From Fimbriimonadaceae bacterium (GTDB lineage Bacteria; Armatimonadota; Fimbriimonadia; Fimbriimonadales; Fimbriimonadaceae), in assembly GCA_019454145.1 (NCBI GenBank), contig CP075366.1, forward strand, positions 2,211,564 through 2,275,563: 64,000 nt of DNA, given 5' to 3'. A model generated the notes under the pieces. The model worked only from the letters and a program-made list of their open reading frames with translations, made no database searches and was not told the DNA's origin. The position numbers were made by a program, and so were the translations under genes. Positions 1 through 64,000 of this stretch are shown here, piece after piece (the first letter of the stretch is position 1; every line of letters begins with the position of its first letter).

Positions 1-1
1 A

Positions 2-1627
2 CTGAGGGTGGAAGCAACTCAGCAATTCTGCGTCGCGGAGCAGGAATTCGCAGGTTCGGTTTTTCTGCTTGCATAGGGCTTGGCTGGTATAGGTGCCTCG
101 GTGGAATTCTAAATACAATTCACCGACCCAAGTCATTAAGTCTTCGGATTGCTCAATCGTTTGCAAAAAGAAGTCCTTCGCTTTGACCTTGCTTTCGATC
201 ATGGGCAGGCAAGGGGCAAGCCGAGCGCGTTTGAGTCGTTCAATATGCCATTCGGTTGGGCCACCGCCTCCGTCCCCGAAGCCGAATAAGTAAAGCGATT
301 GGTCGGATCGTGCGTGGTCGCGGTGGTTTTTTACACTTTGCGAAATCTGAGTGGGCGAACAATCCGCAACATAAGTATCCGCCGGTGGAAAGTGCGAAAA
401 AATACGCGAACCATCTATCCCTTGCCACCAAAAGGTGTTATGCGGAATTTTGTTGGTCTGGTTCCAGCTCATTTTCTGGGTGAGGAACGCTTGGATATTG
501 AATTTCTGCAGGATTTGCGGGAGTGCGGCGCAGTAACCAAACACGTCGGGTAGCCACATATCAACGGTTTCGACCCCGAGTTTTTCGCGGAAATACTGCT
601 TGCCATAGAGGAATTGTCGAACCAGTGATTCGGCTCCTGTCAGGTTGCAGTCGGCTTCCACCCACATAGAGCCGACAACTTCCCAATTACCTGCTTTGAT
701 GCCAGCTTTGACTCGTTCAAACAGGTCAGGATGTCGCTTTTCTAGCCATTCGTATTGCGATGCTTGGCTGTGAGCGTAAAGGTGGCCGGGATACCGCTCT
801 GCCAATCCTAGCTGCACCGAGGTCGTGTGCGCCATTTTGAGTTTTGTGACATCAAGCGGCCATAACCAGGCTGTATCGAGGTGGGCATGGCCAACCGCGT
901 AAACCGTGTGTTTGGATTCGCTACTGAGCGAGCCAAGCGCGTTTTTAATTAGGCGGCGGCAACGAGCAAAGGAGCGCCGATTTTCTTCTTGAAATTCATT
1001 ACAGACTTCGTTCAATGCACGGATGAGAGTCGCGTGAGCGGGATCTTCGGGCGGGATCGAATCGGCAAGGTTAAGGACAAATTCCGCATCGTAGAACAAA
1101 TCCATCCGCTCTTGATCGAGCAAAGCGACTTTGAATCCGTGGAAGGTTTCGGAAAGCTGGGTTCTTGGTTTTTCCGGGCGGTGTACGGTGGTTTCCCGGT
1201 TGTGCGCGTAAGTTTGAACCAAAAGGTCAATTTTTGATTCATTTGGGTCGAGCCGGAAGTATTCGTGACCGTGGTCAAGGCCACCCCGTTGGATGTTTTT
1301 GATCCAGATCGTGCCTTCTACAATGCTGCCAGTTTCCCATTTGACTTGCGGCTCGGCTCCGTAGACCAGCACGGGGACAAAACCTTCTGGAACTTCCGGA
1401 AGTTTGCCGCTGACTTTATACCAACCTTCTTGATAAGGTGGCCCCCAGATGAACCCCGGTTCAATTGCCTGCCAATCTTTGGCTTTTCGGGCGGCTTGGG
1501 CATCAGGATAGCTTGCAACGTTGATTTCGGTCGCGAGGGGAAGTGGATTGATGATCAGGAGTTCACGCAGGCGAAAGTCGATGAATTGTTGAATTCTGCG
1601 ACGAGTGACTGATGCGTGTTTTTCCAT
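2..1627 (-). CDS. Alpha-mannosidase, GH38 family (partial, C-terminus beyond window)
   Basis: This reading frame stays open from an ATG at 1627 to the left edge, giving about 542 residues of a retaining alpha-mannosidase that removes terminal mannose from mannosides. The GH38 zinc/active-site motif GHAHLDTAWLWPL lies near residues 245-257. The nucleophile motif MWLPDVFGY has its Asp near residue 361, followed by KMSWNQTNKIPHNTFWW, and FLLRDAE lies close to the edge. The N-terminal ~240 residues match the beta-sandwich part seen in Ams1/MngB-type enzymes. Family members are about 1000 aa, so roughly half is missing. The gene is divergent from the dprA-like gene. No signal peptide is seen, so a cytoplasmic role is inferred. 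Confidence 0.93.
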   Translation of the reverse strand, partial: MEKHASVTRRRIQQFIDFRLRELLIINPLPLATEINVASYPDAQAARKAKDWQAIEPGFIWGPPYQEGWYKVSGKLPEVPEGFVPVLVYGAEPQVKWETGSIVEGTIWIKNIQRGGLDHGHEYFRLDPNESKIDLLVQTYAHNRETTVHRPEKPRTQLSETFHGFKVALLDQERMDLFYDAEFVLNLADSIPPEDPAHATLIRALNEVCNEFQEENRRSFARCRRLIKNALGSLSSESKHTVYAVGHAHLDTAWLWPLDVTKLKMAHTTSVQLGLAERYPGHLYAHSQASQYEWLEKRHPDLFERVKAGIKAGNWEVVGSMWVEADCNLTGAESLVRQFLYGKQYFREKLGVETVDMWLPDVFGYCAALPQILQKFNIQAFLTQKMSWNQTNKIPHNTFWWQGIDGSRIFSHFPPADTYVADCSPTQISQSVKNHRDHARSDQSLYLFGFGDGGGGPTEWHIERLKRARLAPCLPMIESKVKAKDFFLQTIEQSEDLMTWVGELYLEFHRGTYTSQALCKQKNRTCEFLLRDAELLSCFHPQ

Positions 1628-1675
1628 GATCGTGCCGGGCGTTGAGTATACATGGGGTGCGGGTAAAATTGACGG

Positions 1676-2587
1676 ATGCTAAGGGGAGATTGGCATGCTG
1701 GGAGGTGCGTTTTTACGTGCCTTTATTTGCCGGTAAATGGGTGGCAAAAACCGCCGACACGACATTGGCCCAAGGTGCTCGCTGCGTTGCGCGAGGATTC
1801 TGTTGGTGCGGCGGAGCAACGGTTGCGGGCGGCTGGCTTGTGGCACGAGGCATCGGTGCTTGCGGAGCCTGATCGTCTTGCTCTGGCAGAGCAGTATTGC
1901 GAGCGCGAGCAAGTATTAACCGTATGCGATGCCGCTTACCCAACCGGGTGGCTCAATTTGCTAGGCGACACTGCTCCGCCTGCTTTGTGGCGATTGGGCG
2001 ACGTTCCCACTGGTTTATCTCTGGGGGTAGTTGGTTCTCGCGAGCTCACCCTTAACCAACAGCAATTTGCGGTTGGGCTTGGCAATGTTTTGCGCAAATT
2101 GGGCTACGGCATGGTAAGCGGCGCAGCACGCGGGGCTGATTCCATAGTGGCTCAATCATTTGGTGATTCAGCCGTGCACATTTTGCCGAGCGGCATAAAT
2201 GCGGCTACCGCAGAGTACGGGCGCGCCACGTACCTGAGCCCATTTGAGCCGGAAGCCACATTTACTGGTCAACAAGCCATGATTCGCAACCGTCTGATTT
2301 ACTCTTGGTCAGGTTTATCGGTGGTTGTCCATAGTCGGTTTAAGGTGGGTGGCACATGGGGAGGCGTCACCGAGGCTCTTCGCAAACGTAACGGTCGTGT
2401 TATCGTGCCCCAGTGGGGTTGTGCTGCCTCCGCGGCATTGGTTGCTTTGGGCGGAGTTGGGTTACCAATAACCGCTACCTGGCCCGAGCAACTTGCCTTT
2501 TTGCTGCGTCAACCTTTGCCGTTAGCCCAACCCGATTTATTTGGGGCCGAGGTCGTCCGCGAGCGCAGATTGGCATACGGATTTTAG
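1676..2587 (+). CDS. dprA: DprA/Smf-like DNA-processing protein
   Basis: This 303-residue protein has the DprA Rossmann-like (SLOG) domain. Visible motifs are VVGSR (residues 118-122), SGAARGADS (148-156) and RNRLIY (204-209), followed by GGTWGG. DprA loads RecA onto incoming single-stranded DNA during natural transformation. The protein is shorter than the usual ~360 aa and no C-terminal winged-helix domain is apparent. The start is uncertain: the ATG at 1676 has no clear Shine-Dalgarno sequence, and the first ~30 residues do not look conserved, so a TTG/GTG start further in is possible. The 3' end overlaps the convergent ruvC by a few bases. Its position beside ruvC-mutL places it among recombination and repair genes. 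Confidence 0.8.
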   Translation: MLRGDWHAGRCVFTCLYLPVNGWQKPPTRHWPKVLAALREDSVGAAEQRLRAAGLWHEASVLAEPDRLALAEQYCEREQVLTVCDAAYPTGWLNLLGDTAPPALWRLGDVPTGLSLGVVGSRELTLNQQQFAVGLGNVLRKLGYGMVSGAARGADSIVAQSFGDSAVHILPSGINAATAEYGRATYLSPFEPEATFTGQQAMIRNRLIYSWSGLSVVVHSRFKVGGTWGGVTEALRKRNGRVIVPQWGCAASAALVALGGVGLPITATWPEQLAFLLRQPLPLAQPDLFGAEVVRERRLAYGF

Positions 2588-3066
2588 CGGCCTATAGTCG
2601 GGGCAACTCGCAGGGCATGAGTTATCGCAATGGCGAGGGCGTCGGCAATATCATCCGGCCTTGGCGTTGATTGGAGTCCAAGTAGTTTGGTGACCATAAA
2701 CTGCACCTGCTTCTTTTCTGCGTTGCCCGTTCCCGTGACCGACTGTTTAACCTCAGGCGGAGAATATTCGGCATGCGGAATCCCGTTCTGAGCCGCGGAA
2801 AGCAATACGCACCCCAATGCCTTGGCAACATCCATTGCGGTGGTTTGATTTTTTGTAAAAAGTAACCTTTCAGTTGCCAAGCAATCAGGATAATGAGTTT
2901 GAATGATCTCCCCCACTTGGCTGTAAATGAGTTTCAGCCTCTCTGGCACTTCAATCGAAGGCGTTTCAATCAAGCCGTACGCAATTGGCCTCAGCTGCGA
3001 TCCATTTTTTTCGATAAGCCCATAGCCGACACGGCCAATTCCCGGATCGATCCCTAAAATAATCAC
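2584..3066 (-). CDS. ruvC: Crossover junction endodeoxyribonuclease RuvC
   Basis: This 160-residue Holliday-junction resolvase nicks four-way junctions symmetrically together with RuvAB. The acidic catalytic set is present: D7 in GIDPG, E66 in ATERLL, and D139/D142 in the RPDDIADALAIAITH segment. The start is GTG at 3066. The longer frame to 3132 lies inside mutL and adds residues with no family match. With the GTG start the gene overlaps the mutL stop as GTGA, typical of translational coupling, and the length then fits RuvC (~160-170 aa). RuvA and RuvB are not in this window. Confidence 0.93.
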   Translation of the reverse strand: MIILGIDPGIGRVGYGLIEKNGSQLRPIAYGLIETPSIEVPERLKLIYSQVGEIIQTHYPDCLATERLLFTKNQTTAMDVAKALGCVLLSAAQNGIPHAEYSPPEVKQSVTGTGNAEKKQVQFMVTKLLGLQSTPRPDDIADALAIAITHALRVAPTIGR

Positions 3067-4835
3067 CGCTTGAACCTGCGACGAATATCGGATTTTGGCC
3101 ACACGATTGTGATTGGTCGTCCATGTGGGCAAAGATAAGGATTCTCAGTTTGGGCTAGGTCTTCAATGAGTTTTTGCATTTCTGCATGACCGAGAGGATC
3201 GCCGGCTTTGATCGCCATCTTGCAGGAACACATGATGTAAACATCGTCTCTACTGGGCGTCCAACCACCTTGCGAAGCGCCTTCCGCAATTTCATCCAGC
3301 AGATCGTGAAGAACTTGCAGTGCTCCTTTGCCCCGCCCAAGTGCCGGAACTGACCGGACGAGAAGTGTATCTTGGCCAAACGGTTCGATATCGTAACCGA
3401 CGGCGGCAAATTCCTCCAATTTTTCTGCGACCATCTGGGCAACGTGGCGAGGTACCGAAATAGATTCGGGGCTAATGAGTTGCTGGCGTTCAACTGGTGT
3501 TGAACCGCGAGTGTTGACAAGCATCTCATACAGAATCCGCTCGTGAGCAACGTGCTGGTCAATCACGAGCATTGAAGTGCGGTTTTCCGCAATGATAAAA
3601 GTCTGATCCACTTGCCCGAGAATCCGGAGACCATCCAGCAGTTCTGCCTGAGCCGCATTTTGCCCGCTAAAAACAGGTTGAGTTGGTTCGCTGGGCGTGT
3701 AGGGATGGTGGGGCTGAGGAGTGACCGCATAACTTGTGGCCGCCGGAAAATCCATCGTCGGCTGGCTGAGCAAGCCAAGTGCTTCGTTGACCGCGGTGAT
3801 CTGCTCCATGCTTGGAATCATTCCGTGGGAAAGAAGCGCATCTTTGATGCCCCGTCGCACCGCGTCGAATACGCCTCCTTCGCGGTGGAACTTTACTTCA
3901 GATTTTGTTGGAGAAACGTTGATGTCGAGTTCGGCGGGTGAAAGGTCAACCATCAAAACCACCACCGGATATCGCCGATCAGGAGTTAAACTTCGATAGG
4001 CTTGGTCAATGGCGGCGGTCAGCGTACGGCTTCTAATTGCGCGGCCGTTGACATAAAGCCACTGCATCGCGCGCGTGGGTTTGGTGAGGTGCGGTGGGCT
4101 AACGAAACCAGTGACTGATGCATAGCCGTTGCTAGTGGAGATCGGCACCAAAGCCCGGGCGGTTTCCGTGCTCCAAACTTCAGCCAGGGCCGTTAAAGGA
4201 TCGCCGATCCCGCTGGTGCGGAGCACAACAGAGTCGTGATGTTCAACTTTGAACGCCACATCTGGCCGCAGCACTGCGAATCGGTTGACTGCATCCACAC
4301 ATGCGCTCAGCTCAGTCGCGTCCGTTTTGAGGAACTTAAGCCGAGCCGGAACGTTGCCAAACAGGTTTTCGACCCGAATAGTTGTGCCTCGCGGCCCTGA
4401 TTCTGAGGTTGGGGCAAGGATTTCCCCCTCCTCTACCGTGATCACAGTTCTAGCTCCATCGGCAACCGCAGTACTCAGAATCATCCGAGAGACCGAAGCA
4501 ATAGAAGGAAGTGCTTCGCCGCGGAAGCCATAACTCAAGATTTTGAGCAGATCATCGGAGGTTGTAATCTTGCTTGTAGCGTGGCGCAAAAGCGACTTGG
4601 CGGCTGACTCAGCGTCCATGCCGTGACCATTGTCACTGACTTCAATCAGAGTACGGCCTGCATCTTCCAGTCGCACCGTAATTTGGGTTGCCCCTGCGTC
4701 CAGAGAATTTTCTACTAGCTCTTTAACTGCGGATGCAGGTCGTTCGACAACTTCCCCTGCGGCAATTTGGTTGATCGTGTGGTTATCAAGCAGTTGGATT
4801 TCCACTCTTGACGGTGAAACTGGCAAAGAGCTCAT
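3063..4835 (-). CDS. mutL: DNA mismatch repair protein MutL
   Basis: This GHKL ATPase links mismatch recognition by MutS to strand incision. ATPase motifs are NSLDAGA (43-49), DNGHGM (68-73) and GFRGEAL (103-109). The C-terminal endonuclease-type metal motif reads DQHVAHERILYE near residue 424, a DQHA(X)2E(X)4E pattern with Ala replaced by Val. SCKMAIKAG (~546) and CPHGRP (~570) complete the metal site, so this is a nicking MutL as in MutH-less bacteria. I chose ATG 4835 because GGAGG lies nine bases upstream; a longer frame begins at 4880. It is the first gene of a mutL-ruvC operon. Confidence 0.96.
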   Translation of the reverse strand: MSSLPVSPSRVEIQLLDNHTINQIAAGEVVERPASAVKELVENSLDAGATQITVRLEDAGRTLIEVSDNGHGMDAESAAKSLLRHATSKITTSDDLLKILSYGFRGEALPSIASVSRMILSTAVADGARTVITVEEGEILAPTSESGPRGTTIRVENLFGNVPARLKFLKTDATELSACVDAVNRFAVLRPDVAFKVEHHDSVVLRTSGIGDPLTALAEVWSTETARALVPISTSNGYASVTGFVSPPHLTKPTRAMQWLYVNGRAIRSRTLTAAIDQAYRSLTPDRRYPVVVLMVDLSPAELDINVSPTKSEVKFHREGGVFDAVRRGIKDALLSHGMIPSMEQITAVNEALGLLSQPTMDFPAATSYAVTPQPHHPYTPSEPTQPVFSGQNAAQAELLDGLRILGQVDQTFIIAENRTSMLVIDQHVAHERILYEMLVNTRGSTPVERQQLISPESISVPRHVAQMVAEKLEEFAAVGYDIEPFGQDTLLVRSVPALGRGKGALQVLHDLLDEIAEGASQGGWTPSRDDVYIMCSCKMAIKAGDPLGHAEMQKLIEDLAQTENPYLCPHGRPITIVWPKSDIRRRFKR

Positions 4836-4887
4836 GAGCTTGACCCTCCGTGGCAAGTTGTGAAGCCTGAAAGTTGACAAATTGGGC

Positions 4888-4915
4888 TAAGTATTTTTAC
4901 GAGTGAAGCCGATGA
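4888..4915 (+). promoter_or_regulatory. Possible sigma-28 (flagellar) promoter for motAB
   Basis: GCCGATGA at 4908-4915 is one base from the sigma-28 -10 consensus GCCGATAA. A TAAG box lies 16 bases upstream, against the consensus TAAA with 15. The site is about 60 bases before motA. FlgM, the sigma-28 antagonist, is encoded nearby, which makes this plausible but unproven. Confidence 0.35.
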
Positions 4916-4973
4916 TTGAACTGTCGGGATCGGACTGTGTCTGCCTACCCGGTTTGATCTGGACCAAATCAAG

Positions 4974-5822
4974 ATGTTCGCGTTCATTGGAATCATAGTT
5001 GGGGTTGTCTGTACGTTGCTGGGGTATGTGCTTCACCACGGCAATGTGGCAATTCTCATTCAGCCAACAGAAATCATCATTATTGTTGGGGCAGCAATCG
5101 GAATTTTTCTTGGCTCCTATGGGATGAAGACGTTCCAGGCGACCATAAAGGCGGTTATGGGTTTGCTCAAACCGTCGGCAGCTAAGGAAGCATACGTCCA
5201 GCTACTTAAGATGATGTACGAATTATTTAATGTTGCTCGGAAAGAAGGGCTTCTTGGGTTGGAAAAACACGTGGAAAACCCCAACGAAAGCGAAATCATG
5301 AGCAAATATCCATCGTTTTTGGGGAATCACCACGCGGTTCATTTTTTTTGCGACACTCTCCGAGTCATTCTCACTGGGGCGGTTGGCCCGCACGATTTGA
5401 GCGAAATGATGGAGATGGACTTGGATGTCGCCCACGAAGAAGATTTACTCCCCGCTGAGGCCCTCACCACGGTTGGTGACGCTATGCCCGCGGTTGGAAT
5501 CGTTGCCGCGGTTTTGGGGGTTATCATCACCATGGGCAAGATCAACGATGGACCAGAAGTCATCGGTGGTTCGGTTGCAGCTGCGCTAGTCGGTACGTTT
5601 ATGGGGATTTTTATCGGGTACGTTATCTGCGCACCATTGGCTAAATCCATCACCGCAAAGGTGAAAGCAGAAGGCATGTATCTCAACTGTATTCGTCATG
5701 CGTTATTTAGCTTTTCACGTGGTGAATCGCCGATCACTTGCATTGAGTTTGCTCGCCGCCAGATCGAGCCTAGTATGCGTCCAGGATTTGTTGAGCTTGA
5801 AGAAGCGGTGAAGGCGGCTTAA
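4974..5822 (+). CDS. motA: Flagellar motor stator protein MotA
   Basis: This 282-residue inner-membrane protein forms the ion-conducting stator with MotB. The N-terminal pair of membrane helices (residues ~1-50) is followed by a cytoplasmic loop rich in charged residues. Two further helices contain MPAVGIVAAVLGVI and VGTFMGIFIGYVICAPL, with the family's conserved prolines. Length matches MotA of the E. coli type (~290 aa). motB follows 12 bases downstream, so the two are co-transcribed. Other flagellar structural genes are absent, so motAB is an isolated stator operon here. Confidence 0.95.
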   Translation: MFAFIGIIVGVVCTLLGYVLHHGNVAILIQPTEIIIIVGAAIGIFLGSYGMKTFQATIKAVMGLLKPSAAKEAYVQLLKMMYELFNVARKEGLLGLEKHVENPNESEIMSKYPSFLGNHHAVHFFCDTLRVILTGAVGPHDLSEMMEMDLDVAHEEDLLPAEALTTVGDAMPAVGIVAAVLGVIITMGKINDGPEVIGGSVAAALVGTFMGIFIGYVICAPLAKSITAKVKAEGMYLNCIRHALFSFSRGESPITCIEFARRQIEPSMRPGFVELEEAVKAA

Positions 5823-5834
5823 GAGGTTAGGGAG

Positions 5835-6734
5835 ATGCAAGAAGGCACCCCGATTATCATCAAAAAGGTTAAAAAGCACGGCCATGGTCACCATGGCGGG
5901 GCTTGGAAAGTTGCCTACGCCGACTTTGTTACGGCGATGATGGCCTTCTTTATGGTCATGTGGATTCTCGGGATGTCAGATTCGCAGAAAGAAGCGATCG
6001 CCGCATACTTTAATGATCCGGTGGGTTACAGCCGCAAAACTCCAACATTTTTCGATCCGAAAATTGGGCCGTCGGAAGACGCGGTTGCAAATGGCGATCC
6101 GGCTTATTCCCAAAACGATGGCCTTCTGGAAGACAAAGCGCAACTTGATAGTGCCCAAGGTCAAATTGAGCAAGCCATAGAACAAGATTCAGAGCTCAGC
6201 AAACTCGCAGGCAGTGGTGATTTAGAAGTTAAGCAAACTGAAGAGGGCTTAGTTCTGGAACTCATTGAAAACGAAGCGAGCGGTGAAGTCTTCTTTGAAC
6301 TCGGCAGCTCGTCAATTCGCGACCAGGCCAGAGCCGTATTCGAAAAACTCGCGCCCATCCTTGCCAAAACTAAGCGATTGATGAAGATCGAAGGGCACAC
6401 AGATAGTCGCCCTTACCCAGGCACGGGATACGACAACTTTGATCTCAGTAGCGAACGGGCGAACCAAGTTCGGCGATTGCTCATGGCGCACGGAGTTGGT
6501 GAAAAACAGATACTCGGGGCGGAAGGCAAAGCGGACAACGACCCTCGCAAACCCGAAGATCCAACCCACTTCAGCAACCGACGTGTCACTGTTCTTCTGC
6601 CGTACAAGTACGCGAAATCAGCAACATTGAAGATGCCAACAGACATCGTGGACGAAAAGATTGAAGGCGTATTTGCTCGCCCGCCCGCGAACCCTGCGGA
6701 CAGCATTGGCGAACCAAAGATTCAAAAACATTAG
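5835..6734 (+). CDS. motB: Flagellar motor stator protein MotB
   Basis: This 299-residue protein anchors the stator to peptidoglycan. The single N-terminal helix contains VAYADFVTAMMAFFMVMW, in which D30 is the ion-carrying aspartate. A linker follows, then a C-terminal OmpA-like peptidoglycan-binding domain with IEGHTDSRPY (~185-194) and a downstream DLSSERA...RR segment. The N-terminus is His/Gly/Lys-rich before the membrane helix, as is usual. A GGGAG Shine-Dalgarno sequence precedes the ATG. It is co-transcribed with motA. Confidence 0.95.
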   Translation: MQEGTPIIIKKVKKHGHGHHGGAWKVAYADFVTAMMAFFMVMWILGMSDSQKEAIAAYFNDPVGYSRKTPTFFDPKIGPSEDAVANGDPAYSQNDGLLEDKAQLDSAQGQIEQAIEQDSELSKLAGSGDLEVKQTEEGLVLELIENEASGEVFFELGSSSIRDQARAVFEKLAPILAKTKRLMKIEGHTDSRPYPGTGYDNFDLSSERANQVRRLLMAHGVGEKQILGAEGKADNDPRKPEDPTHFSNRRVTVLLPYKYAKSATLKMPTDIVDEKIEGVFARPPANPADSIGEPKIQKH

Positions 6735-6826
6735 ATCAATCGGTCTGCTTGTGGGAAATTAAGACAGTTTGGTGCAAAAGTACCTGCGCCGTATTTCTAG
6801 AATGACTCGTCTTGAATTCCTGAATC

Positions 6827-7111
6827 ATGGCGGTCATTGATGGCAATCTTTGGGAATACAACCTCGCGAGGGTTGTTGTGGTGGACGTGACCGATGACTA
6901 CCGGTTAATGAAACCAGCCATGCCGAGCGAGTGTTATCCGATTCTGGCGGAAATCTGGGTGCCGCGCTACATGCTCAAAGATAAAATCGCAGAGATCCCG
7001 CTAGTGGACGGCTACTTGTACGATTGGCATCAATCGCCAGCAAAAGAGTCAGAGCACTGGTACATAGGCGTAGTGGACCGCGTGATGCTGGTGAACCGCA
7101 CCGAAGCGTAA
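6827..7111 (+). CDS. Small hypothetical protein
   Basis: This 94-residue acidic, aromatic-rich protein has no recognised domain, signal peptide or membrane segment. It includes EIWVPRYMLKDKI and a C-terminal ESEHWYIGVVDRVMLV stretch, consistent with a small alpha/beta fold. It follows motB by ~90 bases and converges on the GH26-like gene with two bases between stops, so the frame fills a natural gap. Function is unknown. Evidence for expression is limited to frame length and position. Confidence 0.5.
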   Translation: MAVIDGNLWEYNLARVVVVDVTDDYRLMKPAMPSECYPILAEIWVPRYMLKDKIAEIPLVDGYLYDWHQSPAKESEHWYIGVVDRVMLVNRTEA

Positions 7112-7113
7112 AC

Positions 7114-8313
7114 TTACTGAACCGTAATAAGCGGCTTGATGTAGCTGTCCATCGGCTGAACCTCGCCTGTTTCTTGGGCCAGTTTCGATTTTTCTGCCCG
7201 TTCAACTGGCTCAAGGTATCCAAACTGTGAATATGGGTCTGCCCGCGAATTAATATCACGCGCGAACAAATTGACTTTTTCAAGCATTGACCAATTTCCG
7301 TCTCCGCACAGCTTGAGAAAAGCGAGCACCTCTTCTCGCTGAGGATAAGCGCAGCCGAGTTCGCAGATTTGGAACGGAGCTTCTGGATCGAGTTCGTGCA
7401 TAAACGAATAATAATCTTCGTACATTGGCAACAACGGGTGAGTAGTGCGATAAATAGTGCCACCGATCCGATCCCACAGCACATTGCTTTCATTTGGCCC
7501 GTAAAACATTCGCCGGGCAAGCGATTTCTGATACTTCTTACCAACATAAAAAGTGTTGATCAAAGGAGAAAACACTAACTTGACGTTCCCTGGCATTTGA
7601 GATTTGAAATCAGCGGCTGCTTCGTAAAAATCATCTGCCACCGATGGTTGAGTCGCAGAGTATTCACTTCCGCGCAGGTTAGATTCTGAGGCAAACCGAA
7701 TCCAAATTGTAATGTCGTGCTTTTCTGCTCTCTGAAATGCCCGGGAAAGGAATTCCATCGCTGTGGAATCGTGGAAAATATCGTACTTTTCTTCGCCCAG
7801 AGGTTCAAGGGCAATCGTGACATCGCCATATTCGCCCGCCATCAGAATCCACCGCTCTAGCTTCTCGACCCGATCCTTAAAGTTTTCTTGCTTGAGGCTG
7901 AAGTAGTTCATGTCCTCAAGATCGGCCCCGTAGGTGGAATGCACAGATTCGCGATATTTCGCGTACTGCTTGGCGTCAGCCAGCCCGTAGGTCGAAACAT
8001 GGGTGATTCCCGCCAAATGAGCGGCTTCACCGGAGAACGCACCGACTTTGACTTTCCCGAGCCATGCACTGCGCTGAGTGTGTTCAACTGGAACCGGGGC
8101 AAACGCCGAAAGATCAATTTCTGGCATTTGAATGCTGGGAAGTTGAACCTTTGGTACTTGAGTAGCCGCTTTAGGGAGCGAAGGCGCAATCAATAGGCCC
8201 GTAATGATCACTAAAGGCATCACTGATGCCGCCCCTAATAGTAATGGATTCACAACTTTGACAGTGGCTTCCGGCTGCCATTTATCGCCAGATTTACTAT
8301 AAGTGATACCCAT
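7114..8313 (-). CDS. Membrane-anchored GH26-like glycosidase
   Basis: This 399-residue protein has one N-terminal membrane helix (~23-44), a Pro-rich linker and an apparent (beta/alpha)8 domain. WIRFASESN (E210) resembles the GH26 acid/base motif RxxHExN, and PFQICELG (E318) resembles the nucleophile strand. The usual His before the acid/base Glu is Ser here. GH26 enzymes cleave beta-mannans and related glycans, so the active domain probably faces outward or into the periplasm. It could be a catalytically divergent member. It lies downstream of flgM but is separated by a terminator. Confidence 0.6.
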   Translation of the reverse strand: MGITYSKSGDKWQPEATVKVVNPLLLGAASVMPLVIITGLLIAPSLPKAATQVPKVQLPSIQMPEIDLSAFAPVPVEHTQRSAWLGKVKVGAFSGEAAHLAGITHVSTYGLADAKQYAKYRESVHSTYGADLEDMNYFSLKQENFKDRVEKLERWILMAGEYGDVTIALEPLGEEKYDIFHDSTAMEFLSRAFQRAEKHDITIWIRFASESNLRGSEYSATQPSVADDFYEAAADFKSQMPGNVKLVFSPLINTFYVGKKYQKSLARRMFYGPNESNVLWDRIGGTIYRTTHPLLPMYEDYYSFMHELDPEAPFQICELGCAYPQREEVLAFLKLCGDGNWSMLEKVNLFARDINSRADPYSQFGYLEPVERAEKSKLAQETGEVQPMDSYIKPLITVQ

Positions 8314-8387
8314 GAATATTGCCCTGTAGAGTTTAACGCGGGAGCGCGCTGATCGGTGTCAAAAACTGACAAATTAAAAGGAGAAAA

Positions 8388-8405
8388 CCCCGATCGGAAT
8401 CGGGG
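8388..8405 (-). terminator. Intrinsic terminator after flgM
   Basis: A seven-base-pair GC-rich stem (CCCCGAT/ATCGGGG) has a four-base loop and is followed on the minus strand by TTTTCTCCTTTT. It lies 40 bases past the flgM stop and ends that short transcript before the GH26-like gene. Confidence 0.85.
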
Positions 8406-8444
8406 TAATCGGTTGGGAGGATTGGGGTGTCCCAGGTACGAAGC

Positions 8445-8705
8445 TTATTCTTTGATTCGGTCGGCAATCGCGCGCCGGATCATGGTTTCGGTGATTTCTT
8501 CGCCGGTTGGATTGTAGTTGCCGGCTTCGATTCTCGCTTTCAAATCAGCGATCATGTCTTCTCGGTCTGGCATCGCGTTGACTTTCGCGGTGACGTCGGC
8601 GACGAGATCAGCATCGGTGAGCTTGATAACCGCAGCTTCAACTTTATGTTTTGCAATCGGTTCGCCTTTTTGAATTTGTTCGATTTGTTGAGTTGATATT
8701 TTCAC
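8445..8705 (-). CDS. flgM: Anti-sigma-28 factor FlgM
   Basis: This 86-residue protein matches FlgM: a short polar N-terminus, then a helical C-terminal part with MPDREDMIADLKARIEAGNY and an ETMIRRAIADRI tail. The D..R...I..L...I..G.Y pattern is the sigma-28-binding region. FlgM holds FliA inactive until the hook-basal body is complete and then leaves through the flagellar exporter. The start is GTG at 8705, with AGAGAGG eight bases upstream. It is monocistronic: a terminator follows and a c-di-GMP-I riboswitch precedes it, so its level is probably set by cyclic di-GMP. Confidence 0.8.
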   Translation of the reverse strand: MKISTQQIEQIQKGEPIAKHKVEAAVIKLTDADLVADVTAKVNAMPDREDMIADLKARIEAGNYNPTGEEITETMIRRAIADRIKE

Positions 8706-8730
8706 GCTTTTGACCTCTCTTTAGTGCTCT

Positions 8731-8815
8731 CCGATTTGGTAACCCGGCGATCTCAGTGAGACCCGTGGCTTTGCGTGAGTAGAGTTGCCTCTATCGTGCC
8801 GTTTCGGTCGAAGTC
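8731..8815 (-). ncRNA. Cyclic di-GMP-I (GEMM-I) riboswitch upstream of flgM
   Basis: Read on the minus strand, the leader contains the GEMM-I hallmarks in order. GGCACGA is followed by a hairpin UAGAG-GCAA-CUCUA with a GNRA tetraloop, then ACGCAAAGCC. A second hairpin GGUCUC-ACU-GAGAUC and the closing CGCCGGGUUACC follow. Outer bases CCGA and UCGG can pair to form P1. The aptamer ends about 17 bases before the flgM Shine-Dalgarno sequence, and no terminator is visible between them, so control of translation is the likely mode. The third hairpin is shorter than in the best-known members. Confidence 0.82.
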
Positions 8816-8933
8816 TGTGCGTCCTAGTAAGTATCACGGTAGGTTCCTAGTAATTCTCTAGGGGCCATAAGGTCGGAAAGGGCCAAAAGTCCTAGCGGGA
8901 GCCAGTGTAGAATAGGCGTAGAGAAATTCAGAG

Positions 8934-10130
8934 ATGATTCGGTACCACGCACTCGGCAAGCTTCCCGCAAAGAAACACATTCAGTTTAGAGATGAATCCG
9001 GCAATTTGTACGCTGAACAGTTGTTTAGCACCCACGGATTCAGCGGGCCGATGAGCACGATGTATCACATCAATCTGCCGACAGAAGTCAAAGCCTGGTC
9101 GGATATGGGATCGGTAAAGCCCATATATTTGGATGACGAACCGTTACGCCATCGCCATTTGGTCACAAACCGCATGGAACCAACCGGCAACTTTGTGACT
9201 GGTCGTAGAGTGCTGATGGGCAACAACGACTGCACCTGGGCGCAGGTGTGGGTGAAGGAGGCAATGCCAGAAAACCAGTTCTTCAAGAACGCTGAAGCCG
9301 ACGAAGTTCTGTTTATCCACAATGGCTCCGGAACCCTGGAGACCATGTACGGCAACGTGGAAATCCGCAAGCAGGATTACCTCTACATCCCACGCGGAAC
9401 GATCTATCGCCTGAACTTCGACAGCTACCCGGTTCGCATGATCGCAGTGGAGAGTTTTAGCCCGGTCACCACGCCACGCCGCTACCGCAACGAATACGGT
9501 CAGCTTATGGAACATGCGCCTTATACCGAGCGCGACTTCCGCCCACCGCATGAACTCATCACGCATAACGTTCGGGCTGATCACGAAGTCATTGTGCGGA
9601 GCCGGAATCGCCACACGCTTTACACCTATCCGTTCCACCCGTTCGATATAGTGGGTTGGGATGGCTACGTTTATCCGATGGCATTCAACATCAACGATTT
9701 TCAGCCGATCACAGGCAAATTGCACATGCCGCCGCCGATTCACCAAACATTCCAATCGGGTGGGTTTGTGATCTGTTCGTTCTGCCCGCGAATTTTAGAC
9801 TTCCACCCAGAGGCGATTAAGATTCCGTACAACCACTCGAACGTAGATAGTGACGAGGTTTTGTACTACTGCAACGATAAGTTCGGTAGTCGTAAAGGGA
9901 TTCAAGAAGGCTCGATCACTTTGCACCCGCTGGGAATTCCGCACGGCCCGCAACCTGGCGCGGTCGAAGCCAGCATGCCGCACACGGAAACCAAGGAACT
10001 AGCCGTGATGCTGGATACTCACGCCCCTCTTAAACTAACTCAGGATGCCGTGGCGATCGAAGACCCGGATTATTGGAAGAGCTGGCAGACCCCGACTCAG
10101 GGCAACGGGTTAGATGATCCAGGTCGTTAA
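8934..10130 (+). CDS. hmgA: Homogentisate 1,2-dioxygenase
   Basis: This 398-residue bicupin Fe(II) enzyme opens the homogentisate ring to maleylacetoacetate in tyrosine/phenylalanine breakdown. Iron-ligand regions are visible as YNHSNVDSDEVLYY (H301 onward) and LHPLGIPHGPQPG. FIHNGSGTL and DYLYIPRGTIYRL form the N-terminal cupin. Length fits the family (400-440 aa). The following pathway steps (maleylacetoacetate isomerase, fumarylacetoacetase) are not in the window. It is divergent from flgM; the intervening leader holds the riboswitch and a CCTAGTAA direct repeat. Confidence 0.92.
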   Translation: MIRYHALGKLPAKKHIQFRDESGNLYAEQLFSTHGFSGPMSTMYHINLPTEVKAWSDMGSVKPIYLDDEPLRHRHLVTNRMEPTGNFVTGRRVLMGNNDCTWAQVWVKEAMPENQFFKNAEADEVLFIHNGSGTLETMYGNVEIRKQDYLYIPRGTIYRLNFDSYPVRMIAVESFSPVTTPRRYRNEYGQLMEHAPYTERDFRPPHELITHNVRADHEVIVRSRNRHTLYTYPFHPFDIVGWDGYVYPMAFNINDFQPITGKLHMPPPIHQTFQSGGFVICSFCPRILDFHPEAIKIPYNHSNVDSDEVLYYCNDKFGSRKGIQEGSITLHPLGIPHGPQPGAVEASMPHTETKELAVMLDTHAPLKLTQDAVAIEDPDYWKSWQTPTQGNGLDDPGR

Positions 10131-10142
10131 CCTCACCCCTAA

Positions 10143-10168
10143 CCCCTTTCCATTGAAACAGAGAGGGG
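10143..10168. terminator. Possible terminator between hmgA and the convergent gene
   Basis: CCCCTTTC and GAGAGGGG form an eight-base stem with one G-U pair around a ten-base loop, followed on the plus strand by AAATTTA. The weak T-tract makes this uncertain. Confidence 0.4.
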
Positions 10169-10172
10169 AAAT

Positions 10173-11585
10173 TTATCTGCCGCCGCGACCCTTTCCGCCG
10201 CCACGACTCATGGCAATGCCTAGATCGCGGGGCTTAGAAAGCGCATATTCGGCTGACGTGTAATCCTTACGCCATTTGATCGCTCGCGTGAGTTGGTATT
10301 CCAGCTTGGCGAGTTCTTTGATGTCGCTGAACCCGTAGTCCGCCATGTACCCTTCCATGATTGAAACCAGGTCGCCGTATTTGCCTGTATTGACCTTGCG
10401 ATCCATGAGCGTGGCGAGTCCTGCTTCTGTTCGGAAAATATCCTTGACCTTAGCCGATTGAGTTTTCTCACCCACCTTGATCGTGAGCGTATCTTCGGCC
10501 GGGTAGTACTGTGATTTCGCGGTACGGATTTGCGCGATCTTGAACGGTTCGCTCAATCGCCCAGCGCGAACGAAAACCGAAGCCAGCCGTTTATCATTGA
10601 TGATCGTGAAATTGGCTTCTGGGCCAACGGTTTCCCGAAGATTGAGAACATCTAGCGCAACCAATTCACCTTGGTCGGTGACATCAAGTCCGAAGCGTCT
10701 GAAATCATTTTGGAACGCATCGGGGGTTTGCTGTTTCATATCCAGCAAAACTTGACCCAGCGAACCTGCTCCACCTTTGAGGCTGGCAAACTGGATGAAT
10801 CCGACGCTGACAAATCCAGTGTCGTACGTATTAATCGAATCAAAACCGCCTTCGAGCAACGAAACCGCCGCCATCACTTTGAGTTCGCTGTCCGAGATTC
10901 CGGCCTTGGTGAACAAGGGACGGAGATCATCAATAGTTTTGCCGCGCATCGGCTGACCCACATCCATGATGCCGTTGCTGAACCGGTAATAGAGGAACTT
11001 GCGGCGGACTTTGGTGTTGTCCGGAGCGGTGAAGAGGAAGTCGTCGAACTTGGTTGTGTACTGCTTGGGCATCGCCGGAGCAACTAATGCGGGCGGATCA
11101 CCCGCAAGCGCTTTCAGATCGGCGGGAATCGGGCCTGGTTGATCGGGAGTTTTTCCGTTTGGAGCTTGTGGAGTAGGCAGAGTACGGTTCAAATACTTTT
11201 GGTTTTGATCCCAACAAGAAATCGCCGACTGCCACTCATCCCAGGTGTATTTGGTTTCAATCCAAGCATCCCATTTCGCTTGAATATCGTTTTGTCCATC
11301 AGGATTTGCGGTCGGAACCATCTTGCCCGCGTCTCCCCTAGCCGTGTAGTAGTTCCGCATCCATATCGAGCCTTCAGCAGTCTGTCTGGGTTCGTAAGGG
11401 CCTTTACTATCGGCGGATTCAGGCAGTTGAATGATGTGCCGTCCACTTTGACCCCAGAAGGCGGAAATCTCTAGTTTTTCGTTATTTGTAAAACTGGGCT
11501 TAGTTTGCGCTTGAATGACTTGAGGGGCAACAAACGCTGCGCAGGCTAGAACAACTGTGTATTTCACGAGACTCACACCAGACAT
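10173..11585 (-). CDS. Secreted protein, lysozyme-like paralogue A
   Basis: This 470-residue protein begins with a Sec-type signal peptide (KYTVVLACAAFVAPQVIQA). An N-terminal ~170-residue region rich in Trp and Pro is followed by SLLEGGFDSINTYDTGFVSV and GFIQFAS (~245-270), which looks like the catalytic-helix region of lysozyme/chitosanase-fold hydrolases, with the Glu of LEGGF as candidate acid. The C-terminus is Gly/Arg-rich. It is homologous to the next gene upstream through the whole central and C-terminal region. A peptidoglycan- or glycan-cleaving role is inferred from this one motif only. Confidence 0.65.
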   Translation of the reverse strand: MSGVSLVKYTVVLACAAFVAPQVIQAQTKPSFTNNEKLEISAFWGQSGRHIIQLPESADSKGPYEPRQTAEGSIWMRNYYTARGDAGKMVPTANPDGQNDIQAKWDAWIETKYTWDEWQSAISCWDQNQKYLNRTLPTPQAPNGKTPDQPGPIPADLKALAGDPPALVAPAMPKQYTTKFDDFLFTAPDNTKVRRKFLYYRFSNGIMDVGQPMRGKTIDDLRPLFTKAGISDSELKVMAAVSLLEGGFDSINTYDTGFVSVGFIQFASLKGGAGSLGQVLLDMKQQTPDAFQNDFRRFGLDVTDQGELVALDVLNLRETVGPEANFTIINDKRLASVFVRAGRLSEPFKIAQIRTAKSQYYPAEDTLTIKVGEKTQSAKVKDIFRTEAGLATLMDRKVNTGKYGDLVSIMEGYMADYGFSDIKELAKLEYQLTRAIKWRKDYTSAEYALSKPRDLGIAMSRGGGKGRGGR

Positions 11586-11650
11586 GATTGGGTTTCCCCT
11601 GATATTTTAGAGGGTTTTCCGGCTAGATGGTTACTAATTTGAAGGAAAAA

Positions 11651-13195
11651 CTATCCGCCGGGGATGGTGATCGGCCCGGCATTTGTTTTCGGTGTTGGAT
11701 CTTTATGAACCGCTGGCTCAGATCCAGTAGGTTTTTCGGGCTTAGGCGCGCTACCTTGCGGATTGAACGTTCCAAACTTGGATGGGTCAGCAGGAGCAAC
11801 CTGATCGTCATCGGAAATCAAGGAATTTGGTCGAGCCGAACCAAGCGAACCGGTGATCGATGGATGAGAGGATTGCTGGGCGAGTAGTGCCGCTTTCGGT
11901 TCCGCAGGCTGGCTGAGCGAAAGCATGGCAAGAAAATCGTGCCTGTATGTCATTCGGTCAACGATTTCTTTTTCGACATCTGCTAAACCTGCGCTGGTTG
12001 TAATGCCATATTCCGAAGCCACCGCCGAGATCACGGAAGAAATAGGATCAAGATTGCCTCGGTTCACTAAGCGATCCATAAGTGTGGCAATTCCCGCCTC
12101 ACTGCGAATAATCTGCTTCAGGCTGACAACCGTTGCCCGCCCACCAAGAGTGGCAGGAACCGAGAGGTTCAGCGGGTTATACGATTGAGCGAGAAGTCGG
12201 AGTTGTTCACTTTGGAACGCACGGCTCTTATTCGCCGCTCGCTGAAATACAGCCGTAAGCCGCTTATCTTCGATGATCGAGCGCACCGCATCTCGGCCAG
12301 ATTGTTCGAATCCAGTGCGAGGATCAACAACCGAAAGCCGTCCGTCCGCGGCGACATCCACCCCGAACTGTCGGAAATGGGTGAAGAATTCTCCAGGTGC
12401 ACGGTTTTTAAATTCTTGGAGAAGCCGCGCTAGGCTTCCGCGACCAGTTGAAAGTGAAGCGAATTGGATAATCCCCAAGCTCACGCCGCCTGTGTCGTAG
12501 GTGTTGATTGATTCAAATCCACCTTCAAGCGAAGCAACCGCGCTCACTGGCTTTTGCAAAACCGCAGGCAGTTTAGCTTGCTGAAAAAGCATATTCAGAG
12601 TTCCGGTTCCGGGAGCAGAACTACTACTAACTGTTCCGATAGCCGACCGCAAAAACGGATACTTGCGAGGCACGTCAACACCTTCGTCGTAGCTCGCAAC
12701 GTAGTCATCAAAATTGACGACAATTTTTTGAGCACGGTGGACGATAAAAAATGGCGGTGGAGTTCCGGCCGTCGCTTGGAGGTCGGCGGGGGTTGGCAGT
12801 TCGGTTCGGCTGACCGGAGCATCGCTAGTAGATTGCGCGAGACCTTGGTTCATCCAAGCGGCAAGAGCAGTCGCCCATGCGTAATCTTGACTGTGTTGCT
12901 GGTCAATCCAGCTATCCCAATCTTTATCTCGCTGGGTGCGCGGGATTGGAAGCTTAGTAGGGATCAGCCGCTGACCAGGATCGCGCTTGGTATACATCTC
13001 GTGCAACCATGCGCTCGCCTGCGGCGAAAACATAACTTTAAAAGGCGCGGAGGGTTCTAAATCGCTGGTCGTTTGCCGCCCGGGAGCATTCCAATACGCA
13101 ACAACCCGGTCGGCTTCAGCGGTACTGAAGATTCCGGCGGGCGTTTCCGTAGGAAGCGTTCCTAAACAGAGGGCGAACAGGATGGTTGAGGTCAC
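11651..13195 (-). CDS. Secreted protein, lysozyme-like paralogue B
   Basis: This 514-residue protein has a short signal peptide and shares the paralogue A architecture. A Trp-rich N-terminal region is followed by ASLEGGFESINTYDTGGVSL and GIIQFAS, then RSEAGIATLMDRLVNRG and a YRHDFLAMLS helix. Unlike paralogue A it ends in a ~90-residue Pro/Ser-rich disordered tail (PADPSKFGTFNPQGSAPKPE). The two genes are 65 bases apart on the same strand, consistent with a tandem duplication. atpC lies 49 bases upstream on the same strand, so read-through from atpC is possible. Function is unproven. Confidence 0.65.
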   Translation of the reverse strand: MTSTILFALCLGTLPTETPAGIFSTAEADRVVAYWNAPGRQTTSDLEPSAPFKVMFSPQASAWLHEMYTKRDPGQRLIPTKLPIPRTQRDKDWDSWIDQQHSQDYAWATALAAWMNQGLAQSTSDAPVSRTELPTPADLQATAGTPPPFFIVHRAQKIVVNFDDYVASYDEGVDVPRKYPFLRSAIGTVSSSSAPGTGTLNMLFQQAKLPAVLQKPVSAVASLEGGFESINTYDTGGVSLGIIQFASLSTGRGSLARLLQEFKNRAPGEFFTHFRQFGVDVAADGRLSVVDPRTGFEQSGRDAVRSIIEDKRLTAVFQRAANKSRAFQSEQLRLLAQSYNPLNLSVPATLGGRATVVSLKQIIRSEAGIATLMDRLVNRGNLDPISSVISAVASEYGITTSAGLADVEKEIVDRMTYRHDFLAMLSLSQPAEPKAALLAQQSSHPSITGSLGSARPNSLISDDDQVAPADPSKFGTFNPQGSAPKPEKPTGSEPAVHKDPTPKTNAGPITIPGG

Positions 13196-13244
13196 TAGGT
13201 TGCCTTTCTAACGATTTTAATGGTCGGGTTGTTCCCGACTAGCT

Positions 13245-13649
13245 TTAATTCAGCTTGGCGACCTTGATGCGAGCATAAGCTTTTTCAAGCTCGTGCATCG
13301 CTTCTTCGGTGGTCATGCTGGATGCTTCTCCTCGGAGTGCTTTGCGGGCTTCTTCGAGCAAGGATTCGGCGGCGGCGAGGTCAACTTCGCTAGATCGCAC
13401 GGCATCTTGAGCCAGAACGATAACGTTGGTGCCGCTGACTTCCAAAAATCCGCCAGAAATGGAAACAAAGTGGGCTTGGCTGTTGGTATCGGTGTAGTTG
13501 ATGATCCCCGGTTTGAGGGCGACTAGCATGGGTTCGTGGTTAGATTGAATACCCATATAACCATTGACCGCCGGGAGAACGACACTGCTCACTTGGTCTT
13601 CAAAAACGGTGCGGTCGGGAGCAACTACGGAAAGGTTGAATACAGCCAT
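13245..13649 (-). CDS. atpC: ATP synthase F1 subunit epsilon
   Basis: This 134-residue subunit of the F1 central stalk couples gamma rotation and can inhibit ATP hydrolysis. The N-terminal beta-sandwich contains FNLSVVAPDRTVFEDQVSSV and GYMGIQSNHEPMLVALKPG, followed by FVSISGGFLEV. The C-terminal helical hairpin (ESLLEEARKALRG...) is present. atpC normally follows atpD directly; here atpD is on the same strand about 8.3 kb upstream, beyond an RHS locus and a PEP-CTERM gene. It must therefore use its own promoter or read-through from the RHS locus. Confidence 0.93.
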   Translation of the reverse strand: MAVFNLSVVAPDRTVFEDQVSSVVLPAVNGYMGIQSNHEPMLVALKPGIINYTDTNSQAHFVSISGGFLEVSGTNVIVLAQDAVRSSEVDLAAAESLLEEARKALRGEASSMTTEEAMHELEKAYARIKVAKLN

Positions 13650-13710
13650 GGCAGATTAGTGCTAGGGTACCTGGTGGGAGTAATTTGAGTCGGGGACTAC
13701 TGGATTCAGC

Positions 13711-14460
13711 TTACAATTCAGGAGCACTCCAACCGTCGTATTCGCCGGTGCATGCCTCTGATTGGTGGACTAACTGTTGCTCCATTTCTTTATCGACCTT
13801 TCTCGCATTAGAATCACTTAACGTGCACCAATGCCTTCCTTCATCAGAGTCGGTCTCAACTTCAAGACCAAAATGAGCGACTTTCTTGAGGAACAAAGTT
13901 CGGTCGAGTTTTTTGTCGAAGACGAAAAAATACTCTACTCCCGAGGGTGGCACGTGTGGCTTATTGTCGCGCACGAACACTATTGGGAGAGGCAAAGCTA
14001 AGTACTCCGCTCGCATAGCAGCCCATGCGATTTCAATAGATTGTGCTGGGTAGGGCAAGTCTTTCTTGTTGATGATGACGACTGTTTGGTTAAAGGCATT
14101 GTCTAGCATTCCGACAAATAATTCGCGGAAATCATTTTCTGATTTTTTCTGAAAAGATTCCAGTGCCAAAAACATTGGCACTTCCAGAGATATGTAGCGT
14201 TTCGAATATTTGATCTTTCCAACATGGGTTACCAAATCTGGCTCAAATTTTCCTGCAGTGCGGAGGCGGATTCCAAGTCTCGCTATTGGGTTTAGGTGAT
14301 CCCATTCGCGAAAAAAGTGACTAGATAACTGGTTGAGTACACGAATATGTTGTTCCCGCCCTGAGTCTTCAAACTCAGGGCCATACCGTATTCCACCAAT
14401 TCCGAAATGGACATTCATTTTTGACGAGTTTAATTCATTAAATTCAGCTTGATTACTCAT
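13711..14460 (-). CDS. RraB-domain protein, candidate immunity protein
   Basis: The C-terminal ~75 residues (from ~175) resemble the RNase E inhibitor RraB fold: EYFFVFDKKLDRTLFLKK, then VETDSDEGRHW and the hallmark end GEYDGWSAPEL. The N-terminal ~170 residues contain KFEPDLVTHVGKIKYSKRY and EIAWAAMRAEYLALPLPIVF and are not recognised. There is no signal peptide, so it is cytosolic. RraB-like modules are known among immunity proteins of polymorphic toxin loci, and this gene sits at the distal end of the RHS locus. Its cognate toxin is not obvious; it may protect against the adjacent orphan tip or a lost one. Confidence 0.6.
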   Translation of the reverse strand: MSNQAEFNELNSSKMNVHFGIGGIRYGPEFEDSGREQHIRVLNQLSSHFFREWDHLNPIARLGIRLRTAGKFEPDLVTHVGKIKYSKRYISLEVPMFLALESFQKKSENDFRELFVGMLDNAFNQTVVIINKKDLPYPAQSIEIAWAAMRAEYLALPLPIVFVRDNKPHVPPSGVEYFFVFDKKLDRTLFLKKVAHFGLEVETDSDEGRHWCTLSDSNARKVDKEMEQQLVHQSEACTGEYDGWSAPEL

Positions 14461-14500
14461 ATAACTGATTCCGCGTGCTCAAATGTTCACTGACGAACTA

Positions 14501-15526
14501 TTAGATTCGACGCACGCTCTCTTCGTGCAAAAATATATTTAATCTGTCATATGCATCGAATGACAAATACCCTTCCGGCAGAGAGTGAAAATCGGAATTC
14601 TTCAGTTTATAATGCTTTTTGTGGGAAATAATAGGGCGTAATCGCATGCGAACTTGATGCAGTTTTTCGAGCGAATCAGATTCGATCACTGTACTCCCAG
14701 AAATCACTAACCTATCGATCCAGCCGCGCTTGTATAGTGGATTTAAGGATTCTAAAGGCTTGCAATCAGCCAGAATTAATTCTTGCAAATCAGGCATGGA
14801 ATTTAGGAAATCTAGTTTTCTAAGTAATGGGCATGATTGCAAATGCAACCTTCTTAGGTTATGGCAAGCAGAAAGAATGGGATTTGGGTTGGCTCTGTAA
14901 TTATACAGCTCCAATAACTTTAAATTAGACAAGGCTCTCATTTCCTGATCTGTAAGTTCTTGACCATTATCACGTGGGGTGCAATTTTTCAAAGAAAGCT
15001 GCTCCAAGCATGGACTTTGAAGAATCGGTCTTAATGAAGATAGCTTTCCATAATTGACTTCAATGCTTTTCAGATTACTAAATCGGGGTAGGTTTTTTAC
15101 TGTAGAAACGGTTGCGTATTTTAAGGATATTGTTTCCAAGTTGTTTGAATGAATTGATCCAAGGCTTAGATTCCCAGAATTTTCTACATTCAGAAAATTA
15201 AGATTTGGCATAGATGAAAAATCAAGTGAATCAGAATAGTGTGATCTAATATAAAGATGCTCCATTTTGCTAAGTCCATTAATAATATGAATGTCATTAA
15301 ATTCGTTACGTGTGACCCTTAGAAATAAAAGGTTTGGAAAGTTTGCAAGGAAGTCGAGGCTGAACCTAGGCTCCTGAGCAGTTATAGGGCGTACACCTGG
15401 GCCTTTGTCAGTAAAGAGTATCCCATTGACCTCATTCTTATTTAGTTGGAGTATCTCATTAATGCCATCTTGGTCGACAACCCTCCATACATTTTCAAAC
15501 CCTCGGAAATACTGTTTAAAGATCAT
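14501..15526 (-). CDS. Leucine-rich repeat protein, candidate immunity protein
   Basis: This 341-residue cytosolic protein has about nine leucine-rich repeats across residues ~60-290, for example NLLFLRVTRNEFNDI, KMEHLYIRSHYSDSL, NLKLLELYNYRANP and DLQELILADCKPLESL. Its start overlaps the stop of the orphan RHS tip as ATGA, implying coupled translation. That is the position expected of an immunity gene. The region is visibly richer in A+T than neighbouring housekeeping genes, consistent with horizontal acquisition. The partner is inferred from position alone. Confidence 0.65.
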   Translation of the reverse strand: MIFKQYFRGFENVWRVVDQDGINEILQLNKNEVNGILFTDKGPGVRPITAQEPRFSLDFLANFPNLLFLRVTRNEFNDIHIINGLSKMEHLYIRSHYSDSLDFSSMPNLNFLNVENSGNLSLGSIHSNNLETISLKYATVSTVKNLPRFSNLKSIEVNYGKLSSLRPILQSPCLEQLSLKNCTPRDNGQELTDQEMRALSNLKLLELYNYRANPNPILSACHNLRRLHLQSCPLLRKLDFLNSMPDLQELILADCKPLESLNPLYKRGWIDRLVISGSTVIESDSLEKLHQVRMRLRPIISHKKHYKLKNSDFHSLPEGYLSFDAYDRLNIFLHEESVRRI

Positions 15527-16323
15527 GGATCAAAGTGTCCGTAGTTTTCTCTCCAAAGATCCTTTAGCCAAGGACGTCCCCCGATTGGATTTCTTTCATT
15601 TGCAGTCGGAGCAGTCTCTTCAAGAGAGTCCTTGACATACTGCTCAAAGCTCTCGCGCTCTTTCTTTGTGCTATTAGGCATTGGGTAATACGGAAACTCA
15701 CCATCATCATCAAATCTCCCTGTACCGTGTTTACGGCTGGGGATGTCTGCGCTTTGTCCCACGTACCAGTTTCCACTTTCTACTTCCTTTCTCAAATATA
15801 CTCCTGGAATGTCGTCGGCATGTTTTGCAGCATCAATAGCATTATCAGCTTTTGCCAGTGCTTTGACAGCCTTTGTTCCGGCTTTCGCGACCCTACCCGA
15901 CCAAGAACCGGGGACGAAGGGAACAAATATTGCCCCAACTGACCACGCCAATCCGCCCCACGCCCAGCCATTTGTTGGATCATGCCAGATATCGGCGATG
16001 TCCACACCGATTCCTACAATATCGGCAAGCGTTTCCAAAAAGAACCCGGTAGGATCAGCACTTTGAACTGGGCTACTTGCACAATAGCTATACCAGTTCC
16101 TCCCATCTTTTGCAGAATCACGAGTTAGAAATCTACCAGTATCGGAATCGTAGTAACGATGGCCAAGCAGTTTCAATCCCGTGTCAGAATCTTGCTGATA
16201 ACCGAATCCTCCTGCATAGCCAAACTGACTCTTCCAGGTTCCTGAACTACCAGTTTGGTTCCCAAACGCATCGAACTGCTTGCTCGCCGAAACTGCTCCC
16301 GAACTATTGGTCTGAATATCAGT
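15523..16323 (-). pseudogene. Orphan RHS C-terminal cassette with GIY-YIG nuclease tip
   Basis: An open frame of ~266 codons runs from just after an in-frame TAG at 16324-16326 to the stop at 15523. It has no ATG or Shine-Dalgarno sequence; the nearest possible start is an internal TTG at 16176. Its first ~80 residues copy the end of the neighbouring RHS core (KQFDAFGN, FGYAGGFGYQQDSDTG, LLGHRYYDSDTGRFLTRD). After ADPTG comes a hydrophobic pretoxin segment and then a GIY-YIG nuclease-like domain (GVYLRKEVESGNWYVGQS, ERNPIGGRPW). It is probably silent until recombined onto the full-length gene. Confidence 0.75.
16079..16320 (-). repeat. Duplicated end-of-core RHS segment, copy at the orphan cassette
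   Basis: This 242-bp segment aligns without gaps to 17364-17605 inside the full-length RHS gene, with roughly 85% identity by eye. Similarity ends abruptly at 16320 next to a stop codon. It gives a homologous recombination track for tip exchange. Confidence 0.85.
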
Positions 16324-16417
16324 CTATTTAGGGCATTCATGTATAAATAATGTATTTTGGCTTAATCCGCGCCCTAAAAGCTTCTTCAACTTAGTGGATT
16401 CGAGATGAAGCTAGTAG

Positions 16418-16825
16418 TTAAAGAATCTCACAACTATCGCAAATTATCTTTACTTGGAATATAAAAGGACCTTCCTTCTCTCCGTATCCCGTTTCACATT
16501 TAAGCTCAAACTCAGGAGGACTATCGCCCAATTGTGTAACATTAATCGGCATATTGTCTAGCCACCAATTGGTACCCTCATTTAAGCGAATGTGATAAAA
16601 ACTAAGAATACATTCAGAGTCTTTGCTCGTAATCTTAGATGCAAAAAGCCAAGGTTCGTGGTCATATCTGCACATAATCCTTGTTTGCTTTTCGCCGATA
16701 GCATTTGGAAAAAAGCCAGGTGATTCTATTCGCGCTCCTATAGCCATGGGAAGCGATCGGGGCATTCGAATGACGCGCGAACGGAACTCAATCGCTCCCT
16801 TAACTTTTAGTCTAAGTGCTAGCAT
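16418..16825 (-). CDS. Candidate immunity protein for the RHS toxin
   Basis: This 135-residue cytosolic protein starts three bases after the stop of the full-length RHS gene. It has no recognised domain. It looks beta-rich, with paired cysteines near the end (KIICDSCEIL), further Cys in IMCRYD, ECILS and LKCETG, and Trp-rich NWWLDNMPINV. Position immediately behind the toxin tip is the classical immunity slot in RHS loci. No sequence family is recognised, so the role rests on context. Confidence 0.55.
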   Translation of the reverse strand: MLALRLKVKGAIEFRSRVIRMPRSLPMAIGARIESPGFFPNAIGEKQTRIMCRYDHEPWLFASKITSKDSECILSFYHIRLNEGTNWWLDNMPINVTQLGDSPPEFELKCETGYGEKEGPFIFQVKIICDSCEIL

Positions 16826-16828
16826 GTG

Positions 16829-19800
16829 TTAGTATCCTGGATGTCTGTTTGGATCCCGATCTGCATGATCCCGAGGCCATCGTTCTTTAAATGTTGTCCC
16901 ACCTTGACTGTACGGAGTGGGTTCATGGCTAAGCTCTTTAGATTCCATTTTACCGCTACCATCTGTTCGTTCGCGTTGCGGAGCCCTTCCTCGACTCATT
17001 CGCTCAACGTTTGCAGCACCTCCATACGTAGTTTCCGCGTCTTTTTCCTTAGCCCGCTCACGCCAGTACCTTTGCCGGAATGTACTACGGCTTTCATACG
17101 GTTTATGCTCACCGCCTGGCTCTTGATTATTCCGGTACTTCCCCCATTTCCACGGTTTAGGGGCATCTAATACCTGCTGGGCAGCTTCTCCAGCGGCCTC
17201 CAACTTTGCAGCTGTTCGTTCCTCCTTGGGCATACTATACGATCCAGGAGGGCCAGGGGCTTCTGCATCGGGTGATGAGACCAAGAGCAAAAAAACAACA
17301 ACTGCAGCAAGTATTAAGAGTGGAATTTGACCAGAGCTGTCAATTTGATTAACGGGTTTATTGGCACAATATCCGTACCAATTCCTCCCATATCCAATCG
17401 GATCGCGTGTCAGAAACCTACCAGTATCCGAATCATAATAACGATGACCTAAGAGTTTGAGCCCAGTGTCAGAATCTTGTTGGTATCCGAAACCTCCTGC
17501 ATAGCCAAACTGACTCTTCCAGGTTCCTGAATTTCCGATCTCGTTTCCGAAAGCATCGAACTGCTTGCTCGCTGAAACCGCTCCCGAACTGTTGGTTTGG
17601 ATATCGGCGTTCTTCACCGCGGAGTGGAAGGTCGTCTTGGTCGACCCACGCTTTTCACCCGAAGGAGTGAAGTTCGCGGTGCCATCACTAAGAACTGGGG
17701 CGGTGACGCCAACTCCCGCGCGCTTGAACGTCTTCGAACCACTCGAGTCCGTGAGCCCAACGCGCGTATCCAGGCCGTTATAGCTAAAGCTGTTTGTCGT
17801 CATCCCTGGCTTTGTGATTGAAGTCACACGGGATTCGTAATCGTAGCTAAACGAAGTTGTTCCCGAACTACGAACAATGCCCGTGGTGCGGCCGGCGGCA
17901 TCGTAAGTGAATGTCCGCGCATCGCTGCCCCCGGTAATCGCAGTGAGTTTGTTGGCAGAATCGTAGGAATACGATTCTGTTACGGAATTCACAGTCCGCG
18001 ACAAGCGATTACCGTTCGCATCGTAGGTATACGTTGCCGAATAGCCAGTGGACTTGGTTTCTTCGATCAGTTGCCCAATATCGTCGTAATCGTAGTCGGT
18101 GGTGACTCCGCCTTCGACAACTTGGGTGATCTGCGAAGCAAGGTCGAACGTGTAAACCCGGCTCTGGAGAGTCGCGTTACTCGAATCTTTGGTGACAATT
18201 GAAGTCACCCGGTTGCGGGAATCGTAGGCGTAGACCTCATAGGTTCCGTTAGGATTGTCTTTCCGTGAAAGACGACCCGCGGAATCGTATGTGTACGAGG
18301 AGACATCGCTGAAAGCATCGGTTATAGTCGCCGGGCGGCCAGCTGAGTCGTAGGTGTTTGTAGTGGTTCCCACCCCAACGTCCACCATTGTGAGCACTTG
18401 CCCCGCCAGGTTGTAGGTGTAATCTATGTCCCCTTGCGGAGTGTTGAGATCCGTGATTTCATCGGCGGCGTTGTATGTCCATGAGCTTGTACCACTGACG
18501 TCCACCATGCTCGTGACGCGACCACTGTTATCGTAGCTAAATGTCGTGTCTGTCAGCCCACTCGGGTAATCCACCCCGGTTTGCTGACCCGCATTGTCGT
18601 AAGTGTAAAGAATGGTTTGCGAAAGTGGATTAGTGTAGGCTGTCGTGTTTCCTTCACCATCATAAGCCCATGCTTCTACCGAGCTATCCGGCAAAGTAAG
18701 GGTGGCTACCTGTCCACGGTCGGTGTAAGTGTACGTTCGGGTATAGCTTCGCCCGTTGGTGATAGAAGTGAGATAGCCAACTGAGTTGTAGCTATAGGAT
18801 GTAGTTTCACTATTTGCGTTAGTTGCACTAGAAACCCGACCGAGATCATCAATAACCCTGCTTCCGCTTCGTCCAAGCGGGTCTTCAGCCCCTACGATGT
18901 TGTTCTCTAAATCATAGAAAATTTCAGATATGGCTCCGCCTGGTTCTTCAATTTCAATAACCCGGCTCCACTCATCGTAAGTGATGTCTGTGGTGTTTGC
19001 GGCGGCGTCAGTGGTGCTAGTAACCCGTCCGAGGATGTCGTATGTTGCGAAAGAATCAATGCTTCCAGGAGCCGTAGTTTGGGTGACATCGCCCTGGCTG
19101 TTGTAGTAAATATACGAAACCCGGCTGAGAGCATCGGTGGCAGTGACAGGTTCGCCATAACCGTTATAAACGATGGTCGCGACAGTCCGGTTAAGTCCAT
19201 CTTCGACGGTGAGAAGATTGCTGTTTGAATCGTAGGTATTTTCAGTAACGTTGCCGTTCGGATCGGTTCTCGTGAGCAAGTTGTGGTTCGAGTCGTAGGT
19301 GTATGTCCATGTCTTGCTCAGCGGATTGGTGCTGGTTAAAGTGTTGCCAGTTGAATCATAAGTAGCCGTCCAAACCTTGCCGCGTTTATCTGTGTAGCTG
19401 GTGACATTACGATTTGAGTCGTACACATAAGCATCGCTAAAACTATCTTCATCAACCGTGCTGGCAAGTAACCCGCTTGAATAGTTATGAACAATTGTCG
19501 TGCTGTCAGGTTTGGTGAAGGTAACCGCGCTGGTTCCATAAGACCAAGTGTAAGTCTGGCTGAGTGGGTTTGTGAAGCTGGTTTCTCGTTCACTTGAATC
19601 GTAGGTGAACGACCAAACTTTGCCGCGAAGGTCAGTTTCTGTAAGAATGTTGCTCAGTGAATCGTAAGTAAATTCACGCGAATATAGATTCGAATCAAGC
19701 TCTGGATAAGTAATTTCTGTTAGGTCGTTGTTGGAATCGTATGTGAACGACCATTCACGTCCACTTGGGTCTTCAATGGTCTCGATGAGACCGTTCGATG

Positions 19801-20740
19801 CGTAACTGAATGTAAGTGAGCGACTAGAAGTGTCACTGATGGATGTGATCTTATTGCCTGAATCTCGGGCAATTGAAATGGCATTACCGTTGCGGTCGGT
19901 GACTGATGTCAAACGCCCAGCGGCATTGAAATCTAGAACCCAATTGGATTTTGTGGTAAGTGTCCAAGTGCCACCAGAATTGTGAACGAGGTCATCATAG
20001 AATCCAGTAGGCGGAGAAAATACTCCGGCGGATTCCGTATATGGGAGTTCAAGGCCATCGCCGTAGCGGATTATTGCGCTGGAGCCTGACGTGTACGAAA
20101 TCTTAACGTCGTAGCTGTGGCTCCATCCTTTCCCTAAATCGAAACTGTATGTACCTTTGCTATTGTGATGAAGGTTAAAGCTGACTCCGTTTTGTCCGCG
20201 CGAATTCCAGCTAACAATCGGATACACGACGTGACGATTGCCTGTATTGGTATTTAGGTTACTTCCGCCTCCTCCACCTTCACCACCCCCAGGCCCACCG
20301 CCTCCACCAGGGCCGCCGCCTTCACCGCCAGTGTCTCCGCTTCCGCCGCCTGGATCTCCACCACCACCTTCTTGAGCTGCATTGACAAGAAGAGATGGAA
20401 TAGGAGTAAGCGAAAGGAGAAGATCACACTCCGACCAAGGGGCACTGAGCTTTTCTTGAGCCCGAACCCCTTTTAGATCGCGCAAGAGTTTGAGAGTCCA
20501 AATTCCACCACGGCCAATTTCATCGCGACCTGGTTTTGCACCTCGGAACACTTGAGTCGGACGATCCGTGTGATGTCCAGCAGGCTTTCGCCCAGAATCT
20601 TGCATGCGCTGAGAAGCATCAAGCAAGAAAGGGTTGATGCTAAAAGCCGTTGCGCTATATGCAAGGCATAAACAAAGCGCAACTGAAAGAGCGCGGAAAA
20701 GTGGTCGAGTAGACGAAGCGTGTATGGAAGCAATATTCAT
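16829..20740 (-). CDS. Secreted RHS/YD-repeat polymorphic toxin
   Basis: This 1303-residue protein has an N-terminal signal-like segment (RALSVALCLCLAYSATAF), a Gly-rich linker (~123-160), then YD/RHS repeats to about residue 1100 that would form a beta-cage. The core ends with GHRYYDSDTGRFLTRDPIG. The variable tip (~1138-1303) starts with a hydrophobic helix (LLILAAVVVFLLLVSS). It ends with KELSHEPTPY, RWPRDHADRDPNRHPGY, resembling HNH/EndoVII-fold nuclease toxins. No PAAR, VgrG or other T6SS marker is present, so Sec export in the WapA style is inferred. A candidate immunity gene follows by three bases. Confidence 0.85.
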   Translation of the reverse strand: MNIASIHASSTRPLFRALSVALCLCLAYSATAFSINPFLLDASQRMQDSGRKPAGHHTDRPTQVFRGAKPGRDEIGRGGIWTLKLLRDLKGVRAQEKLSAPWSECDLLLSLTPIPSLLVNAAQEGGGGDPGGGSGDTGGEGGGPGGGGGPGGGEGGGGGSNLNTNTGNRHVVYPIVSWNSRGQNGVSFNLHHNSKGTYSFDLGKGWSHSYDVKISYTSGSSAIIRYGDGLELPYTESAGVFSPPTGFYDDLVHNSGGTWTLTTKSNWVLDFNAAGRLTSVTDRNGNAISIARDSGNKITSISDTSSRSLTFSYASNGLIETIEDPSGREWSFTYDSNNDLTEITYPELDSNLYSREFTYDSLSNILTETDLRGKVWSFTYDSSERETSFTNPLSQTYTWSYGTSAVTFTKPDSTTIVHNYSSGLLASTVDEDSFSDAYVYDSNRNVTSYTDKRGKVWTATYDSTGNTLTSTNPLSKTWTYTYDSNHNLLTRTDPNGNVTENTYDSNSNLLTVEDGLNRTVATIVYNGYGEPVTATDALSRVSYIYYNSQGDVTQTTAPGSIDSFATYDILGRVTSTTDAAANTTDITYDEWSRVIEIEEPGGAISEIFYDLENNIVGAEDPLGRSGSRVIDDLGRVSSATNANSETTSYSYNSVGYLTSITNGRSYTRTYTYTDRGQVATLTLPDSSVEAWAYDGEGNTTAYTNPLSQTILYTYDNAGQQTGVDYPSGLTDTTFSYDNSGRVTSMVDVSGTSSWTYNAADEITDLNTPQGDIDYTYNLAGQVLTMVDVGVGTTTNTYDSAGRPATITDAFSDVSSYTYDSAGRLSRKDNPNGTYEVYAYDSRNRVTSIVTKDSSNATLQSRVYTFDLASQITQVVEGGVTTDYDYDDIGQLIEETKSTGYSATYTYDANGNRLSRTVNSVTESYSYDSANKLTAITGGSDARTFTYDAAGRTTGIVRSSGTTSFSYDYESRVTSITKPGMTTNSFSYNGLDTRVGLTDSSGSKTFKRAGVGVTAPVLSDGTANFTPSGEKRGSTKTTFHSAVKNADIQTNSSGAVSASKQFDAFGNEIGNSGTWKSQFGYAGGFGYQQDSDTGLKLLGHRYYDSDTGRFLTRDPIGYGRNWYGYCANKPVNQIDSSGQIPLLILAAVVVFLLLVSSPDAEAPGPPGSYSMPKEERTAAKLEAAGEAAQQVLDAPKPWKWGKYRNNQEPGGEHKPYESRSTFRQRYWRERAKEKDAETTYGGAANVERMSRGRAPQRERTDGSGKMESKELSHEPTPYSQGGTTFKERWPRDHADRDPNRHPGY
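17364..17605 (-). repeat. Duplicated end-of-core RHS segment, copy within the full-length gene
   Basis: This is the parental partner of the copy at 16079-16320, with the same 242-bp length and no gaps. It covers the last core residues from DIQTNSSG to the RNWYGYCA region, just before the tip changes. Confidence 0.85.
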
Positions 20741-21096
20741 AGGACTTCACTGTGCTGTTAACACTGACAAAGGATTAGACACTAAGGTGATTATTAAATG
20801 CTACACCTATATGGACCAACTTAAATGTAAATGTATTGAGTAAGAGTAATTTTGTACTTAAATAATAGCTATTCATATTTATTTATTATTTTCCGTGAAA
20901 AATAAGTGAAATTGTGAAATAAGAGCCCTGAAGTATCAAAATCGAAGGTAAATAAAATGGGTGCTGGAGTGACTCTGGTCTTGAAGGTTGTTCTAAATAG
21001 TCCGGTCAAAATGACTAATTAAGCCTTGGCAACATTTGCCAAGGCTTAATTAAAGTGGTCTATTCTCAATTTGAAAAAGGTGTTACAACCAATGTA
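20741..21096. other. AT-rich intergenic region upstream of the RHS gene
   Basis: These 356 bases contain no credible gene. The part nearest the RHS start is very A+T-rich (ATTCATATTTATTTATTATT) and probably carries the RHS promoter on the minus strand, though no clean -35/-10 pair is evident. The distal end holds the inverted repeat at 21017-21051. Confidence 0.5.
21017..21051 (-). terminator. Long inverted repeat after the PEP-CTERM gene
   Basis: Two perfect 16-base arms (AATTAAGCCTTGGCAA and its complement) flank a three-base loop, 45 bases past the PEP-CTERM stop. The flanks are A/T-rich but there is no long T-tract. It is likely a terminator on both strands that also insulates the RHS gene. 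Confidence 0.7.
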
Positions 21097-21810
21097 TTAG
21101 CTTTGCTTTCGACGCTTAGCAATCGCTAATGCAGCGATTCCAAGAACACCCATCGTGAACGGCTCGGGAACTGGATTTGTTGCCGTGAGCTGAGTCACAA
21201 ACGTATTGGCCGTGATTGTTGTCGCAGTTGTGCCCGTGATTCCACTTCCCCAAGCACCAGCAAACTCAGTGCCATAGCCAAGAGTGGCTGAGCCAACTGC
21301 GTCTAGCACAGGAGTTGCAGATGAACTGGCGGAGTAGCGGAGTTCAATAATGAGGTTTCCGCCCGTGTAAAGGTAATTGTTGAACGAAATCACTGGCCCA
21401 AATGGGTTAACGGGAGAACCGCCCGCCAAATATTCATTAGGATTAATGGTCAAACCACCCGAACGGACTAGAGTTTTTCCGCCGACAAAGTTGTTTGCAA
21501 AAGTTGATGAGCGAGTAGAGATATCAACGCCTTCGCCAAGGTAGATATCGAAATCGGTGAAAGTCGTACCTGCATAGTTAGAGGAAACTGATTCATTAAG
21601 TCGGAACTGCATCCCGTTAAGATTAGAGTTCAAAAACGGGCTCATTTGGGTGGCACTGAACATGAGTTGATAGGTTCGACCCGTTGTAGTTGAACTGAGC
21701 GAGAATGACAAGTTGGCAGGTGTATTTTCAAATCCGGTAGGAACAACTCCGGTAAACGCTTGTGAGGTGGTTGCGGCTACGAAAACTGGAAGAAGGAGTA
21801 GGTGGCGCAT
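21097..21810 (-). CDS. PEP-CTERM sorted surface protein
   Basis: This 237-residue exported protein has an N-terminal signal peptide (MRHLLLLPVFVAATTSQAFTG), a Ser/Thr/Gly-rich beta domain, and the C-terminal sorting signal NPVPEPFTMGVLG, a hydrophobic helix and a basic KRRKQS end. Such proteins are cut and anchored by an exosortase, which is not in the window. I chose the ATG at 21810 because GAGAG lies eight bases upstream; the longer frame from 21834 adds eight residues that spoil the signal peptide. It lies between atpD and the RHS gene, with terminators on both sides. Confidence 0.85.
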   Translation of the reverse strand: MRHLLLLPVFVAATTSQAFTGVVPTGFENTPANLSFSLSSTTTGRTYQLMFSATQMSPFLNSNLNGMQFRLNESVSSNYAGTTFTDFDIYLGEGVDISTRSSTFANNFVGGKTLVRSGGLTINPNEYLAGGSPVNPFGPVISFNNYLYTGGNLIIELRYSASSSATPVLDAVGSATLGYGTEFAGAWGSGITGTTATTITANTFVTQLTATNPVPEPFTMGVLGIAALAIAKRRKQS

Positions 21811-21923
21811 TGTAATTCTCTCGACCAAGCTCATTGGCTAGGCTATGGTGCCAGTATAGATAACTTTGGTTGACAGGGCAACCGTGCGATTAGATTTTTA
21901 CAAAAACTTTATTACTGGAAGCA

Positions 21924-21957
21924 AAAACTGCCTCCTGCATTTGCAGGAGGCAGTTTT
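21924..21957 (-). terminator. Intrinsic terminator of atpD
   Basis: A perfect 16-base inverted repeat (AAAACTGCCTCCTGCA and its complement) has a two-base centre and lies 17 bases past the atpD stop. On the minus strand it ends in GTTTTTGC. It separates atpD from downstream genes on the same strand, including atpC. Confidence 0.85.
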
Positions 21958-21974
21958 CAACCGGCTCAAGTAGA

Positions 21975-23432
<1,458 letters not shown>

Positions 23433-23457
23433 CTAATTTAGTGGTGAGTCGGGGCGG

Positions 23458-23463
23458 ATTATA
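23458..23463 (-). promoter_or_regulatory. Candidate -10 element of the atpD promoter
   Basis: A perfect TATAAT (GGTATAATCC on the minus strand) lies about 50 bases upstream of the atpD ATG. No good -35 is seen at the usual spacing. A CCACTAA-T-TTAGTGG palindrome follows in the leader at 23430-23444. Confidence 0.45.
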
Positions 23464-23527
23464 CCTAGGGAGTTTTCGGACCTGGGTGGGTCGGTCGGGT
23501 TCGGTTTTGGGCGTTTTGGCGAAGTTC

Positions 23528-24355
23528 CTAAATCGAAGATTTGAGGTGGTTCCGCTGTTTGAAATGAATCGCCGGGCGCTGAACCGGATTAGCCGCCTGC
23601 TCTTTGCCTCGCCAGCCATCCAGTAGAACAAATTCGTACCCTTGCTCAAGGCATTCGGGAATGAAAGTCTTGAGTGCTTCTACCGTTTGCGGGAGTCCGC
23701 TGTGGAGCAGAATAATCGAACCGTTTTGCCTATTCAATCGCAGTCGTTCTAGAATTTTCTCAGGATCATCGAATTTATAGTCACCTGGGTTAGAATTCCA
23801 ATAAACCGTGGTCAATCCGAGTGCAGAAGCGGCACGGAGAGTTTTTTCATCCATCCGTCCACCCGGTGGGCGGCAGAATCGTGGCTGGTGACCGAGAATA
23901 TCGTAAACCGCAATTTGGGTAGCTTTGTATTCGGTGAGCGTATCCAGCAGGTCAAGATTGGCGAGGTCTGGGTGGCTGAACGAATGGTTGGCAATCTCGT
24001 GGCCTTCGGCTTCCATTTGCCGGAGCATATTTTTGCGGTTGATGACCATTTTCCCAACAACAAAAAAAGTAGCGTGAACATCATATTCTTTTAGGAGTTT
24101 GAGCAGATCGTAGGTGACTTCGCCGTGGGGGCCATCATCAAATGTCAGAGCTAATCTTTTATGATCAGTAGGGCCGTGTTTCAGGAATTGAATTTCTACT
24201 TTCCCCGCCACGAGCCGTTCCATCCAAGGATCTTGCAAGCGCGCATCCACTCGTTGCCGCGCGAGTTGCCAGGTCGGCTCTTTGGCATCTAATTGGGCTT
24301 GATTGAATGGCGCTGGCGAAAGCTGGGAAGCGGCAAGCAAAGCAGTAAATATCAC
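23528..24355 (-). CDS. Polysaccharide deacetylase (CE4/NodB family)
   Basis: This 275-residue protein has a short hydrophobic N-terminus and a NodB domain that removes acetyl groups from N-acetylglucosamine polymers such as peptidoglycan or chitin oligomers. The motifs are TFDDGPH (71-77, catalytic Asp and metal Asp), HSFSHPDL (124-131, metal His pair), CRPPGGR (~160-166) and IILLHSG (catalytic His). All residues needed for activity appear present. It lies upstream of atpD on the same strand with ~120 bases between. Confidence 0.9.
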   Translation of the reverse strand: MIFTALLAASQLSPAPFNQAQLDAKEPTWQLARQRVDARLQDPWMERLVAGKVEIQFLKHGPTDHKRLALTFDDGPHGEVTYDLLKLLKEYDVHATFFVVGKMVINRKNMLRQMEAEGHEIANHSFSHPDLANLDLLDTLTEYKATQIAVYDILGHQPRFCRPPGGRMDEKTLRAASALGLTTVYWNSNPGDYKFDDPEKILERLRLNRQNGSIILLHSGLPQTVEALKTFIPECLEQGYEFVLLDGWRGKEQAANPVQRPAIHFKQRNHLKSSI

Positions 24356-24398
24356 GAATCAGACCCTCTGCAAAAGTGACGCTCTATGCGGGCAAGCA

Positions 24399-25100
24399 TT
24401 ACGTTTTTTTGCTGATTTTTTGAAGGAGTTCAAGTTGAGCGTCCTGATACTCCATCAGTGTGTGCATCTGTGAACGGAGAAGGTGATCCATTTTCTCGTG
24501 CAATGCTCGGATTTCGATTTCGGCTTTGAGGTTCACCATGTAATCGTGTTCGCTACGAATTCGGTCTTTGGCTTCCTGGCGGTTCTGACTCATCATAATC
24601 ACGGGAGCTTGCATCGCCGCAACACACGAGAGCACCAAGTTCAATAAGATGAACGGGTAAGGATCAAAGTGTTTGCCGAGCAACGCTACTGAATTAATCG
24701 TGATCCACACAACAAGAATCCCCATGAAGGTTAGGATAAATGTCCAACTCCCGCCGAAAGCCGCAATCTTGTCCGCCAACTGATCACCAAAACTGGGGTT
24801 CTTTTCAATAACGTCTTCAGTGTTTGTAGAAATAAGTTCACGGGATTCGAGCTTAGCCAGAACCTCTTTTTCCATTTTGCTCAGATTTCGCTCGTTCTTT
24901 TTAAGTTCTCTGAGCATGATTTGCGACCGCAGAGTTTCATAGCAGGCAAGGCAGATATGGTCGCTTTCTTTTGTATGCGGGAACTTGTGCTTGACAAGGC
25001 TATGGATTGATTTGCGGAGCGCAGAAACTGGCACGCTTTCGGACAAAGCGACCGTTTTATCGCATATGGCGCACTTTTCGGTAGGTTCTGATTCCTTCAT
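24399..25100 (-). CDS. DUF1003 membrane protein with N-terminal CxxC pairs
   Basis: This 233-residue protein has a DUF1003 core: two membrane helices (WTFILTFMGILVVWITIN and FILLNLVLSCVAAMQAPVIM), then SQNRQEAKDRIRSEHDYMVN and a helical C-terminus. The first ~55 residues carry CAIC (10-13) and CLAC (50-53), a likely zinc ribbon that not all members have. Function of the family is unknown. It is 43 bases upstream of the deacetylase on the same strand, so the two may be co-transcribed. Confidence 0.8.
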   Translation of the reverse strand: MKESEPTEKCAICDKTVALSESVPVSALRKSIHSLVKHKFPHTKESDHICLACYETLRSQIMLRELKKNERNLSKMEKEVLAKLESRELISTNTEDVIEKNPSFGDQLADKIAAFGGSWTFILTFMGILVVWITINSVALLGKHFDPYPFILLNLVLSCVAAMQAPVIMMSQNRQEAKDRIRSEHDYMVNLKAEIEIRALHEKMDHLLRSQMHTLMEYQDAQLELLQKISKKT

Positions 25101-25168
25101 TTAACAACTCACTTCACAGTCAACACTTACTGTAGCCCATTAGAGTCCGCTTGATGAATTTAATATCC

Positions 25169-25212
25169 TAAAGTGTTTTTTCCGGTGAATGACCCGTTTC
25201 GCAAACACTTTA
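25169..25212. promoter_or_regulatory. Perfect 10-bp inverted repeat upstream of the antiporter gene
   Basis: TAAAGTGTTT and AAACACTTTA are separated by 24 bases, about 45-90 bases before the antiporter gene. It could be a leader hairpin or a two-half-site operator. No T-tract follows, so a terminator is unlikely. Confidence 0.4.
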
Positions 25213-25256
25213 AAGGCACTCATTGGTAACATAAATTCATCCATACCGACACTTCC

Positions 25257-27005
25257 TTGATCGCCACCATCGCGGCAGGGTTGAGCCTGGCATTTATCTT
25301 TGGATTGATCGCAACCAAGCTCAAATTCCCCCTGTTGCTTGGGTACCTTTCTGCCGGCTTAGTTGTTGGCCCGTTTACTCCTGGATTTGTAGCGGATAGC
25401 GGAATTGCCTTGCAACTATCTGAGATAGGCGTGAGTCTGCTTATGTTCGGAGTCGGGCTTCATTTCTCGATCAAGGATTTGCTTGCGGTTAGGAAAATCG
25501 CAATCCCCGGAGCGGTTGTCCAAATATTGGTTGCCACTGCTCTAGGAGCCGTTCTCGTTAGGTTTTGGGGTTGGACTTGGGGCGCAGGGATAGTTTTTGG
25601 CCTTTGCCTTTCCGTTGCCAGCACGGTCGTACTGCTTCGGGCAATGAAGGAGCGGGGCCTTTTAGAGACGATTAACGGTCGCATAGCAGTTGGTTGGCTG
25701 ATTGTTGAAGACCTTGTTACTGTTATTGCATTGGTTGCGTTACCTGCATTGAGTGTGCCTATGGGCGGGGTACCCGCTCACGGGAATACGGACGCTAACA
25801 TTACAATTACTCTGCTGACAACTTTGGGCAAAGTCACTTTGTTTGTTATCGCGATGATGGTCATTGGAAAAAAGCTCATTCCAATGGTGTTAGGGCGGGT
25901 TGCTCGAACTGGTTCGCGTGAATTGTTTACGCTGGGCGTGCTTGCGGTAGCACTAGGAATCGCATTTGGAGCTTCTGCTTTGTTCGGCGTTTCTCCCGCC
26001 TTGGGCGCTTTTTTTGCCGGGGTTGTGATTAGCGAATCCGATCTCTCTCATCAGGCGGGCGCCGAGATGTTGCCTTTACAAGAAGCATTTACAGTTTTGT
26101 TTTTTGTTTCTATGGGAATGATGTTTGACCCCCGCGTAATTATTGAAAGTCCAATTCATATCCTTATGGCTCTCGGAATCGTATTGGTCGGTAAGTCACT
26201 AGCCGCCCTTGGAATCGTTCTTCTTTTTAGATACCCGATTGCCACCGCGCTGACAATTTCAGCTAGCCTGGCGCAAATCGGAGAATTCTCATTTATTCTG
26301 CTCGGCCTTGGTGTCTCACTGAAATTAGTTCCGCCTGAAGCATTGAGCATTGTACTGGCAGTCGCGGTGATCTCAATAGCTGTGAATCCGGCAATCTTTA
26401 AGACAGTTGAACCGATTGATCGTTGGATAAAGGGGCGACCTTGGTTACTCAGATTGCTTGAACGAGAGCAAGGCAAAGGCGATCAGGCAACATTTGATGA
26501 CCCCAACAAGTTAACCAATCACGTTGTTATGATTGGTTACGGGCGCGTTGGAACAACGATTGCCCGTGCCCTTACTCAGCAAAATATTGAGTTCGTCGTC
26601 GTTGATCAGGATCGGACGATTATTGATGATTTGAAAAGGCAAGGTATCAAAGCTGTTTTCGGGGATGCTTCACGACCTGGAATCCTGACTCATGCCGGGT
26701 TGACAAATGCGAGATTGTTAATTGTTGCCACTCCCGGAAAATCTCAAGCAAAAGAAATCGTGAAATTCTCACATAGCGTAAACCCAAAAATTGTGACCTG
26801 CGTGAGAACACATAGCTACGATGATGCTATTTATTTTGAAGGTGCTGGAATAGAAAGAATTGTTTTAGGTGAATTAGAACTGGCTCTGCAAATGGCAGAA
26901 TTTAGCTTAATTTCATTTGAGAAGTCACCAGACGCTGTGGAAAATACAATTGGAAATTTAAGAGAACTTGGTGCACAAGCATTAGCTCGCCCAAACGTTG
27001 AATAA
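25257..27005 (+). CDS. ybaL: Kef/YbaL-type cation:proton antiporter with RCK domain
   Basis: This 582-residue CPA2-family transporter has ~12 membrane helices (residues 1-385), including LLGYLSAGLVVGPFTPGF and the family's VEDLVTV segment. A TrkA-N/RCK nucleotide-binding domain begins at ~420 with HVVMIGYGRVGTTIA. It would exchange K+ or Na+ for H+ and help set pH and ion balance. The start is unclear. TTG at 25257 is the only common start codon after an in-frame stop at 25227, but family similarity (HTDTSLI against HHATPLI) continues upstream to an ATC codon at 25239. Confidence 0.88.
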   Translation: MIATIAAGLSLAFIFGLIATKLKFPLLLGYLSAGLVVGPFTPGFVADSGIALQLSEIGVSLLMFGVGLHFSIKDLLAVRKIAIPGAVVQILVATALGAVLVRFWGWTWGAGIVFGLCLSVASTVVLLRAMKERGLLETINGRIAVGWLIVEDLVTVIALVALPALSVPMGGVPAHGNTDANITITLLTTLGKVTLFVIAMMVIGKKLIPMVLGRVARTGSRELFTLGVLAVALGIAFGASALFGVSPALGAFFAGVVISESDLSHQAGAEMLPLQEAFTVLFFVSMGMMFDPRVIIESPIHILMALGIVLVGKSLAALGIVLLFRYPIATALTISASLAQIGEFSFILLGLGVSLKLVPPEALSIVLAVAVISIAVNPAIFKTVEPIDRWIKGRPWLLRLLEREQGKGDQATFDDPNKLTNHVVMIGYGRVGTTIARALTQQNIEFVVVDQDRTIIDDLKRQGIKAVFGDASRPGILTHAGLTNARLLIVATPGKSQAKEIVKFSHSVNPKIVTCVRTHSYDDAIYFEGAGIERIVLGELELALQMAEFSLISFEKSPDAVENTIGNLRELGAQALARPNVE

Positions 27006-27117
27006 TAGGGCGGTTCTTTTCGAGTAGGACTGCTCACCCGGGCCATTGCAACCTGGCATGAATTGTGACGTGTATAATTGCGTTCATCCCATCCATTTGG
27101 GAGGCCTAGGTTCATTC

Positions 27118-27882
27118 ATGAAGCGTTTTTTTGCTTGGCTCCGCGCACTGTTCGGCAAGACGATGGATTCTCTTGAAGATCCAGAGATGATGCTCAATCA
27201 GGCTCGGTCTGATATGCAGGCGACCCTGACATCTAACCGCGAAAAAGCGGTTCAGGCCATCACTCAGCGCAATCGCTTGCAACAAATGCTGGATGAAGCA
27301 ACTCGCAAATCTGCTCAGCTAGAAGCACAAGCAACCACCGCGCTTCGCCAAGGAAATCGCGAACTTGCAAAGCAATTCCTGCGAGAAAAATCTAGCAACG
27401 ACGCGACACTAGAAACATTGCGAACCACTCTGGCGCAAGCGGCTGAAACCGTAGACCAAGTGAAGGTTGCGATTAAGCGACAAGAAGAAGAAGTCAAGAA
27501 GAAAACCGCCGAGGCCCTGGCTCTCAAAGCTCAGTGGAAACAAGCGCAGATTCAAGATTCCATCGGTAAAGCACTTGAAGGTTTGACCTTTGAAAACGAG
27601 TACGAAGGGTCATTTGCTTCGGCACGCGACAAGATTCGTGACAAGCAAGCTCAAGCCAGTGCACGAACTGAAATGATGTCGAACTCGGTGCAAGGCAAGA
27701 TGATGATGATGGAAGATCAAACCATGGATCTTGCCGCTGAAGATGAACTCAAAAAGCTGGAAGAAAAACTTGGTTTGACCTCACCAGGTATCCAAAACGT
27801 GGCAACCACGAGCACTGAGGATTTAGATTCGCAACTCGAGCAACTTGAAAAGCGGCTCGGAAACAGCGGCGAAGGCAGCTAA
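27118..27882 (+). CDS. pspA: PspA/IM30 (Vipp1) family membrane-stress protein
   Basis: This 254-residue, almost entirely helical protein begins MKRFFAWLRALFGKTMD with an amphipathic membrane-binding helix. The PspA pattern follows (DPEMMLNQARSDM) and then long coiled coils to ~residue 200. PspA/IM30 proteins are ESCRT-III-like and protect or remodel the inner membrane when the proton gradient falls. I chose ATG 27118 because GGGAGG lies just upstream; the frame from 27046 adds unrelated residues. A strong terminator follows. Its neighbour is an ion/proton antiporter, consistent with a membrane-energy role. Confidence 0.9.
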   Translation: MKRFFAWLRALFGKTMDSLEDPEMMLNQARSDMQATLTSNREKAVQAITQRNRLQQMLDEATRKSAQLEAQATTALRQGNRELAKQFLREKSSNDATLETLRTTLAQAAETVDQVKVAIKRQEEEVKKKTAEALALKAQWKQAQIQDSIGKALEGLTFENEYEGSFASARDKIRDKQAQASARTEMMSNSVQGKMMMMEDQTMDLAAEDELKKLEEKLGLTSPGIQNVATTSTEDLDSQLEQLEKRLGNSGEGS

Positions 27883-27905
27883 CAGATTTATTTCATCCGC
27901 ATGGG

Positions 27906-27934
27906 CGCGCGGCTTCCTCAAGTGGAGCCGCGCG
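27906..27934 (+). terminator. Intrinsic terminator after pspA
   Basis: A nine-base GC-rich stem (CGCGCGGCT/AGCCGCGCG), extended by TCC/GGA, is followed on the plus strand by TTACTATTTATTTT. It sits between two converging genes and can serve both. Confidence 0.85.
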
Positions 27935-27941
27935 TTACTAT

Positions 27942-28970
27942 TTATTTTCCAAACAATTGCAACGTTTTTTGATCGGCGTCAAGCTCAGCCGTCATGCCGA
28001 GTGGCAAAGTCCATTTATCTTTGACATGACCAAATGCCGCATTCGATAAGATTGGCACCTTGAGAGGCACGAGGCGGTCTTGGATTACATCGGCGACAAG
28101 CCATTCATCTGGTCTTGGCGATTCAGGATCACATTTAGCAAACTGGCCCGTGACAATGCCTTTAACTCCATCTAACGCCCCACTATGAGTGAGTTGAGTG
28201 AGCATTCGGTCAATGCGGTAAGGGGCTTCATCAACATCTTCGATAAATAGGATTTTTCCTTTGGTGTCCAGTTGAAACGGCGTTCCGCACATGCTGGCAA
28301 GAATTGTCAGGTTCCCGCCAGTAAGAGGGCCGACGGCAACGCCTGAACTGACCGTACTTAGGTCATGTCTCGGTTCGTTAGTTTCCGGGTTCCTAAAGGT
28401 CACCAAACTCTGATCACCAAAAATCAGCTTTTTCAAATATGAATCGGCGAATTCAGATTCTGAACTGGAGAGCACTGGCCCGTGGTAAGTGACCATTCCG
28501 GTTTGCTGTTGAATCGAAATAAGAAGCGCAGTAATGTCGCTATAGCCCACAAGAATCTTGGCATTTTGCTTGATTTGTTTGAAGTCGAGCAGCTGGAGTA
28601 GGCGAGTACAACCATATCCTCCCCGAATTGGAAGGATAGCCTTGATATCGGAGTTATTGAATGCCCACATGATGTCGTCGGCACGTTCTTGGTCTGTACC
28701 GCCGAAGAACCCAAACTCCTTGGCTAGATTCGGCCCTTGAATCGGGTTTAACTCGAGAGCTTTGACTCGATCTAGGAATCCTGTGAGGTCTTCCGGTTTG
28801 CCGATGGGTGAAGCGGGGGCAATCACAGCAACGCTATCGCCGGGCTTAAGCTTTGGTGGATGGATAACTGGCTGGCTCGCCACGGCTGGCTCCTGAGGAT
28901 GTAATTGAGCGATAGCAGAAAAGGGGATGGAAGAGGCTGCCGCAGTCATCAGGAACTGTCGCCGAGTCAT
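27942..28970 (-). CDS. ldcA: LD-carboxypeptidase (peptidase S66)
   Basis: This 342-residue exported serine peptidase removes the terminal D-Ala from L,D-linked tetrapeptides in peptidoglycan recycling. A twin-arginine-like signal (MTRRQFLMTAAASS) is followed by VAVIAPASP and GGYGCTRLL. The nucleophile Ser is in VGYSDITALL, the Glu in LFIEDVDEAPYRIDRML, and the His in AFGHVKDKWTLPLG, making up the Ser-Glu-His triad. Most homologues are cytoplasmic, so the signal suggests a periplasmic form. It faces pspA across a shared terminator. Confidence 0.88.
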   Translation of the reverse strand: MTRRQFLMTAAASSIPFSAIAQLHPQEPAVASQPVIHPPKLKPGDSVAVIAPASPIGKPEDLTGFLDRVKALELNPIQGPNLAKEFGFFGGTDQERADDIMWAFNNSDIKAILPIRGGYGCTRLLQLLDFKQIKQNAKILVGYSDITALLISIQQQTGMVTYHGPVLSSSESEFADSYLKKLIFGDQSLVTFRNPETNEPRHDLSTVSSGVAVGPLTGGNLTILASMCGTPFQLDTKGKILFIEDVDEAPYRIDRMLTQLTHSGALDGVKGIVTGQFAKCDPESPRPDEWLVADVIQDRLVPLKVPILSNAAFGHVKDKWTLPLGMTAELDADQKTLQLFGK

Positions 28971-28990
28971 ATTAAGATTATGGAGCTATT

Positions 28991-29746
28991 TTATGCGCCA
29001 AGAGTTCGCTTTGCTTCAGGATTTCCAAATCCTGAAGCCATTAAGTATTGCCCAAGTTCGGCAATGCGCTTGACTTCTTGTTGAGTGGGTTTGCTCACGT
29101 ACATTTGAATTTCTAAGCCACCGTTGAGCCATGCGACGCGTGTGTTATTTTCGTGCATACGCACTTTTTCCGAACTAAATGCAGATTGGAACTGCCGCAT
29201 AAAGTCGCTGTTCTTGAGCTGGTAGATCGCATCGGCAGATTCAGCAATGAGCACCATCTTCTGTGTCTGAGTAGAACCAATTTCGGTGGAGTGATTGCGG
29301 TTTAAGATTTCGATGACTTCATTCAGTTGCAGTTGTGCATCCTTCATCCCAGCAAAGCGAGCAAACTTCTCGATTCCGGATGAAAGCCGCTTGAACATCG
29401 GGTGCATCATCATTTTGTAACCGTGTTCCGAAAGCACGGCGAACCGATGCCATAGCTTTGCTGGAATTGCAGATTCAAAAATCAGTTTGGGCGTAGAAGA
29501 ATCGCTAGAGCGATCAGTATCGAATTTGATTTGCCAGTTTTCGCTTAAGATCACCCATTCGATATCGCCGTTTTCCGGATGTTCTATACGCCATCCAGAT
29601 TGCCGAACGAAGTCTAAAAGGGACTGCTTTTCTCGTGCCAGCCTTTCGTTGTATTCTTTGCCGTAGCGAGTCAACGCGACAACGATGAATGAGAAAACGA
29701 TAATAATTGACCCAGTTATCAAAATGGATATCGCATCCATATTCAA
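28991..29746 (-). CDS. Hypothetical membrane-anchored protein
   Basis: This 251-residue protein has one N-terminal membrane helix (ISILITGSIIIVFSFIVVAL), then a soluble domain with no recognised family. It contains RQSGWRIEHPENGDIEWVIL and ENWQIKFDTD near the front and NGGLEIQMYVSKPTQQEVKR near the end. It is 20 bases upstream of ldcA on the same strand, so they may form an operon. Only 27 bases separate its start from the divergent peptidase gene, so its promoter must overlap that coding region. Confidence 0.6.
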   Translation of the reverse strand: MNMDAISILITGSIIIVFSFIVVALTRYGKEYNERLAREKQSLLDFVRQSGWRIEHPENGDIEWVILSENWQIKFDTDRSSDSSTPKLIFESAIPAKLWHRFAVLSEHGYKMMMHPMFKRLSSGIEKFARFAGMKDAQLQLNEVIEILNRNHSTEIGSTQTQKMVLIAESADAIYQLKNSDFMRQFQSAFSSEKVRMHENNTRVAWLNGGLEIQMYVSKPTQQEVKRIAELGQYLMASGFGNPEAKRTLGA

Positions 29747-29773
29747 ATTATCGGCACAATGTGGGTGAATTGA

Positions 29774-30334
29774 ATGTCTGATCGGTGGATTATTACCGGG
29801 TTTGGCCCTTTTCGCGACGTAGCAGAGAATCCTTCTTCATGGCTTGCTGAACGAAGTGGACTCCCTTACGAGCTTCTTGAAGTGAGTTTCGCGGGGGTGG
29901 ATGCTTACTTAGATCAGCTTGATACTGATACTTTTGATCGCTGGCTCATGATCGGCGTTCACGGCGGAGCGACCAAATTTCATTTGGAGTGCGTGGGCAA
30001 AAACTTTGTTGGCCCGGGTGAAGATGTGTTAGGCGTCGTTGCAGGGCCAAGCAAAATTGATCCATCGTTTCCGCCGCAGATTCATACAGATTTTTGGGCG
30101 GATGCGGTGCTGGATGAGACAATGGAAATCACCACTGATGCGGGCGGATATTTGTGCAACTACTTGCTCACCCGCGGTTTGCAAATGTTTCCCGATAAAC
30201 GAATTGGGTTCCTTCATGTGCCACGGCAAGAGGTTGTTCCTCTTGAAACTCAATTGGAATGGTTCAAAAAATTACTCAGCCAAATCGGGGCCAGCTCACC
30301 GAACTGCATTGATGAATCGGAAACTGTTGTCTAA
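29774..30334 (+). CDS. Pyroglutamyl-peptidase-like protein (peptidase C15)
   Basis: This 186-residue protein resembles pyrrolidone-carboxylate peptidase, which removes N-terminal pyroglutamate. ITGFGPFRDVAENPSS is the family signature. The catalytic set appears as E72 in FHLECVGKN, C128 in GGYLCNY and H148 in GFLHVP. It is somewhat short (family ~210) and the flanks of these motifs are divergent, so substrate may differ. Its last 39 bases overlap the 3' end of the convergent isomerase gene. Confidence 0.78.
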   Translation: MSDRWIITGFGPFRDVAENPSSWLAERSGLPYELLEVSFAGVDAYLDQLDTDTFDRWLMIGVHGGATKFHLECVGKNFVGPGEDVLGVVAGPSKIDPSFPPQIHTDFWADAVLDETMEITTDAGGYLCNYLLTRGLQMFPDKRIGFLHVPRQEVVPLETQLEWFKKLLSQIGASSPNCIDESETVV

Positions 30335-31144
30335 CGACTTCGGAACGCCCACCATGGGATCGGCTTCGCCTTCGTATTCCAGGTTGACCCAACCCTCGAA
30401 TCCAGCGGCTTTTAGGCTCGCCAAAGCTGAAGCCAAATCTACTGTGCCTTCGCCGATGACGGTGCCTGCAAAACGCTTACCGTCTTTGCCTTCATAGTGG
30501 CCCGCCGGATCCGGGGCGAAGTCTTTGAAGTGAACCATATAAGCGTTTGCAGCGACTTCGGCGACCCCTTCGTGCCCTGGCTGATCAACGAGCAAGAAGT
30601 TGCCTGTGTCGGGATTTGCGCCAAGAGCATCATGACCAGTTTTTGCCCGGACTTTTCTGACGATATCGTTGATTTGCGAGCCTAATCCAGCGAGTTTGCC
30701 GTGGTTCTCAAGGGCAAGGCGAATGCCTTTTGACTGTGCGTAATCAGATGCTTGTGCCAGCCCTTCGATAATCCATTCAAATGCTTGCTCTTGGGTGAAG
30801 GTACTGTCGCTGTATACATCTCCGGCAAAGACGCGCACCGTGTTTGTCTCGTAAAACTCTGCTTCGTCCACTCCGCGTTTGATGATATTGAGCGCATGCT
30901 CGCGAGCTTCTGCGGTTTCTTTTGCAAAGTTATTGGCAACACTAAATACTCCGCAAGGAAGTCCAACTTCTTGGAGTGCCGCCATTGCAATCTTGCGATC
31001 TGAATCCCAGTCGGTGTAGAAGAAATCCAGGAGCTCAACGCCTTCCGCTCCGATTCTTGCCGCTTCGTGGATAAACGAACGAATGTCCATCTGCCCGGCT
31101 TTGACCGCCGCGACATAGCTATACATCGAAACTCCGAGTTTCAT
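30296..31144 (-). CDS. Sugar phosphate isomerase/epimerase family TIM barrel
   Basis: This 282-residue protein of the AP-endonuclease-2-like family binds a divalent metal at the mouth of a (beta/alpha)8 barrel. Features include GVSMYSY at the N-terminus, AEGVELLDFFY, the ligand Glu in LALENHG, NPDTGNFLL, MVHFKDF and VNLEYEGEADP. Members isomerise or epimerise sugars or inositols; the exact substrate cannot be told. It begins three bases after the nuoN stop on the same strand, so it is the last gene of the nuo transcript, probably by position alone. Confidence 0.8.
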   Translation of the reverse strand: MKLGVSMYSYVAAVKAGQMDIRSFIHEAARIGAEGVELLDFFYTDWDSDRKIAMAALQEVGLPCGVFSVANNFAKETAEAREHALNIIKRGVDEAEFYETNTVRVFAGDVYSDSTFTQEQAFEWIIEGLAQASDYAQSKGIRLALENHGKLAGLGSQINDIVRKVRAKTGHDALGANPDTGNFLLVDQPGHEGVAEVAANAYMVHFKDFAPDPAGHYEGKDGKRFAGTVIGEGTVDLASALASLKAAGFEGWVNLEYEGEADPMVGVPKSLDNSFRFINAVR

Positions 31145-31147
31145 AGA

Positions 31148-32671
31148 TTAGTTTCCAGCTGAATTTGCGCCAGTCGGCGTCGGGCGATCTTCAGGGTCAA
31201 TTCGCTTCATTATCCGTGGATTCGCTGAGGAATCCTTTCCGATTTCCATGACCGGAGTAATTGCCAATACCAAGCCCAGAATCATTGCGGCACAGAGCAC
31301 TCCAGTCAGCTTAAGCCCACCACTCACGGGAGCGAAGTCAGTTTGGAGAGCCGGGTCATCGTCAACAAATGCCGCTTTTGCAATTTGCCAGTAATAAAAC
31401 GCACTGATACAGGAGTTGATCGCTAGAGCAATCGCAAGTACGGGCAAATCTGCGGCTAAAGCGTCGTTGAAAATAGCCCACTTTCCGAAGAATCCTGCCG
31501 TTGGCGGTACGCCGACGAGAGACACCAGGCAAAGGAACAGAATTCCAGCCGCGAATGGAGCCTTGCGCCACATACCGTTGAGGTCTTGGGTGCGAGTACC
31601 TTCTTTGCCGCCTTTCGCGGTGATGCTGATCATCGCAAACGCACCAATTGTCATGACTCCATAAGCAATGAAGTAGTAGATGACGGTGGAGAGTCCGATG
31701 GTATCCGGCATCTTGATGTGTGCGAGAACACCCACCAGCAAATATCCCGCATGGGCAATGCTTGAATAACCCAGTGCCCGCTTGGCATCTTTCTGAACCA
31801 GAGCCGCGATATTCCCCACGGTCATAGTGAGAATTGCGATTCCCGAAATTGCCGGCAACCACAGCTCTTGTAGATCGTAGCTGTAACCCAGAATTCGGAT
31901 TAAAGCACCGAATGCCGCCATTTTGCTGACAACCGACATGAATGCGGTTACGTTAGTGGGAGCGCCCTGATAAACGTCGGGAGTCCACTGGTGGAATGGA
32001 GCCAAAGCCGCCTTAAATCCGAGGCCGACTAGGATCAATGCGAACGCAAATACAATGAAATAATCCTGAGCGTTGCCATAGCCTTGGTGGATACCTTCCA
32101 AATCAATTCGACCGGATGATCCGTATACAAATGCGATTCCGTAAAGGAAAAATGCCGATGCGAAGGCACCGAGAAGGAAGTATTTGAGCGCAGATTCTTC
32201 CGATCGCCGTTCACCCCGTGACATCCCAGCAAGGCAGTAGAGAGCGATACTGAGAACCTCCAGCCCAATGAACATCATCAGCAGGTTTTCCGTGGCAACC
32301 ATCATCATGCCTCCGGCAGCAGACCAGAGTGCCATCGGATAAAACTCGCCAAAAGCAATGCGCTTTTGGCGCAGATACGATTCGCTGAATAGGAAAGTAA
32401 GGAACGTCGCCCCAACGATAATGAGTTGGGCCAGCGTTCCAAACTGATCGCTCAAAATCATTCCAGAAAACGTTGTGGCTACTGGTTTGCCGAGTTGATT
32501 AACCAGCAAAACGAAGCAATATGCAAGACCCGCTAACGAAACACCCACTATGAGATTGTTGTTCTGCTTTGGTCGGAACATCTCGATCAGCAATGCCACC
32601 AATCCTGTGCCCAGAATCACAATCAGGGGCATGGCAAGAGCCCAATCAATTGCAGGAATATAAGTGTTCAT
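31148..32671 (-). CDS. nuoN: NADH-quinone oxidoreductase subunit N
   Basis: This 507-residue antiporter-like subunit of the Complex I membrane arm is one of three proton-pumping subunits. About 14 membrane helices are visible. LVGLGFKAALAPFHQWTPDV carries the conserved Lys of the pump channel, and KRALGYSSIAHAGYLL is the family helix. It has a short polar C-terminal tail (DPEDRPTPTGANSAGN). It starts one base after the stop of the URO-D-like gene that separates it from nuoM. Confidence 0.95.
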   Translation of the reverse strand: MNTYIPAIDWALAMPLIVILGTGLVALLIEMFRPKQNNNLIVGVSLAGLAYCFVLLVNQLGKPVATTFSGMILSDQFGTLAQLIIVGATFLTFLFSESYLRQKRIAFGEFYPMALWSAAGGMMMVATENLLMMFIGLEVLSIALYCLAGMSRGERRSEESALKYFLLGAFASAFFLYGIAFVYGSSGRIDLEGIHQGYGNAQDYFIVFAFALILVGLGFKAALAPFHQWTPDVYQGAPTNVTAFMSVVSKMAAFGALIRILGYSYDLQELWLPAISGIAILTMTVGNIAALVQKDAKRALGYSSIAHAGYLLVGVLAHIKMPDTIGLSTVIYYFIAYGVMTIGAFAMISITAKGGKEGTRTQDLNGMWRKAPFAAGILFLCLVSLVGVPPTAGFFGKWAIFNDALAADLPVLAIALAINSCISAFYYWQIAKAAFVDDDPALQTDFAPVSGGLKLTGVLCAAMILGLVLAITPVMEIGKDSSANPRIMKRIDPEDRPTPTGANSAGN

Positions 32672-32672
32672 G

Positions 32673-33305
32673 TTAGGCGTTTGCCTCCTGGATTTGAGCG
32701 AGGGCTTGGAGGGTGCTCATAGGGAATTCAATATCTGCTTCCGCGTGGTTGGCGGCGAGAGCACCAGGGCGGAGTTCTCTCACCTGTGCTGGACTCCAGT
32801 TGCTACTTGAATCCCAGCCAAACGCATCCGCTTGTAAATCGCTGACGAAATCAATGTACGGCTCTTCAGAGCCAGCAATGACCAGCAAGTTAAACTTTGC
32901 TGCGCTCAAAGATTCAAGAATCTCGCGATCTCGCTCAAGAAAATGACCACCATATTGCATTGGGGTCGAATGAATGGGCGACGCCCCTTCAATGAGATAG
33001 CAGATGCCATCAGCGCCTTGTCCCAAAGCATCCACGGCTCTGGCCTGAGTTGCTAGGCAAAGTTCATCTAGCCTCTCATTTCCCTTGATCGGGTCGGCTT
33101 GGATGAGATCGTAGATAGGCGTGTTGCTCTGTAAAGCTCGGCTAAGCGGACTTTGCACCAAAGCGAGGGTGAGCAAGTCAGGCTTTTCTTTCAATGCCTG
33201 GCTCACTCGGTCTACTGGAACAATCTGGCAGTCAGTAGCAATAGAAGCTCGCCGATCTGTTGGTTTCCCTTTTGCAACCGAAAGTAATCTTTCTCGGCCC
33301 GTCAT
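32673..33305 (-). CDS. Uroporphyrinogen-decarboxylase-like protein inside the nuo operon
   Basis: The first residues (MTGRERLLSVAKGKPTDR) match the N-terminus of URO-D family proteins, which decarboxylate uroporphyrinogen or transfer methyl groups to corrinoids. The rest is only loosely similar, and 210 residues is far below the usual ~340. GADGICYLIEGASPI and AADAFGWDSSSNW-like segments (QADAFGWDSS) suggest part of the barrel. It overlaps nuoM as ATGA and ends one base before nuoN, so it is translated with Complex I subunits. A heme-synthesis role is doubtful; a Complex I accessory role is conjecture. Confidence 0.65.
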   Translation of the reverse strand: MTGRERLLSVAKGKPTDRRASIATDCQIVPVDRVSQALKEKPDLLTLALVQSPLSRALQSNTPIYDLIQADPIKGNERLDELCLATQARAVDALGQGADGICYLIEGASPIHSTPMQYGGHFLERDREILESLSAAKFNLLVIAGSEEPYIDFVSDLQADAFGWDSSSNWSPAQVRELRPGALAANHAEADIEFPMSTLQALAQIQEANA

Positions 33306-35002
33306 CTTGCCTCCTGAGCGTTGCGGGGCGGCACGTTGGTGTCGGTGTAGTAGTCAGCCGCTTTTACGATCTTGATTCCTTGAGTGGTGTCTGGCTCTCC
33401 TTCGGCGTTTCGGGCATTCACTTGAATCAGGTTGCCACTGTTATCAATATCATGAGAATCGTCGCTCCAAACTGGTCGGGTTCCCGGCCCATTAGTGACC
33501 ATCATCCGAGTTGCGTTAACCGATTTCTCCATCGGCTTGAGGAAAGTGTTAGGATAAATCCCGCCCCAGAAGATGAAGATCACAAAAACACCAACTAGCC
33601 CAACTTCCCAAGGTTTAAGGTCTTTTAAACGAGCGAGTTTCGGATTCAGTGGCCCGTAGAACACCTGACGGAACATATGCAACAGATAAGCCGCCGCCAA
33701 GATGACACCAGTACCGGCAAGCAACGGCATGATGATTTTCATGCCATACAAGCCATCAGCCGCCGACATAAACCCGCCATAGAGAGCGAGGAACTCGCCG
33801 ATAAAGCCGTTCATACCAGGAAGGCCAACGCTTGAAAGCATCACGATGAGGAATAGCGCGCTAAAGATCGGCATTTGCGATTTCAATCCGCCGTAATCTG
33901 CAAACAGTCGGGTGTGGGTGCGTTCGTAGATGAGACCGATCAAAAGGAACAACGCGCCCGTGCTGATCCCGTGGTTGAGTTGTTGATAAACTCCGCCCAT
34001 CATTCCCGCCTGGTTCAAGCTGAAGATGCCGAAGACAACGAATCCCATGTGAGCGACCGATGAATAGGCGACTAGCTTTTTCACGTCCGGTTGAACGGCG
34101 GCAACGGCGGCCCCGTAAATGATGCCGATGATAGCGAGCCACATGATAATCGGCACGTTGGCCATGGTTGCTTCGGGGAAGATAGGCAAAACAAAGCGAA
34201 GAAGACCATACGTTCCCATTTTCAGCAAAACACCTGCTAGGATCACCGAACCAGCAGTTGGTGCCTCCGTGTGCGCATCGGGCAACCAGGTATGGAACGG
34301 GAACATCGGACACTTGACTAGCAACGCAATGGTAAACGCCCAGAAAAGCAACGTTTGCATCGTGCCTGTGTTCTGCCAAAACTCGCCACTCGCGACTAAA
34401 GCTTGAATCGCAGTGATATCAAAGCTCATCTGCCCAACGATCTTCTCGTGCATCTTGGCAAGAGTAATCATGCCAAGCAACATGAAGATAGAAGCCGAAA
34501 ACGTGTAGATGAAGAACTTAATCGCGGCGTAGTTGCGGTTCTTGCCACCCCAAACGTAGATCATGATCGCCATCGGGATCAAGGTTGCTTCAAAGAACGT
34601 GTAGAACAAGATCAGATCAAGGCTGACGAAGACGCCAAGCATGGCGGCTTCCAATAGCAAGATCATTGCAAAGTAAACCTTTGTTCGATGCTCAATATAG
34701 AAGCTGAATATTGCGGCCAGTAGCGTTAGCAAAGTGGTGAGAAGCACCAACCAGATGCTGATGCCATCGATCCCAACTTTGTACTGAATCCCCCAGTTTG
34801 GAATCCATTTCGTCACCTCTAGCATCTGGAACCGGAAGGTTTCTTTGCTGAATTGGTTGAGAATGCTGAGAGAACTGAGGAAAGCGGCACCAGTGAAGAT
34901 CACTGTCAGCCACTTAGTAACTTTGCTAAATCGCTCAGGAACAAACAGAATTAACAGCATCCCAATAATGGGAATGAGGATGGTAGTCGTAATAACGCCC
35001 AT
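33302..35002 (-). CDS. nuoM: NADH-quinone oxidoreductase subunit M
   Basis: This 566-residue antiporter-like subunit of the Complex I membrane arm contains LLVKCPMFPFHTWLPDAHTEAPTAGSVILAGVLLKMG (given here as family landmark KCPMFPFHTWLPDAHTEAP) and KKLVAYSSVAHMGFV, both diagnostic. About 14 membrane helices are present. A polar ~70-residue C-terminal extension (NGPGTRPVWSDDSHDIDN) is longer than in E. coli. Start and stop overlap nuoL and the URO-D-like gene, consistent with translational coupling. Confidence 0.96.
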   Translation of the reverse strand: MGVITTTILIPIIGMLLILFVPERFSKVTKWLTVIFTGAAFLSSLSILNQFSKETFRFQMLEVTKWIPNWGIQYKVGIDGISIWLVLLTTLLTLLAAIFSFYIEHRTKVYFAMILLLEAAMLGVFVSLDLILFYTFFEATLIPMAIMIYVWGGKNRNYAAIKFFIYTFSASIFMLLGMITLAKMHEKIVGQMSFDITAIQALVASGEFWQNTGTMQTLLFWAFTIALLVKCPMFPFHTWLPDAHTEAPTAGSVILAGVLLKMGTYGLLRFVLPIFPEATMANVPIIMWLAIIGIIYGAAVAAVQPDVKKLVAYSSVAHMGFVVFGIFSLNQAGMMGGVYQQLNHGISTGALFLLIGLIYERTHTRLFADYGGLKSQMPIFSALFLIVMLSSVGLPGMNGFIGEFLALYGGFMSAADGLYGMKIIMPLLAGTGVILAAAYLLHMFRQVFYGPLNPKLARLKDLKPWEVGLVGVFVIFIFWGGIYPNTFLKPMEKSVNATRMMVTNGPGTRPVWSDDSHDIDNSGNLIQVNARNAEGEPDTTQGIKIVKAADYYTDTNVPPRNAQEAR

Positions 35003-37200
35003 TAGTTTCCACCTCCTGTTGTGACCATTTGATAGATGAAGTAGAGAATGAGTGCGGCCACCCCAACTTGCATGAGTGCGGCGTAACCACGTACAAACCC
35101 CGATTGACCGCTTCCGAGCATTCTTCCGATTAAGCCAGTGAGTTTAGCGATGCCGTTGACAATCCCATCAACCAAGCTCCTATCGAATGCCCAACTCGCT
35201 TTTCCGATGACGTTACCGCCGCCAACAAAGCCGTCCGTGAGAGCACCATCAATTCCAAATTGTTGTGAACCTGATCGTTGGAACCAGCCCCATTTACTGA
35301 GGTCGCGTCCATCGTTAGCTGGGAGTGACTTGCCGTACCGGAGCCAGCCCCAAACAACGCCACCAATGAAACAGGCCGTCGCGGCAAGAAATATCCAACT
35401 ACTCACAGTTTTTTGAAGGAATGCCGGAATAGATTCGATGTGTTCGTGGTGGTGAACAATGACTCCAGCCGAACCGAGCCATTCGGCGAGGTTCACGCCG
35501 AAGAACAGCCAGCCGCCGCCAATGATGCTGAGGCCAGCGAGGGCGACCAAAGGAAACCACATGCTGGGTGGAACTTCGTGAGGTGTGTGGCTTTCATCAA
35601 GATCGTGGTGGTGTTCGTGCGGAGTTCGCAGAGCAATAGCCGCCATTTCAGCTTCGGTGTAGAAGAATCCGTGCGAATCCTCGTGATGCTCATGGTGGTC
35701 GTCATGGCTGTGGTCATCGTGGTGATGATCGTCGTGACCATGCGCGTGAGCGGGAATCAGCTTCCATCGCTCGTCTCCGCTAAAGAATGTCATGAATGTC
35801 ATTCGTGACATATAAGCGGCAGTCAGGAATGCAACGACTAGCGCAACGCCCCCAACGATCATTCCGATCGGAGCGCCGTACCAACCTAAGTTAGAACCGA
35901 ACGATGTGATCAGGATTTCTTCTTTGGAAAATGCACCACTCATAAACGGGAAGCCAGCGATTGCAAGCCAACCGACCAGCATTGTTGAAGCTGTAATAGG
36001 GATGTACTTGAGTAACTTTCCGTAGTTGCGCATATCTTGGTTGTGCGCCATTGCGTGAATGACTGCACCAGAGCCAAGGAACAACAGAGCTTTAAAGAAC
36101 GCGTGGGTGGCAACGTGGAACAAGCCCACCCAATAAGCACCAACTCCACAGGCAATGAACATATAGCCAAGTTGCGAAACCGTGGAGAACGCCAAAACCT
36201 TCTTAATATCAGTCTGACCAAAAGCGATGAGAGCACCCAGCAGAGCTGTAATCGCACCAATGATTGCAACCACCGCGCCAGCGGTCGGTGCTTGGGCAAA
36301 GAATGGCGACATACGGTTAAGCAAGAAAACTCCCGAGGTGACCATGGTTGCCGCGTGGATGAGAGCAGAAACCGGTGTAGGGCCAGCCATCGCATCGGGA
36401 AGCCAGAGGTAAAGCGGAAACTGCGCGGATTTACCCATCGCACCGATGAACAACAGCAAGCATGCCGTGATCGTCATCCACGGATCAAAGGCAGCAAAAA
36501 TGGCTTGAACGTTCGGCAGAAGCACGTCGTAGCTGAGCCACCGGGGTTCGATATTTCCAGCTTGGCCCAATGTTTTGCTCGCCATGTATGCCAGGGTGAA
36601 GATTCCCAGCGTGAGACCCCAGTCCCCGATTCGGTTGACAATAAACGCTTTGTTCGCGGCGAAGCTGTTGTATTTTTCCTTGTACCAAAAGCCGATGAGG
36701 AGGTAAGAGCAGACACCTACGCCTTCCCAACCAACAAACAGGAGGGCCAGGTTATTACCAAGCACCAAAATGAGCATCGCGCCGACAAATAGGTTCAAAT
36801 ATGTAAAGAAGCGCGGATAATCCTTTTCTTCCGCCATATAGCCAGTGGCATACAGGTGGATGAGCGATCCGATTCCCGTGATGATGAGAACCATCGTCAT
36901 GCTGAGTGCATCAACACGAACTTCAAATGGAACGGAGAGGTTGCCGACGGTAATCCACTCAAATAGAGTTAGGATTCGTAGTCGGCTTTCTTCGGGCAAC
37001 TTGGCGAGTTCGGCAGTAATTTGAGCCGCAAGTGCAAAACCGACTGCAATCGGGGCAACTGCGAGAGCACCCATGACTCGACGACCAATCTTAGCTCCCA
37101 GGCTATCAATTATGATTTTGCCAGTAAAAGCTTGAATGAGGAACCCGAAGACGGGAAGGGCTAGAACCCACCAGATATTGCGAAAAATGTCTTGTTCCAT
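35002..37200 (-). CDS. nuoL: NADH-quinone oxidoreductase subunit L, with His-rich insertion
   Basis: This 732-residue distal antiporter-like subunit contains GKSAQFPLYLWLPDAMAGPT and KKVLAFSTVSQLGYMF, plus the long lateral helix region at the C-terminus. Family members are ~610-660 aa. The extra length is mostly a loop at residues ~483-545 with long His/Asp/Glu runs (HDDHHHDDHSHDDHHEHH), which could bind metal ions on one face of the membrane. It overlaps nuoM by one base (TAATG) and follows nuoK by seven bases. Confidence 0.96.
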   Translation of the reverse strand: MEQDIFRNIWWVLALPVFGFLIQAFTGKIIIDSLGAKIGRRVMGALAVAPIAVGFALAAQITAELAKLPEESRLRILTLFEWITVGNLSVPFEVRVDALSMTMVLIITGIGSLIHLYATGYMAEEKDYPRFFTYLNLFVGAMLILVLGNNLALLFVGWEGVGVCSYLLIGFWYKEKYNSFAANKAFIVNRIGDWGLTLGIFTLAYMASKTLGQAGNIEPRWLSYDVLLPNVQAIFAAFDPWMTITACLLLFIGAMGKSAQFPLYLWLPDAMAGPTPVSALIHAATMVTSGVFLLNRMSPFFAQAPTAGAVVAIIGAITALLGALIAFGQTDIKKVLAFSTVSQLGYMFIACGVGAYWVGLFHVATHAFFKALLFLGSGAVIHAMAHNQDMRNYGKLLKYIPITASTMLVGWLAIAGFPFMSGAFSKEEILITSFGSNLGWYGAPIGMIVGGVALVVAFLTAAYMSRMTFMTFFSGDERWKLIPAHAHGHDDHHHDDHSHDDHHEHHEDSHGFFYTEAEMAAIALRTPHEHHHDLDESHTPHEVPPSMWFPLVALAGLSIIGGGWLFFGVNLAEWLGSAGVIVHHHEHIESIPAFLQKTVSSWIFLAATACFIGGVVWGWLRYGKSLPANDGRDLSKWGWFQRSGSQQFGIDGALTDGFVGGGNVIGKASWAFDRSLVDGIVNGIAKLTGLIGRMLGSGQSGFVRGYAALMQVGVAALILYFIYQMVTTGGGN

Positions 37201-37207
37201 TTTCTGA

Positions 37208-37588
37208 TTAGCCCCTCATCGTGTTCATATCGTCAACATCCGCTTCGTTTCGAAGTCGGAAAATAGCCATGATAATGCCAAGCCCAACGGCGACCTCGGC
37301 AGCTGCGATTGCCATAACAAAAATCACAACCATTTGACCGGTAATTGCTGCCTCACCAGGATTGCTCAAGGCAACCATTTGCGTTGGATAAGCAGCAAAT
37401 GCCAAGAAGGTCAAGTTGACCGCATTGAGCATCAATTCGATGCACATAAAGACAACGACCGGGTTTCGGCGAACAACGACTCCAACTGCCCCAAGTGTGA
37501 ACATCACGAGGCTAAGCGTGAGGAACCAGCCGAGTGGAATTTCATCAAACACGGCGGCGAATGGAAGGTGCGTCAGAATTGGAATCAT
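37208..37588 (-). CDS. nuoK: NADH-quinone oxidoreductase subunit K
   Basis: This 126-residue protein has three membrane helices. The two conserved buried glutamates of the proton path are in VVFMCIELMLNAVNL and AIAAAEVAVGLGI. The first ~20 residues (MIPILTHLPFAAVFDEIPL) extend beyond the usual ~100-residue protein, so a later start is possible. It abuts nuoJ with no gap. Confidence 0.94.
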   Translation of the reverse strand: MIPILTHLPFAAVFDEIPLGWFLTLSLVMFTLGAVGVVVRRNPVVVFMCIELMLNAVNLTFLAFAAYPTQMVALSNPGEAAITGQMVVIFVMAIAAAEVAVGLGIIMAIFRLRNEADVDDMNTMRG

Positions 37589-38092
37589 TTAAAACCTCCT
37601 CTTTGCCAGCATGATTGAGCCGACTATCCCGACAAGAAGCAGCATGGATACGATTTCGAATGGCCAAGCGTACTGAGTGAACAATGTTTTTCCAATTTCT
37701 TGGGGCGTTCCGTACGTTCTAGTGAATTGAACGTTTGTTCTTTCCATCGTAGGCATGATCACGTATCTGTAAATCATCGTGAACACCACACCCGCACCGA
37801 GTAAAGAGAAAATAAATCTTCTTTCACCTAGTTGCGGCTTGTCCGTATCATTTGTTGATTTGAGGATCATGATCACAAAGAGGAACAGCACCATGATCGC
37901 ACCAGCGTAAACCATGATTTGGGTGATCCCGATCAGTTCGCTGCCCAGCATGAAGTACACAAGGCCAAGAGTGAAGAAGTTCACAACCAGGGCCATAGCT
38001 GACCGGACTGGAGTATTGAAGAAAACAACCCCGACGGCTCCGAACAGCGCCAGACACGAAAGGACGATGAACGCAATTTGGTTCAATGTCAT
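37589..38092 (-). CDS. nuoJ: NADH-quinone oxidoreductase subunit J
   Basis: This 167-residue membrane subunit has five helices. LGSELIGITQIMVYAGAIMVLFLFVIMIL includes the conserved pi-bulge helix region (landmark VYAGAIMVLFLFVIML-type). Length is typical. It is separated from nuoH by 85 bases that hold a hairpin but no nuoI. Confidence 0.94.
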   Translation of the reverse strand: MTLNQIAFIVLSCLALFGAVGVVFFNTPVRSAMALVVNFFTLGLVYFMLGSELIGITQIMVYAGAIMVLFLFVIMILKSTNDTDKPQLGERRFIFSLLGAGVVFTMIYRYVIMPTMERTNVQFTRTYGTPQEIGKTLFTQYAWPFEIVSMLLLVGIVGSIMLAKRRF

Positions 38093-38141
38093 ATCGCTAA
38101 GCCTCCCAGGGTCTTATCATTCATGTTTCTACTCAATTTTC

Positions 38142-38162
38142 GCCTGATTCCCAGTATCAGGC
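38142..38162 (-). other. Hairpin in the nuoH-nuoJ gap
   Basis: GCCTGAT and ATCAGGC form a seven-base stem with a seven-base loop, in the 85-base space where nuoI usually lies. On the minus strand only GAAAATT follows, so it may be a processing or weak attenuation site rather than a terminator. Confidence 0.4.
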
Positions 38163-38177
38163 TTTTGGTGGATGATG

Positions 38178-39506
38178 TTATGGCGTCTCCGTTTTGGCGG
38201 GAGATTTCACCATAGTGATCGTCCGAGATGGTGCAGCCGGATTTGCTTTTCGGCTCGTGTTCAAAATGTTCAAGTACAGGATCACAAAGAGGATCATCGC
38301 GGCGATTGCGGCGATCCATCCTCCACCTGCTCCGTAGAGTGTTGTGCAGATGATCCACAGGCCAACAACGATGAAGTTAGCGACCGCGATCGGCAACATT
38401 GATTTCCAGCCAAGATCCATGAGCTGATCGTATCGAAGTCTTGGAAGGGTAGCGCGGAGCCAAATAAAGAAGGTGATTCCCATGAAGCATTTGCCGAGGA
38501 AGACGAGCGGCGCGAGCCAGTAATTAGCTCCAGCGAGCATCTTAAAGAATCCGTTCCCCGTAGCTGCGGCTAAGTAGCTCCAATCAATCGGAAGAATGTT
38601 GTATCCGCCTAGGAACAAGGTGGCGAACACTCCGCTGAAAATAAACATCGCCGCGTATTCACCCATAAAGAACACGGCGAATTTCATGGATGAATACTCC
38701 GTGTGGTAACCAGCGATGAGTTCGTTTTCTGCTTCGGGAAGATCAAACGGGGCGCGGTTGGTTTCTGCGATGACCGCGATTAAAAAGATAATCGCGCTTA
38801 TCAAACCAAATGGGGTGAGAATGAACCAGTTATGCGCCCAAGGGACAACTCCCCATAGCGGCTCTTCTTGCGCAGAAACTACTTGAGTGAGCTTCATGCT
38901 TCCTGTAGCCATGATGATTGCCGCAACCGACATTGCCATCGCAAGTTCGTAGCTGATGAGCTGAGCCGACGCCCGCAGGGCTCCCATCATCGAATATTTG
39001 TTGTTACTTGCGTATCCGGCAAGAACAATTCCGTAGGCTCCCAATGAAGAGATCGCAAGAACATAGAGAATGCCGATCTCGACGTCTGCAACCGGAGTCA
39101 GAATTCCGTAAAGCCCGGTACTTGGCCCCCAGGGCAAGGTTGCGCCGAGTGCGAAAGCGGGGAAAAGCGCAATTGCCGGAGCGATGAAGTAAATCTTTCG
39201 GTCAACTGAATTTGGTGTGATGTCCTCTTTGAGGAAGAGTTTTAAGCCGTCGAGCAACGGCTGAATCAAGCCAAAAGTGCGAACTTTCTTGCCAGCTAAA
39301 CCTTTCAGAGGGAAATTATCCGGGAAGGTAATTGTTCCGGAGCGGTTTGGGCCGATACGGTCTTGCATCCAAGAAAGCAATCGTCTTTCCCACCAAATGA
39401 GGGGCGGAACTAATGAGAGGATCGCAATGACTACAAAAAGAACCCGGATTAAACCGAGCAAGAGCGGGTTTTCCGCGTTGAGCCTTAGGAAAAATTCTGC
39501 GACCAA
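38178..39506 (-). CDS. nuoH: NADH-quinone oxidoreductase subunit H
   Basis: This 442-residue subunit forms much of the quinone-binding chamber. It has eight core helices with the family segments WWERRLLSWMQDRIGPNR, AETNRAPFDLPEAENELIAG (charged loop) and FIWLRATLPRLRYDQLM. E. coli NuoH is ~325 aa; the additional ~100 residues are mainly extra C-terminal hydrophobic segments and a charged tail (KANPAAPSRTITMVKS). It follows nuoG by 24 bases. Confidence 0.95.
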   Translation of the reverse strand: MVAEFFLRLNAENPLLLGLIRVLFVVIAILSLVPPLIWWERRLLSWMQDRIGPNRSGTITFPDNFPLKGLAGKKVRTFGLIQPLLDGLKLFLKEDITPNSVDRKIYFIAPAIALFPAFALGATLPWGPSTGLYGILTPVADVEIGILYVLAISSLGAYGIVLAGYASNNKYSMMGALRASAQLISYELAMAMSVAAIIMATGSMKLTQVVSAQEEPLWGVVPWAHNWFILTPFGLISAIIFLIAVIAETNRAPFDLPEAENELIAGYHTEYSSMKFAVFFMGEYAAMFIFSGVFATLFLGGYNILPIDWSYLAAATGNGFFKMLAGANYWLAPLVFLGKCFMGITFFIWLRATLPRLRYDQLMDLGWKSMLPIAVANFIVVGLWIICTTLYGAGGGWIAAIAAMILFVILYLNILNTSRKANPAAPSRTITMVKSPAKTETP

Positions 39507-39530
39507 TTCGACCTCACTTTACCCAGGAGC

Positions 39531-41690
39531 TTAAGGGAGCTTCTGGAGCACCCCGGCGAAAGCCTCGGAATTGAAATTGGCCTGTGCTGGTGGGAGAACA
39601 TAGCCAGTTGACGAGAGTTTGCCGACGGTTGCCGGTTCAAATGCTGGAACAGCTTTTGCGATTTCACCCATCACTTCACCTGCATTGAAGGGAAGGTTAG
39701 ATGGCTTGATACGCAACATGATTTCGGTGAAAACCTTCCAAGCCGCTTTGGATTCGCCTGGGGCTGGAATGATTTGGTTCATTCGCTGGACTCGACCTTC
39801 GCTCGATGTGTAAGTTCCATCTTGTTCAGCGGGCAATGCCAGCGGGAGCACAACAGATGCATAAGCGGCTGATGAGCCAGGGATGGAAGCCGCATAGATG
39901 AGGAAGTCCACGTTTTCCAGCGCCTTGGTCGCCAGATCCGTTTCGTGGTAGTCATCAATAGGATCAAAATCAACCAGGAACAGGGTTTTGATTTTGCCTT
40001 CAGATGCGGCTTGCAAAATCTGTCGAGTATTCATGCCGCTGGCTTTTGCTCCACCAGGGAGAACATCGGGTAATCCACCGAGAGCAATCGCACCCTGTGT
40101 ATTGCATTCCAGCCCCATATAGTTAAAAGTGCTTCCGTTGGTCGCGGCAAGTCCGGCAAGGATTTGATATGCGGCAATTCCACTTTCGTCAACTGTCATC
40201 GAATGAGTTGTGATGGTCGCGGAGTTCGGAGTTTTCAAAACTTCTGCGGCTAATTTGACATCAGCTTCATCCAAGCCAGACTTTTTAAGGGCGTCGGCAA
40301 AGTTGACTTTTGGCGCGGCACCCATGGCACTGGCGATAGCGGCAGCGGCATGAGCTTCGCTTCCGGTGTTGTATCGCAGGATGACGTGAGCGAAAGTATC
40401 GGCCTCGGTTGGATGTGAACTCGCAACAACCACCTTCATTCCACGTTGGAACCAACCCTTGCGTACCCGCAGGAACGACATCGGTTGTTCATCTGCGAGC
40501 GAAGGACCAAAAATCAGAACAGAATCCTTAAACTCAAGGTCGGCAATAGTGGATTGCAGTGCGGCAACCCCTAACGCATTCTCGACCCGGGTTTCGTATC
40601 CGAGAAAGTCGCCTTTTGTGCGATGATCAATATTGTGCGAACCAAGGTGTTCGCGGAATAGTTTTTGACCGAGGAAAATCGCTTCGTTAGAACTTTTCGG
40701 GCTGATCAATAAGGCGGAGTTGCCAGCTGCTTCGGTCAAATGCTCCACGACTTCCTTAGTGACTTCACCCCATGAGGAACGAACAAAGTCATTGCCGTTG
40801 CGGCGATTCGGAGCGGTCAGCCTGGCTGGCGAATTGTAGAAATCGTGTCCGAATTTACATCGGTCAGCCGTCCATTCTTCGTTGACTTGCTCGTTTGTTC
40901 GTCCGTTGATTCGGATGAATTTGCCTGCGCGGTGGTCAAACCAAATATTGGTTCCGCACGGAGTAACTGTGCAGATGCCTGGCTTCGTTTCTAAATCCCA
41001 AGGCCGAGCACGGAATCGGTAACGGCTCGAAGTCAGAGCTCCAACTGGGCAGATTTCAATAACGTTGCCACTGAACTTAGATTCAAAATCTGTGAGTTGG
41101 TAAGTGGATGGCTGCATTTGCGAGCCACGGAAGCGGAACGCAAGTTGAGAGTCGCCGCTGATTTCTTCTGTAAATCGTACGCATCGCCCGCACTGGATAC
41201 AGCGTTCTAGGTCGAGTGTTACGTATTGCGAAAGCGGATATGCCTTGGGCAAGTGCCGCTTCATTTCCACGAATCGAGAAGTGGATGGCCCGTAAGCGAG
41301 CGTATTGTTTTGAAGTGGGCATTCACCACCTCTATCGCAGATCGGGCAGTCAAGTGGGTGGTTGATCAAAAGAAATTCAAGGACACCCTTGCGATCTTTG
41401 TGGATTTGCTCGGTGTCTGTGTAGATCACCATGTTATCGCTGGCAGGAAGAGTGCAAGCGGCTTGAGGTTTTGGCATTTTGCGAACCGTGCCATCTGGTT
41501 GTTTGAATCCAACATCTACTAGGCACATCCGGCACATGCCGACAGGCTTCATACGAGGGTGATAACAAAAAATAGGAACTTCGAGACCAAGTCGCTTTAC
41601 AGATTCGACGATTAACTCGTCTTTGGGCACCTGAATCTCAACATCATTAATGCTGATTGTGACCATCTGTTCTTGTGCGACCGACGCCAT
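39531..41690 (-). CDS. nuoG: NADH-quinone oxidoreductase subunit G
   Basis: This 719-residue Fe-S subunit of the peripheral arm has an N-terminal 2Fe-2S ferredoxin domain (CYHPRMKPVGMCRMC, then the CTLPA strand). The 4Fe-4S site with His ligand is in INHPLDCPICDRGGEC, a further cluster binds CIQCGRC and ICPVGAL, and a molybdopterin-oxidoreductase-like domain lacking an obvious cofactor follows. I prefer ATG 41690 (AAGG about ten bases upstream) to the frame start at 41768. It is first in this nuo transcript; nuoA-F and nuoI are not in the window. Confidence 0.95.
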   Translation of the reverse strand: MASVAQEQMVTISINDVEIQVPKDELIVESVKRLGLEVPIFCYHPRMKPVGMCRMCLVDVGFKQPDGTVRKMPKPQAACTLPASDNMVIYTDTEQIHKDRKGVLEFLLINHPLDCPICDRGGECPLQNNTLAYGPSTSRFVEMKRHLPKAYPLSQYVTLDLERCIQCGRCVRFTEEISGDSQLAFRFRGSQMQPSTYQLTDFESKFSGNVIEICPVGALTSSRYRFRARPWDLETKPGICTVTPCGTNIWFDHRAGKFIRINGRTNEQVNEEWTADRCKFGHDFYNSPARLTAPNRRNGNDFVRSSWGEVTKEVVEHLTEAAGNSALLISPKSSNEAIFLGQKLFREHLGSHNIDHRTKGDFLGYETRVENALGVAALQSTIADLEFKDSVLIFGPSLADEQPMSFLRVRKGWFQRGMKVVVASSHPTEADTFAHVILRYNTGSEAHAAAAIASAMGAAPKVNFADALKKSGLDEADVKLAAEVLKTPNSATITTHSMTVDESGIAAYQILAGLAATNGSTFNYMGLECNTQGAIALGGLPDVLPGGAKASGMNTRQILQAASEGKIKTLFLVDFDPIDDYHETDLATKALENVDFLIYAASIPGSSAAYASVVLPLALPAEQDGTYTSSEGRVQRMNQIIPAPGESKAAWKVFTEIMLRIKPSNLPFNAGEVMGEIAKAVPAFEPATVGKLSSTGYVLPPAQANFNSEAFAGVLQKLP

Positions 41691-41920
41691 ATTTGTTTGC
41701 CTTGCGATGTTTCGGGAACTAAGCCCAATAACTTTGGATGTGTACCCTAAAGTGGGCCGCGTCTGCACCTAACTTCCCAGAGGATGAGCAAGGTATTCAC
41801 AATTATTAAGGATTGCGTAGGAATTACCAGGTTTCCCACATATTTTAGACAAGGGCTACCAACATAGGGTCTCCGGCTGATACTATCACTGAGATTATTC
41901 ACGTCGGAGTGAAAAGTGCA

Positions 41921-44900
41921 ATGTTGAAGTTGAACGTGCGTTTTAGTGCCCTGTTGGTGTTGTGTCTTGCCGCCAGCAGTTTTGCTTTTGGGGACAGTTC
42001 CAATCAGCGGTTGGTCTCGATTGATATTAAGGTCAATATCCGCAAGGATATTAATACGAAAACCGCGGCGGAATCGCTTGCAAAAGGGATTGGAAAAGTA
42101 ACTTCGGTCTCTGAGCATGAGTGCATTATCCGCCTGACCGATCCACATGGATTGAGCGATAAGCTAGTTAGTTTAAGAAAGCAGAAATCTGTTGTGGGTC
42201 TCATCCCGCTCGCCCCTCTTATGCCAGGCGAGGACATTTTGCATCGACCAGTGGACGAGTTACAGCAGTTGGTCGATGAATACAAAGAGTCTTATTTTAT
42301 TTGGGCAGAGGCTACAAAAACTGCTATCAAAACTGATCCAGCCGGCTTTAGAAAAGCACCTGGTCTTGGTTATTTGGAAGCCTATCTTCAATGGAAATTT
42401 GACCGTGCTTATCCTAATAAGCAGATAGATATCAGTGGTTATTCAGAAATTGCTCAGCGACGAGCCATGAGGCAGACCGAGTACGGCGGATCACCAAGAG
42501 AGGCTTACGGGGCTAATACATCAAGTCGAGAAATTGCAGATTTCTTAAACGTTCAGGAAGTTATTAAACCAAAGGGTGGCCCGCAAGAGGACACCACTGG
42601 GAACTGGGAATTCATGGGGCCTCGCGACCTCCGGGTTCCTTACACCATTTATTTTGGTGCGAGTCCGGTTAATGGTCGGGCGAACGCAGTTGCAATTGAT
42701 CCGAACAATATCAACACGTTTTATATTGGAGGAGCACAAGGCGGGGTTTGGAAAACAACCGATGCGGGCGTTTCTTGGTCAACTACTTCTGATGGCTGGC
42801 CGCTTTTGGGCGTGAGTTCATTAGCGATTCAGCCAGGAAACTCAGATGTGATCCTTGCTGGAACTGGCGACTTTTACGGTAGCGACGTCGGAGGAATCGG
42901 CATCATGCGCAGTACCAACGGAGGTGCAACATGGACTTTGGTCGGCACAAACATTGGATCTGCCATGGTGAGTGCAATTACATTCCACCCGGACAACCCA
43001 AGTGTGGTTTTTGCAACTACGGGTCGTAGCGGAAGCGGTCGGCTGTACCGATCAACAGACGCTGGCGTCACATGGGTTGACTCCGCAGGGACTGTTTCAA
43101 CATGGAGCGATGTAAAAATCGGTGCACAACGGGGTGATGGAACTCGAACCGTTTGGGCAGTATCCGGTGGGAATCCCGGACTGATCCGAAAATCGAACAA
43201 TCAGGGCGCGAGTTGGACAACGGTCACTTCTCCCGTGAGCGGCAGCCAAAACCCCCTTCATATTGCACCATCACGCGTGCAACCAGATACCGCCTATCTA
43301 CTAGCGACAACGCCCCGACAAATCTGGAAAACAACCGATGGCGGAGCGACCTGGGCAAGCGTAACTGCTGGCTTCCCAAATGGAAGCAGCAACTACAACT
43401 GGAGTCAAGGATGGTACGACTACTACATCAATACATCCACTCGCCCAGATGGCGCTGGCGGATTTATTGACGTTGTATACGTTGGATTGATTGATATCGT
43501 GATGTCCATCAATGGCGGCTCTACTTGGCGAAGCATCGGTGGCAGCAACTACACAGCCGGGTATTCAAATACGGCATTGACTCACGTTGATCACCACAAT
43601 TTCGCCGTAGATCCGAGCAATCCAAATCGATGCGTTGTGACAACCGATGGCGGTGCGTTTTTGATGGTTTACAATCCAACTGCCGACACGGTGAGCTGGA
43701 CACGGTTGAACAAAGCTCTCGCTATTACGCAGTTCTACACTTTGGCGGTTCACCCAACGAACCCAGATTATGTAAAAGGTGGAACACAAGATAACTCAAC
43801 TCCACACTCGTTCGGAAACTTAATACAGTGGCAAAACCCCGGTGCCGGTGACGGTGCTGGCTGTGGAATCAACTGGCTTGATACGAACACTCAGTACAAC
43901 AGTAGTCAGAACCAAGGTCTATATAAAACGACTAACGGCTATGCCAGCTCATCAAGCTTTCAACCTAGCCTTACTGGTCATAGTGTTCCGTTTATCGGAA
44001 AGTTGTGGTTGGATAAAAACAACCCATACAACGTGTACATGAACACGAACTATCTTAACCGGTACGACGAGGTAACAGATTCGTGGACGATGCAGCTTGG
44101 GGGCATTGCACTTTCTACATCGGCACGGATTAACGCATTCGACGTTGCAAATGGCAATAGCAATATTTTGTATACAGGTGCAGGCGACGGTGACCTCTAT
44201 AAGAGTGTGAACTTCGGCGCTAGTTGGACAAAGCTTGATGACATTGGTGGATTTACAAATAGATCCATCATGGCTTTGAGTGTGAGCCCTTCAAACTCCA
44301 ACGATATTCTCATTGGCGTGGGCGGATCAGGCAACCACCTTTATCGGTGCGCTGATACGAGTGCCGCCACACCAAGTTTCGTGAGTGTCAGTGGTTCAGG
44401 AGCAACCGGGCTTCCTAATGTTGCTCTGACCTCAATTGCTCGCGACCCTTGGCAACCGGAAACTCGATGGTACGTTGCGACCGACGTGGGAGTCTTCCAG
44501 ACTTCAAACGCTGGTGCGACATGGGAAGACATAACCCAGCCTCGCGGATTGCCAAATGTCCAGGTAAACGAGATCATCGCAAACAAAACAACTGGATACT
44601 TGACTGCAGCTACTTTTGGTCGCGGCATCTGGCGCATGAAAATTGTGCCTGCGATTGTTCAAAGTATCACTGGCCCAACTTCTGTTTACAGCGGAGACGG
44701 CGGTCAGTTTACGGTTACGATTGATCGACCTGCGCCGACCGGCGGAGTCGTAGTTCCGCTTAACAGCAATCATCCAAGCCTGATTGTTCCGGCATCGGTA
44801 ACGATTCCTGCTGGCTCTAATTCAGCAAACGTGCCATTTTCGACAGTTGAAATAACTTCTAATGCCAACGTCATGGTGACGGCAACAATGGGCGGTACGG

Positions 44901-45373
44901 CAACTGCGAATGTCTTAGTGAGAGGAGCAACAAATGTTTCTCCCAACTCGGTAACGTTGTTCAACGGTATTTCACCTGTTGGGAACCTCGCCAGTTTTAC
45001 AGCTTCGGACGATAACAAATATTCCTGGACAATTGGGGCTATAAGTCGTCGCTGGGAAACAAGAATGGAAGCAACACTCGATGTTTCCGGTGCTCCACTT
45101 GGAAATGTTCGGGCAGAATTTGAGATCAGTACTGAGTTCCCGAACCTCAACTATCAAATCTCGTTCTTCAACTACTCAACAAATAACTTTGATGAAATTC
45201 AAACGGGATTGACCTCAACGGTAGACCAATTGGTTACATTCACACCGAATTTGACCAATTACGTTAATGGTTCGAATCAAATATTAATCCGAGTGAATTT
45301 CCATGATCAAGGCTCGACAAGAAGACCGTTTAAACCGTTCGTAGATATGATTAGGTTGCGACTGTTCCAATAG
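41921..45373 (+). CDS. Large secreted Asp-box (BNR/sortilin-like) repeat protein
   Basis: This ~1150-residue protein begins with a signal peptide (FSALLVLCLAASSFAFG). Residues ~250-910 carry at least eight Asp-box-type repeats, such as WKTTDAGVSW, MRSTNGGATW, YRSTDAGVTW, WKTTDGGATW and TSNAGATW, predicting a beta-propeller as in sialidase/Vps10/GH74-like proteins. The C-terminus adds an Ig-like domain (SGDGGQFTVTIDRP) and a final beta-sandwich. No protease or glycosidase catalytic set is evident, so binding is as likely as hydrolysis. I chose ATG 41921 over the GTG at 41909. It is divergent from nuoG. Confidence 0.8.
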   Translation: MLKLNVRFSALLVLCLAASSFAFGDSSNQRLVSIDIKVNIRKDINTKTAAESLAKGIGKVTSVSEHECIIRLTDPHGLSDKLVSLRKQKSVVGLIPLAPLMPGEDILHRPVDELQQLVDEYKESYFIWAEATKTAIKTDPAGFRKAPGLGYLEAYLQWKFDRAYPNKQIDISGYSEIAQRRAMRQTEYGGSPREAYGANTSSREIADFLNVQEVIKPKGGPQEDTTGNWEFMGPRDLRVPYTIYFGASPVNGRANAVAIDPNNINTFYIGGAQGGVWKTTDAGVSWSTTSDGWPLLGVSSLAIQPGNSDVILAGTGDFYGSDVGGIGIMRSTNGGATWTLVGTNIGSAMVSAITFHPDNPSVVFATTGRSGSGRLYRSTDAGVTWVDSAGTVSTWSDVKIGAQRGDGTRTVWAVSGGNPGLIRKSNNQGASWTTVTSPVSGSQNPLHIAPSRVQPDTAYLLATTPRQIWKTTDGGATWASVTAGFPNGSSNYNWSQGWYDYYINTSTRPDGAGGFIDVVYVGLIDIVMSINGGSTWRSIGGSNYTAGYSNTALTHVDHHNFAVDPSNPNRCVVTTDGGAFLMVYNPTADTVSWTRLNKALAITQFYTLAVHPTNPDYVKGGTQDNSTPHSFGNLIQWQNPGAGDGAGCGINWLDTNTQYNSSQNQGLYKTTNGYASSSSFQPSLTGHSVPFIGKLWLDKNNPYNVYMNTNYLNRYDEVTDSWTMQLGGIALSTSARINAFDVANGNSNILYTGAGDGDLYKSVNFGASWTKLDDIGGFTNRSIMALSVSPSNSNDILIGVGGSGNHLYRCADTSAATPSFVSVSGSGATGLPNVALTSIARDPWQPETRWYVATDVGVFQTSNAGATWEDITQPRGLPNVQVNEIIANKTTGYLTAATFGRGIWRMKIVPAIVQSITGPTSVYSGDGGQFTVTIDRPAPTGGVVVPLNSNHPSLIVPASVTIPAGSNSANVPFSTVEITSNANVMVTATMGGTATANVLVRGATNVSPNSVTLFNGISPVGNLASFTASDDNKYSWTIGAISRRWETRMEATLDVSGAPLGNVRAEFEISTEFPNLNYQISFFNYSTNNFDEIQTGLTSTVDQLVTFTPNLTNYVNGSNQILIRVNFHDQGSTRRPFKPFVDMIRLRLFQ

Positions 45374-45382
45374 TTGATCCAA

Positions 45383-45419
45383 GGTATAGCCAGGAACCAT
45401 CTGTGTTTCTGGCTATACC
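45383..45419 (+). terminator. Stem-loop after the Asp-box protein gene
   Basis: GGTATAGCCAG and CTGGCTATACC form an 11-base stem with a ~15-base loop, ten bases past the stop. There is no T-tract, so termination efficiency is uncertain. Confidence 0.5.
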
Positions 45420-45510
45420 ATCCTGGGTCAATCTGTACTTAGTAGTAAACTTTGAGCTTCCTTTCGCGTAGAAAGGCTGTCGGGCAATCGCCCGTGTTCG
45501 GATCAGATTT

Positions 45511-46998
45511 ATGGAAACCCAAATGGAATCAGCTAACGCCTCAATGCCTGAGTTTGAAAATGACGATCAACTCTTGGAGCATTACGCCGAGCGTGAATAC
45601 AAGTGGGGATTTGTGAGCGATGTTGATTCAGATACTCTTCCTCCTGGACTGAGCGAAGACGTAATCAAGTTTATTTCGGCTAAAAAGAACGAGCCAGAGT
45701 GGATGCTGGAATTCCGGCTGAAAGCATTTGAGCATCTCAAAACTTTGCCATATCCAAAATGGCCGAACGTTCAGTATCCGCAACCAGATTTACAGGCAAT
45801 CAGCTACTACTCTTCGCCTAAAAAGATGCCGAAGTTGAATTCTTTGGACGAAGCTGATCCCGAATTGATCGCGACCTTCAACAAACTCGGAATTCCCCTT
45901 CATGAGCAGATGATTTTCGCGGGCGTGGCAGTGGATGCGGTTTTTGACAGCGTGAGCGTTGCGACGACGTTTAAAGAAACTCTGCGGGAAGCAGGTGTTA
46001 TTTTCTGCCCAATCAGTGAAGCCGTTCTTGAGCACCCTGAACTCGTCAAGAAATATCTCGGAAGCGTGGTGCCGTACACCGATAACTACTACGCAACCTT
46101 GAACTCAGCCGTATTTAGCGATGGTTCGTTTGTGTTTGTTCCGAAAGGAGTGAAGTGCCCGATGGAACTGAGCACTTACTTCCGAATCAATGCCCAAAAT
46201 ACGGGGCAGTTTGAACGTACTCTCATCGTCTGCGAAGACGGGGCAAGTGTGAGTTACCTGGAAGGATGCACCGCTCCTAAACGAGATGAAAACCAACTCC
46301 ACGCGGCAGTTGTTGAACTCTGGGCGGATAAAGACGCAGAAATCAAATACTCCACGGTCCAAAACTGGTACCCGGGCGATAAGGATGGAAAAGGCGGAAT
46401 CTTTAACTTTGTCACCAAGCGCGGTCGTTGTGAAGGCAGTGGTTCCAAAATCACCTGGACTCAGGTGGAAACAGGTTCGGCGATCACCTGGAAGTACCCA
46501 AGCGTTATTCTCAAAGGTGACAACAGCGTCGGCGAGTTTTACAGTGTTGCCCTGACGGCGGGCAAACAGCAAGCAGATACCGGAACCAAGATGGTTCATA
46601 TCGGCAAAAACACACGCAGCACTATTGTGAGTAAGGGGATTTCTGCTGGCAACGGTCAAAACACGTACCGAGGTTTGGTCAAGATCAATCCTGGCGCGGA
46701 AGGAGCACGAAACTATTCAGTCTGCGACTCTATGCTGATGGGAGATCGCTGTGGCGCACACACCTTCCCGTACATCGAAGTCAAAAACAGCTCGGCTATG
46801 ATGGAGCACGAAGCCACGACGAGCAAAATTGGCGAAGATCAGTTGTTCTACTTAGCCCAGCGCGGAATCAGCGAAGAAGACGCGGTGAACATGATCGTAA
46901 GCGGCTTCTGTAAAGATGTTTTCCGCGAGCTTCCTATGGAGTTTGCCGTAGAAGCGCAAAAGCTGTTGGCTGTGAGCTTGGAACACTCGGTCGGCTAA
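45511..46998 (+). CDS. sufB: Fe-S cluster assembly scaffold SufB
   Basis: This 495-residue protein is a beta-helix scaffold that works with SufC and SufD to build Fe-S clusters. Diagnostic segments are [73 protein letters not shown] (landmark [16 protein letters not shown]) and the C-terminal [18 protein letters not shown]. Length is typical (~470-495). It stands apart from the sufS operon 8.7 kb downstream, and neither sufC nor sufD is next to it. A CGGGC-AATC-GCCCG hairpin lies in its leader at 45480-45493. Confidence 0.96.
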
Positions 46999-47014
46999 AA
47001 CTAATTGATTCCGC

Positions 47015-47054
47015 AACGCCCGGTTAGACTACAATCGTAGTTCAATCGGGCGTT
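47015..47054 (+). terminator. Terminator of sufB overlapping the next gene's initiation region
   Basis: AACGCCCG and CGGGCGTT form an outer eight-base stem with an inner CTAC-AATC-GTAG hairpin, followed by TTTTAG. Its 3' arm ends five bases before the ATG at 47060, where a ribosome-binding site would be expected. Confidence 0.65.
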
Positions 47055-47059
47055 TTAGT

Positions 47060-48415
47060 ATGAAAGGCAAACCTGGATATTCTATCAAGTCGCAAAAACC
47101 TAAAATTGGTGCCTGGCTATATGCGCTTGTCTTGGTGGCGGCGGCATGTTATGGACTTTTGAAAGTCTTCGACTACGTATTCGTTTCGCCGCAATTAGAA
47201 TCGGTAATTGCAGAATATAAGGCTGAGGGGTTACCTTGGGTGGCTGAAGACTATGTTCCTCATGTCGATGAACAGGAAAATGCTGCCAGCGACATTCTTA
47301 CAGCGATCAATCTAGCGAGTCCTAAAACGATCGTTGAGTTAGAAGAAGAAGCCAGCGAGTTATTCAATAAGGATTTAGCCGAATTTGAAAAATGGCTACA
47401 GGCTCACGGTCTAGTTCTAGATAAAGTTGTTTCTGCTACCCAAAAGCCCAAGCTTCTTTTTGATAGAGACTGGGGAGCGCCTAATTACGCTCTGTTTTCT
47501 GAGCATAGTGAAATGAAGGCGGCGGCAAAGCTTCTGGCAAAGCGTGCTGAGCTCATGGCGCGTCGAGGAAAACTGGACAGAGCAATATCCGATTTATTGA
47601 CTATCGGAAAACTGGGATCGCTTCTGATCCAGGAACCAACTTTTATAGCCGTTCTGTCAGCTCTTTCAGCTCACTCAATTACATACAGTTCTGCAATTCG
47701 AGTAGCTGAACCGTTTAAAGATAATCCGGCTGCACTCGCGAAAATTCAGGAAGCCGTCGAAACGATAGATTCGAGCTTCACCTTAGATCAAGCCATGATG
47801 GGAGAGGCATATACCCACGTTGCACTCCTACGGAATATGCAAGGCGGTAGCTTGAAGCAGGTCAACAAAAGCCTAAGCGATGCTGGCAAACCGGTTCCGA
47901 AAGACTATTCTCGCGATGGCGTGCCAACGAGTATGACAGTTCGCGCTTATATGGCGAGGAACTTGAGAACTCACATTTTTATGCACAGAGAGATAAGGGC
48001 TAATCGTCACAGTGTTTTGCAAGCCACTCAAAATATTGAAGCGCTTATGGATCAAAAGCGCGAGCATCATACGGCAAGTGAGAATTTCGACGTATTTATC
48101 TTTTTGGATATGCGATCCCCAGGAATAGCATTAGCGCGCCTTGAGAGCACAAAGCAAATGACTCTCGCGATGTTGGAATGCCTGCAGTTCCGTGCCACAA
48201 ACAAGCGTTATCCATCTTCACTGGATGAAATCAAAATGGAGGTCAGGGATCCACTCACCGGCAAGCCAGTAAGGGTTGCAGAGGAACAGGGCGTTTTTAA
48301 GATATATGCGAATGGGAAGAATCGTATCGATGACGGCGGAGAAGCCTCTGAGGAATCTAAAAAAGATGATTGGGTAGTTAGATTTCCACCGAAGCAAAGG
48401 CAGGTAAAAAAGTAA
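47060..48415 (+). CDS. Membrane-anchored hypothetical protein, paralogue 1
   Basis: This 451-residue protein has one N-terminal membrane helix (WLYALVLVAAACYGLLKVF), a helical body, and a C-terminal module with RYPSSLDEIKMEVRDPLTGK and FKIYANGKNRIDDGG. That module resembles the pseudopilin-like tail found in many large-genome environmental bacteria. There is no enzyme motif. It is homologous along its length to the next gene, and the pair overlap by one base (TAATG), so they are co-translated. No Shine-Dalgarno sequence is evident because a hairpin occupies the upstream bases. Confidence 0.7.
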   Translation: MKGKPGYSIKSQKPKIGAWLYALVLVAAACYGLLKVFDYVFVSPQLESVIAEYKAEGLPWVAEDYVPHVDEQENAASDILTAINLASPKTIVELEEEASELFNKDLAEFEKWLQAHGLVLDKVVSATQKPKLLFDRDWGAPNYALFSEHSEMKAAAKLLAKRAELMARRGKLDRAISDLLTIGKLGSLLIQEPTFIAVLSALSAHSITYSSAIRVAEPFKDNPAALAKIQEAVETIDSSFTLDQAMMGEAYTHVALLRNMQGGSLKQVNKSLSDAGKPVPKDYSRDGVPTSMTVRAYMARNLRTHIFMHREIRANRHSVLQATQNIEALMDQKREHHTASENFDVFIFLDMRSPGIALARLESTKQMTLAMLECLQFRATNKRYPSSLDEIKMEVRDPLTGKPVRVAEEQGVFKIYANGKNRIDDGGEASEESKKDDWVVRFPPKQRQVKK

Positions 48416-49755
48416 TGGATATGAAGCAAAAGAAGAAGCGAATTTCCCCATGGCTTATCGGTTGCGGAGGACTAGGAATCGTGATTGCCGGACTCATCAC
48501 ATGGGCAGTGCTTCAAGTAGCAGACTATCCGTTAGTCGCGCCAAGAATAAATAAGACCGTAGAAGAATACAAAGCCACTGGCTTGCCGTGGGTGGCAAGT
48601 GAAGTGATTCCAGCCGTTCCCGATGCCGAAAACGCGGCGATTGAAATTAAAGAGGCATTGGCTATGACGAAAGGAGAATCTTTTGCAAGCCGGGATAAGA
48701 AAATAATTGACGCTTGGAAGGCACGAAATAAGGCCACTGTTGCAGCAGAATTAAAAAAAATTGAGCCTGCCTTAGCAAAAGCCATCATTGCATCCAAGAA
48801 AACAAAAATCAATTTTGATCGCGACTGGAACAAAGGGCCAGACGTACTTTTCCCTGAATTTGCGGAGATAAAAGGGATAGCCAAAACTCTCACTCGTCGA
48901 GCAGTGATTAAGGCTGAAAGTGGTGATCTTACTGGTGCGATTGTTGATTTGACAGCGGTTAATCGGCTGAGCAAGCTTATTTCCAATGAACCAACTTTGA
49001 TTGCCATGCTAGTTGGCATTGCGTGCAACGCAATTTGCATGGATGGAGTGATTAGGGTTGCTCAAATACGAAGTGACTCCAATTCGCTTGCGAAGCTCGC
49101 CAATGCAGTTTCTGGATTCAACGATGAGTTTGATTTCGGTAACGCTATGCGAGGCGAAGCATATATGGGCATTACTTTGATTCGGAACCTTAAGCCTTCG
49201 GATATCAAAAAACTGAGCAATGTAACTGCCGGAGACGAATCAGAAATTGAATACAAAAGAACCGATGGAATTCCCAATGGGATGATGATGCAGGCGTACT
49301 TTGTTCGTCACTTGGAAGCACACCTATTTATCCATGAGCAGCTAAAAAAGTATCCCGACGACCCAATCATGGCCGCCGTTGAAATTGACAACTACACAGT
49401 TTCAATGACTGAAGGTGTGCCTAAGTTAAGTCAAATCCTCAATGCTATCCTCATGCCGGTTTTTGTACAAGCCTCGCATGCGGTTGTAAAGGTAAAGACG
49501 AATAAGCAAATGGTGCTCGCGATGCTGAAAAGCTTGGAGTTCAGGAACTCTAAAAAGCGATTTCCTAAATCCTTGGATGAGATCGGTGTGAATTACGTTG
49601 ATCAGATATCGGGAGAGAAGATCACCTCACTGAATTCAGGTGGGGTTTACAGAATTTATTCTCTTGGCCCCAACGCGGTTGATGATAAAGGCTTGAGAGA
49701 CAACGATACTGGTCAAGATGACTACTCGATTCAGTTTCCTCCGAAGCCTTGGTAA
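48415..49755 (+). CDS. Membrane-anchored hypothetical protein, paralogue 2
   Basis: This 446-residue sister of the preceding gene has the same plan: N-terminal membrane helix (WLIGCGGLGIVIAGLITWAV), the shared EYKATGLPWVASEVIPAVPD start of the soluble part, NFDRDWNKGPD and LVGIACNAICMDGVIRVAQ in the middle, and RFPKSLDEIGVNYVDQISG with YRIYSLGPNAVDDKG at the end. The shared first exported segment (EYKA.GLPWVA) marks a tandem duplication. The function is unknown; the soluble part is predicted outside the cytoplasmic membrane. Confidence 0.7.
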   Translation: MDMKQKKKRISPWLIGCGGLGIVIAGLITWAVLQVADYPLVAPRINKTVEEYKATGLPWVASEVIPAVPDAENAAIEIKEALAMTKGESFASRDKKIIDAWKARNKATVAAELKKIEPALAKAIIASKKTKINFDRDWNKGPDVLFPEFAEIKGIAKTLTRRAVIKAESGDLTGAIVDLTAVNRLSKLISNEPTLIAMLVGIACNAICMDGVIRVAQIRSDSNSLAKLANAVSGFNDEFDFGNAMRGEAYMGITLIRNLKPSDIKKLSNVTAGDESEIEYKRTDGIPNGMMMQAYFVRHLEAHLFIHEQLKKYPDDPIMAAVEIDNYTVSMTEGVPKLSQILNAILMPVFVQASHAVVKVKTNKQMVLAMLKSLEFRNSKKRFPKSLDEIGVNYVDQISGEKITSLNSGGVYRIYSLGPNAVDDKGLRDNDTGQDDYSIQFPPKPW

Positions 49756-49927
49756 CAGATTCTTGCTGAAATAATCGCAGTTGCATTTGGCTTAGGTTCA
49801 AACCGGGAAACTTCACGCAAATTTCATGTATGTGAACTTATTGAAGTGTGCAACCATATCGTTATCAGTTAGTTAACAATTTGAATTACCGAATGTTAAA
49901 TGACTGGTTCAAAGGGGGACTCAATTA

Positions 49928-50362
49928 GTGCAATCTCAAGCATGGCGTTCGTTCGTCGCCGCTCACGCGGTTACAACTCAATTTCTTGATCAACAGCTTC
50001 GCGCTCATAGCCAAGTATCTCTAGAGGTGCTTAATGTGCTAACTGCTCTTTCTGAAGCACCTGGGGGGCAGATTCGGATGAGCGATTTGGCAAATATCAT
50101 TATGTTTAGCCGGAGCGGATTAACACGCATGATAGACCGGCTTGAAGAAGAGGGTCTTGTCAGCCGAGTGCCGTGTCCAGATGATCGCCGCGGATGGTTT
50201 GCTGCCGTTACGGATAAGGGTAAGGCGGCATTAAAGGAGGCGCAAGCAATTTACGAACCGGCATTATCCAAAGTTTGGACTTCTGCACTAACGGATCAAG
50301 AAGCAACTGCACTTTCGCAATCCTTGTCAAAAATTCTTGAGCATGCAGAATCTAATTCATAG
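49928..50362 (+). CDS. MarR-family transcriptional regulator 1
   Basis: This 144-residue winged-helix regulator has IRMSDLANIIMFSRSGLTR (helix-turn-helix), MIDRLEEEGLV and the wing PDDRRGWFAAVTDKG. It starts at GTG 49928, with GGGGG just upstream. MarR proteins usually repress their own or neighbouring genes and release DNA on binding small phenolic or oxidant ligands. A GTTAGTTAAC element lies in the upstream region (~49869) and could be an operator. It is a close relative of the next gene. Confidence 0.88.
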   Translation: MQSQAWRSFVAAHAVTTQFLDQQLRAHSQVSLEVLNVLTALSEAPGGQIRMSDLANIIMFSRSGLTRMIDRLEEEGLVSRVPCPDDRRGWFAAVTDKGKAALKEAQAIYEPALSKVWTSALTDQEATALSQSLSKILEHAESNS

Positions 50363-50418
50363 CAGGTAATGGTTTGAATTCCGCGAATAAGTAGAAGAAC
50401 GCGGTCAAAACGTTGGCA

Positions 50419-50459
50419 AGTCGTTGCGTGGAGCAAATAATTTTATTCATGCAACGACT
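50419..50459. promoter_or_regulatory. Twelve-base inverted repeat between the two MarR genes
   Basis: AGTCGTTGCGTG and CATGCAACGACT pair over 12 bases (one G-U) around a 17-base loop, 57 bases after MarR 1. It has no T-tract. It may be a terminator-like hairpin or an operator for one of the regulators. Confidence 0.4.
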
Positions 50460-50583
50460 CTGATTTGCGCTTTGTGCAAAATTTGATTTCTTTTTTTAAT
50501 AATCACCTTGTCTAAGGTCCGAATCGTTCAGGTTCATAGGAACACACTCGTCAGGAATTTTTCTAAACCACTCGGTTAGTGCA

Positions 50584-51033
50584 ATGCAGAACAATCTTTT
50601 GGGCAAACAATTTCAGGCCTGGCGGCTCTTCAATTCATCTCACTCCACAGCAACGTTTTCTTTAGATTCAACTTTGAAAGCAGCTGGCAAGATTCCGCTA
50701 GATACGTACGAAATTTTGAGTGCGTTATCCGAATCCCCTAACCATCGATTGCGTATGAGCGAGCTGGCGGACAAGATCGTATTTAGCCGAAGCGGCTTAT
50801 CAAGAAAAATAGACCGACTCGAAAGATCTGGAGTTGTAAAGCGAGAGCCTAGCCCCGATGATCGCCGCGGGTGGTTTGCCGTGATAACCGAAGAAGGAAT
50901 CGCGGCTCACAAAGCTGCAAAGTTCGTGCACGATACGCATTTAGAGAAAATTTGGTCATCTGTACTCACAGATGAAGAATCAACCGTGATTGCCCAGATT
51001 TTAGAAAAAGTAGTGAATCGGGTCGCCAAGTAG
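50584..51033 (+). CDS. MarR-family transcriptional regulator 2
   Basis: This 149-residue paralogue of the preceding regulator has LRMSELADKIVFSRSGLSR, KIDRLERSGVV and PDDRRGWFAVITEEG at equivalent positions. The recognition helix is nearly the same (FSRSGL), so the two could share operator sequences or form mixed dimers. The bases before both starts are also alike (TTAGTGCAAT). Its stop codon lies in the loop of a 15-bp hairpin shared with the convergent hydrolase gene. Confidence 0.88.
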   Translation: MQNNLLGKQFQAWRLFNSSHSTATFSLDSTLKAAGKIPLDTYEILSALSESPNHRLRMSELADKIVFSRSGLSRKIDRLERSGVVKREPSPDDRRGWFAVITEEGIAAHKAAKFVHDTHLEKIWSSVLTDEESTVIAQILEKVVNRVAK

Positions 51034-51047
51034 CGACCCGATTCACT
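51012..51047. terminator. Bidirectional terminator hairpin spanning the MarR 2 stop codon
   Basis: Two perfect 15-base arms (AGTGAATCGGGTCGC and its complement) flank a six-base loop that contains the TAG stop. The convergent hydrolase stop is four bases beyond. No long T-tract is seen on either side. Confidence 0.65.
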
Positions 51048-51050
51048 CAA

Positions 51051-52895
51051 CTAATTGATTGTTTGTACGTTCAGTCGGCTTGCGCTTGAGCCGCCCAATT
51101 GCAAGGAAATAGAAGCCGCTGCGAAATCAGCGTCATGCGCGGTAAATATATTCATGAATTTGTGCGGGTTCCGGTCAACAAGAGGAAACCAGGAGGACTG
51201 CACCTGAATCATGATTCTATGCCCTTTTTTGAACGTGTGGCACGTGTCAGGCAACGTAAACGGCACATGCTCAATTTTATTTGGATCAAGTGGAGAAGGG
51301 TTGCTAAAGCTGTTCCGGAATTTGGCTCGCATCACCTCTCCCCGTACTAGCATTTGAAAATCTCCAAGCGGTGCCGCGCCAGTAGGATTCACGTCAATGA
51401 GCTTGACAATGAAGTCACAGTCGGTGCCACTGACTTTGGCGTAGATATCTGCTTTGAGCTCTCCAGCAACCGTTAAATCAGATTGTAACGGTTCAGTTTG
51501 GAACGTCACTACATCTTTGCGGCTTTGCGCAAACCGTTGGTCGTCCAGCATATAAGTTCGAGATCGCCGACCAAGAACCCCATCTTGATAGGGAACTGGA
51601 TTGGATGGGTCACTCACGTAGGTGGCGGTTCCAGTTTGAGGAGCTGATCCGATCATCAGCTTCCCATTGGGTTGGAAGTTCAGGGTTTGAGCTTTGGCAG
51701 ATTTTGGCGGCCACTCATTAAATCGTCGCCATATTTTTGCGCCGCTATCAAACATGGTCGCTTTCGGCATAACAAGCTTTCCATCCCCTCTGAGGAAAGC
51801 GTCGAAAAACGGGAATTCGACTTCCTCTTGAAAAAACGTCGCGGTGTTGGAACCCCATTCATGAACATGGAATTTTTCACCCGCGGCCGGGCTCGCCCAG
51901 TTACCGTGATACCACGGCCCCATGATGATCCAGTTATTCGGTTGGTTGGCTTGTTTTTCTGCGGATTTATAGCAAGCCAGCGGCCCCCAGCAGTCTTCGG
52001 CATCAAAGAATCCGCCGACCCAAAGCATCGCCGCTTTAATGTTTTTTAGCCCAGAAGGCACGGAGCGCGCTTGCCAGAAGCTGTTGTAAGTGTCGTTCCG
52101 CACAACATCTTGCCAATAGGGGATTGCTCCTTTGTAAAGTTTTTCTTCGACATTTGCCAGGCCGCCCAAATCTAGGAAATACTTGTATGCATCATTGGCT
52201 AGATCAATTCTGATTCCCGTTGGATTGGTTGGCCCAGGGGTTGCCCTAGGTACACCAAATCCGGAAAAGAACGAAATGTAGTCTTGGAGAAAGAACGCAC
52301 CATTGTGGTGCATATCGTCGCCTAAAAACCAATCTGCGGTCGGAGCCTGGGGCGATACAGCCTTGAGGGCTGGGTGGCGTGACATCGCCCCGAGGGCAGC
52401 GTATCCGCCAGGATAACTGATTCCGTACAGTCCAACTCGTTTGTTGTTCTTCGGTACGTTATTGATCAGGAACTCAACTGCGTCGTAGGTGTCGGTGCTT
52501 TCATCAATATCGCCCGGCATGGGAGTCATTCCTGACTGCTGATAGGTGTTCTGCAATTGAGGGCGAAGGTTCTCAAAAGTGCCTTCAGACATATATTTTC
52601 CACGGACATCTTGATAAGCAAAAATGTAGTTCGCATCTTTCATTTTTTGCGAACCACGAAAACTGCTTTTGTAAGCGTTTGGCCCGTACGGCCCCGCAGA
52701 ATAAGGGGTTCGTTCTAGCAGGATAGGCGAGCTTCCAACAGGAGCTCTTTTAGGAACATAGACTGCTGTGTAAAGCTTAGTTCCATCCCGCATTGGGATC
52801 AAGTACTCGTACTTTTGATACAGATCCTTTACATCGTTCTGAGCAAATGACGATAAAGGCAGGGCAAGCAACGCGACAAGGCATGAATATCGCAT
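51051..52895 (-). CDS. Secreted CocE/NonD-family (S15-like) hydrolase
   Basis: This 614-residue protein has a signal peptide (MRYSCLVALLALPLSSFAQ). Its alpha/beta-hydrolase domain has the nucleophile elbow GLYGISYPGG (S160), preceded by MRDGTKLYTAVYVPK and FAYQDVRGKYMSEG. A C-terminal jelly-roll domain follows. The family includes X-Pro dipeptidyl-peptidases, cocaine esterase and alpha-amino acid ester hydrolases; YQDVRG.Y.SEG and the exported location fit the last group best. The substrate cannot be assigned. Confidence 0.87.
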   Translation of the reverse strand: MRYSCLVALLALPLSSFAQNDVKDLYQKYEYLIPMRDGTKLYTAVYVPKRAPVGSSPILLERTPYSAGPYGPNAYKSSFRGSQKMKDANYIFAYQDVRGKYMSEGTFENLRPQLQNTYQQSGMTPMPGDIDESTDTYDAVEFLINNVPKNNKRVGLYGISYPGGYAALGAMSRHPALKAVSPQAPTADWFLGDDMHHNGAFFLQDYISFFSGFGVPRATPGPTNPTGIRIDLANDAYKYFLDLGGLANVEEKLYKGAIPYWQDVVRNDTYNSFWQARSVPSGLKNIKAAMLWVGGFFDAEDCWGPLACYKSAEKQANQPNNWIIMGPWYHGNWASPAAGEKFHVHEWGSNTATFFQEEVEFPFFDAFLRGDGKLVMPKATMFDSGAKIWRRFNEWPPKSAKAQTLNFQPNGKLMIGSAPQTGTATYVSDPSNPVPYQDGVLGRRSRTYMLDDQRFAQSRKDVVTFQTEPLQSDLTVAGELKADIYAKVSGTDCDFIVKLIDVNPTGAAPLGDFQMLVRGEVMRAKFRNSFSNPSPLDPNKIEHVPFTLPDTCHTFKKGHRIMIQVQSSWFPLVDRNPHKFMNIFTAHDADFAAASISLQLGGSSASRLNVQTIN

Positions 52896-52942
52896 ATCTG
52901 CGAGTTTGCCCTAAAAGGAAGCAATTTCCGAACAAAATTTCG

Positions 52943-53491
52943 TTATTTGGCTTTTTTGAACTTAAGGATTTCCGAATTGATGCAATATCTAATGCCTGTT
53001 TTATCCTTCGGACCATCATCAAAAACATGCCCTAGATGACCGTCGCACCGAGCGCAAAGAACTTCAACTCGTTGCATTCCGTAGCTGTTATCTGTTTTTA
53101 GCCACACGTTGTCGCGTGAGTAGGGCTGGAAAAAGCTGGGCCAGCCAGTTCCGGATTCAAATTTGGTGTCTGATTTGAACAACGGCAGGTCGCAAGCCAC
53201 ACAGTGGTAGACGCCTGCTTCCTTATTGTTGAGGTATCCGCCGCAGAAGGCGGCCTCCGTACCTTTGCCCCGCGAGATTTTATACTGCTCTGGCGTAAGG
53301 ATTCTCTTCCACTCGGCTTCGGTTTTGATGACCTTGTCATCACGTTTCGGGCTTTCATCTTCAACAGTCAGCCCACCGATAGTCTTTTTTTGATTCTGCT
53401 GTGGATCACCTTTGAGCGTAGGTAATACTAAAGCCATAGCTACCGCGGCGATTCCAACAGCGAAGGTCAAGAGTCCGAGTTTCATACTCAT
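52943..53491 (-). CDS. msrB: Peptide methionine-R-sulfoxide reductase, exported form
   Basis: This 182-residue enzyme reduces methionine-R-sulfoxide in proteins. An N-terminal hydrophobic segment ([19 protein letters not shown]) suggests membrane anchoring or export. The zinc-binding pairs are in [10 protein letters not shown] and [17 protein letters not shown]. The catalytic C170 is in IRYCINS, and [12 protein letters not shown] is diagnostic. The start could be 53491 or the second Met at 53485; both are inside the short divergent gap to the kinase gene. Confidence 0.93.
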
Positions 53492-53559
53492 TGAAACGCA
53501 GGTTAGATGATTTTCGTTCGATAAGAGTTGGTTACGGCGGGACTTGGTATAGGAGATTG

Positions 53560-54498
53560 ATGAGCGGAGTTTTCTTTTTTGCTAATGAAGGTTCGCGTCG
53601 TGCTTCAGGTGAGTTTGAAAGTGCTAAGCAACTGCTTATTGATGCCGGATTTGAACTCAAGATAGCCGAACTTTGCGAAAGTCACGAAGCCCTTGACCAA
53701 GCAGTGCAGGACGCGATTTCAGATGATGCTGAACTCGTGATCGTAGGCGGCGGAGACGGAACGCTGGGCGGGGTTTCTGAACATTTTTTAAGAAAGAATT
53801 CAGTGTTCGGTGTCCTACCTTTGGGAACGGGAAACCAATTTGCTCGGGAAATCGGGATGCCCAACGACATAGCGAGCGCGGTCGGAGTTTTGCGAGCCGG
53901 ACGAACCGCAAAACTTGATTTGGGAACTGTGAACGGACAAGGCTTCCTCACTGTTGCGACTCTTGGGATGACAACCGAAATAGCCAGGAATCTCCAGGCA
54001 AAACAGGTTCTTGGCAAGGTCAGTTATCTGCCAGCGCTAGCTAAAGCTCTCCACTCTATGGATACGTTTCAGGTTGAAATAGTTGGTGAAAGTGAGACGA
54101 TCACACAAAACTCCATTCAAGTAGTGGTTTGCAACGGTAGAACTCATGCAGGGCCGTTCCTTGCCAGTCCAGATGCCTCTATCACCGATGGAATGTTCGA
54201 CATCTATGCTTTGCCAAAAATGGATTTTGCGACTCTGGTATCTGCCGGCGGCATGGCGCTTGTTGGTCAGCACGTCGAGTTTGAAGAAATCGACGCGATG
54301 AAGACAAACCGGGCAAAGCTAACCACTTCTCCCAAACTCCCAGTCGTGTTGGATGGTGAAGAATACTGGTTCGACGAAATGGAATTTGAACTTATTCCTG
54401 CGGCAATCAATGTGGTGGTGGGGGATACATTCCGTGCGCCACAGAATCTGTTAGGAAAGCTTAACCTTCCGTCAAAGTCATCTGCAGATTCAGATTAA
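53560..54498 (+). CDS. Diacylglycerol/lipid kinase family protein (YegS/BmrU type)
   Basis: This 312-residue protein has the DAGK catalytic signature [10 protein letters not shown] (62-71) and [13 protein letters not shown], then a C-terminal beta-sandwich domain with [13 protein letters not shown] and LDGE. It would phosphorylate a lipid such as diacylglycerol with ATP. I prefer ATG 53560, which has AGGAG eight bases upstream, over a TTG at 53491. Its last 38 bases overlap the 3' end of the convergent EAL gene. Confidence 0.88.
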
Positions 54499-55531
54499 CC
54501 TCTTGCAACCTAGCCTGAGGCTTGCCGATCAGCCAACCCTGAATTGCATCAAATCCGCACCGCTGGGCGAGTGCGACTTGCGGTAAAGATTCGATGCCTT
54601 CTGCAATCGTTGTTGTTCCTATGGAATGAGCAAATTCAACTAAAGTGCGAAGAATATTTTCTTTGACCGTATCGGCGTGGAGTTTTAGGAGCGACCGATC
54701 AAATTTGATAATGTCCGGCATGATCAGCTCAGCCATTTCAATTGTGCTGTGCCCAGAACCAAAGTCATCCAGTGCGATTCGCGCCCCGCACTCACGGATG
54801 CATGCAACAAGCTTAAGCACAGCTTGCTCACCGGGGAATCGTTCTGCCTCGACGAATTCAAAAACGATCTTCTTCGGGCTAATTCCCAGTGATCTGGCGG
54901 CGAAAATTGTGGATTCCAGCGAAGCGCATCCATCTTGGAAACAAGCCGGCGTGAGGTTGATGAACAAACTCTCGTGGTCTTCCAGTGGTCGAGAAAGGCT
55001 TCGTAGCGCGGCAATTCGAGCATGCTGGTCAAAAGCTTCGATCTGATCAATTTCTTGAGCGGCTTTCACGAGCTCGTAACCGCTTTTCACGCCGGTAGTC
55101 TCAACACCACGCGCTAAAGCCTCAAAACCAGTGACTCGGCATGTACGCAAACAGTAGATCGGTTGGTAGTGAGAAATCAGACGTTCTTCATCGAGCATCT
55201 GCTGGAACCAGTGACCAACGATCTGACGATGAATTTCGTTAAGCGGGGCAGATTGCCAAGGGTGGAGATCGTCGCTGTTGCTGTACTGGACGGCAACGCA
55301 ACTTTTTAGATCGTCGAGGGTAAGGCCGCTCACGAACTCGTCGAGTTCGCTTTTCCATCCGCGGCCGGTGAAATGGAATACATTGGCGTGCATCGCATCG
55401 GGTTGGCCCAGATCCAATCCTTTTGTGACGACGTGCGGGGTTTTGCTCCATATAGCAACCCCAGCTCCCAGTTTTTCCTTTTCGCTCCGATCTCGCGCGC
55501 TATTGATAAGGTCGCGCAGTGACAATTGCAT
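54461..55531 (-). CDS. EAL-domain cyclic di-GMP phosphodiesterase
   Basis: This 356-residue protein has an unassigned N-terminal ~105 residues (possibly a sensor, no membrane helix) and an EAL domain. Metal and catalytic landmarks are intact: EAL in GFEALARG (~136), FINLTP, VFEFVEAERF, IALDDFGSGHS, IIKFDRSLL and AEGIES. This predicts active hydrolysis of c-di-GMP to pGpG. The window also holds a c-di-GMP riboswitch before flgM and the stator genes, so it may feed the same motility circuit; that link is inference. CTCC-rich bases (GGAGG on the coding strand) precede the start. Confidence 0.92.
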   Translation of the reverse strand: MQLSLRDLINSARDRSEKEKLGAGVAIWSKTPHVVTKGLDLGQPDAMHANVFHFTGRGWKSELDEFVSGLTLDDLKSCVAVQYSNSDDLHPWQSAPLNEIHRQIVGHWFQQMLDEERLISHYQPIYCLRTCRVTGFEALARGVETTGVKSGYELVKAAQEIDQIEAFDQHARIAALRSLSRPLEDHESLFINLTPACFQDGCASLESTIFAARSLGISPKKIVFEFVEAERFPGEQAVLKLVACIRECGARIALDDFGSGHSTIEMAELIMPDIIKFDRSLLKLHADTVKENILRTLVEFAHSIGTTTIAEGIESLPQVALAQRCGFDAIQGWLIGKPQARLQEVNLNLQMTLTEG

Positions 55532-55731
55532 CCTCCTGGAATTGAGACAGCCTCCAATCCCAGTAAATCTGACACTCGAAATATACCTAAGGAATGGGGG
55601 TTATCCACATTTTGTGAATAAAGAGCGCAAGATTTTGTTACTTTTGTGAAGAATTCCTTGACAAAGTTGCATTTTCATGTTCTCAGGGCGATAGGTATGG
55701 ATGTGCGGGGGAGTAAAACGGAAGAGTAGAA
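55532..55731. promoter_or_regulatory. Divergent control region between the EAL gene and the suf operon
   Basis: Two hundred bases with no gene. TTGACA at 55658-55663 is a good -35 for suf, but no convincing -10 sits 16-18 bases on. ATACCTAAGGAATGGGGGTTAT at ~55581 contains a possible Rrf2-type half-site pair (ATACCTA...GGTTAT). Unproven. Confidence 0.35.
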
Positions 55732-56955
55732 ATGGGTTCTAAAATAGATGTCCGAGCAGAGTTTCCGATTCTGAATCAGTCAATCAATGGCAAACCATTA
55801 GTTTATTTGGATAGTGCTGCTTCTACTCAACGACCAAATACTGTGTTGGCGGCGATGGATCGGTTTTCCAAAACGTCGAATGCGAACGTTCACCGGGGAG
55901 TGCACACGCTGAGTCAGCGGGCGACCGATGAGTTTGAAGCCGCCAGGGTCACCGTTCAGAAATTTGTTGGTGCAGATGATCCGGCGGAAATCATTTGGAC
56001 AAAGGGTTGCACTGAGAGTCTAAACCTCGTAGCCGCGAGTTGGGGCGGAGCGAACCTTCAATCCGGCGATGAGATTTTGCTCACGAACATGGAGCATCAC
56101 GCGAACATCGTTCCTTGGCAACTCATCGCTGAAAAAGCAGGTGCGGTCGTACGGCCAATTCCGATTTCCGATGACTGCGTGGTTGATTTGCAGGCTTTCC
56201 GCAAGATGGTCAACAATCGCACCAAAGTGGTCGGCATCAAACACGTTTGCAACGCGACTGGGGTTGTGAATCCGGTATGCGAAATGGCGGAGATCGCCAA
56301 GTCGGTAGGGGCTATCGTAGTAGCCGATGGGGCGCAGGCTCTTGCGCATGTACCAGTGAACGTAAAAGAATTCGGCGTTGATTTTTACGCAATGAGTTCG
56401 CATAAAGTCTACGGCCCGATGGGAGTGGGGGCACTCTACGGTCGCCGCGAACTATTAGAGGCCATGCCGCCGTTCATGGGCGGCGGCGACATGATTCGGA
56501 GCGTGAGTTTTGGCAAAACGACCTTTAACGAAATTCCCAACAAATTTGAACCAGGCACACCAAATGTGAGCGGAGTGATCGGCTTCGCCGCCGCTTTGGA
56601 TTGGTACCAGTCAGTTGGCAAAGAAGAAATCTGGGCATACGAAAACGAGTTAGCCCAAGCCCTGAGAAATGCACTCGACCAAATGCCAGGTGTGAGAACT
56701 ATCGGCAAATGCGAAAACCAGGCGCCAGTTGTCTCGTTTGTCATGGATGATGCCCATCCGCACGACGTGGGAACCATCCTGGATTCTCACGGCGTGGCAA
56801 TTAGAACGGGGCACCACTGCTGTATGCCGTTGATGGAGCGTCTCGGCATCCCTGGAACTTCGCGGGCCAGCTTTGCGGTGTACAATACTAATCAGGAAAT
56901 AAATGTCCTGATTGAGGCGTTGAAAAACGTAGTGGACATTTTTAGCAAATGCTAA
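55732..56955 (+). CDS. sufS: Cysteine desulfurase SufS (class II)
   Basis: This 407-residue PLP enzyme takes sulfur from cysteine for Fe-S assembly. PLP-Lys is K225 in MSSHKVYGPMGVG. LDSAASTQRP, NVHRGVHTLS, TKGCTESLNLVA, MEHHANIVPW and VADGAQALAH are diagnostic. The persulfide Cys is C363 in RTGHHCCMPLM, where most SufS proteins read HHCAQP, so here two cysteines are adjacent. It is the first gene of sufS-sufU-sufT-rrf2-sufA and overlaps sufU by seven bases. Confidence 0.95.
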   Translation: MGSKIDVRAEFPILNQSINGKPLVYLDSAASTQRPNTVLAAMDRFSKTSNANVHRGVHTLSQRATDEFEAARVTVQKFVGADDPAEIIWTKGCTESLNLVAASWGGANLQSGDEILLTNMEHHANIVPWQLIAEKAGAVVRPIPISDDCVVDLQAFRKMVNNRTKVVGIKHVCNATGVVNPVCEMAEIAKSVGAIVVADGAQALAHVPVNVKEFGVDFYAMSSHKVYGPMGVGALYGRRELLEAMPPFMGGGDMIRSVSFGKTTFNEIPNKFEPGTPNVSGVIGFAAALDWYQSVGKEEIWAYENELAQALRNALDQMPGVRTIGKCENQAPVVSFVMDDAHPHDVGTILDSHGVAIRTGHHCCMPLMERLGIPGTSRASFAVYNTNQEINVLIEALKNVVDIFSKC

Positions 56956-57380
56956 GCGAACTGTACCAAGAAGTGATATTAGATCACGGCAAGAAGCCAC
57001 GCAACTTTGGCGAACTTGCTTCCGCAACTCACCAAGCCGAGGGTTACAACACCCTTTGCGGTGACCGCGTGATTGTGCAAGTAGAAATGGATGGGGAAAC
57101 CGTTCGCAACATTCAGTTTGTTGGCGCAGGATGCGCCATTTGCATGGCGAGCACCAGCATGATGACTTCCTTCGTAAAAGGAAAATCCATCAACGAAATT
57201 GAATGCGTTTTTGAAGTATTTCACTCAGCGGTAACCGGCGGAGAAGCCGACATGGAACCGCTCGGGGATTTAGAAGCTCTGGTTGGCGTGAAGCAGTATC
57301 CCAACCGGATCAAATGCGCCACTCTTGGCTGGCATGCGTTGAGCTCTGCGTTCAAGTCACCAATCCTGGAGGAGAAATAA
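56949..57380 (+). CDS. sufU: Sulfur-transfer/scaffold protein SufU
   Basis: This 143-residue IscU-like protein receives sulfur from SufS. Zinc/cluster ligands are C37 and D39 in YNTLCGDRV, C62 in GAGCAICMAS and C123 in IKCATLGWHAL. The extra residues between the second and third ligands (NEIECVFEVFHSAVTGGEADM) are the SufU-type insertion. C65 gives an additional CxxC. The start overlaps the end of sufS. Confidence 0.93.
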   Translation: MLSELYQEVILDHGKKPRNFGELASATHQAEGYNTLCGDRVIVQVEMDGETVRNIQFVGAGCAICMASTSMMTSFVKGKSINEIECVFEVFHSAVTGGEADMEPLGDLEALVGVKQYPNRIKCATLGWHALSSAFKSPILEEK

Positions 57381-57383
57381 CCA

Positions 57384-57749
57384 ATGCCGGAAAAAATTGA
57401 TGATGCGCCACTCAATCAGCCGCAAGAACTAAACAGCATCACGCGGGCTTTGCTGGAGGGGGAAGTGATTGAAGCGATCCGGCAGGTTTACGATCCGGAA
57501 CTACCGATCAACGTTTACGACCTCGGCTTAATATACGGCCTCAATGTTGACCACCAGGGATTTGTTGATATCACGATGACTTTAACTTCCCCCGCCTGCC
57601 CGGTTGCGGGAACCCTGCCCGGAGAAGTTGAAACGGCGGCGAAAAATGTTCCGGGTGTAAAAGATGCTAAGGTCGAATTAGTCTGGGATCCACCGTATAC
57701 TTTAGAGAGGATGCCCGAACACATCCGGCTCGAACTCGGGCTTTTTTGA
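57384..57749 (+). CDS. sufT: MIP18/DUF59 family protein, SufT-like
   Basis: This 121-residue protein has the DUF59 core VIEAIRQVYDPELPINVYDLGLIY and VDITMTLTSPACPVAGTLPGEVE (landmark TLTSPACPV), with the conserved Cys. Family members help mature Fe-S proteins. GGAGAAA precedes the ATG, three bases after sufU. The last codons form part of a terminator-like hairpin followed by six T. Confidence 0.9.
   Translation: MPEKIDDAPLNQPQELNSITRALLEGEVIEAIRQVYDPELPINVYDLGLIYGLNVDHQGFVDITMTLTSPACPVAGTLPGEVETAAKNVPGVKDAKVELVWDPPYTLERMPEHIRLELGLF
57713..57746 (+). terminator. Terminator-like hairpin embedded in the 3' end of sufT
   Basis: GCCCGA and TCGGGC flank a 17-base loop and are followed directly by CTTTTTTG, all within the final sufT codons. 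It could reduce transcription into the Rrf2 and A-type carrier genes. Confidence 0.5.
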
Positions 57750-57761
57750 AACAAACACGTT

Positions 57762-58259
57762 ATGAAATTTAGTGCGCAAGAAGAATATGGACTCAGATGC
57801 TTGATTGCACTGGCTCGCAAAGGAATGGGTGAATCAATGACCATTCCTGAGATCAGTGAACAGGAAGGCCTGACTTCTTCACATGTGGCTAAAATTCTTG
57901 CGATCCTGCGCAAAAGTGGATTCGTTGCCAGCACTCGTGGTCAATCGGGTGGATACGCATTGGCTCAAGACCCCAAAACCATGGTCATCCGAGACGTTCT
58001 GGAGCCGCTGGGTGGGCGGATGTTCAGCGACGCTTTCTGCGAGCGCCATACGGGGATTCTCAACACTTGTGTTCACGAAACCGACTGTTCGCTTCGCCCT
58101 CTCTGGGGAAGTATCCAGCAAGCGGTGGATGATGTGGTTGGACGTTACACGATTCAAGATCTAATTGACAGCCGCATCGAAACTCCAACTATCCGCTTAA
58201 CCCATAACCGTATGGCGACGGAAGCAACAGAAGATAATTTGGCTACGTCGAAAAAGTGA
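57762..58259 (+). CDS. Rrf2-family transcriptional regulator
   Basis: This 165-residue winged-helix regulator starts MKFSAQEEYGLRCLIALA, has the helix-turn-helix EISEQEGLTSSHVAKILAIL and wing GQSGGYALA, and three cysteines spaced C93-x9-C103-x5-C109 that match the Fe-S-binding triad of IscR/SufR/NsrR-type sensors. Its place inside the suf operon suggests feedback control of Fe-S assembly. Its stop overlaps the next start. Confidence 0.92.
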   Translation: MKFSAQEEYGLRCLIALARKGMGESMTIPEISEQEGLTSSHVAKILAILRKSGFVASTRGQSGGYALAQDPKTMVIRDVLEPLGGRMFSDAFCERHTGILNTCVHETDCSLRPLWGSIQQAVDDVVGRYTIQDLIDSRIETPTIRLTHNRMATEATEDNLATSKK

Positions 58260-58612
58260 TGAGCGAATCTTTCCCCGTTGAAATTACACCGGAAGCAGTG
58301 GCCCAAATCGCCAAGCTACTGGCGCGTAAAGGGAGCGAGGGAAGTTTTCTTCGAATTGGTGTAAAAGGCGGCGGTTGCTCGGGCTTAGAGTATCTGTTTA
58401 AGTTAGATGATCAACCAAAGGACATTGATTTAGTTTGGGAAGGCGACGGTGTTCGGGTTCATTGCGATTCCAAGTCGGCTAAGTTTTTGGAAGGGGCCAA
58501 GTTGATTTATACGGGGAACCTTATGGGCGGCGGATTTCAATTTGAAAATCCCAACGCAGTCCGCTCGTGTGGTTGTGGAACCAGTTTCACTCCAAAGCCA
58601 CGGGAAAGCTAA
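58259..58612 (+). CDS. A-type Fe-S carrier (SufA/ErpA/HesB family)
   Basis: This 117-residue protein has the three conserved cysteines: C40 in KGGGCSGLEY, and C104 and C106 in SCGCGTSF. FLRIGVKGGGCSG and NLMGGGFQFENPNA are family landmarks. It passes clusters from the SufBCD scaffold to target proteins. I chose ATG 58259, which overlaps the TGA of the Rrf2 gene; an in-frame GTG lies one codon earlier. Its 3' end overlaps the convergent csaA by four bases. Confidence 0.92.
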   Translation: MSESFPVEITPEAVAQIAKLLARKGSEGSFLRIGVKGGGCSGLEYLFKLDDQPKDIDLVWEGDGVRVHCDSKSAKFLEGAKLIYTGNLMGGGFQFENPNAVRSCGCGTSFTPKPRES

Positions 58613-58947
58613 AACAGCTTTGCTCCGTTGGGTGTAGGTTTTGATGGCCTGGCTAAGATCACCTGGCCGTTTTCGTCGGCAAACCCTGTGACCAGGCATT
58701 CAGAAATAAACGGCCCGATTTGTTTGGGTGGAAAGTTCACGACGGCGATGACTTGAGTACCCGGCAGTTCTTCAATCGTATAGTGCTGGGTGATTTGCGC
58801 CGATGACCGCTGGATACCGATTTCTGGCCCGAAGTCTACGGTGAGCTTATAAGCTGGCTTGCGTGCCTGAGGGAATTCTTCGGCGTGGGTGATTGTGCCG
58901 ACCCGCAGTTCCACTTGCTCAAATTCGTCCCAGGTGATCGTTTTCAT
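58609..58947 (-). CDS. csaA: CsaA-like tRNA-binding-domain protein
   Basis: This 112-residue OB-fold protein has VELRVGTITHAEEFPQARKPAYKL, VDFGPEIGIQRSSAQIT, VIAVVNFPPKQIGPFISE and VILARPSKPTPNG, all typical of CsaA, a small dimer with chaperone/export-related activity and homology to the MetRS C-terminal domain. I use the ATG at 58947; the longer frame to 58983 adds a short unconserved leader. It is divergent from the M32 peptidase with 39 bases between starts. Confidence 0.9.
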   Translation of the reverse strand: MKTITWDEFEQVELRVGTITHAEEFPQARKPAYKLTVDFGPEIGIQRSSAQITQHYTIEELPGTQVIAVVNFPPKQIGPFISECLVTGFADENGQVILARPSKPTPNGAKLF

Positions 58948-58986
58948 GGAACCATTGTGGCGGGGCAGATTGGTATTCTGCACGGT

Positions 58987-60477
58987 ATGGGTAATTCTCT
59001 TGAAACGCTAAAAGAGCGTTTAGCCCAGCGGAACGCTCTTGGCTCCGCAGTGGCGATTATGGATTGGGATCAGCAGTGCTTGATGCCGCACGGCGGGGCA
59101 GAAGCGAGGGCCGAGCACGTTGGAATTTTGAGCAAGATGGCGCACGAGGTATTCGTCGCCGACGAAACTCAGAGGGCGTTAGAGGGCGCGGCGAAAGAAG
59201 TAGAACAAGGCTCGGATGATGCGGCGATGGTTCGCGTCACCCAGCGAAATATGGATATTCAAACCAAGATTCCGGGCGATCTCGTTGCCGAACAAGCGCG
59301 GCTCGCCGCCATCGGGCATGAAGTCTGGACAGTGGCTCGCAAAAACAGTGATTTTAAATCTTTTGAACCTATTCTTAACCAAACGGTCGAACTCAGCCAA
59401 AAGGTTGCTGATTGTTTGGGCTATACCGATCACCCTTACGATGCTCTCACCGACCAATACGAAGAAGGCGCGACCAAAAAGTTTTGGGACGAGATGTTCG
59501 ACTCGATTAGAGAGCCGATTTCACAGCTTGTCGCCGAAATCAAAGCAAGCCCAAACCAACCGGATGACTCTTATCTCACGGGGAATTGGGATGAAGCAGC
59601 CCAGCGTAAATTTTCGCTCAAACTGATCGAAGGTATCGGATTCCGCATGGATCGTGGGCGATTGGATACAGCTCCGCATCCGTTCTGCACGAACTTTGCT
59701 GTGGGCGACGTGCGGCTGACAACCAGATTCTTGGAATATTTGCCGAGCGCGATTTTTGGTTCGCTGCACGAAGCGGGCCACGGTCTTTATGAACAAGGTT
59801 CACCGGATGAATGGGATCGCACACCGCTTGCGGGTGGTGTGAGTTTGGGCTGGCACGAAAGCCAATCCCGCACCTGGGAAAACATTGTCGGTCGGAGCAA
59901 GGCGTTCTGGCGACACTATTATGCCGATCTTCAAAGTACGTTCCCACAACTCAAGGCGTACGATTTGGACACGTTCTACCGAAGTGTGAACAAGAGCGAA
60001 CCCACATTTATTCGGGTGGAAGCCGACGAAGTGACATACAACCTGCACATCATGGTTCGGTTCGAGATGGAAACCGGAATGATGGACGGTTCGATCAAAG
60101 TCAAAGATGTCCCCGATGCCTGGAATGCTAAGTACGAACAATATTTAGGAATCACTCCGCCCGACGACCGTCGTGGGTGCTTGCAAGACGTTCACTGGAG
60201 CGGCGGCTTAATGGGCTACTTCCCGACTTATTCGATGGGAAATATTCTGAGCTACCAGCTTTGGGAGTTGCTCGAAAAGGAAGTTGGCGATACAGAAGCG
60301 TTAATGGAGAAAGGCGATTTCGCACCTATCTTGACTTGGCTGCAGAACAAAGTCTATCGGCAAGGATCAAAGTATCCGCCGCAGGAACTTTTGCAAATGG
60401 TAACAGGGGGCGGCTTAAACGCTGAGCCGTATCTTCGTCGAATTCGGCAAAAGTACGCTGAGATTTATTCGCTGTAA
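58987..60477 (+). CDS. Carboxypeptidase Taq (peptidase M32)
   Basis: This 496-residue, mainly helical zinc carboxypeptidase has HEAGH at residues 261-265. DWDQQCLMPHGGAEARAEH at the N-terminus, GVSLGWHESQSRTWENIVGRS and VHWSGGLMGYFPTYSMGNIL are all M32 landmarks. It cuts C-terminal residues from peptides in the cytoplasm. The start is ATG 58987; the longer frame overlaps csaA. The adjacent terminator hairpin serves the gene on the other strand. Confidence 0.93.
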   Translation: MGNSLETLKERLAQRNALGSAVAIMDWDQQCLMPHGGAEARAEHVGILSKMAHEVFVADETQRALEGAAKEVEQGSDDAAMVRVTQRNMDIQTKIPGDLVAEQARLAAIGHEVWTVARKNSDFKSFEPILNQTVELSQKVADCLGYTDHPYDALTDQYEEGATKKFWDEMFDSIREPISQLVAEIKASPNQPDDSYLTGNWDEAAQRKFSLKLIEGIGFRMDRGRLDTAPHPFCTNFAVGDVRLTTRFLEYLPSAIFGSLHEAGHGLYEQGSPDEWDRTPLAGGVSLGWHESQSRTWENIVGRSKAFWRHYYADLQSTFPQLKAYDLDTFYRSVNKSEPTFIRVEADEVTYNLHIMVRFEMETGMMDGSIKVKDVPDAWNAKYEQYLGITPPDDRRGCLQDVHWSGGLMGYFPTYSMGNILSYQLWELLEKEVGDTEALMEKGDFAPILTWLQNKVYRQGSKYPPQELLQMVTGGGLNAEPYLRRIRQKYAEIYSL

Positions 60478-60483
60478 AAAAAT

Positions 60484-60511
60484 GCCCGGCTCCCATTCAC
60501 CGGAACCGGGC
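60484..60511 (-). terminator. Intrinsic terminator of the sigma/anti-sigma operon
   Basis: GCCCGGCTCC and GGAACCGGGC form a ten-base stem with one mismatch and an eight-base loop. On the minus strand ATTTTTTT follows, a clear rho-independent terminator. Confidence 0.85.
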
Positions 60512-60528
60512 TAGCATTGTCGAGAGGA

Positions 60529-61437
60529 TTATTCTTCTTTGATTGATTGAACGGAAAAGTCTTTCGGAGGGAGGGTTCCACCGTAGTCATATTCGACTTC
60601 GGTAATAAGTGGCTCTCCCTCAATTTCTAGTGTTTGGCGCGTCAGGAGCGGGAGTTTTGAAGTTGCATCAACAAAAACAACAAACTTGATCGTGCCTTTT
60701 TTAAGTTCGTAGCAGTCGGTGTAGTGCCCGTTCAAGATGATTCCGTGTTCGATCACCCACAGGTCTTCATTTTTCAAAAGTATGCGGAGCGATTCGATGC
60801 CATATTCGCCTCCGATGAAAGCGGGCACAACTTGAATTTCATTAACTGAATTCTTCGTTGGTTTATCTTTCCCACTGTTCTGTGTCTCTTGGGAGGCATT
60901 CAATTCTTGCGGGTCAACAACAATGGCATCGGAGATGGAATCCGGTGCAATCATTACCATGACATTGATGATTTTGCGATTGTCTAACAGTTGCGATGGG
61001 CTGAGGTCAATTACTTGACCAGCAAAATTTTCCTGATACTGTTCTAATTCTTCAGGCAACTTAATAACTGCGCCGTTCGAATTGGTGATGAACGTCTCTC
61101 GTCGGTTGCCTTCAAAGTAAGAGTCAGATACTTTTCGTCTGCGGCCTTCGATGACATTATATGTACGCGTATGGTAGCGGGTTACACCTCCAAATGCTTC
61201 CCTTACTTGTTGCACGGCAGCAGCCGTGGCAACGCGCGGTACCATCGTGGCCCCAAATACAATTGCACCAACAAGAAGAGTAGAAATCCCAACGCCAAGA
61301 ATTCGTCCGGCGTATCTGCTCTTATTCTTTTTTGGATCAAGAATCGCATTTACAATGCGAGCCTCCAATGAACTAGGAGACGACTCTTCTTTAAGAGCTT
61401 CTATCTCTTGTTTGAATTGCTTATCATTAATGTTCAT
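60529..61437 (-). CDS. Membrane protein downstream of ECF sigma factor, likely anti-sigma factor
   Basis: This 302-residue protein has a short cytosolic N-terminus (KQEIEALKEESSPSSLEARI), one membrane helix (ILGVGISTLLVGAIVFGATM) and a ~220-residue outer part with YHTRTYNVIEGRRRK and KLPLLTRQTLEIEGEPLITE. That part resembles LolA/MucB-like lipoprotein-binding folds found on some anti-sigma proteins. It overlaps the sigma gene by 11 bases, the usual arrangement for a cognate pair. No zinc-binding anti-sigma motif is seen. Confidence 0.68.
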   Translation of the reverse strand: MNINDKQFKQEIEALKEESSPSSLEARIVNAILDPKKNKSRYAGRILGVGISTLLVGAIVFGATMVPRVATAAAVQQVREAFGGVTRYHTRTYNVIEGRRRKVSDSYFEGNRRETFITNSNGAVIKLPEELEQYQENFAGQVIDLSPSQLLDNRKIINVMVMIAPDSISDAIVVDPQELNASQETQNSGKDKPTKNSVNEIQVVPAFIGGEYGIESLRILLKNEDLWVIEHGIILNGHYTDCYELKKGTIKFVVFVDATSKLPLLTRQTLEIEGEPLITEVEYDYGGTLPPKDFSVQSIKEE

Positions 61438-61957
61438 GGATCACCTGTTGAAAGGAATGGGAGAGTTCCCGCCTGAGTTTTTCGCGGGCGTGATGTAAAC
61501 GTGACTTGATAGTTCCGACCGGATCGCCCGTCACTTCCGAAATCTCTTCAAGGCTCATTTCTTGAACTTCAAAGAGGAGAAACGCCTCGCGCTGAGCGGG
61601 ATGTAATCGGTGGAGTGCTTGGAACAATCCTTCGGTTGCATCCACATCACCAATATTAGAATCCGCTTTGCCCCAACTCGGATTGAGGGGGGCAAGGATC
61701 TTGTGCCGGCGCCGCCATGCTGCGTATTCGTTAAAAGCGATTCGGTGAAGCCACGTCCTCATGCTGCACCGCCCTTCAAATGAGTTCACGCTCCGAATGG
61801 CTTTGATAAAAGTTTGCTGAGTAAGGTCTTCGGCGGTTTCGGTATGCCGAGTGAGCTGACGCAAAAAGCGATATAGGTCGCTTTGGTGTTCAGCGACCCA
61901 TTTATTGATGGTATCAGTATCCTTTACCTTGAGCTTTTCGACGAGCAAAGATTCCAT
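61427..61957 (-). CDS. ECF-type RNA polymerase sigma factor
   Basis: This 176-residue sigma-70-family protein has region 2 (DLYRFLRQLTRHTETAEDLTQQTF, then RTWLHRIAFNEYAAWRRR) and region 4 (LHRLHPAQREAFLLFEVQ, MSLEEISEVTGDPVGTIKSRLHHAREKLR). It would direct a small extracytoplasmic stress regulon, probably held by the co-encoded membrane protein. No autoregulated promoter could be identified in the short gap upstream. Confidence 0.93.
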   Translation of the reverse strand: MESLLVEKLKVKDTDTINKWVAEHQSDLYRFLRQLTRHTETAEDLTQQTFIKAIRSVNSFEGRCSMRTWLHRIAFNEYAAWRRRHKILAPLNPSWGKADSNIGDVDATEGLFQALHRLHPAQREAFLLFEVQEMSLEEISEVTGDPVGTIKSRLHHAREKLRRELSHSFQQVIHEH

Positions 61958-62039
61958 TTAAATGGCTCTAACAAGATACTGATGCCGCAAAATTGCAAAA
62001 GGTTGAGATGATTTTCAACCCTTTTTTAATTTTTTAAAT

Positions 62040-63998
62040 TTAGAACTTCGCCGGAATCTTCACGCCCATGTTGTGCATAGTAAACGAAAACTCGTCGCGA
62101 ACCTCTTCCATCACCTTTTGAATAGGTTTGCCACCGCCGTGACCAGCCGATGTTTCGATCCTAATCAGCACCGGAGCAGGGCCAGCTTGGCAAGCCTGAA
62201 GGCGGGCCGCATACTTGAACGAGTGCGCAGGAACAACCCGATCATCGGTGTCCGCTGTTGTCACTAAGGTTGCCGGATAGATTGTGTTAGGTCGCAGGTT
62301 GTGGTAGGGCGAAATCCTGTAGAGGGCGAAAAATTCATCTTGATTCTCAGGAGAGCCGTAGTCACCTTCCCATGCCGAACCGATGGTGAATTTGTTGAAC
62401 CTCAGCATGTCCATCACACCAACTCCAGGAAGGCATACGCCGTACAAATCTGGGCGTTGATTCATAACCGCGCCAATGAGCAACCCGCCATTGGATTCCC
62501 CTTTAATGGCAAGTCGTTTTGGCTTGGTGTAGTTATTCTTTACCAACCATTCGGCACAGGCAATGAAGTCATCGTATGCGTTTTGTCGCCGTACCTTCGT
62601 AGCTGCTTCGTGCCATGATTTGCCGTACTCAGCTCCACCCCGAATGTTAGCGAGGCACCAGATTCCTCCCATGTCCATCCACACAGTTCGACTGGTGCTG
62701 AACCAAGGATTCGTGCTGCTTGCAAACCCTCCGTAAGCATAGAGGAGAGTAGGTTCATCGCCGTTGATTTTGAGATCCTTACGGTGAACAATGTACATCG
62801 GCACTCGAGTTTTGCCATCGCTAGAACGTACGAACACTTGCTTGGAAACATATTTCGATGTGTCCATTGGCATAACCGGCTTCCGGAACTCAGCCGCGTT
62901 GTTTGTAGCGGCATCGTAGCTGTAAATGGTCGCGGGTGTAGTGAGGTCTACGTAGCTGTAATAAGTTTTTCCGTCCCTGAGATTTGAGCCGAATCCGGAA
63001 ACGGTTCCTAGCCCGGGCAACTTGACTTTATGCAACGATTTTCCGTTGAGGTCAAAGACTTCTGGAACCGCGTGGGCATCCTTCATATAACCGACCACGA
63101 TTTGGGATTTCAGAAGAGAAACTGATTCGATGGCCTCTGGGCGCGAACGTACAACTTCCTCGAGTTTCGCGCCGACCTCTGGCTTCATGCGGATGACGCG
63201 ACCGTTAGGAGCATTGAGGTCAGTTTGGAAATAGAACATTCCATCGCGTTTGCCGAGGAACGAGTAACCCGCATCATCTTTGTCGTGTAGTTTGACGATT
63301 TGAGGCTGACCGACTCCGTTCATCTTGATCCAGTACAGCCGGTTGTTGATCGAACCTGGATCAGACACATAGATCAAAACTTCGCTTTTATCGTCGGTAA
63401 CGACCGGGAACAGGAACCGACTTGGATTATCTGAATCTTTGTAAATCAGTAGATCTTCGGATTGCTGGGTTCCAACTTTGTGGAAGTAAATAGATGCATC
63501 CACATTGGCATCTACAAATCCAGAACCCGCCTTTGGCTCTGGGTAGCGCAGATAATAGAATCCTGTGCCATCTGCGTTGATGGTTCCGCCGCCAAACTTC
63601 GACCATTTTACGCCTGTACCAAGGTCTTTGCCAGTGGCGACATCCATTACTTTCCACTCAATCCAGTCCGAACCAGATGCGGAAACTCCGTAGAGCATAC
63701 GGGTGCCGTCATTGCTAAAATCAGTGGCGTTCAATGCAACCGTGCCGTCTTTGCTAAACGTGTTGGGATCAAGCAGAACTCGAGGTTTGGCTCCTGGTTT
63801 ATCGATCACGAAGAGAACATCTTGAGCTTGCAATCCTGTGTTATGGAAGTAAAAAGTTCGGTCTCCCCGCTGAGTGGGGACGGTGTACCGCTCGTAGTTC
63901 ACGCGGTGGAGTAGTTCATCCAAAAGCGGCTTCGAGTTAGGAATCTTATGTAGGTAATCAAAAGTCAGTTTGTTTTGCGCATCTGCCCACTTTTTGAC
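62040..63998 (-). CDS. Prolyl oligopeptidase (S9A), partial at the right edge
   Basis: The frame continues to the window edge, so the N-terminus is missing; the Met at 63923 is internal because KKWADAQNKLTFDYLHKIP, a conserved S9A segment, precedes it. The beta-propeller domain is followed by the hydrolase domain. Ser lies in IKGESNGGLL, Asp in TTADTDDRVVPAHSFKYAA, and His in SAGHGGG. The enzyme cuts after proline in short peptides. About 652 residues are visible against ~700 in the family, so little is lost. Whether it has a signal peptide cannot be seen. Confidence 0.94.
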   Translation of the reverse strand, partial: VKKWADAQNKLTFDYLHKIPNSKPLLDELLHRVNYERYTVPTQRGDRTFYFHNTGLQAQDVLFVIDKPGAKPRVLLDPNTFSKDGTVALNATDFSNDGTRMLYGVSASGSDWIEWKVMDVATGKDLGTGVKWSKFGGGTINADGTGFYYLRYPEPKAGSGFVDANVDASIYFHKVGTQQSEDLLIYKDSDNPSRFLFPVVTDDKSEVLIYVSDPGSINNRLYWIKMNGVGQPQIVKLHDKDDAGYSFLGKRDGMFYFQTDLNAPNGRVIRMKPEVGAKLEEVVRSRPEAIESVSLLKSQIVVGYMKDAHAVPEVFDLNGKSLHKVKLPGLGTVSGFGSNLRDGKTYYSYVDLTTPATIYSYDAATNNAAEFRKPVMPMDTSKYVSKQVFVRSSDGKTRVPMYIVHRKDLKINGDEPTLLYAYGGFASSTNPWFSTSRTVWMDMGGIWCLANIRGGAEYGKSWHEAATKVRRQNAYDDFIACAEWLVKNNYTKPKRLAIKGESNGGLLIGAVMNQRPDLYGVCLPGVGVMDMLRFNKFTIGSAWEGDYGSPENQDEFFALYRISPYHNLRPNTIYPATLVTTADTDDRVVPAHSFKYAARLQACQAGPAPVLIRIETSAGHGGGKPIQKVMEEVRDEFSFTMHNMGVKIPAKF

Positions 63999-64000
63999 TT

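Follow-up and report, generated by a model that had tools for sequence, protein, structure and literature searches.

A cyclic di-GMP-I (c-di-GMP-I, GEMM-I) riboswitch aptamer lies directly upstream of flgM, which by Pfam encodes the putative sigma-28 inhibitor FlgM, in a Fimbriimonadaceae bacterium, and the same pairing of aptamer and gene is found across the Armatimonadota. We predict, with a probability of about 0.72, that this riboswitch controls FlgM translation, with an ON switch as the most likely mode of action. The window analyzed was a 64,000 nucleotide stretch of contig CP075366.1 (GenBank assembly GCA_019454145.1), and its features are collected in Table 1. The original prediction, made from the letters of the window, had placed a GEMM-I riboswitch in the minus-strand leader of flgM but gave neither direction nor mechanism; the translational ON switch and the sigma-28-type promoter are added here.

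The window was scanned against 4227 Rfam families using cmscan. The region upstream of flgM matched the c-di-GMP-I family RF01051 over the full model (1-87) with 45.3 bits against a gathering threshold of 35 (E 1.2e-5 for the 64 kb window and 4227 families). This was the sole Rfam match in the whole window, and a permissive rescan of an 801-bp stretch again listed RF01051 as the only family. The original prediction had named a score below threshold as grounds for its rejection; the minus-strand search it had proposed scored above it. The pieces it had read from the leader were present and in order, namely a GNRA-capped P2 hairpin, ACGCAAAGCC, a second hairpin and GCCGGGUUACC. P3 was aligned by the RF01051 model, and at the sequence level both the GNRA tetraloop and the P3 receptor were found. 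The aptamer ended about 15 nt from the Shine-Dalgarno sequence and 29 nt from the flgM start codon, in agreement with a position just before the Shine-Dalgarno. The third stem was very short as described, but it was not unusual, as aptamers of 76 nt were common among relatives (70 to 107 nt). A single-sequence fold of the window leader alone was uninformative (z -0.32). The source genome, complete in one contig of 2,758,789 bases, carried one copy of GEMM-I, placed at its single flgM.

Table 1. Features of the flgM locus in the window (all on the minus strand)
Feature	Coordinates	Strand	Basis or remark
Intrinsic terminator-like hairpin just 3' of flgM	8387..8406	-	terminator scan
flgM, anti-sigma-28 factor, GTG start, 86 aa	8445..8705	-	PF04316, 33.5 bits against a cut-off of 25
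Shine-Dalgarno region AGAGAGGUC	8712..8720	-	sequence
P1 3' strand UCGGAG	8729..8734	-	pairs with CUUCGA 8808-8813
c-di-GMP-I (GEMM-I) riboswitch aptamer	8735..8810	-	RF01051, 45.3 bits
Vc2 C92 equivalent (pairs with ligand)	8739	-	Rfam alignment; contacts from PMC4744006
Vc2 A47 equivalent, A	8772	-	Rfam alignment; contacts from PMC4744006
P2 hairpin UAGAG-GCAA-CUCUA, 5-bp stem, GNRA loop GCAA at 8785-8788	8780..8793	-	sequence and covariance model
Vc2 G20 equivalent, G	8800	-	Rfam alignment; contacts from PMC4744006
P1 5' strand CUUCGA	8808..8813	-	pairs with UCGGAG 8729-8734
Anti-Shine-Dalgarno GACUUC, overlaps P1 5' strand	8810..8815	-	GAGGUC 8712-8717 is its partner in the free minimum-energy fold
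ACGC, partner of GCGU 8704-8707 at the start codon	8819..8822	-	fold and relatives
Putative sigma-28 -10 box CCGTGAT	8833..8839	-	scored with the -35 box
Putative sigma-28 -35 box CTAGAGA	8855..8861	-	10/14 together with the -10 box; the strong boxes of relatives lie at the same position

The gene following the aptamer encodes the sole PF04316 match in the source genome. Its product scored 17.6 bits with the NCBIfam equivalog TIGR03824, under the cut-off of 40.75 of a model that may not cover this phylum, and was 98% identical to FlgM of the Fimbriimonadaceae MAG ACE_ARM7. A PDB sequence search using the 86-aa FlgM as query returned no meaningful match. As a terminator-like hairpin follows flgM directly, the gene is probably transcribed alone and is probably the only gene controlled. 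The source genome also encodes a FliA-type sigma factor scoring over its curated cut-off, flagellins and 11 GGDEF proteins. The divergent neighbour (8934-10130, plus strand) is a homogentisate dioxygenase-like cupin that scored far under the hmgA equivalog cut-off; it also lies beside flgM in genome G015.

Conservation of the arrangement was assessed in 113 genomes of the bacterium's taxonomic class, among which 90 had GEMM-I and 92 had a Pfam FlgM. Of 94 GEMM-I matches, 82 lay 120-205 nt before a FlgM domain on the same strand. Nine more, all from one genus, preceded ORFs starting with MQIS that were missed by Pfam but were homologous to FlgM of sister genera (phmmer E 1e-7 to 1e-24), bringing the total directly 5' of flgM to 91 of 94. 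In a phylum search of 291 genomes at least 48 genomes outside the class, from 10 families, carried the GEMM-I-flgM pair, counted among the matches listed (the best ~150). Comparison of flgM leaders in relatives, which the original prediction had suggested, upheld flgM as the target. Accidental shared gene order was ruled out as the source of this placement: flgM has different neighbours from genus to genus, so the aptamer and flgM travel together. The three remaining GEMM-I matches of the class (L003 1501-1589, L004 389-482 and L007 1501-1597) lay before secreted subtilisin-like (S8) proteases in two genera and were among the highest scores of the class. Eleven class genomes had flgM with no detected GEMM-I (G008, G009, G023, G036, G054, G055, G056, G068, G069, G072 and G080); in these the aptamer was either lost or is too diverged for the model.

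In the Vc2 riboswitch of Vibrio cholerae the residues G20, A47 and C92 contact c-di-GMP (PMC4744006). The window aptamer shares with Vc2 and the RF01051 class the covariance model, the tetraloop and these contact bases. The C92 place was C in 92 of 94 relatives; the flgM-linked G090 (L090) and the protease-linked G043:C15 (L007) carried U. The G20 place was A in the flgM leaders of G028, G049 and G050 (L081, L012 and L011), making these three aptamers candidates for another ligand.

The pairings available downstream of the aptamer were compared between relatives. P1 covaried within the genus (CCUCGA/UCGAGG, CCUUGA/UCAAGG and UUCGA/UCGAA). The anti-Shine-Dalgarno pairing, which shares bases with the P1 5' strand, was also kept in relatives in the general form GACUU(C) with (G)AGGUC, including GACCUC in G090. 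In place of the outer helix ACGC/GCGU, G088 had CAAC/GUUG and G091 had GACUG/CGGUC. Main-family leaders differed, their P1 3' strand UGUCUGAAAUC being complementary to flgM codons 3-6 (GAUUUCAGACA) and forming a sequestor hairpin with the Shine-Dalgarno and AUG in its loop. Among 35 distinct main-family leaders 87.5% of the cells of this sequestor were paired at the proper register as compared to 28-48% when slid by 1-4, and none of 1000 permutations among species reached the observed pairing. The Ser4 wobble base was paired in all 35 (UA in 28, CG in 5, GC in 1 and GU in 1), and the codon TCA was used at Ser4 in 44 of 88 cases compared to 24 of 237 among the remaining serines of flgM. Other families had CUGUCUCC as P1 3' strand facing the Shine-Dalgarno GGAGGCAG, or CUGUC facing a GACAG next to the Shine-Dalgarno. 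In clades other than that of the window the sequestor is located entirely downstream and is formed with the 3' strand of P1, which makes it mutually exclusive with P1. In 76 of the 91 class leaders the free fold joined a P1 strand to the ribosome-binding zone through 4 or more base pairs. The interval from aptamer end to start codon was 13-87 nt (median 29) and TTTT was absent from it in all 91, which makes translation the likely controlled step; the terminator scan of the window found no intrinsic terminator between aptamer and flgM.

Leaders outside the class showed further designs. In L162, L166, L177, L179, L180, L181 and L184 a GUUUGCC complementary to the aptamer strand GGCAAAC was followed by a U-run, possibly a transcriptional version of the same ON logic. 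In further families (L170-L175, L186-L198) the flgM Shine-Dalgarno was almost always GGAGGCAAA, which resembles the GGCAAAC strand of the aptamer and might form pairs with the UUGCC of the aptamer 3' strand.

Accessibility of the ribosome-binding site was modelled by computing, for the 91 class leaders, what it costs to open positions -13 to +6 when P1 is forced and when it is not. The bound state was modelled solely by forcing P1. Shuffled and synonymous controls were run because forcing any upstream helix itself biases toward opening of downstream sequence. The mean opening cost fell from 8.24 to 4.76 kcal/mol when P1 was forced, and in the window leader from 7.7 to 3.7 kcal/mol. The site became easier to open by more than 1 kcal/mol in 75 of the 91 leaders and harder by more than 1 kcal/mol in 2. 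The mean drop was 3.48 kcal/mol compared to 1.34 with shuffled linker and codons and 2.14 with random synonymous codons (Wilcoxon 7e-14 and 1e-9, respectively, P values that are too small because the leaders share descent and are not independent). Ligand binding closes P1 in the c-di-GMP-I class. Together with the freeing of the site by forced P1, this predicts an ON switch.

The opposite direction was weighed against this prediction. In a translational OFF switch the ligand would close the aptamer along with an outer helix hiding the flgM Shine-Dalgarno, and c-di-GMP would lower FlgM. We consider this unlikely, although the window genus lends it some plausibility: in the window the two strands of the Shine-Dalgarno helix (8810-8815 and 8712-8717) flank the aptamer on either side, and this helix can be read as an extended P1 and is already present in the free fold. 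As an internal loop also separates P1 from the ligand pocket in this genus, a nested OFF design is conceivable there, and OFF is how the best known flagellar GEMM-I, Cd1, acts (PMC5386303). The exclusive downstream sequestor of the other clades argues against it, as do the folding counts, in which forced P1 so seldom hindered opening. With an OFF switch, furthermore, sigma-28 activity would rise with c-di-GMP, which runs counter to the usual motile-to-sessile logic.

Two further alternatives, both much less probable, concern the ligand and the step controlled. In Geobacter, GEMM-I variants whose G20 place is A respond to cGAMP. Another cyclic dinucleotide such as 3',3'-cGAMP is an improbable ligand of the aptamer; the three relatives with A and the precedent of pilM (PMC9262584) speak for it, but the G20 place is G in the window and in 91 of 94 relatives, and the 11 GGDEF proteins of the source genome also weigh against it. 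About equally improbable, and if anything slightly more so, is a role of the aptamer in transcription (termination or mRNA stability) or as a ligand sponge, with flgM translation unswitched. This would fit the U-run after an aptamer-complementary strand in some families outside the class and the proposal that the merRNA of Bdellovibrio stores c-di-GMP (PMC3627812), but between aptamer and start codon the class leaders lack a four-U run and the window lacks a terminator-like site, and the covariation points at the ribosome-binding site.

We also looked upstream of the aptamer for a sigma-28 promoter (TAAAG-N15-GCCGATAA type). A sigma-28-type promoter (CTAAAGA, 13-18 nt, CCGATAA) ended about 20 nt before the aptamer in most flgM leaders. 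At least 11 of 14 positions matched in 75 of the 91 class leaders and in 38 of the 40 leaders outside the class, compared to 3-4% of shuffles and 1 of 22 GEMM-I not at flgM. The boxes in the window, 22 nt upstream of the aptamer and in the same position as in relatives, were weaker, and their score of 10/14 was also reached by ~23% of shuffled leaders. Inspection by eye of the flagellin upstream regions of the source genome gave no obvious sigma-28 box, and the promoter call therefore rests on the relatives. From these sequence matches flgM seems to be sigma-28-driven. One GEMM-I not at flgM (L147 1501-1590) had a perfect sigma-28-type promoter (14/14) 22 nt upstream, and a formate-tetrahydrofolate ligase-like ORF started ~530 nt downstream of it.

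Under the ON switch that we favor, flgM mRNA would be made from the sigma-28-type promoter with its 5' end just before the aptamer. When c-di-GMP is absent a P1 strand would pair with the Shine-Dalgarno region and start (GACUUC/GAGGUC and ACGC/GCGU in the window), little FlgM would be made and sigma-28 would be free. When c-di-GMP is bound, P1 (CUUCGA/UCGGAG) would close under the ligand and release the Shine-Dalgarno, FlgM would be made, turning down sigma-28 together with the late flagellar genes. As flgM itself seems sigma-28-driven, this would be a feedback loop, and the switch would determine how strong it is. For the Armatimonadota as a whole we think it probable that an old, vertically kept GEMM-I ON switch acts on a sigma-28-driven flgM, giving a negative feedback loop with a c-di-GMP-set gain and, in many species, an off-state hairpin reaching the flgM coding sequence.

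This design shares features with several known systems. Unlike Vc2 and the rest of the RF01051 class, the target is flgM, and the platform makes use of the flgM ribosome-binding site and, for many relatives, of the first codons. Cd1 of Clostridioides difficile is a GEMM-I before the flgB operon that ends transcription as an OFF switch from a sigma-A promoter (PMC5386303). Both lie before flagellar genes and both yield less motility at high c-di-GMP (predicted here), but Cd1 acts on an early operon by transcription, whereas here the gene is the brake flgM, the switch a predicted translational ON and the promoter of sigma-28 type. The pilM riboswitch of Geobacter metallireducens, with cGAMP as ligand, uses a transcription terminator before pilus genes (PMC9262584); it is likewise a GEMM-I ON switch whose aptamer and off-state fold are mutually exclusive, as predicted here. 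The non-coding, very abundant merRNA of Bdellovibrio bacteriovorus, a proposed ligand store (PMC3627812), is also a c-di-GMP riboswitch in a FliA (sigma-28)-dominated lifestyle, but is not at flgM. In RsiG-WhiG of Actinobacteria c-di-GMP binds the anti-sigma protein and strengthens it against a FliA-family sigma factor (PMC8325347), whereas here c-di-GMP is predicted to set the amount of anti-sigma factor via RNA. Searching the open full-text literature, which lacks most subscription papers, we found no paper on a c-di-GMP riboswitch at flgM and no report on GEMM with an anti-sigma factor or on an Armatimonadota riboswitch of this kind. The aptamer is of a known class; within the literature searched, the flgM target, its conservation across the phylum and the design of the switch appear undescribed.

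C-di-GMP stops swimming via proteins, motor brakes and the C. difficile early-operon riboswitch. If our prediction is true, high c-di-GMP would raise FlgM, leaving less sigma-28 free and lowering the late flagellar proteins, and this is the usual direction, with more c-di-GMP giving less motility. A riboswitch placed on an anti-sigma factor would connect the second messenger with the entire late flagellar regulon by a short and direct path, as the RNA counterpart of the protein-level RsiG-WhiG switch. The conserved arrangement suggests that Armatimonadota stop swimming by turning on the sigma-28 brake directly with c-di-GMP, and its conservation over a poorly studied phylum makes this a sharp, testable prediction of motility control.
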